A stretch of 49,756 nucleotides of DNA, from the NCBI GenBank assembly GCA_028278265.1, contig JANQET010000365.1, forward strand, positions 1 through 49,756, read 5' to 3'. Of the stretch, positions 1 to 49,756 are shown one piece after another. This DNA is from Myxococcota bacterium. GTDB lineage: Bacteria > Myxococcota_A > Polyangia > JAAYKL01. The notes under the pieces were generated by a model, which worked only from the letters and a program-made list of their open reading frames with translations, had not been told where the DNA came from and searched no databases. Position 1 is the first letter of the stretch. The number at the start of each line of letters is the position of its first letter. The position numbers were made by a program, and so were the translations under genes.

Positions 1-96
1 CAGATTGCGGTCGGCTTTTTCGAGTAGCTCAAAGGCAAGGTCGAGCTCTGCTTCGGTGACCCGTTGGCGGAAAAAATAATCCGTTCTGTCGGCCAT
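1..96 (-). CDS. hypothetical protein, N-terminal fragment running off the window ([32 protein letters not shown]...)
   Basis: ATG at 96 (minus) preceded by AGGAGG; open to the window edge. Confidence 0.55.
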
Positions 97-225
97 AAAA
101 CCTCCTCAAATAGTAAAGCCTCCATAGGGCCAAAAGGGGACGAGGAAAAATATGCTAGTGGAGGAGTGTCTCCTCGCCGAGGTCGCTCACACCCAGTTCC
201 CAGTGGTCGTAATTAATCGGCGGCG

Positions 226-534
226 ATGGTTCCAACAGGTCGACAAAGTGCTTCAACGCAACATAAAGCTCATATAATCAACAACAAACCGGATGAAGTG
301 ATTATCACGAAACCGGGCCATCCACTGAGAGGGGAAACCTTGCCGGTACAGGTTCGTGTCGGAATCTGTTCAGACAACACGGTGCAGGTGGTTCTTCCCG
401 ATGGCAGCAGGAGCCATATTCCTTTGACGTGGACCAATTTGAGTCTTTATCCAGACGTTGACACCGATAGAAAGTTTTCGAAAGAGGGGCTTCGAGCGCT
501 AATAGGCCGCCTGAGAATTCTCACATCCAAGTGA
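226..534 (+). CDS. small protein upstream of recombinase, possibly DUF5372-like
   Basis: ORF 102 aa, '[10 protein letters not shown]...[18 protein letters not shown]' resembles small proteins found beside serine recombinases; family call from memory. Confidence 0.4.
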
Positions 535-595
535 TCAGCTTCGCTTAGGATCCAGTCCTGCGTTTCACCAGGAAACAGCAGGAAAGGAGAATTTC

Positions 596-829
596 ATGAG
601 GCGCCAACTTTCACTTTTCCCAGATGAATCTCCAACGAGACATTGGGAAGACTTTTCGGATGAATGTAAGGCGAAATTGGTCCGCGGTTATGGGCGGATT
701 GCTGCCGAGCAAATTCATCAACAATTGGAGGAGTTGCATAATGCAGACAACAATAGACAAAATCGGGCAGGAGCACTTGCAGAGATCTGCGGCGATCTAC
801 ATTCGACAATCGACGACACAGCAGGTTAA
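596..829 (+). CDS. small recombinase-associated protein overlapping the recombinase start
   Basis: 77-aa ORF with RBS (aaaggagaatttcATG); overlaps the recombinase 5' end by 89 nt in another frame. Confidence 0.45.
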   Translation: MRRQLSLFPDESPTRHWEDFSDECKAKLVRGYGRIAAEQIHQQLEELHNADNNRQNRAGALAEICGDLHSTIDDTAG

Positions 830-2978
830 GAATCACACGGCAAGCACCCAACTTCAGTATGATTTGCGTTCACGGGCAATTTCTTTTGGTTGGAAAGCTG
901 ATGATGTCAAAGTTTATGATTCCGATCTTGGTTTGAGCGGAGGGGGCACTGTCGAGCGACCAGATTTTCGACAGTTAGTCGCAGATGTGGGAACAGGGAT
1001 AATCGGGATTATCTTTGCATTTGATGCCACTCGTCTTGCACGCAACAACGTAGACTGGCACCGTCTTTTGGATGTTTGCAGTATCTGCAAAACGCTTGTT
1101 GCAGATTTCGATGGTGTGTATGATGTGTCCCAGTATAATGATCGGTTGCTTTTGGGTTTGAAGGGTACAATGTCTGAGGCAGAACATCATCTCATTCGGA
1201 CTCGTTTAGTCGAAGGAATGTTCAAAAAGGCCGAGAAGGGTGAGCTCCGTAGGAGACTACCCGCGGGGCTTGACTACGATCCGAACGGGATGGCACGCAT
1301 TACCAGCGACGAAAAAATTAGACATGCTATTGAATTGGTCTTCCAGAAATTCGAAGAACGTGGTTCTGGACATCAAGTCTACCGATACCTTCAAGAGCGT
1401 GATTTGCAGATTCCAATACGGAGACAAAACGGTTCAATTGACTGGCAGAAACCTGACTATGGTACTGTAATGAGGATTCTCAAGAACCCTCGATACTCTG
1501 GTGCATATGTTTATGGCAGGACAGTCCCAACGAAAACTATCGATGCTGACGGCGTCATAAAAAGCACTAGAAAGAAACTCGGGATGGATGAATGGAAAAT
1601 AGTCATAAAAGATCAATACAGGGGATACATCACATGGGAGCAATTTGTAAAGAATCAAAAGAGACTCCAGAAGAACATACTAGTGGATCTTAACGGGGAA
1701 GCATCTGTGGTAGTCCGAAACGGAACGGCTCTGCTTCATGGACTGATACGCTGCGGTGTATGTGGGCGTAGGATGGCGGTAGCTTATCATCGCAAGTCGG
1801 AAACGTATCGTTATGTGTGTTCCAAAAAGGCAGACACAACCGACGGTGCAGCAACGTGTCAATCTATTGGCGGGCCACCGATGGATAGAGCAGTGTCGGA
1901 TGCGTTCCTGGATGCTATGGAGCCCGCGAATATTGAAATTGCAGTGGCAGCTGTTGATGTTCTGGAAAACAATGAAGACGCTACGATTCAACAGTTGCGT
2001 GATCGACTCGAGGAGGCTCGGTACGAGGCAGATAGAGCATTTCGACAATACAATATCGTCGAACCGGAAAACCGAATTGTCGCCCGAACCTTGGAGACTG
2101 AATGGAATGCTCGTCTAAAACGCGTCGAAGAGCTTGAAGAAGAAATCGAGCGACGACGAAGTCAACGTCCGCCGCCATTGTCTGAGCAGGAGAAAAGAAA
2201 ACTGAAAATAGTAGGACTCGATCTGAATAATGTCTGGAACGCTCCAACAACAGACAACCGCAGTAAGAAACAACTGTTACAAGTGGCATTTGAATCTGTT
2301 TTTGCTCGAGTCAATAGAAAGTCACGTGTTGCGGAACTTAGCCTCGTTTGGGAAGGAGGCGCAGTTTCAGAAATTGAAGTAAAGATGCCACGCATTGGCG
2401 AGCATTCATGTGTATTCTCCAATGAACTTATCGCAGACATTCGCAAGATGGCGACCTGCATGACCGACAAACAGATCGCTAAGGCACTTAACAACAGAGG
2501 GGCTAGAACGCCAAAAGGCTTACCATTTAGCATCGAACGTGTAAGATCCGTAAGACGGAAATATAAGATCCCCATATTTGTTCCGCCAAAGAGTTCTAAA
2601 GAGGACGACGAGAAAGTATACACTGCGCAACAGGCCGCTCTAGAATTGGGAGTGTGCACTGCGACAATTTTCCGTTGGATTGAGGAAGGATTCATCGAAG
2701 GAGAACAGGTTGCGCCATACGCGCCATGGAAAATCAGACTTCCTGAGTACGTCCGCAATAGTGTCTCAAAGGTTACGCCAGAAGGATGGTTGCCAATTCG
2801 TAAAGCGGCACACTCCGTTGGAGTTAGCCGGCAACGAGTTCTACATTGGATCCAAAAGGGTGAGCTAGATGTCATTCTTGCAGGCAGAGGACGTCGACGA
2901 GGTCTCCGAGTCAATTTAGATGCGCTCAGGAAAGTAGCAGAACCAGATCTTATCTCGCGTCTAAGTGGCCGGAAATAA
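741..2978 (+). CDS. large serine recombinase (resolvase N-terminal, recombinase and zinc-ribbon region) with C-terminal HTH segments
   Basis: 'RSAAIYIRQSTTQQVKNHTASTQLQYDLRSRA', 'FDATRLARNNVDWHRLLDVC', 'LLHGLIRCGVCGRRM' with further Cys; start set at ATG 741 rather than 624 by alignment to the usual recombinase start. Confidence 0.88.
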   Translation: MQTTIDKIGQEHLQRSAAIYIRQSTTQQVKNHTASTQLQYDLRSRAISFGWKADDVKVYDSDLGLSGGGTVERPDFRQLVADVGTGIIGIIFAFDATRLARNNVDWHRLLDVCSICKTLVADFDGVYDVSQYNDRLLLGLKGTMSEAEHHLIRTRLVEGMFKKAEKGELRRRLPAGLDYDPNGMARITSDEKIRHAIELVFQKFEERGSGHQVYRYLQERDLQIPIRRQNGSIDWQKPDYGTVMRILKNPRYSGAYVYGRTVPTKTIDADGVIKSTRKKLGMDEWKIVIKDQYRGYITWEQFVKNQKRLQKNILVDLNGEASVVVRNGTALLHGLIRCGVCGRRMAVAYHRKSETYRYVCSKKADTTDGAATCQSIGGPPMDRAVSDAFLDAMEPANIEIAVAAVDVLENNEDATIQQLRDRLEEARYEADRAFRQYNIVEPENRIVARTLETEWNARLKRVEELEEEIERRRSQRPPPLSEQEKRKLKIVGLDLNNVWNAPTTDNRSKKQLLQVAFESVFARVNRKSRVAELSLVWEGGAVSEIEVKMPRIGEHSCVFSNELIADIRKMATCMTDKQIAKALNNRGARTPKGLPFSIERVRSVRRKYKIPIFVPPKSSKEDDEKVYTAQQAALELGVCTATIFRWIEEGFIEGEQVAPYAPWKIRLPEYVRNSVSKVTPEGWLPIRKAAHSVGVSRQRVLHWIQKGELDVILAGRGRRRGLRVNLDALRKVAEPDLISRLSGRK

Positions 2979-3013
2979 AGGCTTTGGCTGTTTTCTTGCA
3001 ACTTCATCTGAAG

Positions 3014-3567
3014 CTAGGACAATATTGTCTGTATTCCGAGTTGGCTCTCACCGAGGGCCCAATGTTCAACACCCTGGTAGGAGGTAGATTCTAATGTGTC
3101 CACGAAATGAGTCTGTCCAGGTGTCAAATGGTAACTAAGTGGGTGTCCATCGCCGTCACAAAGAAGATGTAGTTTTGTAGAGTAACCGCCCCTTGACCTC
3201 CCTAATGCATGGTCTTCTGGCTCCTCAGGATCCCCTTTTTTCCACCACCGGCTGCACAGCGCTGAGCGCGGATTACAGTACCGTCGATGCACCACAACTC
3301 TTTGTTTATGGATATCTCGCCTTGCAGATTCTGAAGGATTTTATCCAGGGTCCCATCACCGTTCCACTGGTCAAACAAACGCCAGATGGACTGCCACTTT
3401 CCAAACTCTTCGGGTACATCTCTCCAAGGAGCGCCGGTACGCAGAATCCAGAGAATCCCATTAAGGATATTGCGACGGTCGAGTGGTGGCCGACCACCAG
3501 GTTTGCCGCCTGGTACCATCGGTTGGATGTGCTGCCATTGCTTATCGCTCATGAGTAGTCGCGCCAT
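3014..3567 (-). pseudogene. IS5-family (IS427-like two-ORF) transposase, 3'-truncated
   Basis: ORF A 'MARLLMSDKQWQHIQPMVPGGKPGGRPPLDRRNILNGILWILRTGAPWRDVP' and ORF B 'HALGRSRGGYSTKLHLLCDGDGHPLSYHLTPGQ' in different frames; the region expected after the DDE second block is missing. Confidence 0.8.
3232..3241 (-). other. probable programmed frameshift slippery site (A6G4) joining the two transposase frames
   Basis: minus strand AAAAAAGGGG lies within the overlap of ORF A (3202-3624) and ORF B (3014-3295). Confidence 0.55.
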
Positions 3568-3650
3568 CTTCTGCCCTCCTGAAAACACTGAACCCAGCGT
3601 ACTGACGCGCGAATGGGCACGCAAAAAAACGTCCTACCTGCGAATGGAAC

Positions 3651-3734
3651 GCCCTTTCAGGGCTCTGAACTCTATTTGTTCATCTGAACCCCAGCGCGAT
3701 GCGCTGGGCTAGTATGGAGTTGCCCCTCCGGGGC
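3651..3734. repeat. triple-hairpin interspersed palindromic repeat
   Basis: GCCCTttcAGGGC (3651-3663), CCCAGCGCgatGCGCTGGG (3690-3708), GCCCCtccGGGGC (3722-3734). Confidence 0.6.
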
Positions 3735-3844
3735 GCCAGAGAACCACAATTCCCCCTTTTCAAGGGGGAGCTTCTCACCCGTCCTTTTTGAATTGACAAG
3801 GCACAGCCCCCTTCTCGACAGAGCATTTTTTTTACAACTCAGAC

Positions 3845-3874
3845 TTGACATTAATCTACCGAAGGGTAGATTAA
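3845..3874 (+). promoter_or_regulatory. sigma70-like promoter overlapped by a perfect 10-bp-arm palindrome (operator candidate)
   Basis: TTGACA (3845-3850), 16-nt spacer, TAGATT (3867-3872); palindrome TTAATCTACC-GAAG-GGTAGATTAA at 3851-3874. Confidence 0.6.
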
Positions 3875-3958
3875 GCAGTGTTAACCTTTGGGAGTGAATT
3901 CTTCGCTCTCGAGACCCGCGGGGATGAGTAAAAACCTTTTATTTTAGGAGGACCTGTC

Positions 3959-5227
3959 ATGTCTATCGTGCAGCGTTTCGGATGTGTGTTCGCCGTCTGT
4001 CTGACCATGACGGCGATGGGTAGAGTTGTCTCGGCGAATCCGGCAAACCCGGATCCACTGGGTGGTTGGCAAATTTTGGCGGAAGATTTCGACACGAGCA
4101 GCTACTTGGATATCATCGCTTATGAGTGGGACTACTACATGATCCACGATGCCCGTAGCGGTTTCTACGGCATTATCGGCTACCTCATCTCCAATCCGCG
4201 GGGCCGGCTGAGCGATCTCGTTCAGGTCCTGCCGGACGGGGGGAATATCGCCATCGTCGGCCGGCGCGAGGGGGAAAAGCCGGTCGCCCAATACATCAAC
4301 TTCGGCCTGGACAACTACCAGGCGTCCAGCGAGGAGCGGTTCTTTGACGCACAACTCCCTGACGGCACCGATTTCGGTCGTCAGACACCGTTGCGCGGCG
4401 GGGCGTTCGACGGCTCGGACGCGATGCGCATTGAGGGGCGGTGCTCGCTCTACAGTTGGGATCTGGTCATCTCTCAGGATTGGGCCGACCGCAATACGGA
4501 TGAAGTGCGACCGACCGTGGGTACCGACATCGGCCACCTGCCCGAAGAGATTTGGACCGTCGACGTGATCTGGCCGCGCACGGTTGTCCGGGGAACGATC
4601 ACGGATTTGTCCACCGGCGAGACGATCGACATCGACGGCCACGGCTACCGGGAAAACTCGTGGGGGAGGTACCTACTCACTCCGGACGGGTGGGATTTTT
4701 ACGTGTTCTCCGAGGATCGGGACGACCTCGCCGCAGCGGGAATTCCCGAAGACGAAGGGGTTTCGATGGTGGTGCAGACCTATCACAAATCGGAGCTGCT
4801 CGACTTCACCGACATCAGTTTCTACGACGACGGCGAGCTCAAGAACCTGCGGTTCGAAGCAGCCCAAGGGGAGATGAGTTGGTGGCACCCCCACTGGCAA
4901 TGGGACAACGAATCCTGGCAATGCGTGCCCCTCGATGCCCAATTCGATCTGGAAGACGAAGACTACCGCATCGAAGTGGACGTGACCATCGGATTGGAGA
5001 ACGAACGGCCCATCCTCTCGGATATCACCCTACCCGTGGCGAGGTACTTCATCCAAGAGCTGTTTCCACACTACGAGGGACGCATCGTCAACAAGCACAC
5101 CGGCCGGTTGGTGCGAGAATTCTCCGGCCACGGGGGCGGCGAATTCTCGTTCTACAAAAGCGCCCGCCTCTGGCCGGCCCCCACCCCACTGTGCAACTGG
5201 TGGGGCTGGAGCAAGTTCTCCCACTAA
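3959..5227 (+). CDS. secreted protein, CrtC/AttH (lipocalin-like carotenoid 1,2-hydratase-type) fold candidate
   Basis: signal peptide; 'DIDGHGYRENSWGR' resembles the G.GY.[DE]N.WG signature of CrtC/AttH families; RBS aggagg. Confidence 0.5.
   Translation: MSIVQRFGCVFAVCLTMTAMGRVVSANPANPDPLGGWQILAEDFDTSSYLDIIAYEWDYYMIHDARSGFYGIIGYLISNPRGRLSDLVQVLPDGGNIAIVGRREGEKPVAQYINFGLDNYQASSEERFFDAQLPDGTDFGRQTPLRGGAFDGSDAMRIEGRCSLYSWDLVISQDWADRNTDEVRPTVGTDIGHLPEEIWTVDVIWPRTVVRGTITDLSTGETIDIDGHGYRENSWGRYLLTPDGWDFYVFSEDRDDLAAAGIPEDEGVSMVVQTYHKSELLDFTDISFYDDGELKNLRFEAAQGEMSWWHPHWQWDNESWQCVPLDAQFDLEDEDYRIEVDVTIGLENERPILSDITLPVARYFIQELFPHYEGRIVNKHTGRLVREFSGHGGGEFSFYKSARLWPAPTPLCNWWGWSKFSH
5035..5226 (+). repeat. 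direct repeat copy 1 (3' end of the CrtC/AttH-like gene)
   Basis: about 190 bp near-identical to 5451-5642 with 3 substitutions noticed. Confidence 0.9.
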
Positions 5228-5259
5228 TAAACATCGTCCTCCCAAAGGGGACTCCCAAA

Positions 5260-5441
5260 GGGGACGGTCCTGTTATGTTGATATCTTAGGGACGAACCTG
5301 TTATCTCATCGGGCCACAATAAAGAGAACCCATATTACTAAACCATCAATATAACTGGATTTAATCTAAAAAATGGGAAGATATAACGGTACTTAAATAA
5401 CAGGTTCGTCCCCAACATGTTAATATAACAGGACCGTCCCC
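5260..5441. mobile_element. MITE/REP-like element with about 45-bp terminal inverted repeats
   Basis: left GGGGACGGTCCTGTTATGTTGATATCTT-AGGGACGAACCTGTTAT (5260-5304) matches the reverse complement of 5397-5441 with a few differences. Confidence 0.75.
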
Positions 5442-5450
5442 CTGTTGGGA

Positions 5451-5642
5451 CGTGGCGAGGTACTTCATCCAAGAGCTGTTTCCACTCTACGAGGGACGCA
5501 TCGTCAACAAGCACACCGGCCGGTTGGTGCGAGAATTCTCCGGCCACGGGGGCGGCGAATTCTCGTTCTACAAAAGTGCCCGCCTCTGGCCGGCTCCCAC
5601 CCCACTGTGCAACTGGTGGGGCTGGAGCAAGTTCTCCCACTA
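5451..5642 (+). pseudogene. direct repeat copy 2: duplicated C-terminal fragment of the CrtC/AttH-like gene
   Basis: encodes 'ARYFIQELFPLYEGRIVNKHTGRLVREFSGHGGGEFSFYKSARLWPAPTPLCNWWGWSKFSH', same as the upstream gene with H to L. Confidence 0.85.
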
Positions 5643-5700
5643 GCAGACAACCTCCTCGTGGGCGTGACTTTGCGCTCACAACCCGCTATTTTTAGCCTCG

Positions 5701-6333
5701 ATGGACTACGAAAATTACTATGTGCACCTCGCCGCGGCCTTTGTTCGCGGAAAACTCGGTCTATGCGGTGTAGATGACGATCAGGCGATGTTGTTGGGCC
5801 GCGAGCGCGGGTTGAGCATTCACAACTTCAAGCGCACCTCACTCCCTCGGGTGCAAAAAGTGCTGGGATTTTTGCGCGGCGTGATGCCGCTGGGCGTGCT
5901 CGATATTGGGAGCGGGAGGGGTGCCTTTTTGTGGCCCTTGCTCGACAGCTTTGAGCACCTGCCAACAACGGCGATTGATATTTCACAGCGGCGCGTCGAC
6001 GATATGCAGGCGGTGCACGAGGGAGGTGTTTCTCATCTCAACGCTCGGGTGATGGATGTTTGCCAGCTCGAGTTTCCCGACACCTCAGTTGATGTGGTGA
6101 CCGCACTTGAGGTGATCGAACATCTCGAGCGCCCGGACCTGGCCTGTCGCGAAATAGTTCGCGTGGCCCGGCGGTTTGCCGTCTTTTCCGTGCCGTCCAG
6201 GTCGGATGACAATCCGCAACACCTACAGCTGTTCGATCGGGACACCCTGACCGGGATGCTCGAACAAGCCGGCGCCCGTTCGGTCGATTCGATGTACGTG
6301 TTGGGACATTTGATTGCTTTGGCTAAGGTTTGA
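5701..6333 (+). CDS. class I SAM-dependent methyltransferase
   Basis: 'VLDIGSGRGAFLWPLL', 'DVVTALEVIEHLERPDLACREIVRV', '...HLQLFDRDTL'. Confidence 0.85.
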   Translation: MDYENYYVHLAAAFVRGKLGLCGVDDDQAMLLGRERGLSIHNFKRTSLPRVQKVLGFLRGVMPLGVLDIGSGRGAFLWPLLDSFEHLPTTAIDISQRRVDDMQAVHEGGVSHLNARVMDVCQLEFPDTSVDVVTALEVIEHLERPDLACREIVRVARRFAVFSVPSRSDDNPQHLQLFDRDTLTGMLEQAGARSVDSMYVLGHLIALAKV

Positions 6334-6334
6334 G

Positions 6335-7117
6335 ATGATCAAGTACCCCAGAACAAAGCATATCGAAGGCTCTCGGCTCGGACCGGGAGACGAGGATCTA
6401 ACCCAGGTGCCCTGGGCTGATCTGCGAAGTGCCTACCTGGTCATCGAAGAAAAAATAGACGGGGCCAACGCCGGGATCAGCTTTTCACCGGAGGGTGAGC
6501 TCCGACTGCAGAGCCGAGGACACTTTCTCACCGGTGGCCTGCGTGAGAAACACTTTGCGCTGTTCAAGACATGGGCCGCAGCGCATAGAGACACACTTTT
6601 TGATCTACTGGGCTCGCGCTATCTCATGTTCGGTGAGTGGGCCTATGCCAAGCATACGGTGTTCTACGATCTACTACCGCACTACTTTCTGGAGTTCGAC
6701 ATTTTCGATCAGAAACGACGCGAATTTCTCGACACCCAACGGAGATTAGAACTGCTCAGCGACAGCCCGGTCGTCTCGGTACCGGTCCTCACCCAGGGCT
6801 TTGGAGAGCAGTTGGACTCGCCCGAATCATACGTCAGCCACTCGTTGTACAAATCTGCAGAGTGGAAATCTCACCTCGCACAGTGCGCCGCGTCGCTCTC
6901 GCTCGACACCGAACGGGTCTTTCGAGAGACCGATCTGTCGGACGACGCAGAGGGGGTGTACATCAAACTGGAGGCCGGCGGGGTGGTCCGCGATCGCCTC
7001 AAATGGGTGCGTCACTCCTTTCTCGATACGGTGGTCCGGTCCGAGAGCCATTGGTTGAATCGTCCGATTGTGCCCAATTCGCTCAGACCGGACGTGGATA
7101 TCTTTGCCGGTCGATGA
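6335..7117 (+). CDS. RNA ligase family protein (Rnl2/nucleotidyltransferase superfamily)
   Basis: motif I 'EEKIDGANAGI', 'MFGEWAYAKHTVFYDLLPHYFLEFDIFD', motif IV 'EGVYIKLE', motif V 'RLKWVRHSF'; start 1 nt after the upstream stop. Confidence 0.85.
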   Translation: MIKYPRTKHIEGSRLGPGDEDLTQVPWADLRSAYLVIEEKIDGANAGISFSPEGELRLQSRGHFLTGGLREKHFALFKTWAAAHRDTLFDLLGSRYLMFGEWAYAKHTVFYDLLPHYFLEFDIFDQKRREFLDTQRRLELLSDSPVVSVPVLTQGFGEQLDSPESYVSHSLYKSAEWKSHLAQCAASLSLDTERVFRETDLSDDAEGVYIKLEAGGVVRDRLKWVRHSFLDTVVRSESHWLNRPIVPNSLRPDVDIFAGR

Positions 7118-8229
7118 GTCTGCAGGTACCATCTCCCGCGCCGCCCGATTGGGCTATCGATTGGTCGGCCGTCATTGACCGCTACCCCATTTTGGAAACG
7201 CTGAAAGAGGTGCCGCAGGATCCGACCCACCACGGTGAAGGAGACGTGTTCGTCCACACCAAGTTCGTCGGCGAGGCGCTGGTGGGTTCTGCCCGTTGGC
7301 AAACACTCGCGCCGGAGGACCGGGAAGAACTCTTTCTCGCGGCGTTGCTGCACGACATCGGCAAGGCGGGTTCAACCAAGCGGGATCTCGACGGCCGCCT
7401 CACCTCACCCGGTCATTCCCGCAGGGGGGCTCGCCAGGCACGCCGCTTGCTGTGGGAGGCAGGGGCTCCGTTTGCAGCCCGTGAGCGCGTGGTCAATCTT
7501 ATCCGCTATCATCAGGTGCCGTATTGGATTCTCGACAGGGCGACGCCGGAACGACTCGCCCGGCAAATCAGTCTGAGCGTGCGCTGCGATCACCTGGCCC
7601 TGCTGGCAACCGCCGACGCCCGGGGCAGGAAAACCAAAGAGGGGAATAGCCTGACGGACAATATCGCCCTCTTCGAGGAGCTGGCCGGATCCCTCGACTG
7701 CCTCGACCGACCGGCCCGGTTCGCCTCCGACCACGGGAGATTCCTCTATTTCAGGGAACGCTGGTCCCTTCCCGAGCTGGCTCCATTCGAAGCGTTCTGC
7801 TGTCACGTCATCGTGCTGTCCGGTCTACCCGGTGCTGGAAAAGACCACTACCTGGCGCACCACCATCGGGAATTGCCCACCGTATCTCTGGACGCGATCA
7901 GGAGCGAGCTCGACGTCGACCCCCAAAAGAACCAAGGCACGGTGATACAGGAGGCCCGCGAGAGAGCCCGGCAGTACCTTCGCCAAGGCAAATCGTTCGT
8001 CTGGAATGCGACCAATGTCAGCCGGCCGATGAGACGGCAACTGATCAATCTGCTGACCGGCTACAAGGCGAAGGTAGAGCTCGTTTATATCGAATCCGAC
8101 AGAGAACGCCTTTTCGAGCAGAACAACAGCCGATCACCCGTCGTCCCAACCAACGTCATCGACGACCTGATCGACCATCGCTGGGATGTCCCCGATCCGT
8201 GGGAGGCCCACATTGTGCGGTATCTTTAA
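7114..8229 (+). CDS. HD-Pnk: HD-domain phosphohydrolase fused to P-loop polynucleotide kinase
   Basis: 'FLAALLHDIGKAGSTK' (HD) and 'VIVLSGLPGAGKDHYLAHHH' (Walker A); ATGA overlap with the ligase gene. Confidence 0.83.
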   Translation: MSLQVPSPAPPDWAIDWSAVIDRYPILETLKEVPQDPTHHGEGDVFVHTKFVGEALVGSARWQTLAPEDREELFLAALLHDIGKAGSTKRDLDGRLTSPGHSRRGARQARRLLWEAGAPFAARERVVNLIRYHQVPYWILDRATPERLARQISLSVRCDHLALLATADARGRKTKEGNSLTDNIALFEELAGSLDCLDRPARFASDHGRFLYFRERWSLPELAPFEAFCCHVIVLSGLPGAGKDHYLAHHHRELPTVSLDAIRSELDVDPQKNQGTVIQEARERARQYLRQGKSFVWNATNVSRPMRRQLINLLTGYKAKVELVYIESDRERLFEQNNSRSPVVPTNVIDDLIDHRWDVPDPWEAHIVRYL

Positions 8230-8313
8230 GAGAACCGAACCGTGCTGAGGCGAAGAGAGGGCGTCGGTTTCGGACCAGCCGTGGTCGACGGAAAGGTTAA
8301 AACCCGTGGTATG

Positions 8314-10368
8314 CTAGATCGGCGGACGGGGAGTGACGAGATTGAAATTGGGATCAAACCGGTCGAGGTGTTCCAGAATAAATGTCAAATATCTCGCGTC
8401 CGGCTCTGCCACATCGATGACTTTATCCAGTTCTTCGGCCGGTCGGCCAATCTCACCCCGCACAATGCCCATCACCAGTAGATAAAGTGAAGATTTTCGA
8501 ATTTTGACTTTTTCGTCCGGCTGGGTGCAATTTCCTCGGCTGTGGTTGATGACGCCGTTTTCGAGCTGCAACGTGTATTGCGCAATCGGTTTGTTCTCAT
8601 CGCCGGTCAGGATGAGGTGAATTTTGGCTTTCGCCGCTCTCACCTCTTTGTCAGTGCCAATGAGCACCATACTGAGGTAGTCGAAAAAAACAGCTTCGGG
8701 AAGGGACAGCAAAACGCTTTCGTCTGAGGGCTTCGGTCCACGGTTCGGGTTGACACCATCTCGAAGCTCTTGTGCGCCGGTGAGGTAGAAGTTTCTCCAA
8801 GGACCAGATTCTGCCTGATATCCGAGCTGTTCCAACGCGTCTGCCAACAGATTCTGCACGTCTCGGTCGGGCTCGTTTGCAGCCGTAGAGAAAATGAGAT
8901 GGTTCATCAGCTCAGCTACCCAGCGGTAATCCCCCTCCTCGAATCGACGATACCCTTCTTTCATCATCTCGTCCCGACCAATCAGCTTTACATAGCGCTG
9001 CCCTGCCTCTCGCGGCGTAAGGGGATGCAGCGTCGAGGGATTTCCGTCAAACCAACCGATTCGTTTCACATATGCCGATTTGACATTGTGATTCAGGCTG
9101 CCGTAATACCCTCGAATATCAAACGTTCTGTCGAGATCAGCGGGTAGTTTCTGTCGATCCAAATACTCAGCAATCTCGACCATCGTATAGCCATTGTTGG
9201 CCAAGCGCAGCGTCTGATCGTTGATGTAGCGATATAAGTCGCGCTGTTTTTCGAGATAGGAAAGAATGTTCTCTCTTTTCCAAATCGGCCAGTGATGAAC
9301 GCCGAACAATACGTCGACTTTGCTACGCTCCACCCAGCCGCGGATTACCTTATCGATTCCCTTGGACCAATCGAGCGGATCGCGAATTTGAGCGCCCCGC
9401 AGGGAATAGATGTTGTGCATCGTGTGCACCGCATTCTCCGCTGTGCAGAGCGACCTATGATCGCGAATAAAAAAATGCATCTCTGCCGGCGCTTCGGTAC
9501 CGGGCACAAGCTGGAATTCGAACGACAATCCATCGATCACCACGCTGTGAATGACGAGGTCACCGAGGGTCGAAGTGCCGGTCGATTTCTTTATCACCCG
9601 ATTCGGCTTGAGGAGTGTGGTCGTCCCTTCCGAGTCGATCGTGCCCAAACCGGCGCCGACGCCGGTCTGCTCCCCGGGCGGCAGGAGATTGCCATACATA
9701 TAATCGGCCCGCCGTCCCATAACGTTTCCCATCGTGATGTTTTCAGTACAGGCGTGATCGAGGAATCCGTCTGGTGCATAGATCGGACATTCGCCGGCGT
9801 CATATCTCTCCTGCGAAACGACGCCCAGCACGCCACCCCAGTGGTCGACATGGCTATGGGTGAAGATAACCGCTGAAACCAGGCGGTTGGTTTTGCGATG
9901 CTCGCGATACAACTCAAGCGCCGCCTTGGCTGTTTCTGCGGAGGTCAGGGGATCGACAACGATGACCCCTTTGTCCCCTTCGATAAAGGTAATATTGGCC
10001 AGGTCGCAATTCCGCACTTGGTATATCCCACGGTGCACTTCGAAAAGTCCGCCGATGTTCGTCAGCTGACACTGCCGCAATAGGCTGGGATTGACCGTGG
10101 GTGGCGCCTCTTTCGGGGTGATTCGTTCGCGATCGACGAAATCAAACCGATTGGGAAACCACGCTACCTTCGACTCGGTTTGCGCATCCGGCAGGGCTGA
10201 ATTCGTTTGAACGGGGATAGGTTTGTCGGGAATCTCACAGATCTGTCGCTCCCTGGCCAGCAGATATGCCTCCTTGTTGTCAAAAGGCAGTTGCTCGAAT
10301 ACAAGCTCATTTTTCAAGCTGGTCCGTTTGCTTGCCGGTTTTGGTTTCGTCTTCCCTTTTCCTGGCAT
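8314..10368 (-). CDS. alkyl/aryl-sulfatase (linear primary alkylsulfatase, MBL fold plus SCP2-like C-terminus)
   Basis: 'NITFIEGDKGVIVVDPLTSAETAKAALELY', 'VIFTHSHVDHWGG', 'EMHFFIRDHRSLCTAENAVHTMHNIYSLRGAQIRD'. Confidence 0.9.
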   Translation of the reverse strand: MPGKGKTKPKPASKRTSLKNELVFEQLPFDNKEAYLLARERQICEIPDKPIPVQTNSALPDAQTESKVAWFPNRFDFVDRERITPKEAPPTVNPSLLRQCQLTNIGGLFEVHRGIYQVRNCDLANITFIEGDKGVIVVDPLTSAETAKAALELYREHRKTNRLVSAVIFTHSHVDHWGGVLGVVSQERYDAGECPIYAPDGFLDHACTENITMGNVMGRRADYMYGNLLPPGEQTGVGAGLGTIDSEGTTTLLKPNRVIKKSTGTSTLGDLVIHSVVIDGLSFEFQLVPGTEAPAEMHFFIRDHRSLCTAENAVHTMHNIYSLRGAQIRDPLDWSKGIDKVIRGWVERSKVDVLFGVHHWPIWKRENILSYLEKQRDLYRYINDQTLRLANNGYTMVEIAEYLDRQKLPADLDRTFDIRGYYGSLNHNVKSAYVKRIGWFDGNPSTLHPLTPREAGQRYVKLIGRDEMMKEGYRRFEEGDYRWVAELMNHLIFSTAANEPDRDVQNLLADALEQLGYQAESGPWRNFYLTGAQELRDGVNPNRGPKPSDESVLLSLPEAVFFDYLSMVLIGTDKEVRAAKAKIHLILTGDENKPIAQYTLQLENGVINHSRGNCTQPDEKVKIRKSSLYLLVMGIVRGEIGRPAEELDKVIDVAEPDARYLTFILEHLDRFDPNFNLVTPRPPI

Positions 10369-10516
10369 CGGTCACTGTCCTTTCCAAGGCTGTGGATGAC
10401 CATACTCTTCGAGCGCAATGCTCGAAGAAAGGCGCATCGGTCATCGGTTGATCCATTTGATACTACCCGGCAGTGGTGCCATGGCTATTACAGCGAATAA
10501 CAGACCGTTACAGCGC

Positions 10517-11878
10517 TTAGAAAAACCGAACCATGCTGAGACGAAAGGAGGGGTCGCCGGTTTCGGACCAACCATAGTCGAAGGAGAGGTAGAGGCCGGC
10601 GATGGGGGGCCAGGAAGCGCGCGCTCCCGGGCCGACTCGGAGCATGGGCGAGGCCTTCAGGGCAGCGGCAAAGGCGTTGCCGCCCCAGGCCAGGTCGATG
10701 AAGCCGGTGAGCTCCAAAAACAGCCAATTGCGTCGGATCGGGGCAACCCCCAGCTCGCCGCTCACGCCGGCAACCCAGCGGGAGTGGTACTCCATGCCGT
10801 CGCCGCCCCGGAGGAACTCTCCGCGATGCATTCGGTACGGCGCGATGGAAGCGGAGGAGTAGTCCAACCGGAGTCTGGTGGAGAGGTTGAGCCACTCCCG
10901 AGCGAAGATGTGGTGGTACTGCCCCTCCAACTTGCCGACGAAGAATGTCTCTCCAGTGCCGCCCACCGGGACCCGGACGCGCCCTTCGCCATGGATCAAG
11001 AACCCGGATCGCCGCTGGTCCACCAGGTCAATCCGATCCCATGCAACCCGCAGGCCGACAGCGGGGATCTCTTCGACCGAGTCGAACCCGGTGTACCCTT
11101 CGTCGGCCGGGAGGGAGGGATCGTGGATGTCGTGAGCAAACCCCAATATCAAAGCGGTTTCCAAACGGCCGGGCCACTCATAGGCACCCACCAGTTCCAC
11201 GTGACGCGTTCGGTGCAGGTAAGCGTCAAACCTCTTTTTTGACGCCGGATCAGCGAGATAGGAGAACAGACTGTCGGCAGCGCACACCACCTCCAGGGAG
11301 AATCGGGTCCCCCCCAACCGGGGATGACCATAGCGAAGGGAAAAGTTGTGCAGATTGGTGTTGCGGTAGTATAGCCCGGTATAGGTGAGGAGCAGCTCGA
11401 AGCCCAGCCCGGCCAAATTCTGGTCGTAACCGCCCAGCATGACGGTGGTGTAGAGATCGCTCGTATCAAAGTAGACTACGGGAAAGGTGGTCCACCGTTC
11501 GCGCACGCTGATGTTCAGGACGGTCTGTCCAGCCTCCTCAACCAGCTCCCAATCCACCTCATAGAAATACCCCCGGTTGCGCAGCCGCTGAATGGACTCC
11601 TCAATGATGGCCAGGTTCACCTCGTCGCCATCTTCAAAGAGCAGCTCCGACCGGACGGCGAATACCTTGGTCTTCCAGTTTCCCGTAAACGCCACCCGGT
11701 CGATGCGGACCGTCTCTCGAGGCTCGAGTGTTTGCGCACTCAATCCGAAAGGAACAAACATCAGCGCCCACATCAGCACACTGGCAACGCCGGCTTTCTC
11801 CTGCTGGGCCGCTTCCGCCCCTGACCAGCGGATCGTGCGTTGTGTAAAAACGGTCACTCGAGATGACGTGTAACACAC
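10517..11878 (-). CDS. outer-membrane D15/BamA-like protein (POTRA plus beta-barrel)
   Basis: POTRA-like 'VRIDRVAFTGNWKTKVFAVRSELLFEDGDEVNLAIIEESIQRLRNRGYFYEVDWEL'; amphipathic strands; C-terminal Phe. Confidence 0.75.
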   Translation of the reverse strand: MCYTSSRVTVFTQRTIRWSGAEAAQQEKAGVASVLMWALMFVPFGLSAQTLEPRETVRIDRVAFTGNWKTKVFAVRSELLFEDGDEVNLAIIEESIQRLRNRGYFYEVDWELVEEAGQTVLNISVRERWTTFPVVYFDTSDLYTTVMLGGYDQNLAGLGFELLLTYTGLYYRNTNLHNFSLRYGHPRLGGTRFSLEVVCAADSLFSYLADPASKKRFDAYLHRTRHVELVGAYEWPGRLETALILGFAHDIHDPSLPADEGYTGFDSVEEIPAVGLRVAWDRIDLVDQRRSGFLIHGEGRVRVPVGGTGETFFVGKLEGQYHHIFAREWLNLSTRLRLDYSSASIAPYRMHRGEFLRGGDGMEYHSRWVAGVSGELGVAPIRRNWLFLELTGFIDLAWGGNAFAAALKASPMLRVGPGARASWPPIAGLYLSFDYGWSETGDPSFRLSMVRFF

Positions 11879-11993
11879 AATGGTCGCATGTCGAGGGACC
11901 GGAACCAGCTACAATCCGGATGACTTGGGTAGCGGTTTCGAGTACCCTCGGCTACGACCACGAGGACTGCGCTGATGGAGGAGACGCTAGAGG

Positions 11994-13232
11994 GTGGAAC
12001 ATTCGGAGCTTATCATCGGTAAAATGTCTCCTTCAGGTTACCAGATCTGGCCCACCCTAATTCCGGGAATTCTATTGGCAGTCTATTTCGTAGGAGGCAT
12101 TCTGCTCTATGCAATCCGGTGGACGTGGATAGGCCCCTACGCGGACGAGGAGCTGGAAAAGCGGGACCGAACGCCGCTCACCTGCCTGTGGCTGCGCCTC
12201 TGCTTTCTCTGGGTGACTCGCCCGATTTGGCTGTTTTTCTGGAAATGCGGCATCCCTGCCACCGCGGTGACCACCCTGTCATTCTTACTCTCGCTGGTGT
12301 CCGGCACTGCCCTGGCCTTTGGCGCGTTTTCCCTCGGAGGGTGGTTGTTCATCTTCTCGGGCATCTGCGATTTTGTCGACGGTCGTCTCGCCAGAGCCGC
12401 GGGAGAGGCCCGTTCGCGAGGGAGCCTGCTCGATTCAGCACTGGATCGCTATTCCGACGCGGTGGTTTTCATGGGCTTGGCCTGGTATTTCCGCGAAACG
12501 TGGGTCTTGGTGCCGGTGCTGGTGGGCCTGGTCGGGGCCCAGCTCGTCTCGTACGTGCGGGCCAAGGGGGAGTCGCTGGGGACCCGCATCAATGTCGGCT
12601 GGATGCAACGGGGCGAGCGGATCCTCTTCCTCGGTGCCGGTCTGGCCCTGAACCCGATCGCCGACACCCTGCTGGTGCCGACAGGCGTCACACCACCCCA
12701 TCGGGTGGCCATCGCTGCGATCGTCCTGCTGGCCATCACTACCCAAATGACCGCTCTGAGGCGACTGCTCTACGGCCTGCGCGCTTTGGGGAGCGTTCCG
12801 CTGTGGGATTGGTTCTCTCGCCAACGGGGGAGTTTCATCCGCAATTTCGTCTCAACTTTTGTCGCCACCGCTGTGGATCTGACCGCGGTCCTGCTGCTCG
12901 TCGAACGGATGGGTCAGCCCGTCGGCCTGGCCACTGCCCTGGGTTGTATTCTGGGGGCCATTGTCAATTTCACGGTCAATCGCCTGTGGACCTTTGCGGG
13001 CTTCGGGGCGACTCAGTCATCCCCTATTTTGCAGGCCATGCGCTACGGCTTCGTCGCCACCACATCCACCATCCTCAACAGCGGCGGGGTGATGGTGCTG
13101 ATGCTGGTCCCATCGATCCCCTACCCCCTGGCGTGGTTGTTGGTGCGCATCGCCGTATTCGTCACCTGGAATCTCCCGCTGCACCGAGACTACGTGTTTC
13201 GCGTGCGCTTCCCCGGTCAGGCCAATGGGTGA
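11994..13232 (+). CDS. CDP-alcohol phosphatidyltransferase fused to a GtrA-like membrane domain
   Basis: CDP-OH-PT motif 'DFVDGRLARAAGEARSRGSLLDSALDRYSD'; C-terminal 'FIRNFVSTFVATAVDLTAVLLLV...GAIVNFTVNRLWTF' typical of GtrA. Confidence 0.85.
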   Translation: MEHSELIIGKMSPSGYQIWPTLIPGILLAVYFVGGILLYAIRWTWIGPYADEELEKRDRTPLTCLWLRLCFLWVTRPIWLFFWKCGIPATAVTTLSFLLSLVSGTALAFGAFSLGGWLFIFSGICDFVDGRLARAAGEARSRGSLLDSALDRYSDAVVFMGLAWYFRETWVLVPVLVGLVGAQLVSYVRAKGESLGTRINVGWMQRGERILFLGAGLALNPIADTLLVPTGVTPPHRVAIAAIVLLAITTQMTALRRLLYGLRALGSVPLWDWFSRQRGSFIRNFVSTFVATAVDLTAVLLLVERMGQPVGLATALGCILGAIVNFTVNRLWTFAGFGATQSSPILQAMRYGFVATTSTILNSGGVMVLMLVPSIPYPLAWLLVRIAVFVTWNLPLHRDYVFRVRFPGQANG

Positions 13233-13713
13233 GGCCCGTACACACGCGCCACCGCCGCGCTGGATTCGACTGATTTGCACTGTCGGCCCTGCCGGACGCT
13301 CGCGATATGCCCCGGGAACCATGGGGGCCATCGCCGCTCTTCCCCTGGCGTTGGCCGTGCCCTCAGTGCCCGGCTGGATCTGCACCGCATTGCTCCTACT
13401 CCTCGCGGCTTTTGCCACTTGGGTGGTGAGCCTTCATCCCGGTGTTCGCGCCGGACACGACCCGCAGGAGATTGTGATCGACGAATTTGTTGGATTCTTG
13501 GTGGCGTCACTCATCGGGGGTGGAACTTGGCCTCAGATCCTCGCCGCCCTGGTCCTGTTCCGGATCTTCGACATCGCCAAACCGTGGCCGGTGGGGTGGG
13601 TTGACACAAAACTGAAAAATGCGGTGGGGGTGATGGGGGACGATATTCTCGCCGGAGTCCTGGCAGGTATCGCGGTACGCTTGGCCAGTGAATTGGTCAT
13701 CAAAGTGAGTTAG
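13225..13713 (+). CDS. pgpA: phosphatidylglycerophosphatase A
   Basis: 'YAPGTMGAI', 'HDPQEIVIDEFVGFLVA', 'FRIFDIAKPWPVGWVD', 'GVMGDDILAGV'; overlaps the upstream stop. Confidence 0.87.
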   Translation: MGEARTHAPPPRWIRLICTVGPAGRSRYAPGTMGAIAALPLALAVPSVPGWICTALLLLLAAFATWVVSLHPGVRAGHDPQEIVIDEFVGFLVASLIGGGTWPQILAALVLFRIFDIAKPWPVGWVDTKLKNAVGVMGDDILAGVLAGIAVRLASELVIKVS

Positions 13714-13832
13714 CGCGCAACGATTTTCAAGACCGCGAACGATTCCATATGAACTTGCAAAACCACAATCTCTCTTATATGACTACAGAAAATCCGAAAA
13801 TGCGATGTTGTCTGAACGGGACGTAAGACGCG

Positions 13833-16800
13833 ATGGATCAGTTTGAAACCAAAAACACTTCGATGCAGTCTCTGCTGAGCTACGTCCCTCCACCCGTTCT
13901 GCAGCGATCCTATGACACAGAGGAAGATGAGAGCTGGGACGAGCGTTCCCATGCCACTGTAATGCTGGTGGACATCTCCGGTTTCGGCCATCTGGCCGAA
14001 CGGCTCTCTTCCGGTGACGGAGCAGGAGCTGAGAAGCTCTCGAGCATTCTCAACCAAATATTCGGCGACGTGATCGACACCATCGTGGCCCACGGGGGTC
14101 AGGTTGTTGACTTTGCCGGCGATGCGCTGTTCGCCATCTGGCCGCAACAGGCGACCGCCTTCGATCCCGCCCAGACATCGAGCTGCGCAGTGGGCTGCGC
14201 CCTTGAATTGCAGGACACCTTGCACGGTGTTCGAGTCGATCCGCTGGTCGAAATCCAACTGCGTATCGGCCTGAGTGAAGGGCGAATCTGGACCGCTTCG
14301 ATCGACAATTTGCGAGGTCGAAAGTTCTTCGTGCTCGCAGGGACCCCCATTGACCAGGTGAGCCAGGCCGAGCGACTCTCACGGCCAGGAGAAGTGGTGG
14401 TCACTCAGGGCGTCTGGTCGATGCTGAGCGCCAGGGGTTCCGCCCTCGAAGGCGGCTTCACGCGGGTCACAGCGTTGACGAAACAGCCGCCCCGTTTCAC
14501 ACCGACGCCCCTGCCGGAGCGCGCCCCCGATGATATTGTACAGTCCTATATACCGGAATCCGTTCTAATTTCACCCCAAGGCCTGACCCACTGGGGGGCA
14601 GAGCTACGCACGGTCACCACCGTGATGACCGTCATTGATGGGATCGACTACGAAGCACCCAATCCCAAAGAGCCCGTCCGTCAGCTCATCATCGCAGTGA
14701 CCGACACCATCACCGATTACGGTGGCGTGCTTCACCAATTCGTCGTAGACGACAAAGGCACCGTGGCGCTCGCCGCCTTTGGGCTTCCGGGGAGCACACA
14801 GGAAGACAATGCCGCCTGCGCCCTGCGCGCCGCCCTCGCGTTGCCCCAAAAGTTGAAGCAGATCGGAATGCGCGGATCGATCGGCGTTTCCACCGGCCGC
14901 GTCTTCTGCGGTGACCGGGGAAGCGCGCGAAGAAGAGAGTACGCCATCGTGGGAAAAACGGTCGTCCGCGCCGCACGACTGATGTTGGCCCCTGGCGGGG
15001 AGTTGCTCTGCGACGCCATCACCAAGAACACGGTGGGACCAAAGGCGCGCAGCAGGCTTGGATTCGAGCTCCTGCCCGCGATTCGGCTCAAAGGCACCGA
15101 TCGCAAGATTGACATCTATCGCCCGCATCTGCTCTCCACTTATCATATCGAAGAGACCCATAGTTACGGCTCGCTCGTGGGCCGCGAAACGGAGTTGGAT
15201 CAGCTCACCGGGTTGCTCGACGCGGCGGCGCTTGCAGATGGCACAGGTCCCACTACTGCCGTCGTATTGCGCGGGGAGCCCGGTCTGGGTAAGAGCATCC
15301 TATTGAATGCCGCGTTGCGAATAGCGCAGGATCGCGGATTGAGCACGATGCTCGGCGCGGCAGATGTGTCGGAAAGAGGCTGGCCCTATCACGCATGGCG
15401 AGCGATCTTCACACGACTATTTCGAATGAAAGCCGCACCGCCCAGCGGAGAAGGGCGCATCGAGCACGTGCTGACGCAGCTCGACGCAATGGTGCCGGGG
15501 AATCGCGAACTGGCGCCGCTGCTCAATCCCGTTTTGGACACCGAGCTGGCGGACACAGAGCTAACGAACCAGATGCAGGGCGCCGCCCGAGCCAACAAGA
15601 CCAACAGCCTCCTCTTGGACATCTTGGCCTCCTCGCGAGGGGCCAATACCACCGTGATCGCACTCGAAGACGCCCACTGGTTCGACGAGCTGTCATTGGC
15701 CTTGCTCAGACAGGTCGTGTCAGAGCTGTCCGGTCGACTGGTGATCGTCACCACGCGGCCGATCATCGCAACTCCCAATCTGCAGCGTGACCTGTTTTGG
15801 GAGTTGGACTCCCTCGTTTGGATCGATCTCGAGTACCTGCCCGTCGATCAGACAGCCAAGTTGATCGCCGATCGCATTCAAGCCGACAAGGTGGCCGAAG
15901 AACTGGTCCAGTTTGTTCATCGCAGGGCAGAAGGCAATCCTTTTTTTACCGAAGAAATCTCCTATGCGTTGAGCGACGCCGGCCATATCGCCCTCACCAA
16001 CGGCTACGCCCGACCTGCCGTGGACGAACAAACCCTGTCGGCCACCGTGCCCCCCAATGTGGAAGGGGTGGTAGCCCGACGCATCGATCGGCTGGCCGCC
16101 AATCACCAATTGTCGCTTAAAGTGGCTTCGGTGATCCAGCGGGTGTTCAGCACGGTATTGCTCAAGGACATCCATCCTCTCGAGATGACGCAACAGCAAC
16201 TCGCGGATTCTCTCCGGGAGCTGGAGGCCGCGCTGATGATCGTCGAATCCCAGCGCAAACCCGAGCTCACCTACATGTTCAAGCACGCCATTACGCAGCA
16301 GGTGAGCTACAACATGCTGCTGTTTTCGCAACGCCGCGAGCTCCACCGGTTGATCGCCAACTGGTACGAGTTGCACCACGCCAATCATCTCGCTCCTTTT
16401 TACAACCTACTGGCGCATCACTACACCGAAGCTCACGTGGTCGAGCGCGCGGTGGATTATCTCGACAAGGCGGGTCTCCAAGCGCTGAACAACGACGCCA
16501 ACAAGGAGGCCCTGCGGCGGCTCCAACAAGCAGAAGAATTAGCTGCACAGTTGCCGGCCACCGAGGACGAACCGCAGCACCGTTACGCCCTGGCCAGCCG
16601 ATATTTCGGCATCGCAGAGGCTTCGATTCGCCTGGGCAAAATCAGAGCATCCGAGAAGATGCTGTTGCGGGCGTTTCAGGCGTTGGGTCGCCCGATACCG
16701 GGGGGTTCTGTCGGCATCGGCCTCAAGGCGACCGGGCTTTTGCTCAACCAGACGGGCCGACGACTGTTCACTCGCGGAAGGGTCCGACAACCCCTGGAGG

Positions 16801-17987
16801 GTGTCCAACGGGATATCGAAGAGCTGTGTTGCCGCCTCTACGACCGCTTCACCCGCATTGCTTTCTACGACATGAATACCACGTTGACGGTCTACGCGAC
16901 CCTCGGTTTTCTGGCAACTGCCGAGCGCCTCGGTCCATCACCCGAGCTCGCCCGCGCCTATGCCAACATGTGCGGCGCCTCCGGTCTCATACCGAATCAC
17001 CCGATTGCCCGCCTCTACCAGAGAAAATCCGCCGAAATCATCGCCGCGGTGGACGCAGAAGACACTCTCACCCATGCCTTGGCCCTGCAGGTTATTTCGG
17101 TCTATACCTCGGGTATCGGCGATTTCGAACAGAACGAGCGCGATCTGAGGAAAACCGCTGATCTTTTTGAAAAGTTCGGCCATTTTGCCGAGTGGGGGAT
17201 CTGCATGCAGATGCTGGTGAGATCCGCTATCCACAACGCTCGGTTCCAGGATGCGACGCACTACAGTGACGAGATGGAGAGGTTCGCCAAGCGACGCGGC
17301 GCGAGGGTGGAGGAAACCTGGGCACACAACAACCGCAGCGAGCTGTTAACGTTGACCCTCCCCGATCCTATCGAAGCAGAGGAGCTGGCAACCCACGCAC
17401 TCTCACTGATCCCCGAAACCGGCGAGATGAGCTCCAGCGCAGTTGTCCACGCGGTTCTCGCCTCGGCCCGCGCAGCTCGTGGAAACATTGTCGAAGCCAT
17501 CCACGCGGCCAAGGACGGGCTCGACATACTGTCCACCATGCAGCCCACCTCCTACGGGATGATGACGGCTTACTACCAAATTGCGGATGTGTTGCTCGAT
17601 GCGCGGGAGTTCTACGGCAATGACGCCGAGCAGCCGACATCGCTCACTGCCGACAGCGCGGCCGCGATCAAACTGTTCGATGGCTACGCCTCGGTATTTC
17701 CCATCGGCAAACCGCGGCAACTGCTGCTGCACGGACGCCGCTACTGGCTCGAAGGAAAAAAACGCAAGAGCGTCGCACGTTGGCGAGAGGCCATCACCTC
17801 CGCCGAAAATCTCGCGATGCCGTACGAAGGTGCCCTCGCTCAGCTCGCCCTCGCCGGTGCGGTGAATGTGCTGACCGAAGAAGAGCGCAGACAATATCGC
17901 CAAAACGGTACGGAGACGCTCGCTCGCCTCGGCACTCACGGTGTGCGTGAGCGATTGGAGGCGCGTCTGGAAAAGCTCGACCAGTGA
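13833..17987 (+). CDS. soluble adenylyl cyclase (sAC)-like protein: two class III cyclase-homology domains, AAA ATPase, TPR
   Basis: C1 'VMLVDISGFGHLAERL...VVDFAGDALFAIW'; C2 'FVVDDKGTVALAAFGLPG...SIGVSTGRVFCGDRGSARRREYAIVGKTVVRAARLM'; Walker A 'VVLRGEPGLGKSILL'; TPR-like C-terminus. Confidence 0.85.
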   Translation: MDQFETKNTSMQSLLSYVPPPVLQRSYDTEEDESWDERSHATVMLVDISGFGHLAERLSSGDGAGAEKLSSILNQIFGDVIDTIVAHGGQVVDFAGDALFAIWPQQATAFDPAQTSSCAVGCALELQDTLHGVRVDPLVEIQLRIGLSEGRIWTASIDNLRGRKFFVLAGTPIDQVSQAERLSRPGEVVVTQGVWSMLSARGSALEGGFTRVTALTKQPPRFTPTPLPERAPDDIVQSYIPESVLISPQGLTHWGAELRTVTTVMTVIDGIDYEAPNPKEPVRQLIIAVTDTITDYGGVLHQFVVDDKGTVALAAFGLPGSTQEDNAACALRAALALPQKLKQIGMRGSIGVSTGRVFCGDRGSARRREYAIVGKTVVRAARLMLAPGGELLCDAITKNTVGPKARSRLGFELLPAIRLKGTDRKIDIYRPHLLSTYHIEETHSYGSLVGRETELDQLTGLLDAAALADGTGPTTAVVLRGEPGLGKSILLNAALRIAQDRGLSTMLGAADVSERGWPYHAWRAIFTRLFRMKAAPPSGEGRIEHVLTQLDAMVPGNRELAPLLNPVLDTELADTELTNQMQGAARANKTNSLLLDILASSRGANTTVIALEDAHWFDELSLALLRQVVSELSGRLVIVTTRPIIATPNLQRDLFWELDSLVWIDLEYLPVDQTAKLIADRIQADKVAEELVQFVHRRAEGNPFFTEEISYALSDAGHIALTNGYARPAVDEQTLSATVPPNVEGVVARRIDRLAANHQLSLKVASVIQRVFSTVLLKDIHPLEMTQQQLADSLRELEAALMIVESQRKPELTYMFKHAITQQVSYNMLLFSQRRELHRLIANWYELHHANHLAPFYNLLAHHYTEAHVVERAVDYLDKAGLQALNNDANKEALRRLQQAEELAAQLPATEDEPQHRYALASRYFGIAEASIRLGKIRASEKMLLRAFQALGRPIPGGSVGIGLKATGLLLNQTGRRLFTRGRVRQPLEGVQRDIEELCCRLYDRFTRIAFYDMNTTLTVYATLGFLATAERLGPSPELARAYANMCGASGLIPNHPIARLYQRKSAEIIAAVDAEDTLTHALALQVISVYTSGIGDFEQNERDLRKTADLFEKFGHFAEWGICMQMLVRSAIHNARFQDATHYSDEMERFAKRRGARVEETWAHNNRSELLTLTLPDPIEAEELATHALSLIPETGEMSSSAVVHAVLASARAARGNIVEAIHAAKDGLDILSTMQPTSYGMMTAYYQIADVLLDAREFYGNDAEQPTSLTADSAAAIKLFDGYASVFPIGKPRQLLLHGRRYWLEGKKRKSVARWREAITSAENLAMPYEGALAQLALAGAVNVLTEEERRQYRQNGTETLARLGTHGVRERLEARLEKLDQ

Positions 17988-18874
17988 CAGCGCAGACCCC
18001 AGCGATACCGGCGCCTCGCCGATCCGTTGCCGCGGCACTGATCGCGGCGACCCTCCACCGCATCGATGCCTGGGGCGTGGCACTGATCGTGTGCTCGGTG
18101 GCACTCTTGGTTCATCGCGCGGCCACCGTCAAGGGGGCACTGCTCGTGGCGACCGTTGGACTGGCGTACTGGCTCGGCTACATGGTCAACGACTGGTTCG
18201 ACCGGTTCAACGATGCCAAGGACCCGGGCGACGGCCACTGCAACCTGTTCGTCGAAAGCTGTATTTCGACGCGCTGGGCGGCTGTGGGGTTCATGGGGGT
18301 AGCGCTGACCATTGCCGGCGGGTTCGTCCTGTTCGGGATACGGGGTCTGGGCGTATTCGTCTTTTGCCTCCTGGCGATGTGGTCCTACTCGGCCCCTCCC
18401 CTGCGCCTCAAATCGCGTCCGGTTCTCGACCTGCTTTCGCACGCCCTGCTGGTGCAAACATTGCCCTACGCAATCTGCGTGTTGCTGATTGGGACAAGCT
18501 TTACAGTATTCGACGCGGTGTTTCTCGCGATCAATTTTCTCGCTTCCCTCTCCGGCCAGCTGGCGCAACAAATCCGCGACGTCGAGGTCGATCAGGGGGT
18601 CGAGTCCAATTTCACCCTGGTATTCGGGGTGGCTGTGAGCCGCCGCCTGCTTCAGGGATGCACCTTCGCCCTGGTGCTGACAGCGGCGAGCGGATTTGCG
18701 TTGGGCATCTTGCCCCTCGTCCTGGCCCCCATGGCGTTGGCCTTTGCACCAGCGGCATTGAGTCGGCTCGCCGGGCTGGGGCGTCGCTCAGGTAAGACCG
18801 TGGTCGCCACATCGGTCAGCGCACTCATCTACGCGGTCGCGCTGGTGGCGACCAATGGATTTTCATTTATTTGA
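17984..18874 (+). CDS. UbiA-family prenyltransferase
   Basis: 'YMVNDWFDRFNDAKD' and 'QIRDVEVDQGVESNFTLVFG' Asp-rich motifs; polytopic; GTGA overlap with the upstream gene. Confidence 0.8.
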   Translation: MTAQTPAIPAPRRSVAAALIAATLHRIDAWGVALIVCSVALLVHRAATVKGALLVATVGLAYWLGYMVNDWFDRFNDAKDPGDGHCNLFVESCISTRWAAVGFMGVALTIAGGFVLFGIRGLGVFVFCLLAMWSYSAPPLRLKSRPVLDLLSHALLVQTLPYAICVLLIGTSFTVFDAVFLAINFLASLSGQLAQQIRDVEVDQGVESNFTLVFGVAVSRRLLQGCTFALVLTAASGFALGILPLVLAPMALAFAPAALSRLAGLGRRSGKTVVATSVSALIYAVALVATNGFSFI

Positions 18875-18907
18875 AGGGAACAACAACACATTACAGGAGG
18901 AATGGGG

Positions 18908-20506
18908 ATGTCAAAAAAGACGATCGAGACTGAAATTGTCATCATCGGTTCGGGACCAGTGGGGGCTACCTACGCGCGATGTCTGGCTTCCCACGGCAAA
19001 CAGGTGACCATGCTGGAGGCAGGGCCTCAGCTGCGGTCGCGCCCTGGGGAACACATGCTCAACTGTTTCCGTTTTCAACGGGAACCCAATCTGTCCCTCG
19101 ACACCATGATGTCCCATCACGAGGTGTTCTCGGTGAATCCGCTACCTGACGACGATTACATGAAAAGAGATAATTTTTACAATCCGGTCCAAGAGCGGTT
19201 GAACTTCGAAAACCCGTTACAGGATCCCAACCGCAACATGCCCTTTGCCGCATCGATGTGGGGGGTGGGGGGCATGTTCTCCCTCTGGTCCGGGTATGCC
19301 CCTTTTCCGACGGCAAAAGAACGCACGCCGCTGATCAGTCCTGACGACTGGGAGCACATACTCGAGATCGCAAAGCAAATCATGAATATCCATACCGATG
19401 CCTTCGAGCCCTCGGTTGTCAACCGCGCGATCAGCGCCGCGCTCACCAGCGAAGGTCGCCCTGCGATCAACATGCCGATGGGAGCGGAGAAGCGACGGAT
19501 CGACGATAAGGCATATTATGTGGACTGGACAGGGACGTCGACCATGCTCGGTCCGCTGGTCGACGAACGAGGCCGCCTGGTGCCGAACTTCGACATCTGG
19601 GAAGAGCACCGCGCCGAAAAATTGGAGCTGACACCTGACAGCAGCCGCGTCACCTCGGCGCTGGTTCGGGATCTCCACAGTGGAGAGATGAAGGAATTCA
19701 AAGCCGAAACCTTCATCATCGCCGGCGGACCGTTCTTGACCCCCCGCCTGCTCTGGCAATCGGGAATCCGCCCCAAAGCGCTGGGTTGTTACCTACACGA
19801 AAACCCGGTGGCCACCTGCAAGGTCGGGCTCAGCGAAGAGTTCATCGAAAAGTTGCGACAGGATGAGCAGAACCCGGCGCGGGGCGAGCAGATTCCGATC
19901 CCCTGGAACGATCCGGCGCCCAAATGCGGCATCATGCCCACCGAGAACGAGCCCTGGTTGATCCATCTCAATCGAACGGGTCGCTCGATGAGCTACGATC
20001 TGAAGTACGATGTCAGGCTGAGCGTCGACTTCACCGGCTATTCCACAGTGGAATCCATACCCGAGAATCGCATCACTTTCAGTGATCAATACGAGGACCG
20101 TTTTGGCCAGCCGCAGATCACAGTCGACTATCGCGTGCCCGAAGCCGATCAGAAAACAGCCGATCGAATGGTCGAAGACATCACTGAACTGGCCGGACGC
20201 ATCGGCCCCTTCCTTCCCTTCACCCGGCCGCCCTTCGAAGAGAAGGTGCACTTGGAGCCGTCCGGCACATCGCTGCACATGATGGGAACCCATCGGATGG
20301 GCGAGAAGGCGTCGGACGACTGTGTGGTGGATCCCAATTCCAAGGTTTGGGGCGTCGACAACCTCTACGCCTCGGGCGAGGGCGTGATCAACGAACCGGT
20401 CGCCAGCAATCCCACGCTGACCATCACGGCGATCGCCGCCAAATCCGCCGCCTCGATTCTGAACATCACCACCCAACAATTGATGGAAGACCTGCGCAAA
20501 CAGTAA
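18908..20506 (+). CDS. GMC-family FAD oxidoreductase, pyranose-oxidase-like
   Basis: 'TEIVIIGSGPVGATYARCLASHGKQVTMLEAGP', 'GTSLHMMGTHRMGEKASDDCVVDPNSKVWGVDNLYASGEGVINEPVASNPTLTITAIA'; RBS aggagg. Confidence 0.82.
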   Translation: MSKKTIETEIVIIGSGPVGATYARCLASHGKQVTMLEAGPQLRSRPGEHMLNCFRFQREPNLSLDTMMSHHEVFSVNPLPDDDYMKRDNFYNPVQERLNFENPLQDPNRNMPFAASMWGVGGMFSLWSGYAPFPTAKERTPLISPDDWEHILEIAKQIMNIHTDAFEPSVVNRAISAALTSEGRPAINMPMGAEKRRIDDKAYYVDWTGTSTMLGPLVDERGRLVPNFDIWEEHRAEKLELTPDSSRVTSALVRDLHSGEMKEFKAETFIIAGGPFLTPRLLWQSGIRPKALGCYLHENPVATCKVGLSEEFIEKLRQDEQNPARGEQIPIPWNDPAPKCGIMPTENEPWLIHLNRTGRSMSYDLKYDVRLSVDFTGYSTVESIPENRITFSDQYEDRFGQPQITVDYRVPEADQKTADRMVEDITELAGRIGPFLPFTRPPFEEKVHLEPSGTSLHMMGTHRMGEKASDDCVVDPNSKVWGVDNLYASGEGVINEPVASNPTLTITAIAAKSAASILNITTQQLMEDLRKQ

Positions 20507-20508
20507 TT

Positions 20509-21180
20509 TCACATCCCCTCGGGCTGGACCAGATCCTTGAGGAGGGCTCCGCCCTTGGTCAGCCAGGAGACGCCAAAGGCGAAAATTGCCAGACTCTCCA
20601 GCCAAAACACCGGGTTGAGCGGCTCGAGCCGGGCGGCCGCCCCTTCGGGCAACAGATAGTAGACCAGGGACAACGCCAGGCAAAGGGCCATAATCACCCC
20701 GCACGCCCGGTACACCCGATTGCGCGCTTTCTTCCGAGGGGGAAGGGAGACACCCCGGTCCGATTTTGGAAAGAGAACGAGACAAAAAAAGATCAGCACG
20801 CCAAAAAACAGTAAGGCACAGACCGCGTGAATATTACTGATCACGAGGGCCGTCGGAGAGACTTCGCCCGCCCCCTTGGTGGGAAACAGCGCCACTCCGA
20901 CCGCGAAAAGACCGCCCAATTTGGCAGCCAAGTTGTCCCATTTGTCGTAGCCCTTGTAACAGTACAGGAACGCACCGATACAGAACAGGGTCCCGACGAA
21001 CCAATCCCCCATTCCGGTATGGTAGTAGGCGCTGACAGAATGCTGGATGCCGGTGTCGAAAATGAGCTTGGCACCGAGCCCCAAAATGAAGGGAAACGTA
21101 AGCCCCAAAACGCCGATGGCTTTCCTGAGCTCCAGATAGGACGAAATCAGTATGGGTTGGGGCGGGACTGATGTTGACAT
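20509..21180 (-). CDS. polytopic membrane protein of unknown function
   Basis: multiple TM segments; 'HSVSAYYHTGMGDWFVGTLFCIGAFLYCYKGYDKWDNLAAKLGGLFAVGVALFPT'. Confidence 0.7.
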   Translation of the reverse strand: MSTSVPPQPILISSYLELRKAIGVLGLTFPFILGLGAKLIFDTGIQHSVSAYYHTGMGDWFVGTLFCIGAFLYCYKGYDKWDNLAAKLGGLFAVGVALFPTKGAGEVSPTALVISNIHAVCALLFFGVLIFFCLVLFPKSDRGVSLPPRKKARNRVYRACGVIMALCLALSLVYYLLPEGAAARLEPLNPVFWLESLAIFAFGVSWLTKGGALLKDLVQPEGM

Positions 21181-21290
21181 AAGCCGATGGTAGGGATACC
21201 CGACCGGGCAGTCAAACAATCGGGCCGGGCTCAAGCCCTATTCGAATCGACAAAATTGACGCTGCGCCGTTTTGAGCGAACACTCATTTT

Positions 21291-21782
21291 ATGGACGGAT
21301 CCACCGCGCAAATCCGACCGCTAATCTCCAATAAAGACATCGAGTTGATCACTTGGGGCGACATCATGATGGCGCAGTTCAAGCACAGCGGAGAGCTGGA
21401 GGTGATCGAACGGGTGGCGCAAGCGTTGGTCCACTTTGTCGCCCCTCGCCCCAATGGAATTGCGCTGGTGACGGTCATCGGTCACGACGCACTGTTTCTC
21501 TCTCAGGAATCGAGACAAGTCATGTTGGACACCCTGAGCAACGTGAAAGTGCTCGCATCGGCGACCGTGGTGGCGGGAAAGGGGTTGAAGGGGGTCGCCC
21601 TGCGAAGTGGAATGGCCAGTTTGTCCATGCTCTTTTCAAAATATTTCCCCAACAAAGTATTTGGTACGGTTGAGGAGGCGTGTGCCTGGTTGGCCATCAC
21701 CATGTCCGGCAGCCACTTCAATTGGAGCGTCACGCCGATCCAAATCGAAAATGCGGTGCGAGCGATCGTCCCCCGAGGCTGA
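21291..21782 (+). CDS. hypothetical protein (SpoIIAA/STAS-like size and pattern, unassigned)
   Basis: 163-aa ORF, no convincing motif. Confidence 0.5.
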   Translation: MDGSTAQIRPLISNKDIELITWGDIMMAQFKHSGELEVIERVAQALVHFVAPRPNGIALVTVIGHDALFLSQESRQVMLDTLSNVKVLASATVVAGKGLKGVALRSGMASLSMLFSKYFPNKVFGTVEEACAWLAITMSGSHFNWSVTPIQIENAVRAIVPRG

Positions 21783-21809
21783 GCTCAACTGAGATGATGT
21801 GAAACGAGC

Positions 21810-23093
21810 CTACTGAACTTCGCCGAAGTAGAGATCGATGCTATCTTCTTTGCCCGCTGCGAGCAGATCGTATATTCCGTCATTGTTCCAATCGACAAAG
21901 GATGGCTTTGCGTCGAGATATACCGAGACGATGGAACCATCGGTTTGCTCCAATCGATCCCGCCGAACCAGGGATGGTGAAGTGGGCGTACCGACATTCT
22001 CGAAAAAGATAAAGCCGGCTTTGGAGTGCCACCCCTCGCCGAGCACCAAATCCAAGGTACCGTTTCGATCCAAATCGACGACTTGAATGCAGGTTCTTTC
22101 CAGACCCTGGTCGATGGGTTGACCATCGCTGGTTTTCAGGGGCTGCTCATCTTCGAAACTGTAGTTCTGGGGCGTTCCCTTGTTAATGTACAACTTGACC
22201 AGACTGCCCCCGTTGTCACTGGCGTACTCGCCGCTGATCAGGATATCGAGGAGTCCGTCGCCGTTCCAGTCCGCCACCGCAGGAGCGGCGTTGGTGTGTG
22301 TTTTTACAAATGCTCCTGACGCTGTCTTCAACCGTACGGTTGCATCGAGTGTGCCGTCATCACTTCTCTTGTAGAAGTTGACCCAGCCTTCCCGTTCGCC
22401 AATGATGAAATCGTTTATGCTGTCACCGTTCAAATCCGCAGACTGAGGATTTGTCGCGCCTGCACATCACGTGCTGGTCAACTGGATATCCTGTCCGGCC
22501 GCTTCCAGATATTCAAACGAGCCAAACTCCGGAGCCACATCGGTCGCTATATTCTTGTAAAATCTGACCTTCCCTCTAAACTCCCCTACGATGAGGTCTT
22601 TTTTTCCATCTTTATCCCAATCGGTGACCAGCATGGTGGGCCAGCTGATATCATCGATCGGCTGTCCGTTGCTTTCAATTTTGGTTTGAAAGACGAACTT
22701 GGGCATTCCCTCGATCGGATCGGGACCGGTGTCCGTGTCCGAATCCGAATCGGCATCAGCATCTGAATCGGTATCGGCGTCGCTGTCCGAATCCGAGTCC
22801 GAATCGGTGTCCGCATCCCCGTCACTGTCCGAGTCCGAATCCGCATCGCTGTCCGCGTCCGAGTCCGAATCGGCGTCCGAATCTGCATCTGCATCCGCAT
22901 CGCCGTCACTGTCGCCGTCCCCGTCGCCATCACCGTCGCCGTCCGCATCCCCGTCACTGTCGCCATCCGCATCACCGCCGGAGCCATCATCATCCCTGTT
23001 GTTGCCGGTACACGCGGTAAAGCCCAACAGCCAAATCGCACACAACCAGATGAAGATCCCTCCGGGTCGCCGTCCGTGTTTCGTATGTCTCAT
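21810..23093 (-). CDS. FG-GAP/VCBS-repeat lipoprotein with Asp-rich linker and in-frame TGA (candidate selenoprotein)
   Basis: ORFs 22467-23093 and 21810-22433 share one frame separated only by TGA at 22467-22469; VCBS-like '[26 protein letters not shown]' before and '[25 protein letters not shown]' after. Confidence 0.7.
22431..22453 (-). promoter_or_regulatory. bacterial SECIS-like hairpin downstream of the UGA
   Basis: minus strand CAAATCC-U-CA-GUC-UG-C-GGAUUUG: perfect 7-bp stem, apical GU, unpaired U; stem starts 13 nt after the UGA. Confidence 0.6.
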
Positions 23094-23383
23094 GCCGTGG
23101 TACCTTTGTTTTCCATCCTATTAGCAGTTCATGTTGATGCGATGCCTACTCTCGCACGCCATACCGTACCAAGCGCGCAGACGACAGTCAATCAAGTACC
23201 GATTCTTGTCGGCAATTGTCCCCTGGTCACTCCTAAACTTTTACAAAAAAATCATAATCGGACATGGCTCATTACACCCTATCTGTCTTATTTCGGTATA
23301 CCTGAGAATCAGTGGATGGTGTATGACGACAATCTCACACGACATTTCACTCGATCGCTGAGCTGCACACGCGCATTGTCGGG

Positions 23384-26300
23384 TCAATTGGTCAAGCTCG
23401 ACTCGGGATTTCTCTTCACCACCATGCAGGTCACGTCATCGTCGTGACTATATCCTTCAAGCTCTCCCAGGATGGTCTGCTCAATTTCCACAGCGCGCCG
23501 TTCGCCGTTTTGGCGCAGCGCGTCAGCCACTTTTTGAATCGTGAACATCTGCCCAGCTCGGTTTCTCGCTTCGGTAATCCCATCTGTATACAGCAGCATC
23601 GCGTCCCCGCTGTGCAGCGTAAACTCGTTGACCGTCAGCAATTCGCGGACGTTCTCGGCCATGCCAATCCAGAAACCTTCGGTTTCTATTTTTTCTATCT
23701 GTTGGGTTTTACGGCGGTAAATCAAGATATCCTGATGCAATCCGCAGTGGTACATCTTGCCGTCGGGCTTGACCGCGAAAATCGTCATGGTCATATATTT
23801 TCGCTCGCCCAGTTTTTGAATGTTGTCGCAGATCGCTTGGTTCACAAAATGAAAGATATCGGCTGGCGAAGCGTTGGGCTGGATCTCCAGCGCCGTGTGA
23901 ATGGAAGTCTGGACCATCATCATCACCAGACCGGCCGGCACCCCGTGCCCCGACACATCCCCGATGATAATCCAATCCGTACCGGCCGCGTGAATCGTAT
24001 CGTAGTAGTCCCCGCCCACATCGTCTGCCGGGTTCATGATCGCGGCAATCTCATAGCCCCTGATTTGGGGAGTCTCCGGAAGGAGCGTGGTTTGAATCTT
24101 CTTGGCCAGCTGCATTTCACCCCACAAGGCATCATTGACCAATTGCAGTTCATCCGCCTGAGATTTAATTTCCTCTTTTTGGGCGACGACCTCGGCAGTT
24201 CTCCTGCGGACAATCTCTTTGAGGCGCCTTCTGCTTCGGTTAAGGCGCCAGGTGTAGATCTGAACGCCGCCGCTGAAAACGAGTAGCGCAATTACCGCAT
24301 ACGCCAAATAGGCCCAAATTGTTCGATACCACGGCGCAAGGATCGAGAAGCGAAAGCTGGCAGGTCGGCTTTTCTTGTCAAAGGTGTTCTTGGCGGTCAC
24401 CACGAAACGGTACTCCCCTTCCGGTAGGTTGGTGTATTCCTTCCTGCGCTCCTTGCTCCAGCTGCTTACCCGTCGGTCGAACCCGTGCAGTTGATACCGG
24501 TACTGTGTGGCCTGGGGTTGTTCGAAGAAAGCGGCGGCAAAATCGAACGCGATGGTGTTCTCCTCATAGAGTAGCTCGGGTAGGGTTCCTTGGGCCTGGT
24601 CGAGTTGGGTACGCGTGAATTGCCCGTCGCTCGAACCGGACGGACCGACAAAGGCGCCATGATTGATCACGCGCCCCTCTCCCACCTTTACCCGACGAAT
24701 CGAAGCGGCAAAGGGGATATCGTAATCTTTCTCGTCTGCCGTGTCATACCGATAAGCAGAGGGTTTGGCCGTACCGAGCCAGACCGTGTGATCGCCATCG
24801 ACGGACCATGTCGAGAGCACAGAGGAGAGCATGCTGAATCGACCGGTATCCCACATCCAGTTTTGCTCGTCAGTCGGTGTGAGGATACCGACCCGAGTTG
24901 ATCCGTTTTCGTTGATCCACAGCTGCTGATTGGGACCGCGCATTAAACGCCGCACTGAGATTTCGTTTTCATTGAAATATCGCCCAAAGGTCTGTTGGGG
25001 GACAAACCGGCCTTTCGGCTCGCCGGGCATCCACTGAAAGATGCCTTTATCAGTACCCAAAACGACGTGACCATCGATGTTGTAGACAAAGTTGTTGGCG
25101 TCGTCCGGTAGGCCGTCTTTTACTGTGTAGTGATCGATTTGTACCTCTTCGAGGGAGTCGCCGGACCACTCGATGTGATAGACGCCGCTGTTCGCTGTAC
25201 TGGCCCAAAGGTCACCCTCGCTGTCCTCGGCGATTTGGAAGATCATACCCGCCAGCTTGTTCAGCGCCGGATGCTTCACCTGCTGAGCAGCAACAGACAT
25301 TGGGGTTGTTGTCGCCCGAGCAGATGCTTGCGGCTGTTGTCCAGATGGCGCCACTTCTATCCGCAGCACCGAAACACCGGATAGCGTTCCAGCGAACACC
25401 AGATCCTCAAAGCGGCTGGAACGGTGCATCGTGAGCACGCCCTGCTCGAGCGTGTGCAAGAGCTGGGCTTTGTCGTCGACGATATGTATGATTCGGTTAT
25501 TGTTGTTGGCGAGCAGTTGGTCTTTGACCGTTAAAAAGGACCACGCTTCTAGTTCGGTATTCTCCACCTTTTTGAATTGAACCGGATTATCGGAAATTCC
25601 CATATCCACAGATGCGATTCGATATACCCCGACAAAAGTACCGACGTACAGGGAGTCACCAAATCGTTGAATCGACAAAATCATCGACTCAATGCCGTTT
25701 TTTTCATCGAGCACGCGCAAGGGAGAGCTCATCTCAACCAACGATATTCCCGTGTTGGTGCAGGCCCAAACATTCTTGAACTGATCCGCGTAGACAGAGT
25801 AGACCAGGTTGTTGGCCAACCCGGAGGAACGGGTGAGTCGGGAACGTACCCGACCCTGCCGATCGAGTATCACCAACCCTTTGTGTCGAAACGCGATGGC
25901 CATACGGGTATCATCGACGAGGGTGCTGTGATAGACAAAGTCCTTTCTCGAAAAGAATTTGTCTATCTCGGTCACCAGCGGGATGCGGTGCGTGGCATCG
26001 TCTAAAATCGGGCCGCTCGTGGATTCTGTTTGTTCCAGAAGCGCCGGTAGATCGTAGATGAAGTTTCCCACATCGGGAATGGCCAACACGAATTTGCCAT
26101 CCCACCAGGGCAAAATACTCGGGGTATCCATCATCGAGGATTTTTCAGGGACGGTTACACGAACGATGGGACGATAGCGATCGGCGAGGAGTGTATAAAC
26201 GGTTCCGTCAAAGTCAATCGCCAGCAGAGAATCGTGTACGTTTTGTCCCCAGGCGAAAGAGCGGTCGATCACCTGGATTTCGTCGTTGTGATAGCGCACT

Positions 26301-26761
26301 GTCTTGTTGCGGGAGAAAAAGTAAACCCCGTCGTCTGTTTCGTGAAACAAATAGACTCGACCAATGGGCCGATGCTCCGGAGGTATTCTCTCCTTTAAGG
26401 AGACGAACTTCGGTTCACCCAGTTTATCGTAAGCGAGATACCCGAGATCATTGGGCATCCCCAGAAAAAGAGTGCCGTTTTTGTCAAAATGCAATCCCTC
26501 GGTAGGGGCCGTAGGCAAGGGTATCTTGCGCCAATCGATGCCGTCAAACTCCAACACCGCGTAGTTCGCGCCAAAGTACATCAGCCCGCGCTTGTCCTGA
26601 GCCGCGCGCCAGATTTGCGGTTCGGTATCGAAATCGGCCATGTTGTAATTGACGATGCGAGGTCTTCCCAGCGTCGCAATGCGGCCGGACGGGTCGGCAA
26701 CAGCGACCGAACCAAGTGTGAGCCACAACAGGCAGTGACCTATGACGGCGCTCGGGTTCAT
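23384..26761 (-). CDS. periplasmic beta-propeller (Reg_prop/Y_Y_Y) sensor with TM and cytoplasmic SpoIIE-type phosphatase
   Basis: signal peptide; propeller repeats; 'YRYQLHGFDRRVSSWSKERRKEYTNLPEGEYRFVVTAKN' (Y_Y_Y); 'IQTTLLPETPQIRGYEIAAIMNPADDVGGDYYD...IGDVSGHGVPAGLVMMM' (PP2C/SpoIIE). Confidence 0.88.
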   Translation of the reverse strand: MNPSAVIGHCLLWLTLGSVAVADPSGRIATLGRPRIVNYNMADFDTEPQIWRAAQDKRGLMYFGANYAVLEFDGIDWRKIPLPTAPTEGLHFDKNGTLFLGMPNDLGYLAYDKLGEPKFVSLKERIPPEHRPIGRVYLFHETDDGVYFFSRNKTVRYHNDEIQVIDRSFAWGQNVHDSLLAIDFDGTVYTLLADRYRPIVRVTVPEKSSMMDTPSILPWWDGKFVLAIPDVGNFIYDLPALLEQTESTSGPILDDATHRIPLVTEIDKFFSRKDFVYHSTLVDDTRMAIAFRHKGLVILDRQGRVRSRLTRSSGLANNLVYSVYADQFKNVWACTNTGISLVEMSSPLRVLDEKNGIESMILSIQRFGDSLYVGTFVGVYRIASVDMGISDNPVQFKKVENTELEAWSFLTVKDQLLANNNNRIIHIVDDKAQLLHTLEQGVLTMHRSSRFEDLVFAGTLSGVSVLRIEVAPSGQQPQASARATTTPMSVAAQQVKHPALNKLAGMIFQIAEDSEGDLWASTANSGVYHIEWSGDSLEEVQIDHYTVKDGLPDDANNFVYNIDGHVVLGTDKGIFQWMPGEPKGRFVPQQTFGRYFNENEISVRRLMRGPNQQLWINENGSTRVGILTPTDEQNWMWDTGRFSMLSSVLSTWSVDGDHTVWLGTAKPSAYRYDTADEKDYDIPFAASIRRVKVGEGRVINHGAFVGPSGSSDGQFTRTQLDQAQGTLPELLYEENTIAFDFAAAFFEQPQATQYRYQLHGFDRRVSSWSKERRKEYTNLPEGEYRFVVTAKNTFDKKSRPASFRFSILAPWYRTIWAYLAYAVIALLVFSGGVQIYTWRLNRSRRRLKEIVRRRTAEVVAQKEEIKSQADELQLVNDALWGEMQLAKKIQTTLLPETPQIRGYEIAAIMNPADDVGGDYYDTIHAAGTDWIIIGDVSGHGVPAGLVMMMVQTSIHTALEIQPNASPADIFHFVNQAICDNIQKLGERKYMTMTIFAVKPDGKMYHCGLHQDILIYRRKTQQIEKIETEGFWIGMAENVRELLTVNEFTLHSGDAMLLYTDGITEARNRAGQMFTIQKVADALRQNGERRAVEIEQTILGELEGYSHDDDVTCMVVKRNPESSLTN

Positions 26762-26859
26762 GACGGGCCATCACCCCCCATGCAGGCGGACATCTACCCC
26801 CAGTGGGTCGCTACGGGTCCTTCTACAAAGTATATTTCGTTAATGCACAGTGGCAATGA

Positions 26860-28338
26860 TCACATCAGAAGGTGTCCGACGTCGAATACGCAGATGGGTG
26901 GACTGCGATCCACATCCCGCCCCGAGGCGGCAATGTGTCGTTCATCGAGCCAGCGGCAACCACCGCACATCGACTCATGCCGGGCGTGGAGGGTCGACAC
27001 ACACTCTCCGGTAACGGTATGCCAGACATGGAGGTGCCCATCCTGGTGTGCGGAAGCGAGATGGCGACCGTTTCTCGAAAAGTCCACCGCTGACACGCCG
27101 TGATCTTTCGGGGTAAACGTCACTTCGGGCGTTTTTGCTCCCGTTTTGTAAATCCGAATGGTACCGGGTTCGCTTTGTGCTGCAACGGCAATCCTTTCGC
27201 CATTGTGTGACCAGGCCGCACAATAGAGGTACCAGGGTTTCTTTTTGTTCGGCTTGACGAGTCGCGTCAGCTGGGCGCCATCTGTGGTGTTGAGTATCCA
27301 AACACCGGATCCCGCTGCGACAACGCGGTTGCCGTCAGGCGCGTATCGCAATGACACCGCAGACAATGCCACCGTCCATAGCTGCTCGAGTGATTCTCCA
27401 TCCCAAGCCGCGATGGTGTTGTCTCTACCGGCCGAGAGAATTTGCTTTCCATCCGGAGATACGGCCACTGCGCAGATTTGCTCTTTATGAGCTGTAGACC
27501 CACCGAGCGCATTACCGCTCGGCAGGGTGTATCGGCAAAGCTTCTGTCGGTCCGAAACCACCAGGAGCTTCCCGTCACCCGATAGGCCGAGAGCGCGGTG
27601 ATCGCCCCTGCGTGACGAAGCCGGTAATCGCTCACCCGCAGGCCAGGAAAAAGCGTACAGCTCACCGCCCGACCCACAAGCCGCAACAGTTGACAGATCC
27701 GCGCTGACGGTCAAATCGTCTATCTGGTAAACGGGATCTGCGCCCAGATATCGCACCCTGCCTTCAGGTTCTCGGATATTCAGTCCACTGGCCAGCGTCT
27801 CGAGCGACAACGGCGGATTACCGACTCGCTCGGCATTTTCCAGACGGCTGCGGTCGCTCTGGTCCCCCTGCAGAACTGTCACAATAATCTGTTCGCGGTC
27901 GGCATCGGTCCCGAAAACGCCTTGGGCGTCAAGGTCCCTGAGAGCGCCGAAGCAAGCATCCAACCGGGCAGCGATCTCCTCATCGAATTCGGTGTGCCCG
28001 TCTTCACCACCGAAGACTGGCTGGGGCCGAGCATCCAGCAACGCCTGAACCGCTGCAAAGTGCTCCTCACCGACCAGGTGATATGGCGAATCGACCGGGC
28101 TCCAGCGAAGCTCCTCCATCTCGTTGGCCAGCTGTTGCTCATTCCCTTTACCGGCGCATTCAGCGGCCACCTCGGCCAAGCCGGCCTCACCGCTCGCCGT
28201 TGGCAGAATGTAGGTCACCTCTGGTGTGGTATAAAGGGCAAAGCAATAGAACACCTCGTCCGGATAGCTCGAGCGAAGTTCGGCCAGAGTAGCACGAACC
28301 GCATTTCTGATGGCAATTCTCAACGGTTCATCGGGCAT
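26860..28338 (-). CDS. DUF4303-like N-terminus plus WD40-repeat protein
   Basis: WD-like repeats 'HKEQICAVAVSPDGKQILSAGRDNTIAAWDGE', 'DHGVSAVDFSRNGRHLASAHQDGHLHVWHTVTGE'. Confidence 0.7.
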   Translation of the reverse strand: MPDEPLRIAIRNAVRATLAELRSSYPDEVFYCFALYTTPEVTYILPTASGEAGLAEVAAECAGKGNEQQLANEMEELRWSPVDSPYHLVGEEHFAAVQALLDARPQPVFGGEDGHTEFDEEIAARLDACFGALRDLDAQGVFGTDADREQIIVTVLQGDQSDRSRLENAERVGNPPLSLETLASGLNIREPEGRVRYLGADPVYQIDDLTVSADLSTVAACGSGGELYAFSWPAGERLPASSRRGDHRALGLSGDGKLLVVSDRQKLCRYTLPSGNALGGSTAHKEQICAVAVSPDGKQILSAGRDNTIAAWDGESLEQLWTVALSAVSLRYAPDGNRVVAAGSGVWILNTTDGAQLTRLVKPNKKKPWYLYCAAWSHNGERIAVAAQSEPGTIRIYKTGAKTPEVTFTPKDHGVSAVDFSRNGRHLASAHQDGHLHVWHTVTGECVSTLHARHESMCGGCRWLDERHIAASGRDVDRSPPICVFDVGHLLM

Positions 28339-28519
28339 CGGTTCTCCCAGTTACACAACACCGGATACCACTTCCGAGAAGCCAGAGCAAGGCTGTCGTA
28401 ACGCGCTTGGGGGCGCACCGTTCAGGCGAATCAGTTGTTGCAGACGCAGGCCTATATCATCGGTTCGCCAACACGGCGATGACGAACCGGTGCTGGACGA
28501 AAGTGACAGTTTTTGGAAG

Positions 28520-29806
28520 CTATTCGCCGATGACCTCTCTGAACACCCGGAGCAGATTTCCGCCCATGATTTTTCTGATTTCCCATTCGGTGTAGCCCCG
28601 GTCTTCCAGCTCTTCGACGATCACAGGCATATCGGAAATGTCATCGATACCGTTGGGAAGTGAGCTCACCCCGTCGAAATCGGATCCGATGCCCGCATGA
28701 TCGATCCCTGCGACCTGGACGACGTGCTCAATGTGATCGACCAGCAGGTCGATGGTATTCCCTCCCAGGTAGTCGGTATAGAAGTTGATGCAGGCCACGC
28801 CTCCGTTTGCGGCGAGATCCTCGAGCATTTCATCGGTCATGTTTCGGTGATGGTTGTTGAGCGCCCGAGCACAGGAGTGAGAAGCGACGACGGGCTTGGA
28901 CGCAACGGCCAGCACATCGTAAAAGGTGTCATCAGAGGCGTGGGAGATATCGACCACCATGCCCAAGGCGTTCATCTCCTCAACCACCTGCTCCCCGAAG
29001 TCGGTCAGTCCTCCGTGCTCGGGTGTATCCCCTGAGCCGTCGGCCCAGTTGGTGTTGTACATCCAGGTAAGCGTCATCAACCGCACCCCGCGGTCGTAGA
29101 ACATGCGCAGGACCTCGAGGCTGTCTTCAATGGCATAGCCGCCCTCGATGCCCAAGAAGGCGGTGATTTTTCCCTCCTCAAAGAGTTGATCCGCATCGGC
29201 AGCCGTAAAGGCTAGCCCGATGTCCGCCGGGTTGTCCTCGACCATCCCGACGACCCCTTCAATCAGCTCAATGGCGCGATTTTTGGCCTGAGCGTTCTTG
29301 TTGACCCACGCGGCAAAGACCTGGGCGGTCACCCCCCCCGCTTTCATCCGCGGGATGTCCAAGTGCCCAAAGCTCAACCACTGGCTGAAGTCCGCGTTAT
29401 TGTCGACAATGTTCATCGCCGAATCGCAGTGAGCGTCAAATACGAATCGCTCGCCGCTGATATCGGTTTCCGTATCGGTGTCGGAATCCGCATCCGCATC
29501 ACTATCCGCGTCGCTGTCCGAATCTGCATCGGAGTCGCCGTCCGCGTCGCTGTCCGAATCCGCGTCCGCATCGCTATCCGCGTCCCCGTCCGCATCCGCA
29601 TCAGTGTCCGAATCGGCATCGGTATCCGCATCGCCGTCCGCATCCGCATCCGCATCAGCGTCGCTGTCCCCATCGGCATCCCCATCCGCGTCCCCGCCGG
29701 CGCTGTTGTTGTCATCGTCGTTGTCGCTGCTATCGGTCTGTTGACCACAAGCGAAAGTGAGAGAACTCACTAGAGCGATGATTAAAACGATGGACGCTCG
29801 CGGCAT
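28520..29806 (-). CDS. membrane dipeptidase (peptidase M19) lipoprotein with Asp-rich linker
   Basis: '[12 protein letters not shown]', '[32 protein letters not shown]', '[16 protein letters not shown]', '[10 protein letters not shown]'; lipobox 'SLTFAC'; RBS. Confidence 0.9.
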
Positions 29807-30039
29807 GCTGCCTCCTTGCTCTTTAAAGAGCGGCTGGGCTTTTTTGTATACATTTCTCCACATTTAGCATTTTTCCCGTTACCCATATGCCCTGTCAAGC
29901 CAAATTTCGACGGCCCGAGGATCACCCCCCGGCTGGCTGGACGCGTTGGTTTCCATCTATCTAAAATAACTCACTAATTCATCGAGAATAGTCTAATCCG
30001 GACAATATTACGTGCTCTCAGCGCAGACACGACCGGCTT

Positions 30040-30708
30040 TCACCCTGTTTTTTGGATCACGAAGAATCCGCACGCCAGTTGGTCAGCAGCGGCCTTGATC
30101 ATGCTCACCTCTTGCTCGTAGCAGGCTAGCTCGCCCAATTCGGCGGTTCCCTCGGCGCTCTCTCGAAAAGAGCGAATTCGTTTTTCAAGTGGTTTGCCGT
30201 ATTCTGTCCACCAGTAGTGTCTGGGTAAGAGGTGGTCGATGAGATGATGGAAGCCGTAAGTGCGTAGCTTCTCTTTGACACCTTCGAACCAATTGATCGT
30301 TTCGTGCATGACCAAAAAACCACCTGGTTTCAACAGGCGATGGCACTCTTTGAAACTCCTCGCGTCGTCGAGCAGGTGCAGCACCCCCTCTTCCCACAGG
30401 AGATCGAAGCTCTCGTCGGCAAAACCGGATTGGTATAGGGAGTGGGGAACGACTGTTATCCGGGATGACAGATCTTCTCGTTCAATCCGCTGTTGAAGTT
30501 GCGACAGAGCAGCATGGTCAATGTCGATGCCGACGATCTCTGAAGCGCCCAACCGAGCCAACTCCACGGTTTGCAGACCTCGACCACAGCCGATGTCCAA
30601 TGTGCGCGACCGGTCAGGCAATCGCAGCAACGCATAAGCTTTTCTGGTGTGCTCGAGAATGCGGCTCCGGAGTTCCTCAATTCCGAGTGCACGGTAGGCA
30701 TCTATCAT
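30040..30708 (-). CDS. SAM-dependent methyltransferase
   Basis: 'LDIGCGRGLQTVELARLGASEIVGIDID', 'FDLLWEEGVLHLLDD'; start overlaps the upstream TGA. Confidence 0.83.
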   Translation of the reverse strand: MIDAYRALGIEELRSRILEHTRKAYALLRLPDRSRTLDIGCGRGLQTVELARLGASEIVGIDIDHAALSQLQQRIEREDLSSRITVVPHSLYQSGFADESFDLLWEEGVLHLLDDARSFKECHRLLKPGGFLVMHETINWFEGVKEKLRTYGFHHLIDHLLPRHYWWTEYGKPLEKRIRSFRESAEGTAELGELACYEQEVSMIKAAADQLACGFFVIQKTG

Positions 30709-30956
30709 TGTTGCCAGCCGCCTTTCAGGGGGCAACCGATTGGCGGATGAGCGGGATCGTGTACTTTGATCTGGGCAGTTCTGCGTCCAAAGGGGTGCTC
30801 CCCCTTGTCAACGGATTGAGCAGAAACGGGAATCACCTGGGCGTTGTCCCTATTCTTGTCGTGGGAGGGAGCATCCCCCTTTTTGCATCCTGCGAAGACA
30901 AGGCAAAAAACAAATCCTGCGAACAACCATCTCATGATGGGGAGACGTGCAATCAT
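30705..30956 (-). CDS. small putative lipoprotein
   Basis: 'MRWLFAGFVFCLVFAGCKKGD' lipobox; ATGA overlap with the methyltransferase. Confidence 0.5.
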   Translation of the reverse strand: MIARLPIMRWLFAGFVFCLVFAGCKKGDAPSHDKNRDNAQVIPVSAQSVDKGEHPFGRRTAQIKVHDPAHPPIGCPLKGGWQQ

Positions 30957-31161
30957 TTCAATCCTGCCGTTTCGTCCTTCGGGCCGATTCAACCCACTTT
31001 GTTCGATTGATATAGTCGCACACTCTCGCTCTTCTGATAAGACTTGGCCGCGCTGATTTTCCTGCCCCGAGGGGGGCCTGTGATGCTCAGCCGCGGGTGC
31101 AATCAGCCGGGAGGAGAGAACCAGGAATCCACGCTAGCCGATTGTTCGGGAATACTTGTGG

Positions 31162-32118
31162 CTAGAATAGCCAGCTGAGCAGCCGGCTACCGAGACGCTC
31201 AGAGCGATGGCTCGGCAATTGGCAGGAGCAGGCACCGCTCTCGCCGTCAATACCTCCGTCATCATCGTTGTCATCATCGTCGTCATCCCCATCCCCATCG
31301 CTGTCGCTATCCGCATCGCTATCCGCATCGCTATCCGCGTCACTATCACCATCGCCATCACCGTCACTGTCACTGTCCGCGTCACTGTCGCTATCCGAAT
31401 CACTATCGCCGTCCGCGTCACTGTCGCTATCCGAATCACTATCACTGTCCGCGTCACTGTCGCTATCCGAATCACTATCACTGTCCGAATCACTGTCGCC
31501 ATCTGCATCACTGTCGCTGTCGCTGTCCGCATCCCCTCCATTGGATTCGTAGTAGATGCGCATCGCCATGTCGTTGCCCAGGAAATCGCCGGTAGTGGCG
31601 CTTAAATCGTTCTTGAACAGGCAGCGGTTGGTGCCGTTGGTCACTTGAATGGAGATATTGCCTTGGGGGTTCTCGTACTGCAATTCAAAGATCAGATTGC
31701 TTGTCCCGTCATATGCAAATCCGGTCTCGAACTCCCAGCCAAACCATTCGCCAGCAAAGGTCGGTATCGCCATCGTGTCGACGGAATAGACCAATTGGGG
31801 TGTGTTTCCGCTGTAATTGTCCTCAAAATTGGTACCGAGACTCGTTTTGTTCGAATGACTAACAAAAAATTTGAAATTCGGAAACGCCTCGTCGTTCGTG
31901 TCGCCCGAGGCCAAAAACTGAAAGGCGGTTAACGTTGCGGGACCAGGCATTTCTTCCGAGGTTACAAAACCTTGAAACCTACCGGCGGTGCCTCACGTGC
32001 ACAGGGGCTTATTGATGCCCGGCCACCAATTCTCCCCAATGTCGACATAGTCTTGAGCGGTTGCTGAAAATGACAACGGCAACGATAAAACAATTGTAAA
32101 AAACAGCAGCTTTTTCAT
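31162..32118 (-). CDS. secreted protein with N-terminal CTU motif (in-frame TGA at codon 42), candidate selenoprotein with Asp-rich C-terminal linker
   Basis: ATG 32118 with RBS AAGGAGAGTTGA; '[41 protein letters not shown][TGA][34 protein letters not shown]...'; frame open to 31162. Confidence 0.72.
31956..31985 (-). promoter_or_regulatory. bacterial SECIS-like hairpin downstream of the UGA
   Basis: minus strand CCG-gu-AGGUU-U-CAA-GGUU-UUG-U-AACCU-CGG; apical loop GGUU, unpaired U three bp below the loop; loop starts 21 nt after the UGA (31993-31995). Confidence 0.68.
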
Positions 32119-32241
32119 TCAACTCTCCTTTTGAACCTTATTCATCTCCAAGACGATCATTTGAACTACTCAATCGACTTAGTACAAATCGCAACTCAAA
32201 ATGGGGGGGATTTTTGTGCGCAGTGACCCCGCCAAACTCAT

Positions 32242-33429
32242 CTACTCGATGATGATACTGTTGCAGGTATCGAGAATCACCTGGGCCAGTGAGTTGGTCA
32301 GCATCTCTGCCATTTCATCGGCAATCTGCTCGGGAGAGAGGTTATCATCGGGCAGATTGTCGACCACATAGGGTTGGGTCAATCCGTCGAGAAATGAGCG
32401 AATCGGTCGTTTCTCCGGTTCGCAAACATCCGGATCCATGAATCCCCCGGCAACAATGCAATCAAGTCCGCCGCAGGAGGTCTTTGCCTCGATCAGACGG
32501 TTGAGCATCTCCGCGCCGCCGTCGCTCCCATCGATTTCCAGAGGGGTTTGATCCGGCTCATCTTGCATGAAAAAGACCACCATCACTGCACCCGCGTCTC
32601 TGAAAAAACCGGCATTGGTGGCACTGTTGGCCTCGTGCACCGCCCAGCCGGCCGGCGCAGTGAGCATCTCGATATTCGAGCCCCCGGTGCCGATCGCCGA
32701 GGCGGCGGTGAACCAATCCTTCAGCTCTGCAAACTCACTCGCCGGCGCGTTCAAATCAATGCTGAAAAAGTGATCCTTGCCCTGGGGTTGGTACAACCGC
32801 CCCTGGGCCCCGTTGCGACCCGAGTCGGTTTGATCAGGGGTGATGTAGTAGTAGACCTCGTCCCCTTCAGCGCCCTCAAAGGTACAGGGATCCACACCGT
32901 TGGAACCACTGCTGGAGAACCCCATCTCGGTGCTGGTCACCCCCACGTGAACATTTGTTTCGCCGGGCAGGGCGGCGACCAGCGAGTCGGCGAACCGAGG
33001 AAAGGCCAAGCCCAGGCCGGCTTGGTAGTCCCCCATCGAGAGCGAATTGTCGATCACGAACAGCAAATCCACGTCGCAGGTCTTGTCCGTGTCCGAGTCC
33101 GCGTCCGAATCACTGTCCCCATCGCTATCCGAATCGCTATCGGAGTCGCTGTCCGAATCAGCGTCCCCGTCCGCATCGCTGTCCCCGTCTGCATCCGAGT
33201 CCGCATCTGAATCACTGTCCGAGTCCGAATCCGCGTCCGCATCTGAATCGGTATCCCCATCCGAATCCGAGTCCCCGTCTGAATTCCCGTCGCTGTCTCC
33301 ATCCGAATCGGCATCCGAATCGGCATCCGCATCCCCACCCGGGTCGTCGAGAATGCCCTTCTTGTCCTCGCAACCGAGCTGAATCCAAACCACCAGTACC
33401 GTGAACATCAGGTATCGTCCGCTCTTCAT
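32242..33429 (-). CDS. VWFA-domain lipoprotein with Asp-rich linker
   Basis: '[19 protein letters not shown]' MIDAS-type DxSxS; SP II 'WIQLGC'. Confidence 0.8.
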
Positions 33430-33710
33430 CGCTTTTTCTCCTTATTCTGAGTCTTTCTCACCGGCCAATCGCAGCATGGTCCAACGCTAACTTCTTCCTT
33501 CAGTGGTTTTGTCGATAGAAAATGGGTGGATAAGTATAGTACTGGAAAATCAAATATTGATCGACGTCAGTGCCCAAAAATCGCTACCGCCCAGGTGACA
33601 ACTCTTTCATCGACGTTCAACGGGTTCTGTACTGAGGCATGTAACCTCAGACCTGTTTCTTCAAGGCGTTGTGTGAAATGGCCGATGTTCGGGGTTCTTC
33701 TCGTGAATCA

Positions 33711-34949
33711 CTACGGGTAGTAAACGGTCACACTGTATGTGTCGCGCAATGTCTCCACATCGGCCTCCCCTTGTGCGCTGAGCGTGTTTCCCAGTAACCT
33801 CACCGTATCACCCGAGCCCAGACCTCCGGCAGCGGCATTGGTCACCAACGGTCCGATGTCAGTCAAATTTTCACAATCGTTCATGATGATCGTAGTGAGA
33901 TTGAGCAACCCGGCAAGGGGAGAGAGATCGCTGATTTCCGTGGTGATGAGATAGAGGTAGGCCAACGACGGCATGTTGCTCAGGATGGACAGATCTGTCA
34001 CCGGGTTTCTCCCCAAATCGAGGACCTGCAGCAGGGTCAATTCTGCCAGGTGGGCCATGTCGGCATTGTCCACATCCCGGTCCATCAACTCCAGCCGTTC
34101 GAGCTTGGTCAGGCTGGCCAGGGGGCTCAAGTCGGGAATGGGAACAGTAGTGGCGGTACCATTGCCCAGCTCGAGATTGACCAGCCCGGTCAGATTGGTC
34201 AAGACCCCGATATCGGTGATGCCGGTGCAATTGTAGAGGTCCAACTCGGTCAACTGGATCATCGTGGCCAACATGCTGATATCCGTAATGCCGGCGCTGT
34301 ATTGAATTTGAAGCGCGGTCAGATTCTCACACTGTTCCACTCCGGTCAGGTCGGTGATGGCACCACCGTCATCGAACAACGTGGTCAGGACAGCGAGATC
34401 GCCTTTGGTGATCGGGCCGGAGGGTTTTGAAATGGCAGCTCGAACAGCCGCTTCGAGTTCCGGATCCGGGAATTCAACCACGGTTGCCGTGTCGGTATCC
34501 GAGTCGGTATCCGAATCTGAATCCGTGTCCGTATCGGTATCTGCGTCAGCATCCGTGTCCGTATCGGCGTCACCATCCGTATCGGTATCCGTGTCCGTAT
34601 CGGCGTCACCGTCCGTATCGGTATCCGTGTCCGTATCGGCGTCACCGTCCGTATCGGTATCCGTGTCCGTATCGGTATCCGTGTCCGTATCGGCGTCACT
34701 GTCCGTATCGGTATCCGTGTCCGTATCGGCGTCACCGTCCGTATCGGTATCTGCGTCTGTGTCGACATCAGTATCGGTGTCTGCATCAGCATCAGAATCT
34801 GTATCCGTATCAGCATCGCCCGCCGTGTCGTCATCATCCCCATTGCCATCACCGCCACAGCCGAGGGGGAAACCGAGCAGCCCACACATGCAAGCCACAC
34901 CAAAGAGCTGACCACGACGCCGAAACACCTTCCATTTTCGAATCGCCAT
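33711..34949 (-). CDS. leucine-rich-repeat (internalin-like) lipoprotein with Asp/Thr-rich linker
   Basis: LRRs 'ENLTALQIQYSAGITDISMLATMIQLTELDLYNCTGITDIGVLTNLTGLVNLELGN'; ATG 34949 with RBS ggagg. Confidence 0.85.
   Translation of the reverse strand: MAIRKWKVFRRRGQLFGVACMCGLLGFPLGCGGDGNGDDDDTAGDADTDTDSDADADTDTDVDTDADTDTDGDADTDTDTDTDSDADTDTDTDTDTDTDTDGDADTDTDTDTDGDADTDTDTDTDGDADTDTDADADTDTDTDSDSDTDSDTDTATVVEFPDPELEAAVRAAISKPSGPITKGDLAVLTTLFDDGGAITDLTGVEQCENLTALQIQYSAGITDISMLATMIQLTELDLYNCTGITDIGVLTNLTGLVNLELGNGTATTVPIPDLSPLASLTKLERLELMDRDVDNADMAHLAELTLLQVLDLGRNPVTDLSILSNMPSLAYLYLITTEISDLSPLAGLLNLTTIIMNDCENLTDIGPLVTNAAAGGLGSGDTVRLLGNTLSAQGEADVETLRDTYSVTVYYP
34561..34740 (-). repeat. minisatellite, about 36-bp period, encoding the GDADTDTDTDTD linker
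   Basis: repeated gtatcggcgtcaccgtccgtatcggtatccgtgtcc units. Confidence 0.8.
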
Positions 34950-35049
34950 AACAGTATTCCTCCGGAGGTTTGAATTGATTGACCGATCAAACCATACCAA
35001 ACCGCCGCGGGCCCCACAAAACAAAAAATCAGTGCTTCGGCCTCGCCGG

Positions 35050-36510
35050 TCAATCGTTGGGGGGCGGGGTGGCGCACTCGATCAGCAGCTCTCCGGCGGC
35101 GTCGACAAAGGTCGATTCATCGGCGGCGCAGGGGGTGGGTTCTGCTTCTCCGAGGGTCAGGTGCGCGATCCATTGGACCACTTTATCGGATCCCACATCG
35201 AGCACGCTACTGTGATCCTCTTGAGGAAAGACACAAGCCGAGTAATTGGCTGCGTCCTGTTCCAGGCGTTGAATGACACAGGCCATGCGACCGGAGTCGA
35301 TGGTGGTGTCCTGCATGCCGTAGACCAGTTGAATCGGGACCGCTGCGGCGTTGCCGGTGATGTGGGGGCGATCGTTGAGCATGCGATCGATCCAGGTGGT
35401 GCACAGGGGATTGTCTCCACAGGAGGTGCCCAGAGTGGCGGGGAGCTCGATGGATTGGATGTAATCGGGATCGAACAGGTCCCTTACTTCCGTGCCCAGG
35501 GCTTCCAGTTTGGGATAACTGTCCCCCCAGCAGTCGTTGTCGACAAAGTCGCGAATACCGGCTTGGGCACCGGTTGCGAACAGATCCACCCCATGTCCCT
35601 GCCCGTCGAGCAGCTCCCCGTGGGTGTAGTGGTACCAAACCGACACCGCGACCGGCGTGGGGGAGGTGGCGATGGGGTATTGATCACTGGCAAAGAAAAG
35701 GGCCCCCCATGTCCGCAGGGACAACCACAGGGGCGCGTACACGGAGACGCCGGCGAGGGTGCCGTCCAAGCCGTAACTGTCGGCATAGGCCAATGCGCTC
35801 AACGCGGTGTGCCCTCCCTGGCTGTGTCCGGTGATAATCACATCCTCGGTGAGACGACTGCCGAACAGCCGGCGCATGGCCGCCACCCCGTCCAGGGTGC
35901 TCTTGGCCACATCCTCGGCCATGGCGTAGGCGCTGGGCGGGTTGTTCACCGCACCGTAATTGGCATAACCAGCCAGATCCGGGGCAATGACCGCGAACCC
36001 GCTGCCGAGCAGGGGAAAGACCTGGCGCTCGAAATCAGCCTGGACCCCCAAGGTGCGATCCCTCAACGAGGGGGCACAGGCAGCGGCTTGACCCCGGCTG
36101 CCGTGGGAGGCCACCAAGACCGGAAGATTTTCAGCTCGCGGTACGTCCGGCACGTACACTATCGCGCTGGAATAACCGGCCAAGCCGCCGCCCCGCTCCG
36201 TGCGGTAGAGCACTCGGTATACCTGCGCACCGCTGGTGAACGCCGTTCCGGCATAGCCGTTGGCATCAGCCATGCTTTGCAGCTCTGCTTGCGACAAAGG
36301 AGTGTCCTGGGCGCAGCGAAGAATCGCTCCGAGCTCGGTGGGCAAGACACCGGGATCTTGGTAAATCGAGGCAACCGTATCCTCGCAAGTGACCTCGATC
36401 TCGAACGCGGTTAGCCCTCCTGGCGGGTCCTCGTCGCCGTCATCACATCCCCATGTCACCATCAAACAAACCGAAAACAGTACAGACCAGCCAATCGAGA
36501 CTCTTTTCAT
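35050..36510 (-). CDS. alpha/beta-hydrolase (secretory lipase-like) lipoprotein
   Basis: 'LPVLVASHGSRGQ', nucleophile elbow 'VIITGHSQGGHTALSAL'; lipobox 'LMVTWGC'. Confidence 0.75.
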   Translation of the reverse strand: MKRVSIGWSVLFSVCLMVTWGCDDGDEDPPGGLTAFEIEVTCEDTVASIYQDPGVLPTELGAILRCAQDTPLSQAELQSMADANGYAGTAFTSGAQVYRVLYRTERGGGLAGYSSAIVYVPDVPRAENLPVLVASHGSRGQAAACAPSLRDRTLGVQADFERQVFPLLGSGFAVIAPDLAGYANYGAVNNPPSAYAMAEDVAKSTLDGVAAMRRLFGSRLTEDVIITGHSQGGHTALSALAYADSYGLDGTLAGVSVYAPLWLSLRTWGALFFASDQYPIATSPTPVAVSVWYHYTHGELLDGQGHGVDLFATGAQAGIRDFVDNDCWGDSYPKLEALGTEVRDLFDPDYIQSIELPATLGTSCGDNPLCTTWIDRMLNDRPHITGNAAAVPIQLVYGMQDTTIDSGRMACVIQRLEQDAANYSACVFPQEDHSSVLDVGSDKVVQWIAHLTLGEAEPTPCAADESTFVDAAGELLIECATPPPND

Positions 36511-37049
36511 GGTTTCTCCTCCTCAGCAGCCGGCAAACAATTTGTCGCCCCCACATCTGAACACATTTGAACCGATCGGTCGATAAAATTTAACTTGGGT
36601 TCCAAGATAATAATATAGGTCAAAAGACAATCGTGCCCAGGCGGTTATCGTGCCCAGGCGGTTTTGGCCCGAGGCGATCAGTCGATTGCAATATCTTTGT
36701 CTGCGGTGATCACAAGCAGAAGTAGCTGTTTATTTATCCCTCCTACATTCTGAAGAAGGTACTGTACCATAACGTTTTCATTGGATTTGCAAATTCAAGA
36801 AATTCAACAAAAAGTGCTCGCCTTTTGCTTGGAATCGTGGTTTAAGGGCTCGCGAAAATCAACCACCTGGTTATTGGAGGTTTGCGTTGCTCGATACAAT
36901 ATCACCGGCCACACGGTTCCTCTAGCCCCTCCCGGGGCTCTGGGCCCCGCTGTGCCCGACTCGCCCCCTGTGAAGACAGGGCTCACAAGAACAAATTAAC
37001 GCTTGGCAATTAACACGACTTTTGCGGTCGTCGGACGTGACTGTCCGAC

Positions 37050-39263
37050 GTGATTTTGATGACCATGAGTACCACCATTGACGACAGGAAATTGAAGACA
37101 AACCAGCACAACGAGGGGACGGATCAGCTCGCCCTTTGGACGCTGCGCACCCTGCTTCGAACCAGCGTGTCTCGACGGCTCAAGGAGCTGATCGAGGACA
37201 CTGACGTGTTGTATGCGGCCGGAGTCTCGCCGGAGTGGGCCGCCGTGATCAGAAAAGGGACGGACAACCGGGACGACGAGAAGGAGGATGCCCCTGAAGC
37301 GCGCCTCAGGAGAGCGTTGGAGGTGCGTCTCGCCCTGGTCGAAAGGCACGGTGTGAGCCGCAACGAACCCCTGTTCGAGAATGTGGGGGCCCTGTCCGAT
37401 GCGGTCGGCCTCAGCCGGCTGGAACAGGAGTTCCTCGCCTACGCCGTGATGGCCGAAAATGAGCGGGGACTCGGAGAGTGTTGGGACAAGTTGCCCCACG
37501 TCCACTACCGGCGCCTGGCCAGAGACTTGGCGGCCGTGCTCGACACGACCCTGCCGGAGATGAAAAAGTGCTTGCGGAGCGATGCCCCGTTGATCGCCAC
37601 CGGATTACTAATCCCCCAAGTCTATCAGTACGACGGCCCGTTCGAAATCTGCAACGGCCTCGATGATTTTCTGTTTCAGGAAATCGTCGGTGACCGCGGA
37701 GTGCTCGGGTTCTTTTTCGAACAGGGAAAACGATCGACCCTGACTGTGGCGGATTATCCCCATCTGGGCCGGGACCCCACATTGATCGCCCAGTACCTGG
37801 AGCGCGCGACAGCCAAGAAGCTGACCGGGATCAACATCCTGTTGTGGGGCGTACCGGGCACCGGTAAGACGGAGTTTGCCCGGGCGCTGGCAGAGCAGAT
37901 CGGGCTCGAGCTATTCGAAATCAATGTGGTGGATTGGGAGGGGGATCCGATGAGCGGGCGAGAGCGGCTCTCCTCTTATTTGACCAGTCAGCGGATCCTG
38001 TCCCACCGGCCGGATGCACTGATTCTATTCGACGAGATCGAAGACCTGTTCTCCGAGGCCTGGGGGCAAAAACCGTTGGACAACCCCCACTTCCTCAAGG
38101 GGCGCTTCAATCGAATTTTGGAGACCAATCCGGTACCGGCGATTTGGATTTCCAATGCCATCGAGCAATTGGACCGCGCCTTTTTGCGGCGGTTCGACTT
38201 TATCGTCGAGCTCCCGGTTCCGCCCAAAGGGGTGCGACGCAATATTCTGACCCGACGATTGGGGCGCGCGGCAGAGGATGGCCATTGGCTCGAACGAATC
38301 GCAGCCAACGAAACGCTGACCCCGGCCGACGTGGATCGGGCCGCGCGGGTGATTTCGGCCACCGATGCCGGTGAGGCCGACGACGCGCGACAGGTCGCCG
38401 AACAGGTGATCTCGTCGGCCCTGTCAGTGCGGGGCGAACGATTGCCCCCTGCAGAACCGGCCGCCGAGCTCCCGTTCGATCCCCAACTGGTCAACACGGA
38501 CTGCGATATCGATGGGTTGATTGCCGCCCTCGAGGCGCGAAGCAAGGGCAACATCTGCCTCTACGGCCCGCCGGGCACGGGTAAGACCGGACTGGCCCGC
38601 TACTTGGCGAGTCGGTGCGGCTTGGAGCTCACCCTCTTTCGCGCCTCGGACCTGCTCCGCGCGTATGTGGGGCAAACCGAGGAACGAATCGCGCGAATGT
38701 TCGCCCAAGCAGCGCCGGGTAGGGAGCTGTTGCTGCTCGATGAAGCGGATTCGTTCTTTCGGGATCGCCGTCGGGCGCGGCACAATTGGGAGGTCACCCA
38801 AGTCAACGAGTTGCTCGTGCAAATGGAGGCCTATGAGGGGTTGTTCATCGCGGCGACCAATCTCGTCGAGAGATTCGACCAGGCGGCATTCAGACGGTTC
38901 GCCCTGAAGATCAAGTTTGAATACCTACGGGACGACCAACTGCCGAAGATGTTCGATCGAACCGCCGAGACGCTGGGCCTCGACCTGGACCAGTCGACCC
39001 GACCGGCGGTGGAACGACAATTGATAGCTATCCGACGGCTTACTCCCGGTGATTTTCGCGCGGTCGAAAAGCGGTTCGGTCTGTTGGGCCAGCGGCCCGC
39101 TGTGGATCAGATTCTCGACGCGTTGGCCCAGGAAGTGGCCCACAAACCCCGCGCCGATCGGGCGGCGCCGATCGGGTTCGGCCGGCGCCCGGATGACCGT
39201 TCCAATGTGCTTAAGGAACCACCAGGCGCAGCGCCGACCAATCGGACTTGGGAGCTCTCTTGA
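37050..39263 (+). CDS. double AAA+ ATPase (CDC48/FtsH-like AAA modules)
   Basis: Walker A 'LLWGVPGTGKTEFA' and 'CLYGPPGTGKTGLA'; Walker B 'ALILFDEIEDLF' and 'ELLLLDEADSFF'. Confidence 0.88.
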   Translation: MILMTMSTTIDDRKLKTNQHNEGTDQLALWTLRTLLRTSVSRRLKELIEDTDVLYAAGVSPEWAAVIRKGTDNRDDEKEDAPEARLRRALEVRLALVERHGVSRNEPLFENVGALSDAVGLSRLEQEFLAYAVMAENERGLGECWDKLPHVHYRRLARDLAAVLDTTLPEMKKCLRSDAPLIATGLLIPQVYQYDGPFEICNGLDDFLFQEIVGDRGVLGFFFEQGKRSTLTVADYPHLGRDPTLIAQYLERATAKKLTGINILLWGVPGTGKTEFARALAEQIGLELFEINVVDWEGDPMSGRERLSSYLTSQRILSHRPDALILFDEIEDLFSEAWGQKPLDNPHFLKGRFNRILETNPVPAIWISNAIEQLDRAFLRRFDFIVELPVPPKGVRRNILTRRLGRAAEDGHWLERIAANETLTPADVDRAARVISATDAGEADDARQVAEQVISSALSVRGERLPPAEPAAELPFDPQLVNTDCDIDGLIAALEARSKGNICLYGPPGTGKTGLARYLASRCGLELTLFRASDLLRAYVGQTEERIARMFAQAAPGRELLLLDEADSFFRDRRRARHNWEVTQVNELLVQMEAYEGLFIAATNLVERFDQAAFRRFALKIKFEYLRDDQLPKMFDRTAETLGLDLDQSTRPAVERQLIAIRRLTPGDFRAVEKRFGLLGQRPAVDQILDALAQEVAHKPRADRAAPIGFGRRPDDRSNVLKEPPGAAPTNRTWELS

Positions 39264-41973
39264 TCATTCCGTTGAGGGAGCGCCTCATCCGCGCCTCGGT
39301 GGTTTGATTCGTGCTCGAACCGTCGTAGTACAGGCTCGAGAACAGTGCTGCGGTGCGGTCGGCCAGCGGCCGGGTGGCGACGATGGCGCTCTTGCTGCCG
39401 GCCACAATAAAGGTCTGCCCCAGGGCCAAGCTCGGGACGTTGATCCCTTCGAGTCGACCGGTCTCACAGCCGAGCAGCACGATCTTTTCGGGCACGCGGT
39501 TCAAGGCGAGAATGTCGCCCTGGGAGAGACGATCCCCTTGGGTCAATTGGAGCACCCGTTGCCAAACCCCGGTGTGTTCGGTGGCCGTGTGTCCGGAAAA
39601 ATGGAATGAGCTCGCGTTTTTGAAGTGGTGGTGCAAAGCCTCGGCGGTCGCTCGACTCCCGGTCAACACGGTGCTCGGTCGACCACCACTCTGTGCTCGT
39701 TGCGCCGGTGAGATTTGGGCGATCTCCCGTTCGCTCTGCGGCAGATCACCGGTTGGGTTGATCACGAACAGGGCCGGACCAGGGGACGGCGCGTGCGTCG
39801 TCGGAGGTTGGGTCGACGGCAGGTCGAGGCTGTAGACCACCTGCTTGGCCGCGATCAGTGGCCCCCCACCAAAGGGCAGCGCGTGAAAATCGACGTGGTT
39901 GAGCGCCCCGTACCCCAGCACGACTATCTTTTCTTTTGCAGCGATCACCGACTCAAAAGGAGCGAGCAGTTGCTCGGAAAGCGCTGAGGGAACAGCCCCC
40001 TCGGCCAGCGGCCCGACAGGGCGGGCGACGATCTGCCGGCCGTCATCGGCAAAGCCGAACCATCCGTTGAGCCCGGGGTAGTACAACAACCACAGCTCGT
40101 TGGGTCGCGGTTTACGCCAGTTGGCACCGCCCAGCTCGATCCCCTCGTCCGGGGCGATCAACTCGAGGGCGTGATTGAGCTCTCGCAGCAATTGCTGCCG
40201 TACCAATTTGCGCCGCTCTTTGATCTGGCCGACCTCGTCTGCCGGCAGTTGCCAATCGTTGGCCGCCTCCTGTTCGAGATCGCGACGAATGCGCCAGTAG
40301 CGCTCCAGCGACGCGGTCCACTTCGATCGCTTGCTCGGCGTGAGCCCGACCAATCGATGGGCGTCGAACAGGGATCTCATCACCTGGGCTCTGGCATGAC
40401 GGGCGAGTCGCATCGCTCCGGCAGGATCTCCCTTACCGATCAGCAGCTCGACGTGCAGCCGTGCGGCCCGCTCTTTTTGCGCGACAAAGAAGCTCCGTCC
40501 TTCTCCCAGGGGAATGCGATGCGCCGCTTCATCGAGCTGCCCGACCGCCCGCTGAAGACACGCCAAGGCCCGGTCGGAACGCCCCTGGGCTGCCCACACC
40601 TCCGCTTGTCCCACCAGGGCGCGCCAGATGTATTGGGGGGTGTAGGCCGCCTCGGCGAGCTGTTCCAGGTTCCGGTAGGCGGTCAACGCCGACAGATACT
40701 TCCCCTGTTGCATTGCGACGCGCGCGTTGAGGTCGACGGCCCAGAACCGCCCGTACAGATCGGCCTTGTCCATCAGTGGTTCGGCCCGGGCCAGCCAAGC
40801 AATGGGTTGCGCCTTATCTCCCGCATGCAACGCCGCCAGGGCGAGGTCCAGATACAGATTGAACCGCAGGGTCGCCGGGGCGTTCAACTTCTCATAGATC
40901 GCCAGTGCCTCGCGCAGCCGGGAAGCCGGGTCGGAGGATTTCTGTTGTCCGGCCTCGAGTCGCAGCAACCCGGTCCAGGCCTGTGCATGGAGCAGGCGCG
41001 CCCGGGGATAAGGGGTCTCGACCCGTTTCAACGCTTGTCGCAATATCTCCTCGGCCTCGGCGTAGCGGCCCAGGCGGGCGTAGGTGAGCGCCAACTCCCG
41101 AATGCAGATACAGTAGATGCGGGTCTGATCCAACCGCAGCGCCAGGTTGGCCGAAGCGGCGAACCGGTCGATCTCCCGCCCCACATCTCCCACGAAACGG
41201 GCGAGCCCTCCTTGGCTGTTGAGCAAGAACAGCCTGGCAAGGGAGTACAACTCTGCCTTTTTCTCAATCGCGCTCAAGGTCAACTCAGCTTCGACGAACC
41301 GGCCGTTGCGCGTCATGTAGGTGTGCGCCAGGGCGGTGGCATCCTCAATCTGCGCGGAGATCCGGCCGGTCTTGTCATGCTGGGCAATCGAGCGCTTGAA
41401 CAGAGCCTCTGCTTCGGGGATCTTGCCCTGCCTCAGCTCGATGCGGGCGAGCCGGCTCAGTGCTCGGCCCAACTGGACTCCGGAGAGGGTGGGCAACTTT
41501 TCGTTGAGCAGCCGGCTGGCGTCTGCGAATTTCCCCTCACTCTGCAACTCGGCGGCCCGGTCGAGCCAGGTCACCGGCTTGGTCTCGGCAAGGGCCAGTT
41601 GCCAGCGGCGAGGTTGCTCCCCTTCGTTGACCACGAGGGAGATCTGTTTGGTGCCGGGCGAGACGACCACGGCGAAACGCTGACCCAACTGCACCAGCGC
41701 GCCGCTCCCCTCCACGATCTTTGCCCCTGGTGCCAGCTCGATATGCTCCATTGCGCCCGTGTCGACCCAAAGGGTCAACTTGCGATCGGGTTTCAAGGTG
41801 CATGTCGGTCCCAGGCTCACCACAGCGCACCCGGCGTATTCGACGCTCGCCGGCTGAAACAGGGTCGCCGTGTCACGCTCCGCCCGTTGGCAACCACACC
41901 CGATAGCGCCGATCCAGCACCCCAATATGGCAATACTGACAAACGAATTGTGACGCAGGGATCTACAGCCCAT
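39211..41973 (-). CDS. TPR-CHAT caspase-like protease lipoprotein
   Basis: TPR-like repeats; CHAT core 'SFHFSGHTATE' and 'KIVLLGCETGRLEGINVPSLALGQTFIVAGSKSAIVATRPLAD'; lipobox-like 'GCWIGAIGCGC'. Confidence 0.85.
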   Translation of the reverse strand: MGCRSLRHNSFVSIAILGCWIGAIGCGCQRAERDTATLFQPASVEYAGCAVVSLGPTCTLKPDRKLTLWVDTGAMEHIELAPGAKIVEGSGALVQLGQRFAVVVSPGTKQISLVVNEGEQPRRWQLALAETKPVTWLDRAAELQSEGKFADASRLLNEKLPTLSGVQLGRALSRLARIELRQGKIPEAEALFKRSIAQHDKTGRISAQIEDATALAHTYMTRNGRFVEAELTLSAIEKKAELYSLARLFLLNSQGGLARFVGDVGREIDRFAASANLALRLDQTRIYCICIRELALTYARLGRYAEAEEILRQALKRVETPYPRARLLHAQAWTGLLRLEAGQQKSSDPASRLREALAIYEKLNAPATLRFNLYLDLALAALHAGDKAQPIAWLARAEPLMDKADLYGRFWAVDLNARVAMQQGKYLSALTAYRNLEQLAEAAYTPQYIWRALVGQAEVWAAQGRSDRALACLQRAVGQLDEAAHRIPLGEGRSFFVAQKERAARLHVELLIGKGDPAGAMRLARHARAQVMRSLFDAHRLVGLTPSKRSKWTASLERYWRIRRDLEQEAANDWQLPADEVGQIKERRKLVRQQLLRELNHALELIAPDEGIELGGANWRKPRPNELWLLYYPGLNGWFGFADDGRQIVARPVGPLAEGAVPSALSEQLLAPFESVIAAKEKIVVLGYGALNHVDFHALPFGGGPLIAAKQVVYSLDLPSTQPPTTHAPSPGPALFVINPTGDLPQSEREIAQISPAQRAQSGGRPSTVLTGSRATAEALHHHFKNASSFHFSGHTATEHTGVWQRVLQLTQGDRLSQGDILALNRVPEKIVLLGCETGRLEGINVPSLALGQTFIVAGSKSAIVATRPLADRTAALFSSLYYDGSSTNQTTEARMRRSLNGMIKRAPKSDWSALRLVVP

Positions 41974-42787
41974 CGCTGTTTTTCGGTTGGACGATGATCG
42001 GTTGGCTCAGCACTCGCAATCGGGGTTGAGCCTCACCGGACTGTTCGAGCCACTCTGTCGTGATTTGAGCCGGCGGGGGCAATTCGCCCGCAGGGCCGAC
42101 GACAAACCACAACACCGAGGGCCCCGGTGGAAGGTGCCAGGCAGAGTCGACCGCCCCCCAGAACCGAAAGGAGCCTTTGGCCGACCGCTGGCGCTCGGGG
42201 CTCAGCTGGTTCAACGTAGTGTCTTGTTGAACAAAGACCAATGCATCGACCTCGGCTGCGACGTTGGTCTGCGGTCTGAGCACGATCTGCAGCGGCGAGT
42301 CCGGATGAAATCGCGGCACACCCGTCTTCGACGCGGAGGCGCCTTGAGCATCTCGCATCTCTTTCACCGCACCATCAAGGGCCATTGAATACGACGGCAA
42401 CGGCGTGCCCGCCGGGAGCAGCACGAAGACCACCACCGCTGCCGCGGCGCTGACCAGTGCGGCGGTCATCCCTAGGGTCCACAACCTGTACGGCGACCGG
42501 GCAGGCCGACGTCGACGCTGCGCCGGCGTTTGCTTCGCCGAGGACGGAAGCAGGGGTTCCACTGCGCTGTGAATCCGTTTTCGGAACGCCTCGTCGGCCG
42601 GTCGAAACAGCGCCAGGGCCCGTTTGGCTTCCTCAGAGGAAGACGCCAACCGCTCGAGGGCCGCCCTCTCTTCTGAAGGCAGTGTGCCGGCAGCCAACTG
42701 CTCGAACCGATCGTCGTGCCGATCCGCCTCTTCCTTCAGTTGTTCAGCTGCCACTTTTCCCACCTGTCGTAGCAGATCATCCGTCAT
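41963..42787 (-). CDS. putative membrane anti-sigma factor
   Basis: cytoplasmic N-terminus, single TM 'LGMTAALVSAAAAVVVFVLLP', between sigma and CHAT genes. Confidence 0.6.
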   Translation of the reverse strand: MTDDLLRQVGKVAAEQLKEEADRHDDRFEQLAAGTLPSEERAALERLASSSEEAKRALALFRPADEAFRKRIHSAVEPLLPSSAKQTPAQRRRRPARSPYRLWTLGMTAALVSAAAAVVVFVLLPAGTPLPSYSMALDGAVKEMRDAQGASASKTGVPRFHPDSPLQIVLRPQTNVAAEVDALVFVQQDTTLNQLSPERQRSAKGSFRFWGAVDSAWHLPPGPSVLWFVVGPAGELPPPAQITTEWLEQSGEAQPRLRVLSQPIIVQPKNSDGL

Positions 42788-42868
42788 GATCCCCCCGTTG
42801 TTCAGCGGTTTTTACCCCCGCCTCCTGGAACAGAGTATCCGTCTGCTGAAGCAGCGTTTCCATCATGA

Positions 42869-43567
42869 TCATCCTGTCAGGTTTGTAGTTTGCGATGGCA
42901 CCGGGGTATCTGACACGGTTTCGGCCATTATCTCCCTCGCGCGGCGCATTAGCCGACTGCGCCAGGCGTACACTGCATCGGGGGTCATCTTCATCTTCGA
43001 ACAAACATCGGATGCCGAATTATCATCGATGAACAACAGCTCGAACAGTCGCCGGCCCAAGGGGGTGAGCTCCTCCTGCAGGCGGTACCAGAGATATTCC
43101 AAATCGTTCTTGGAGACGACCCGCTGCTCTGGACTCTGTCTCATCTGCGGAGAATCGAGCCCTGGGCCGTTCTGGTTCGCCTTTCGCTCCAGATCATCGA
43201 ACACCATCGGTTCTTCAGTCCACGGAGAGCGTTTGCCGGTTCTGAGAATCGAGGCGGCCTGTCGCTCGGCGATGAGCCCGACGAAATTGTCCAGGGAGAG
43301 GCCTCGCTCCGGGTCCCAGCCGCGCAACGCACGAGCCCGGTTGTCAAACAGGGCGACAAACACCTCCTGGGTGATATCTTCCAAGATCTGTCTCAACTCA
43401 GTGGCAGAGGCAGATGCCCGGTACCGCAACAATTTGCGGGCGATTCGCGCCTGGACAATCGGAATCAGATCGTCGATGAGACATCGGGTCTGCTGATCAT
43501 CACCGAGCTTTGCTTCCAATTCCTCTAATGTGTTGATTTTTCGTTTCGGCATAATCGCTATCGGCAC
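42869..43567 (-). CDS. ECF-type RNA polymerase sigma factor
   Basis: 'LEDITQEVFVALFDNRARALRGWDPERGLSLDNFVGLIAERQAASILR' (sigma2) and 'SASDVCSKMKMTPDAVYAWRSRLMRRAREI' (sigma4). Confidence 0.82.
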   Translation of the reverse strand: MPIAIMPKRKINTLEELEAKLGDDQQTRCLIDDLIPIVQARIARKLLRYRASASATELRQILEDITQEVFVALFDNRARALRGWDPERGLSLDNFVGLIAERQAASILRTGKRSPWTEEPMVFDDLERKANQNGPGLDSPQMRQSPEQRVVSKNDLEYLWYRLQEELTPLGRRLFELLFIDDNSASDVCSKMKMTPDAVYAWRSRLMRRAREIMAETVSDTPVPSQTTNLTG

Positions 43568-43913
43568 CGTTTAACAATAGGCTATTTGGTGCACTCGTTC
43601 AATTCACCTCTTTTTTAATTTCTATTTGCAGGTCTCCGCACCTTTCCGTGTGGCGACAACAGTTGCGTCGTTCGCCCAATGCCGCCAATATTATCGAAAT
43701 AATGGAGAATGAACAACGACGGACTTGCCAAAAACTGGCACACTGGACCTGACTGCCGTCGGGCCCATGGTGCCCCCAGTTCAATGTGGAGCGCACAATT
43801 CTGCTGGCTTTGCGCATTAAAACCGACGCCTTACCTCGACTGCAATTGACAAAGCAGAACCGCTACCGCATGTAAAAAAAATCAACTACATTTATGGACA
43901 AAGGAGAGGAACG

Positions 43914-44831
43914 ATGCCCAAAAACCTAGCCCTGCTGATTCTCGCGCTACTCATTGCCCTGGTGAGCAGCCCGGCCTGCACGGATGATGATGACGCGGAT
44001 GATGACGACGATGCGGACACCGGTGAGGCCGAGCAGTACTGCGTGGAGCAGTTGCCGATGGACTACAAGACATCGGCCAGCTTCTTCACCAACATGCCCG
44101 CTCCTCTCGAAGGATCGAGCCCCCATGGTACCGTGCAAATTTGGTACACCACCGATTTGCAGACACTGATCGAAGAGCCGTCGTTTACCGCACCCGCGGG
44201 CGCGATCTCCATCAAGGAGTTCGACGAGAACAAGGACGGTACGATGGACGGGTTGGCGGTAATGGTCAAACGGGATGCAGCCTACGATCCGACCAACAAC
44301 AACTGGTGCTATGAGATGCGCAGCCTGGACGGTCAAACCGTCAACAGCGCGGGAAAGACCGAGATGTGCATCAACTGTCACAAAGCGTGGGCCGCCACCG
44401 ACTACCTGGGCGGAGTGGAGATGGATGACGGGATTGACAGCTGCTTTGACACCTTCCCCGCGGACTACAAGACGTCGGCCAATTTCTTCACCCAGATGAC
44501 CGCCCCGGTGGAGGGCGGGAGCCCTCACGGCATCTCCCAAATCTGGTACAGCACCGATCTCCAGCCGCTGATCGGCCAAGCCTCGTTCACCGCTCCGGTG
44601 GGCGCGGTATCGGTCAAAGAGTTTGATATGGACAAAGACGGCACCATGGACGGCCTGGTGACAATGGTCAAGAAAGACGCCGCCTTTGACCCAACCAACA
44701 ACAATTGGTGTTACGAGATGCGCAGCCTGGACGGTGCCACGGTCAATGACGCCGGAAAAATCGGCATGTGCATCAACTGCCACAAAACCGATGCGGCCAC
44801 AGACTACTTGGCCGGCACCGATCTGCTGTAA
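43914..44831 (+). CDS. tandem cytochrome P460-like c-type heme lipoprotein
   Basis: two repeats, each ending 'MCINCHK' (CxxCH); 'SPHG..QIWY', 'A[IV]S[IV]KEFD.(N/D)KDG', 'NNNWCYEMRSLDG'. Confidence 0.8.
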   Translation: MPKNLALLILALLIALVSSPACTDDDDADDDDDADTGEAEQYCVEQLPMDYKTSASFFTNMPAPLEGSSPHGTVQIWYTTDLQTLIEEPSFTAPAGAISIKEFDENKDGTMDGLAVMVKRDAAYDPTNNNWCYEMRSLDGQTVNSAGKTEMCINCHKAWAATDYLGGVEMDDGIDSCFDTFPADYKTSANFFTQMTAPVEGGSPHGISQIWYSTDLQPLIGQASFTAPVGAVSVKEFDMDKDGTMDGLVTMVKKDAAFDPTNNNWCYEMRSLDGATVNDAGKIGMCINCHKTDAATDYLAGTDLL

Positions 44832-45898
44832 GTTGTCTTGATCGCATTGAGGGAGCGTTCGTAGAACCGGGCCTCCTTGGGCAACCCCCGCTCGTTGCAG
44901 AACGCAATCAGCTTTTCGAACCGTTGAATCGGATCTACCCCGGTGGCGTCCACCAATTTGGCCAGGCAGTGGGGACACATCGCCAGGGGACGCCGATCCG
45001 ATTCCGCCCGACTGTTCGACCCGCACATGTTGCATTCGAACGCCGTGCAGTGGAGCATGGAGAACATGTGACCGGTTTCGTGGGTCGCCGTTTGCAGGGT
45101 CCGCCTGAGACAGGTGCTGCGTTCCACCGGGCTGCCGGCCGGATCCCCGTTGCGGTAGATCGACCACACGCCGACCCGATGGCGCAACGAGGCCTGGCCA
45201 AAGACGAAATTCCACCCCTCACCGGGCCATAAATCCATCGCGGTCAACCCGAGGTAGGTGGCCGCGTCCTCGGGCAGGCGAGGGCTCAACACCGAATCGA
45301 TAATATGGCCCGTCAGCAGTTGGCGATCCCCCCAACTGGGATGAACCCGTTTGGCGTGGTCGGGCCAACTCCGATCAACGGGAAGATCGGTGCTCACGCT
45401 CACCGGCAAGCCGAAATAGATGCCCATGAATTCTGCGGTATAAAGGATGATCTGTCGTTGTTCGCCGGTGAATCGACCGATCGGCTGAATGTAAATCACC
45501 CGCCGCTTGCCCCGCGCCCGAACCGGTTGGCTGGCGAGGTATTGGTCAAAGGTCTGACCGGGTTCGTCGTGGGACATCAGCCAATCGCCGGGTTGGGGGC
45601 GCCCCAACGGCGTGTGCAACGGGAGCAGTTTGGTGATCATCGAATGCAGAGAGCTTTGGGCCGGTCTTTTACCCAGGCCCCGCTCGGTGGTTACCGGCGC
45701 GGCCGGCGAGCGGGCTGTCGGGGGCATCGAGCTCAGTACCGGGGTGGCCACGGGGGGATGTTGCTCTCTTTGGTTCCCGCAGCCGGTGAGAAATAGAATT
45801 AAAACCACAACAAAAAACCACATGATTGGTGAGAATAGCACGGATGAATAGTCGAGAACCGCAGAAATAGGTTGGTTTTTTTCGTATTTTTTCGCCAT
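44804..45898 (-). CDS. archaemetzincin-like metalloprotease (peptidase M54), lipoprotein
   Basis: 'HETGHMFSMLHCTAFECNMCGSNSRAESDRRPLAMCPHCLAKL' matches HExxHxxGxxH-C-x4-C-x2-C...CxxC. Confidence 0.9.
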   Translation of the reverse strand: MAKKYEKNQPISAVLDYSSVLFSPIMWFFVVVLILFLTGCGNQREQHPPVATPVLSSMPPTARSPAAPVTTERGLGKRPAQSSLHSMITKLLPLHTPLGRPQPGDWLMSHDEPGQTFDQYLASQPVRARGKRRVIYIQPIGRFTGEQRQIILYTAEFMGIYFGLPVSVSTDLPVDRSWPDHAKRVHPSWGDRQLLTGHIIDSVLSPRLPEDAATYLGLTAMDLWPGEGWNFVFGQASLRHRVGVWSIYRNGDPAGSPVERSTCLRRTLQTATHETGHMFSMLHCTAFECNMCGSNSRAESDRRPLAMCPHCLAKLVDATGVDPIQRFEKLIAFCNERGLPKEARFYERSLNAIKTTYSRSVPAK

Positions 45899-45988
45899 CC
45901 CCCTCACTAACGAAATAGGTTTCTTACCCCACCTCGTGGACGGACTTGTCCAACGACGGTTGGCGGAAATTAAAAAAAGGAGTTCGTC

Positions 45989-48286
45989 GTGCAAAACGAA
46001 AGCCAAAACTTGGAAATTGCCCTTGTCGGACGACGCCCGATTTGGTGCGAGAACCTCGCGTTGAATTATCTTTGGGGAGCACTCGACAAAGCGGGATACG
46101 CTACTCGCATGCTCCATGTGAACGACGCGCGGGATGTTTATGATGTCGGGACGGTGTTGCTGAAAGAACGGCCGGCCCTGGTCGGTCTGTCGATGCCCGA
46201 AACCAATTCGGCGTTTTTTGCGCTGGCCCTCGGCGAGCTGCTCCAGGCGCGCGGGTTCGAGGGGCACATCGTCGCCGGTGGGCAATTTGCCACCCTGTCC
46301 CGCCACTGGATGCTGGATCGGTACGCCTGGTTGGACAGCGTCATTCGCTTTGCCGGAGAAGCGGCGATGGTCGCCCTGGCCGATCGGTTGTCCCGGGGAT
46401 TGCCCGTGGACACCGTGCCCGGATTGACCACGCGGCAAGGGGACGGTCCACCCGCGCCTGTGCTGGACAATTCGATGATGACCCGCTGGCCCAAGCGAGC
46501 CGATCTGGTGGACCGGTTGGGTCACAAGGTGGCGTTGATGCTCTCCTCTCGCGGTTGTGAGGGGAGCTGTGCCTATTGTGGGCCAGCCGCACTGCAGAAA
46601 GCCGAACGGGAAGAGGCCAAGCGAATCGGCGCCACCGGACCGCAGATGCGACAGGCCGGGGTGGGGAGCGTGCGACGACGTCCCGTGAGTGATTTGGCGG
46701 ACGAGATGGCCCACCTGTACCACGAGCGGGAAGTGCGTTACTTCGCCTTCACCGATGAACATCTGTTGCCGGATAACCCGAACGCGGCGCTCGCCTATCT
46801 CGATGAATGGCAGACCGCGCTCAACGAGCGCAAGGTGGAGCGGTTCGGTTTCGGTGGTCAACTGCGCACCAATCGACTCTCACCTCAAATCTGCGAAAAG
46901 CTCGGCGAAATGGGATTCTTGCGGACCCATATCGGTGTTGATTTGGGCCGCCAGCCCGAGAGTCGTCTGTTTTACCGGGACGCAACCGGGGAGTCGGAAA
47001 TATCGGTGATCAAGACCTGCAATCGGCTCGGCATCGCCACCATCTCCAACATCATGCTGGTCCATCCGTACAGCACCACCCAAACCGTCTACCAAAGCAT
47101 CGCCTTGATGGAACAGATCGCACCGGGACTCGTCGAGCCGACCCAGATGTTCGTCTACCACGGCACCCGGCTGCAGCAGGCTGTTCAAACCGAGGGTCGC
47201 TTGCGCGGCAACCCGCTGCGCTATGACTACGTCATCGACGACGACAACGTGCGGCGGTTCACCGAACTGTTCGCCATGCTGCGCACCGATGTATTCGGTG
47301 TTTTTTCGATCGCCCAACAGATTCACGAGTTGGAGTGGAGTGTCGCCCTGGGCCGCCGCCTCCACCCCGAGGTGGATTTCAATCCGCTGGCCGCGCGCTT
47401 GTTCAACCTGCGCAAAATGACCTCTGCGTTGTACGTAGACGCGTACCGGCGGGCACTGCAGCTCGCCGTCGTCTGCTGCACCCCGGCGGAACAGGCCGAG
47501 TTTAAAGCAGAAATCGTCCAACGAACGGGTTTTGTCAAACGGCAAATCGTCGAGGTGGAGGGCGCCATCACCCAAGCACTGCAGCTTCCGTGTCGGCCCT
47601 CGAGTGGTTTCAAGACCATTGCCGCGTCGCTGTTTTCGCTGGTGCTGGCCACCGGCTGCCATCAAACGGAATCGTTGTCCGCGATCGACAGCGGTGATCA
47701 CGAGGGTGCCGAACAGTCGACCGATGAGCCGCCGGATACGGACACGGACACGGATACTGATACGGATACCCAGGACACCGACTGTACGGACGAGGTAGAA
47801 AACGAAGAGCGCGAACGTATTGTCGCCACCGTCAATACCGAGGTCCCCTGTTTTCACGGTTTTGTCGATTTTGATAAAAACTCCGAGCCTAAGTTAGCGG
47901 TGCTGGACTTCGATTACATGATTGAGCCCGTAGACGGAGGCGATCCCGAGCTGGAATCCGAGGTCGAGGCGGTGTTGGCCGAGGGAGACTATCGGTGCCA
48001 GATAGAGAAGCGGATTTCGATCAAGGGCGATATTGCCGATGATATCGATCGGCTGAGCGAAACGGTGTTCACCGAATGCGAAGATCTCGAACCGGAGCTC
48101 CACGAATTTTTCGAGGTGTACAAACTAATCATTAACGAGGACGGCACCGTACAGAAGACCGAGCCCGAATGCGACGAGGCGTGGTGTGTCGAGGTGGCCA
48201 AGTGCATCGACAGTGCGTTGGACGGCCTCGTCTTCTCCTGCCTCGCTGGTTTCAAACTGCACCTCGGCTCAGTGATCATCATTTAA
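45989..48286 (+). CDS. B12-binding-like/radical SAM protein fused to a lipoprotein-like (DT)n-linker Cys-rich tail
   Basis: 'SRGCEGSCAYCG' CxxxCxxC; B12-type N-terminus; downstream 'GFKTIAASLFSLVLATGCHQTES' TM/lipobox then 'DTDTDTDTDTDTQDTDC'; GTG start with RBS. Confidence 0.8.
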   Translation: MQNESQNLEIALVGRRPIWCENLALNYLWGALDKAGYATRMLHVNDARDVYDVGTVLLKERPALVGLSMPETNSAFFALALGELLQARGFEGHIVAGGQFATLSRHWMLDRYAWLDSVIRFAGEAAMVALADRLSRGLPVDTVPGLTTRQGDGPPAPVLDNSMMTRWPKRADLVDRLGHKVALMLSSRGCEGSCAYCGPAALQKAEREEAKRIGATGPQMRQAGVGSVRRRPVSDLADEMAHLYHEREVRYFAFTDEHLLPDNPNAALAYLDEWQTALNERKVERFGFGGQLRTNRLSPQICEKLGEMGFLRTHIGVDLGRQPESRLFYRDATGESEISVIKTCNRLGIATISNIMLVHPYSTTQTVYQSIALMEQIAPGLVEPTQMFVYHGTRLQQAVQTEGRLRGNPLRYDYVIDDDNVRRFTELFAMLRTDVFGVFSIAQQIHELEWSVALGRRLHPEVDFNPLAARLFNLRKMTSALYVDAYRRALQLAVVCCTPAEQAEFKAEIVQRTGFVKRQIVEVEGAITQALQLPCRPSSGFKTIAASLFSLVLATGCHQTESLSAIDSGDHEGAEQSTDEPPDTDTDTDTDTDTQDTDCTDEVENEERERIVATVNTEVPCFHGFVDFDKNSEPKLAVLDFDYMIEPVDGGDPELESEVEAVLAEGDYRCQIEKRISIKGDIADDIDRLSETVFTECEDLEPELHEFFEVYKLIINEDGTVQKTEPECDEAWCVEVAKCIDSALDGLVFSCLAGFKLHLGSVIII

Positions 48287-48381
48287 CAGATTAATTTCCC
48301 CGACGAACATTTCCCCCTATGTTTTTTTGCCGATTATAGTAGTATCATAATCGAGGCAAAGTAGGCTTCGGAGGTTTGACA

Positions 48382-49650
48382 ATGATATTACGGGCTAAAT
48401 TTGTATTTTGGGGGGTGCTGCTGTTCGCAGGGATGGTGTCGTTGCACTGCACCGGTGATCCACAGGACGACGACGATGACTCGAGCGGGCCGGACGGGGA
48501 CGCCGATGGGGACGCTGACGGGGACGGGGATACCGATTCGGATGCGGACAGCGATTCGGATGCGGACAGTGACTCGGATTCGGACAGCGATGCCGATTCA
48601 GACACTGATTCAGATACTGATTCAGATGCTGATTCAGATGCTGATTCGGACTCCGATAGTGACGGAGACTCGGACTCGGATGCGGACAGCGACGCGGACT
48701 CGGACAGTGATGCCGATTCGGATTCCGACTCAGATACGGATGACTGCGCCGACCTCCCGGATCCGGAACCGGCCTGGCTCGACGATTTTCAACAGGAGAT
48801 GATGGCCAAGTTGACCGGTGAGGAAGCGATCAACGGGCAGACCCTCTCGGATCGCGCCTCCTCTTCCAGCCGAGAGATCGTCCGCGAGTATCTCTTGGAC
48901 TTGCTCTCCGAATGGGGCTACGACCCTCAACTGCACGACTACGGTAGTGGGGCCAACGTGTACGCGATCCTCGAGGCAACCGAAGATACGGATGCCTACA
49001 TGCTGGTCGGGGGGCACTTCGACAGCGTCTCCGGCAGCCCCGGGGCCGATGATAATGCCAGCGGCACCGTGGTCACGGCGAGTTTCGCCAGATACCTGGT
49101 CGACGTGAAATGCCGTTCGATCAATATCATGATTGCCTTTTTCGACGAGGAGGAGAAGGGGTTGATCGGCGCCGATCGGATGGCCAAGTGGCTCAAGGCG
49201 GATCAGTACAACCTGCTCGCGGCCCACACCATCGACATGGTGGCCTGGGATTCGGATGGGGATCGCGCGGTTGAAATCGAGCGGGCAGCGACCGGTCTGT
49301 TCGACTTCTACGACGATGCAGCCCAGGCTGGTGGACTAACCATGCCCCTGGTGGCGACCAATTCCGGAGGGACGGATCATGTGGCCTTTGCCAACAACGG
49401 CTTCGACGCAGTGGGACTGTGTGAAGAGTGGGCCGGCGGGGATTCAACTCCCTACTACCACTCCGCCAACGACACAATGGACAACATCCATTTCGAGTAC
49501 ATGAAATCGACTACAGTGCTCGTCAACTACGCTTTTGCCTACCAACTCCAGCCGCGGGGAATGGCGTACCAGATGGCGTTGAACCATCCCGCCCCTGAAC
49601 CGTTCAATGGGAAAAACGCCGAGCCGACCATTTACAAGAACATCCGGTAG
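48382..49650 (+). CDS. M28-family zinc peptidase lipoprotein with Asp-rich linker
   Basis: '[22 protein letters not shown]', '[17 protein letters not shown]', '[12 protein letters not shown]'. Confidence 0.88.
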
Positions 49651-49716
49651 GGAACGCCAAATCTAGCACATTTCGTCGACCAGCGCGTGGTACACTCACG
49701 TGGGAGGTGAACCGGC

Positions 49717-49756
49717 TTGACCCGCTGCTTTTTCGTGTCCGACGTTCACGGCTCGG
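49717..49756 (+). CDS. metallophosphoesterase, N-terminal fragment
   Basis: TTG start after gggaggtg: 'LTRCFFVSDVHGS' matches D-x-H-G. Confidence 0.5.
   Translation, partial: MTRCFFVSDVHGS

Follow-up and report, generated by a model that had tools for sequence, protein, structure and literature searches.

An in-frame TGA at codon 42 of a minus-strand open reading frame (ORF) in a Myxococcota bacterium is probably decoded as selenocysteine (Sec), within an exported and probably surface-anchored β-sandwich protein. Sec is the best reading of this codon because the genome carries the Sec machinery and uses Sec heavily in exported proteins, homology runs across the TGA, and no ORF of the same class was found broken by TAG or TAA. 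The ORF lies in a window of 49,756 nucleotides, which is the whole stretch of DNA analyzed (contig JANQET010000365.1). An earlier note on this DNA had proposed Sec at codon 42 chiefly because of a downstream hairpin described as a near-textbook SECIS. The proposal stands as the best reading, but its main argument proves to be the weakest part of the case, since the hairpin as drawn is not the dominant fold in most sequence contexts.

The read-through frame

The read-through ORF has the following features.

31162..32118, minus strand: read-through ORF of 318 codons, with TGA as codon 42 (sequence and frame reading)
32053..32118, minus strand: classical signal peptide (sequence; cleavage site predicted from an AxA motif)
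31993..31995, minus strand: in-frame TGA, the proposed Sec codon of a Cys40-Thr-Sec42 motif (sequence; inside one homologous domain)
31537..32052, minus strand: jelly-roll β-sandwich domain broken by the TGA (profile, alignment, and AlphaFold2)
31246..31539, minus strand: linker rich in Asp, Ser, Gly, and Ala, limits approximate (sequence)
31162..31245, minus strand: C-terminal tail with CSC, a possible surface anchor judging from similar tails (sequence)

The frame starts at ATG 32118 (minus strand), just downstream from a ribosome-binding site rated as good (AAGGAGAG), and residues 4–16 of the signal peptide have a mean hydropathy of 2.26. The start, its ribosome-binding site, and the signal peptide are as first described. 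The signal peptide is followed by the β-sandwich (∼170 residues), the acidic linker, and the Cys-containing tail, which is similar to that of a protein at another locus (L115, GSCGCSAVGHRRGVLNRLLGGRS). The residues directly 5′ of the TGA at 31995-31993 (minus strand) read ...NKPLCT, codon 41 being the last before it. Downstream, the frame remains open as had been claimed (about 277 codons), with 276 sense codons before it ends at TAG. Codon-usage scores are positive both 5′ and 3′ of the TGA and exceed those of the other two frames on the same strand. Cys40 lies two residues before codon 42; positions within three residues of a Cys make up 7% of the domain.

A standard ORF finder reports only the part after the TGA (31162-31950, beginning at ATG 31950, 262 codons), as the earlier note had pointed out. 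This call is what would be expected if the gene truly starts after the TGA, with the upstream frame translated separately or not at all. However, both the signal peptide and the ribosome-binding site are located upstream of the TGA, and a protein started at ATG 31950 would have neither a signal peptide nor the domain's first core strand.

Domain homology across the TGA

Domain homology is strong evidence against a downstream start. A profile seeded with the read-through protein itself, and built via two weak but genuine matches (L031 and L030), retrieved 41 loci, mostly Bacteroidota surface proteins that carry repeats of the domain. This profile, given its seed, covers most of the jelly-roll domain of loci L203-L243, and the read-through protein shares with that repeat a conserved Pro, a conserved Gln, and an FxYDGTxN segment. 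The Pro is located four residues before the TGA and is present in 88 of 93 alignment rows, whereas the Gln follows the TGA by seven residues and is present in 83 of 93. Because these residues are conserved on either side of the TGA, the codons on both sides specify one folded unit. Homology that begins before the TGA contradicts a gene start after it, and we regard that explanation as very improbable.

The domain is predicted to be a β-sandwich by AlphaFold2 with 66 sequences (pLDDT 73.6, pTM 0.77). This run superseded a poor model made from the single sequence (pLDDT 52). The residue encoded by codon 42 is positioned in the loop that precedes the first core strand, which comprises model residues 23-30. 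Foldseek searches of the PDB gave generic β-sandwich matches, none at E ≤ 0.001. When the read-through protein was compared with Pfam and NCBIfam, the acidic linker alone matched (SD-repeat stretches of MSCRAMM models). Tested members of the L203-L243 repeat, which is common in Bacteroidota surface proteins, likewise have no Pfam model over its cut-off.

The alignment column that corresponds to codon 42 is variable, with mostly Tyr, Ser, Phe, or Asn and, in a few rows (L237, L221), Trp. Cys is found there in 0 of the 92 other rows, and no member of L203-L243 has a stop at this position. Homologs with Cys or Sec at the UGA position are widely used to predict selenoproteins but do not define them. 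Their absence lowers confidence in Sec. The earlier note had named homologs with neither Cys nor Sec at codon 42 and no conserved CTx motif as grounds for rejection. These grounds apply only by half: neither residue is present, but all the homologs in the alignment are distant (about 16–28% identity). Searches of 96 relatives and of 318 class genomes revealed no ortholog or close homolog, and a peptide-pattern search of an 85,462-species collection gave no close homolog; conservation of the TGA therefore cannot be demonstrated. Nearly all weak matches in the class genomes looked like chance on re-inspection, with L031 and L030 surviving. Two matched loci contain a TGA (L038 and L040), but it is not aligned with codon 42.

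The main rival to Sec is a recent nonsense mutation. The gene, intact apart from the TGA, would then be a young pseudogene with a hairpin formed by chance. A variable and often aromatic residue at the aligned position favors such an origin, as Trp is only one step from TGA. In contrast, the remaining frame is intact through the tail.

The hairpin downstream from the TGA

In the SECIS element of E. coli fdhF, a small G/U loop tops three base pairs, below which one U is unpaired. The RNA that follows the TGA of the read-through ORF can be drawn with the same three elements. Unlike the fdhF element, however, this fold is rivaled by a more stable one. The two hairpins are as follows.

31956..31985, minus strand: hairpin as drawn, with a CCG/CGG foot and GGUU loop (−7.6 kcal/mol)
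31954..31977, minus strand: competing hairpin UUUC-A-AGGUU[UUGU]AACCU-C-GGAA, with its loop at +26 (folding and pair probabilities)

In the drawn fold (AGGUU-U-CAA[GGUU]UUG-U-AACCU), the loop begins about 21–22 nt 3′ of the TGA. The sequence AGGUU is present twice, and its second copy pairs with AACCU to form the competing hairpin. When segments from +10 to +45, +10 to +55, and +1 to +60 were folded, the core pairs of the competing hairpin had probabilities of 0.74–1.0, compared with 0–0.18 for the drawn fold, which is dominant only in a short segment from +7 to +40 (P 0.77). Between +10 and +48, the consensus SECIS fold has P ≥ 0.9 in 12 of 12 comparators versus 0.005 here.

The published bacterial SECIS (bSECIS) model specifies a loop of 3–9 nt, a stem of 4–16 bp, and G in one of the first two loop positions (PMC13188914), at 16–37 nt from the UGA and with an energy of ≤ −7.5 kcal/mol (PMC13188914, Fig. 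2). The drawn fold falls only just within these limits, whereas the competitor that dominates most segments has its G third in the loop (UUGU) and is outside the model. The 61-nt fold does not exceed shuffled sequences in stability (z −0.13), and some G-loop hairpin of equal stability follows 12% of genomic TGAs. More specific features are less common. Of 61,780 genomic TGAs, 1.0% are followed at suitable spacing by a hairpin with a GGU or GUU loop and 8 or more pairs. When the peptide is recoded synonymously, such a hairpin arises in 0.7% (at least 8 bp) to 2.8% (at least 7 bp) of the recodings. An Rfam scan of the region returned no SECIS family.

The SECIS evidence for the codon-42 TGA is suggestive but falls short of textbook quality. 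The description “near-textbook” was overstated for a hairpin of −7.6 kcal/mol that is mostly outcompeted, although a hairpin can be drawn and its loop and spacing fit both the bSECIS pattern and the loops observed elsewhere in the genome. That the SECIS fold is not dominant favors a nonsense mutation. The GGU-loop hairpin and the nearby Cys, each uncommon by chance, argue against it.

Sec machinery and TGA use in the genome

The genome (7.67 Mb in 516 contigs) encodes two each of selA, selB, selD, and tRNA-Sec over family cut-offs, and ARAGORN identifies both tRNA-Sec genes, assigning each the anticodon TCA. The proposed refutation by absence of selA, selB, selC, and selD consequently failed, as the full set is present. 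Sec-containing SelD proteins with Sec near the N terminus are known, and one selD of this genome likewise contains an in-frame TGA close to that end. The duplicate gene sets are on contigs C30, C341, C421, C441, C59, and C47 (L002, L003, L010, L011, L018-L021). They reflect either two systems, which perhaps differ in SECIS preference, or a mixed bin. Tetranucleotide composition prefers one cluster and so gives no support to a mixed bin, although a mixed bin may still account for the two Sec gene sets.

To assess TGA use more broadly, 1.96 Mb (∼26% of the genome) was scanned for frames that appear coding both before and after a TGA. Beyond the codon-42 case, at least 12 such interrupted frames were recovered in which a SECIS-like hairpin follows the TGA. 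They include SelD, several exported thioredoxin (Trx)-like proteins in which the motif is mostly U-x-x-C, and a kelch protein with C-U. Also recovered were a double-cubane reductase, a substrate-binding protein that resembles SsuA/SaoX, a protein related to deiodinases, and others. The hairpin loops (GUU, AGUU, GGU, GGUG, GGA, GGG, and similar) start 17–30 nt after the TGA. A stable hairpin follows 15 of 58 coding-flanked TGAs, versus 3 of 51 TAGs and 3 of 43 TAAs.

Stops within domains are also restricted to TGA. Among 123 acidic-linker ORFs, mid-domain breaks occur at TGA alone, in about 11 of the 32 TGA-ended ORFs as judged by inspection, and there are none at TAG (60 ORFs) or TAA (31 ORFs). 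Sec use is supported by this restriction and by the excess of hairpins after TGA. With 0 of 91 TAG- or TAA-ended ORFs broken within a domain, the prior probability of a nonsense TGA is low. Pseudogenes do exist in the genome, one being a kelch copy on contig C175 with both TGA and TAG inside, and this keeps a nonsense origin of the codon-42 TGA in consideration as an unlikely explanation. Less likely still is a one-base assembly or sequencing error, such as TGG or TGC read as TGA. The fragmented assembly (516 contigs) makes such errors conceivable, but equivalent TAG or TAA errors are missing from the acidic-linker class, and an error would leave the hairpin and the nearby Cys unexplained.

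The exported, acidic-linker Trx-like family (L201, L191, L079, L166, L118, L153, L171; C109, C156, C161, C215) has TGA in 8 of its 8 copies in this genome, some with two, and again in three related genomes of the same family (G001, G005, G010). This recurrence rules out sequencing error for the Trx-like proteins. Like them, the read-through ORF has a signal sequence, an Asp/Ser/Gly linker, and a TGA followed by a hairpin. In the Trx-like proteins, the Trx-like domain comes after the linker, the motif is mostly U-x-x-C, and the hairpins are dominant; in the read-through ORF, by contrast, the linker follows the domain, which is of a non-Trx type. Two TGA-interrupted acidic-linker proteins, the read-through ORF and L113, have no dominant consensus hairpin, and a nonsense codon would hide there. 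L113:2838 (minus strand) has a mid-gene TGA without a good hairpin, which may be a nonsense codon.

Several other frames from the scan have distinct features. L086:2471 (minus strand) has a mid-gene TGA without a consensus SECIS, followed by a hairpin of very high stability. Its loop (UUGAGU) has G as the third base, like the competing fold of the read-through ORF. L192:19523 (minus strand) encodes a small lipoprotein-like protein (LES-U-LTIEI) with a clean GGA-loop hairpin and no family match. The SsuA-like substrate-binding protein at L105:5223 (minus strand) carries U-D-P, which recalls the UxP of SaoX; its match to NF040735 is below the cut-off. The double-cubane-cluster reductase at L069:3745 (minus strand; NF040772 over cut-off) has its TGA in an N-terminal extension (SGSG-U-APAE), with a strong hairpin.

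Exported selenoproteins seem unusually numerous in this genome. The ∼15 cases found in one-quarter of it would scale, by rough extrapolation, to ∼50–60, close to the reported maxima of 57 and 63 (PMC13188914).

Relation to known selenoproteins and possible function

If codon 42 encodes Sec, then SelB carrying Sec-tRNA would bind the hairpin ∼12–37 nt past the UGA and insert Sec. In the exported protein, Cys40 and Sec42 would then form a Cys-x-Sec pair in the loop that leads into the first core strand, most likely as an extracytoplasmic thiol/selenol redox site or a soft-metal site. The acidic linker and tail probably display the protein at the surface, and the jelly roll is probably a binding domain for some ligand or partner. 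A Cys/Sec pair is suggested by the Cys two residues before the codon and by the adjacent Cys in kelch and FG-GAP cases. Cys is absent from the aligned position in all relatives. Sec, if present, was probably gained recently in this gene and is not ancestral to the domain family.

A 2026 review lists 119 bacterial selenoprotein families and subfamilies (PMC13188914, Table 1), and a jelly-roll surface domain of this type is absent among them. The earlier note suggested that the protein may be an undescribed selenoprotein; if it contains Sec, it is outside the 119 families, and its domain has no Pfam match. Like the listed proteins, the read-through ORF has a UGA in frame, followed at typical spacing by a hairpin. 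Its genome has complete Sec machinery, and its Cys-x-Sec resembles the motif of several listed families. Unlike them, it has no Cys homolog at the Sec position, and its hairpin fit is borderline. Unverified selenoprotein candidates outside redox families were noted in an earlier study (PMC8318568). A search of the literature on Myxococcota selenoproteins gave nothing relevant.

Selenoproteins have mostly been found through Cys/Sec pairing in homologs. A Sec in a surface domain without a Cys counterpart, if real, would be missed by such methods, and would show that Sec can arise de novo in a protein without the thioredoxin fold.

A second candidate in the window

The window contains another candidate selenoprotein.

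21810-23093, minus strand: FG-GAP propeller candidate, with TGA 22469-22467 as codon 209

This candidate has a signal peptide, an acidic linker, and the propeller, and its TGA context is LTST-U-CAGATN. Its hairpin, CAAAUCC-U-CA[GUC]UG-C-GGAUUUG, is the minimum-energy fold and shares with that of the read-through ORF a 5′ U mismatch and CA/UG apical pairs. Sec is better supported for the FG-GAP candidate than for the read-through ORF. A literature search on FG-GAP selenoproteins yielded no match.

Together with a kelch protein (C-U, L107), the jelly-roll protein (C-x-U, codon 42) and the FG-GAP protein (U-C, 22469) constitute a proposed set of surface β proteins. We tentatively propose, at somewhat less than even confidence, that this lineage recruited Sec into surface β proteins that lack the thioredoxin fold, where Cys/Sec pairs with no Cys ancestor arose de novo and form redox or metal sites outside the cell, perhaps under relaxed SECIS rules via one of the two SelBs. 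This wider set is a more interesting lead than the codon-42 case by itself.

The kelch protein of the set (L107:19642, plus strand) is exported and reads EKC-U-SGG, with a strong GGUG-loop hairpin. A copy that is 42% identical, on contig C348, also has a TGA inside.
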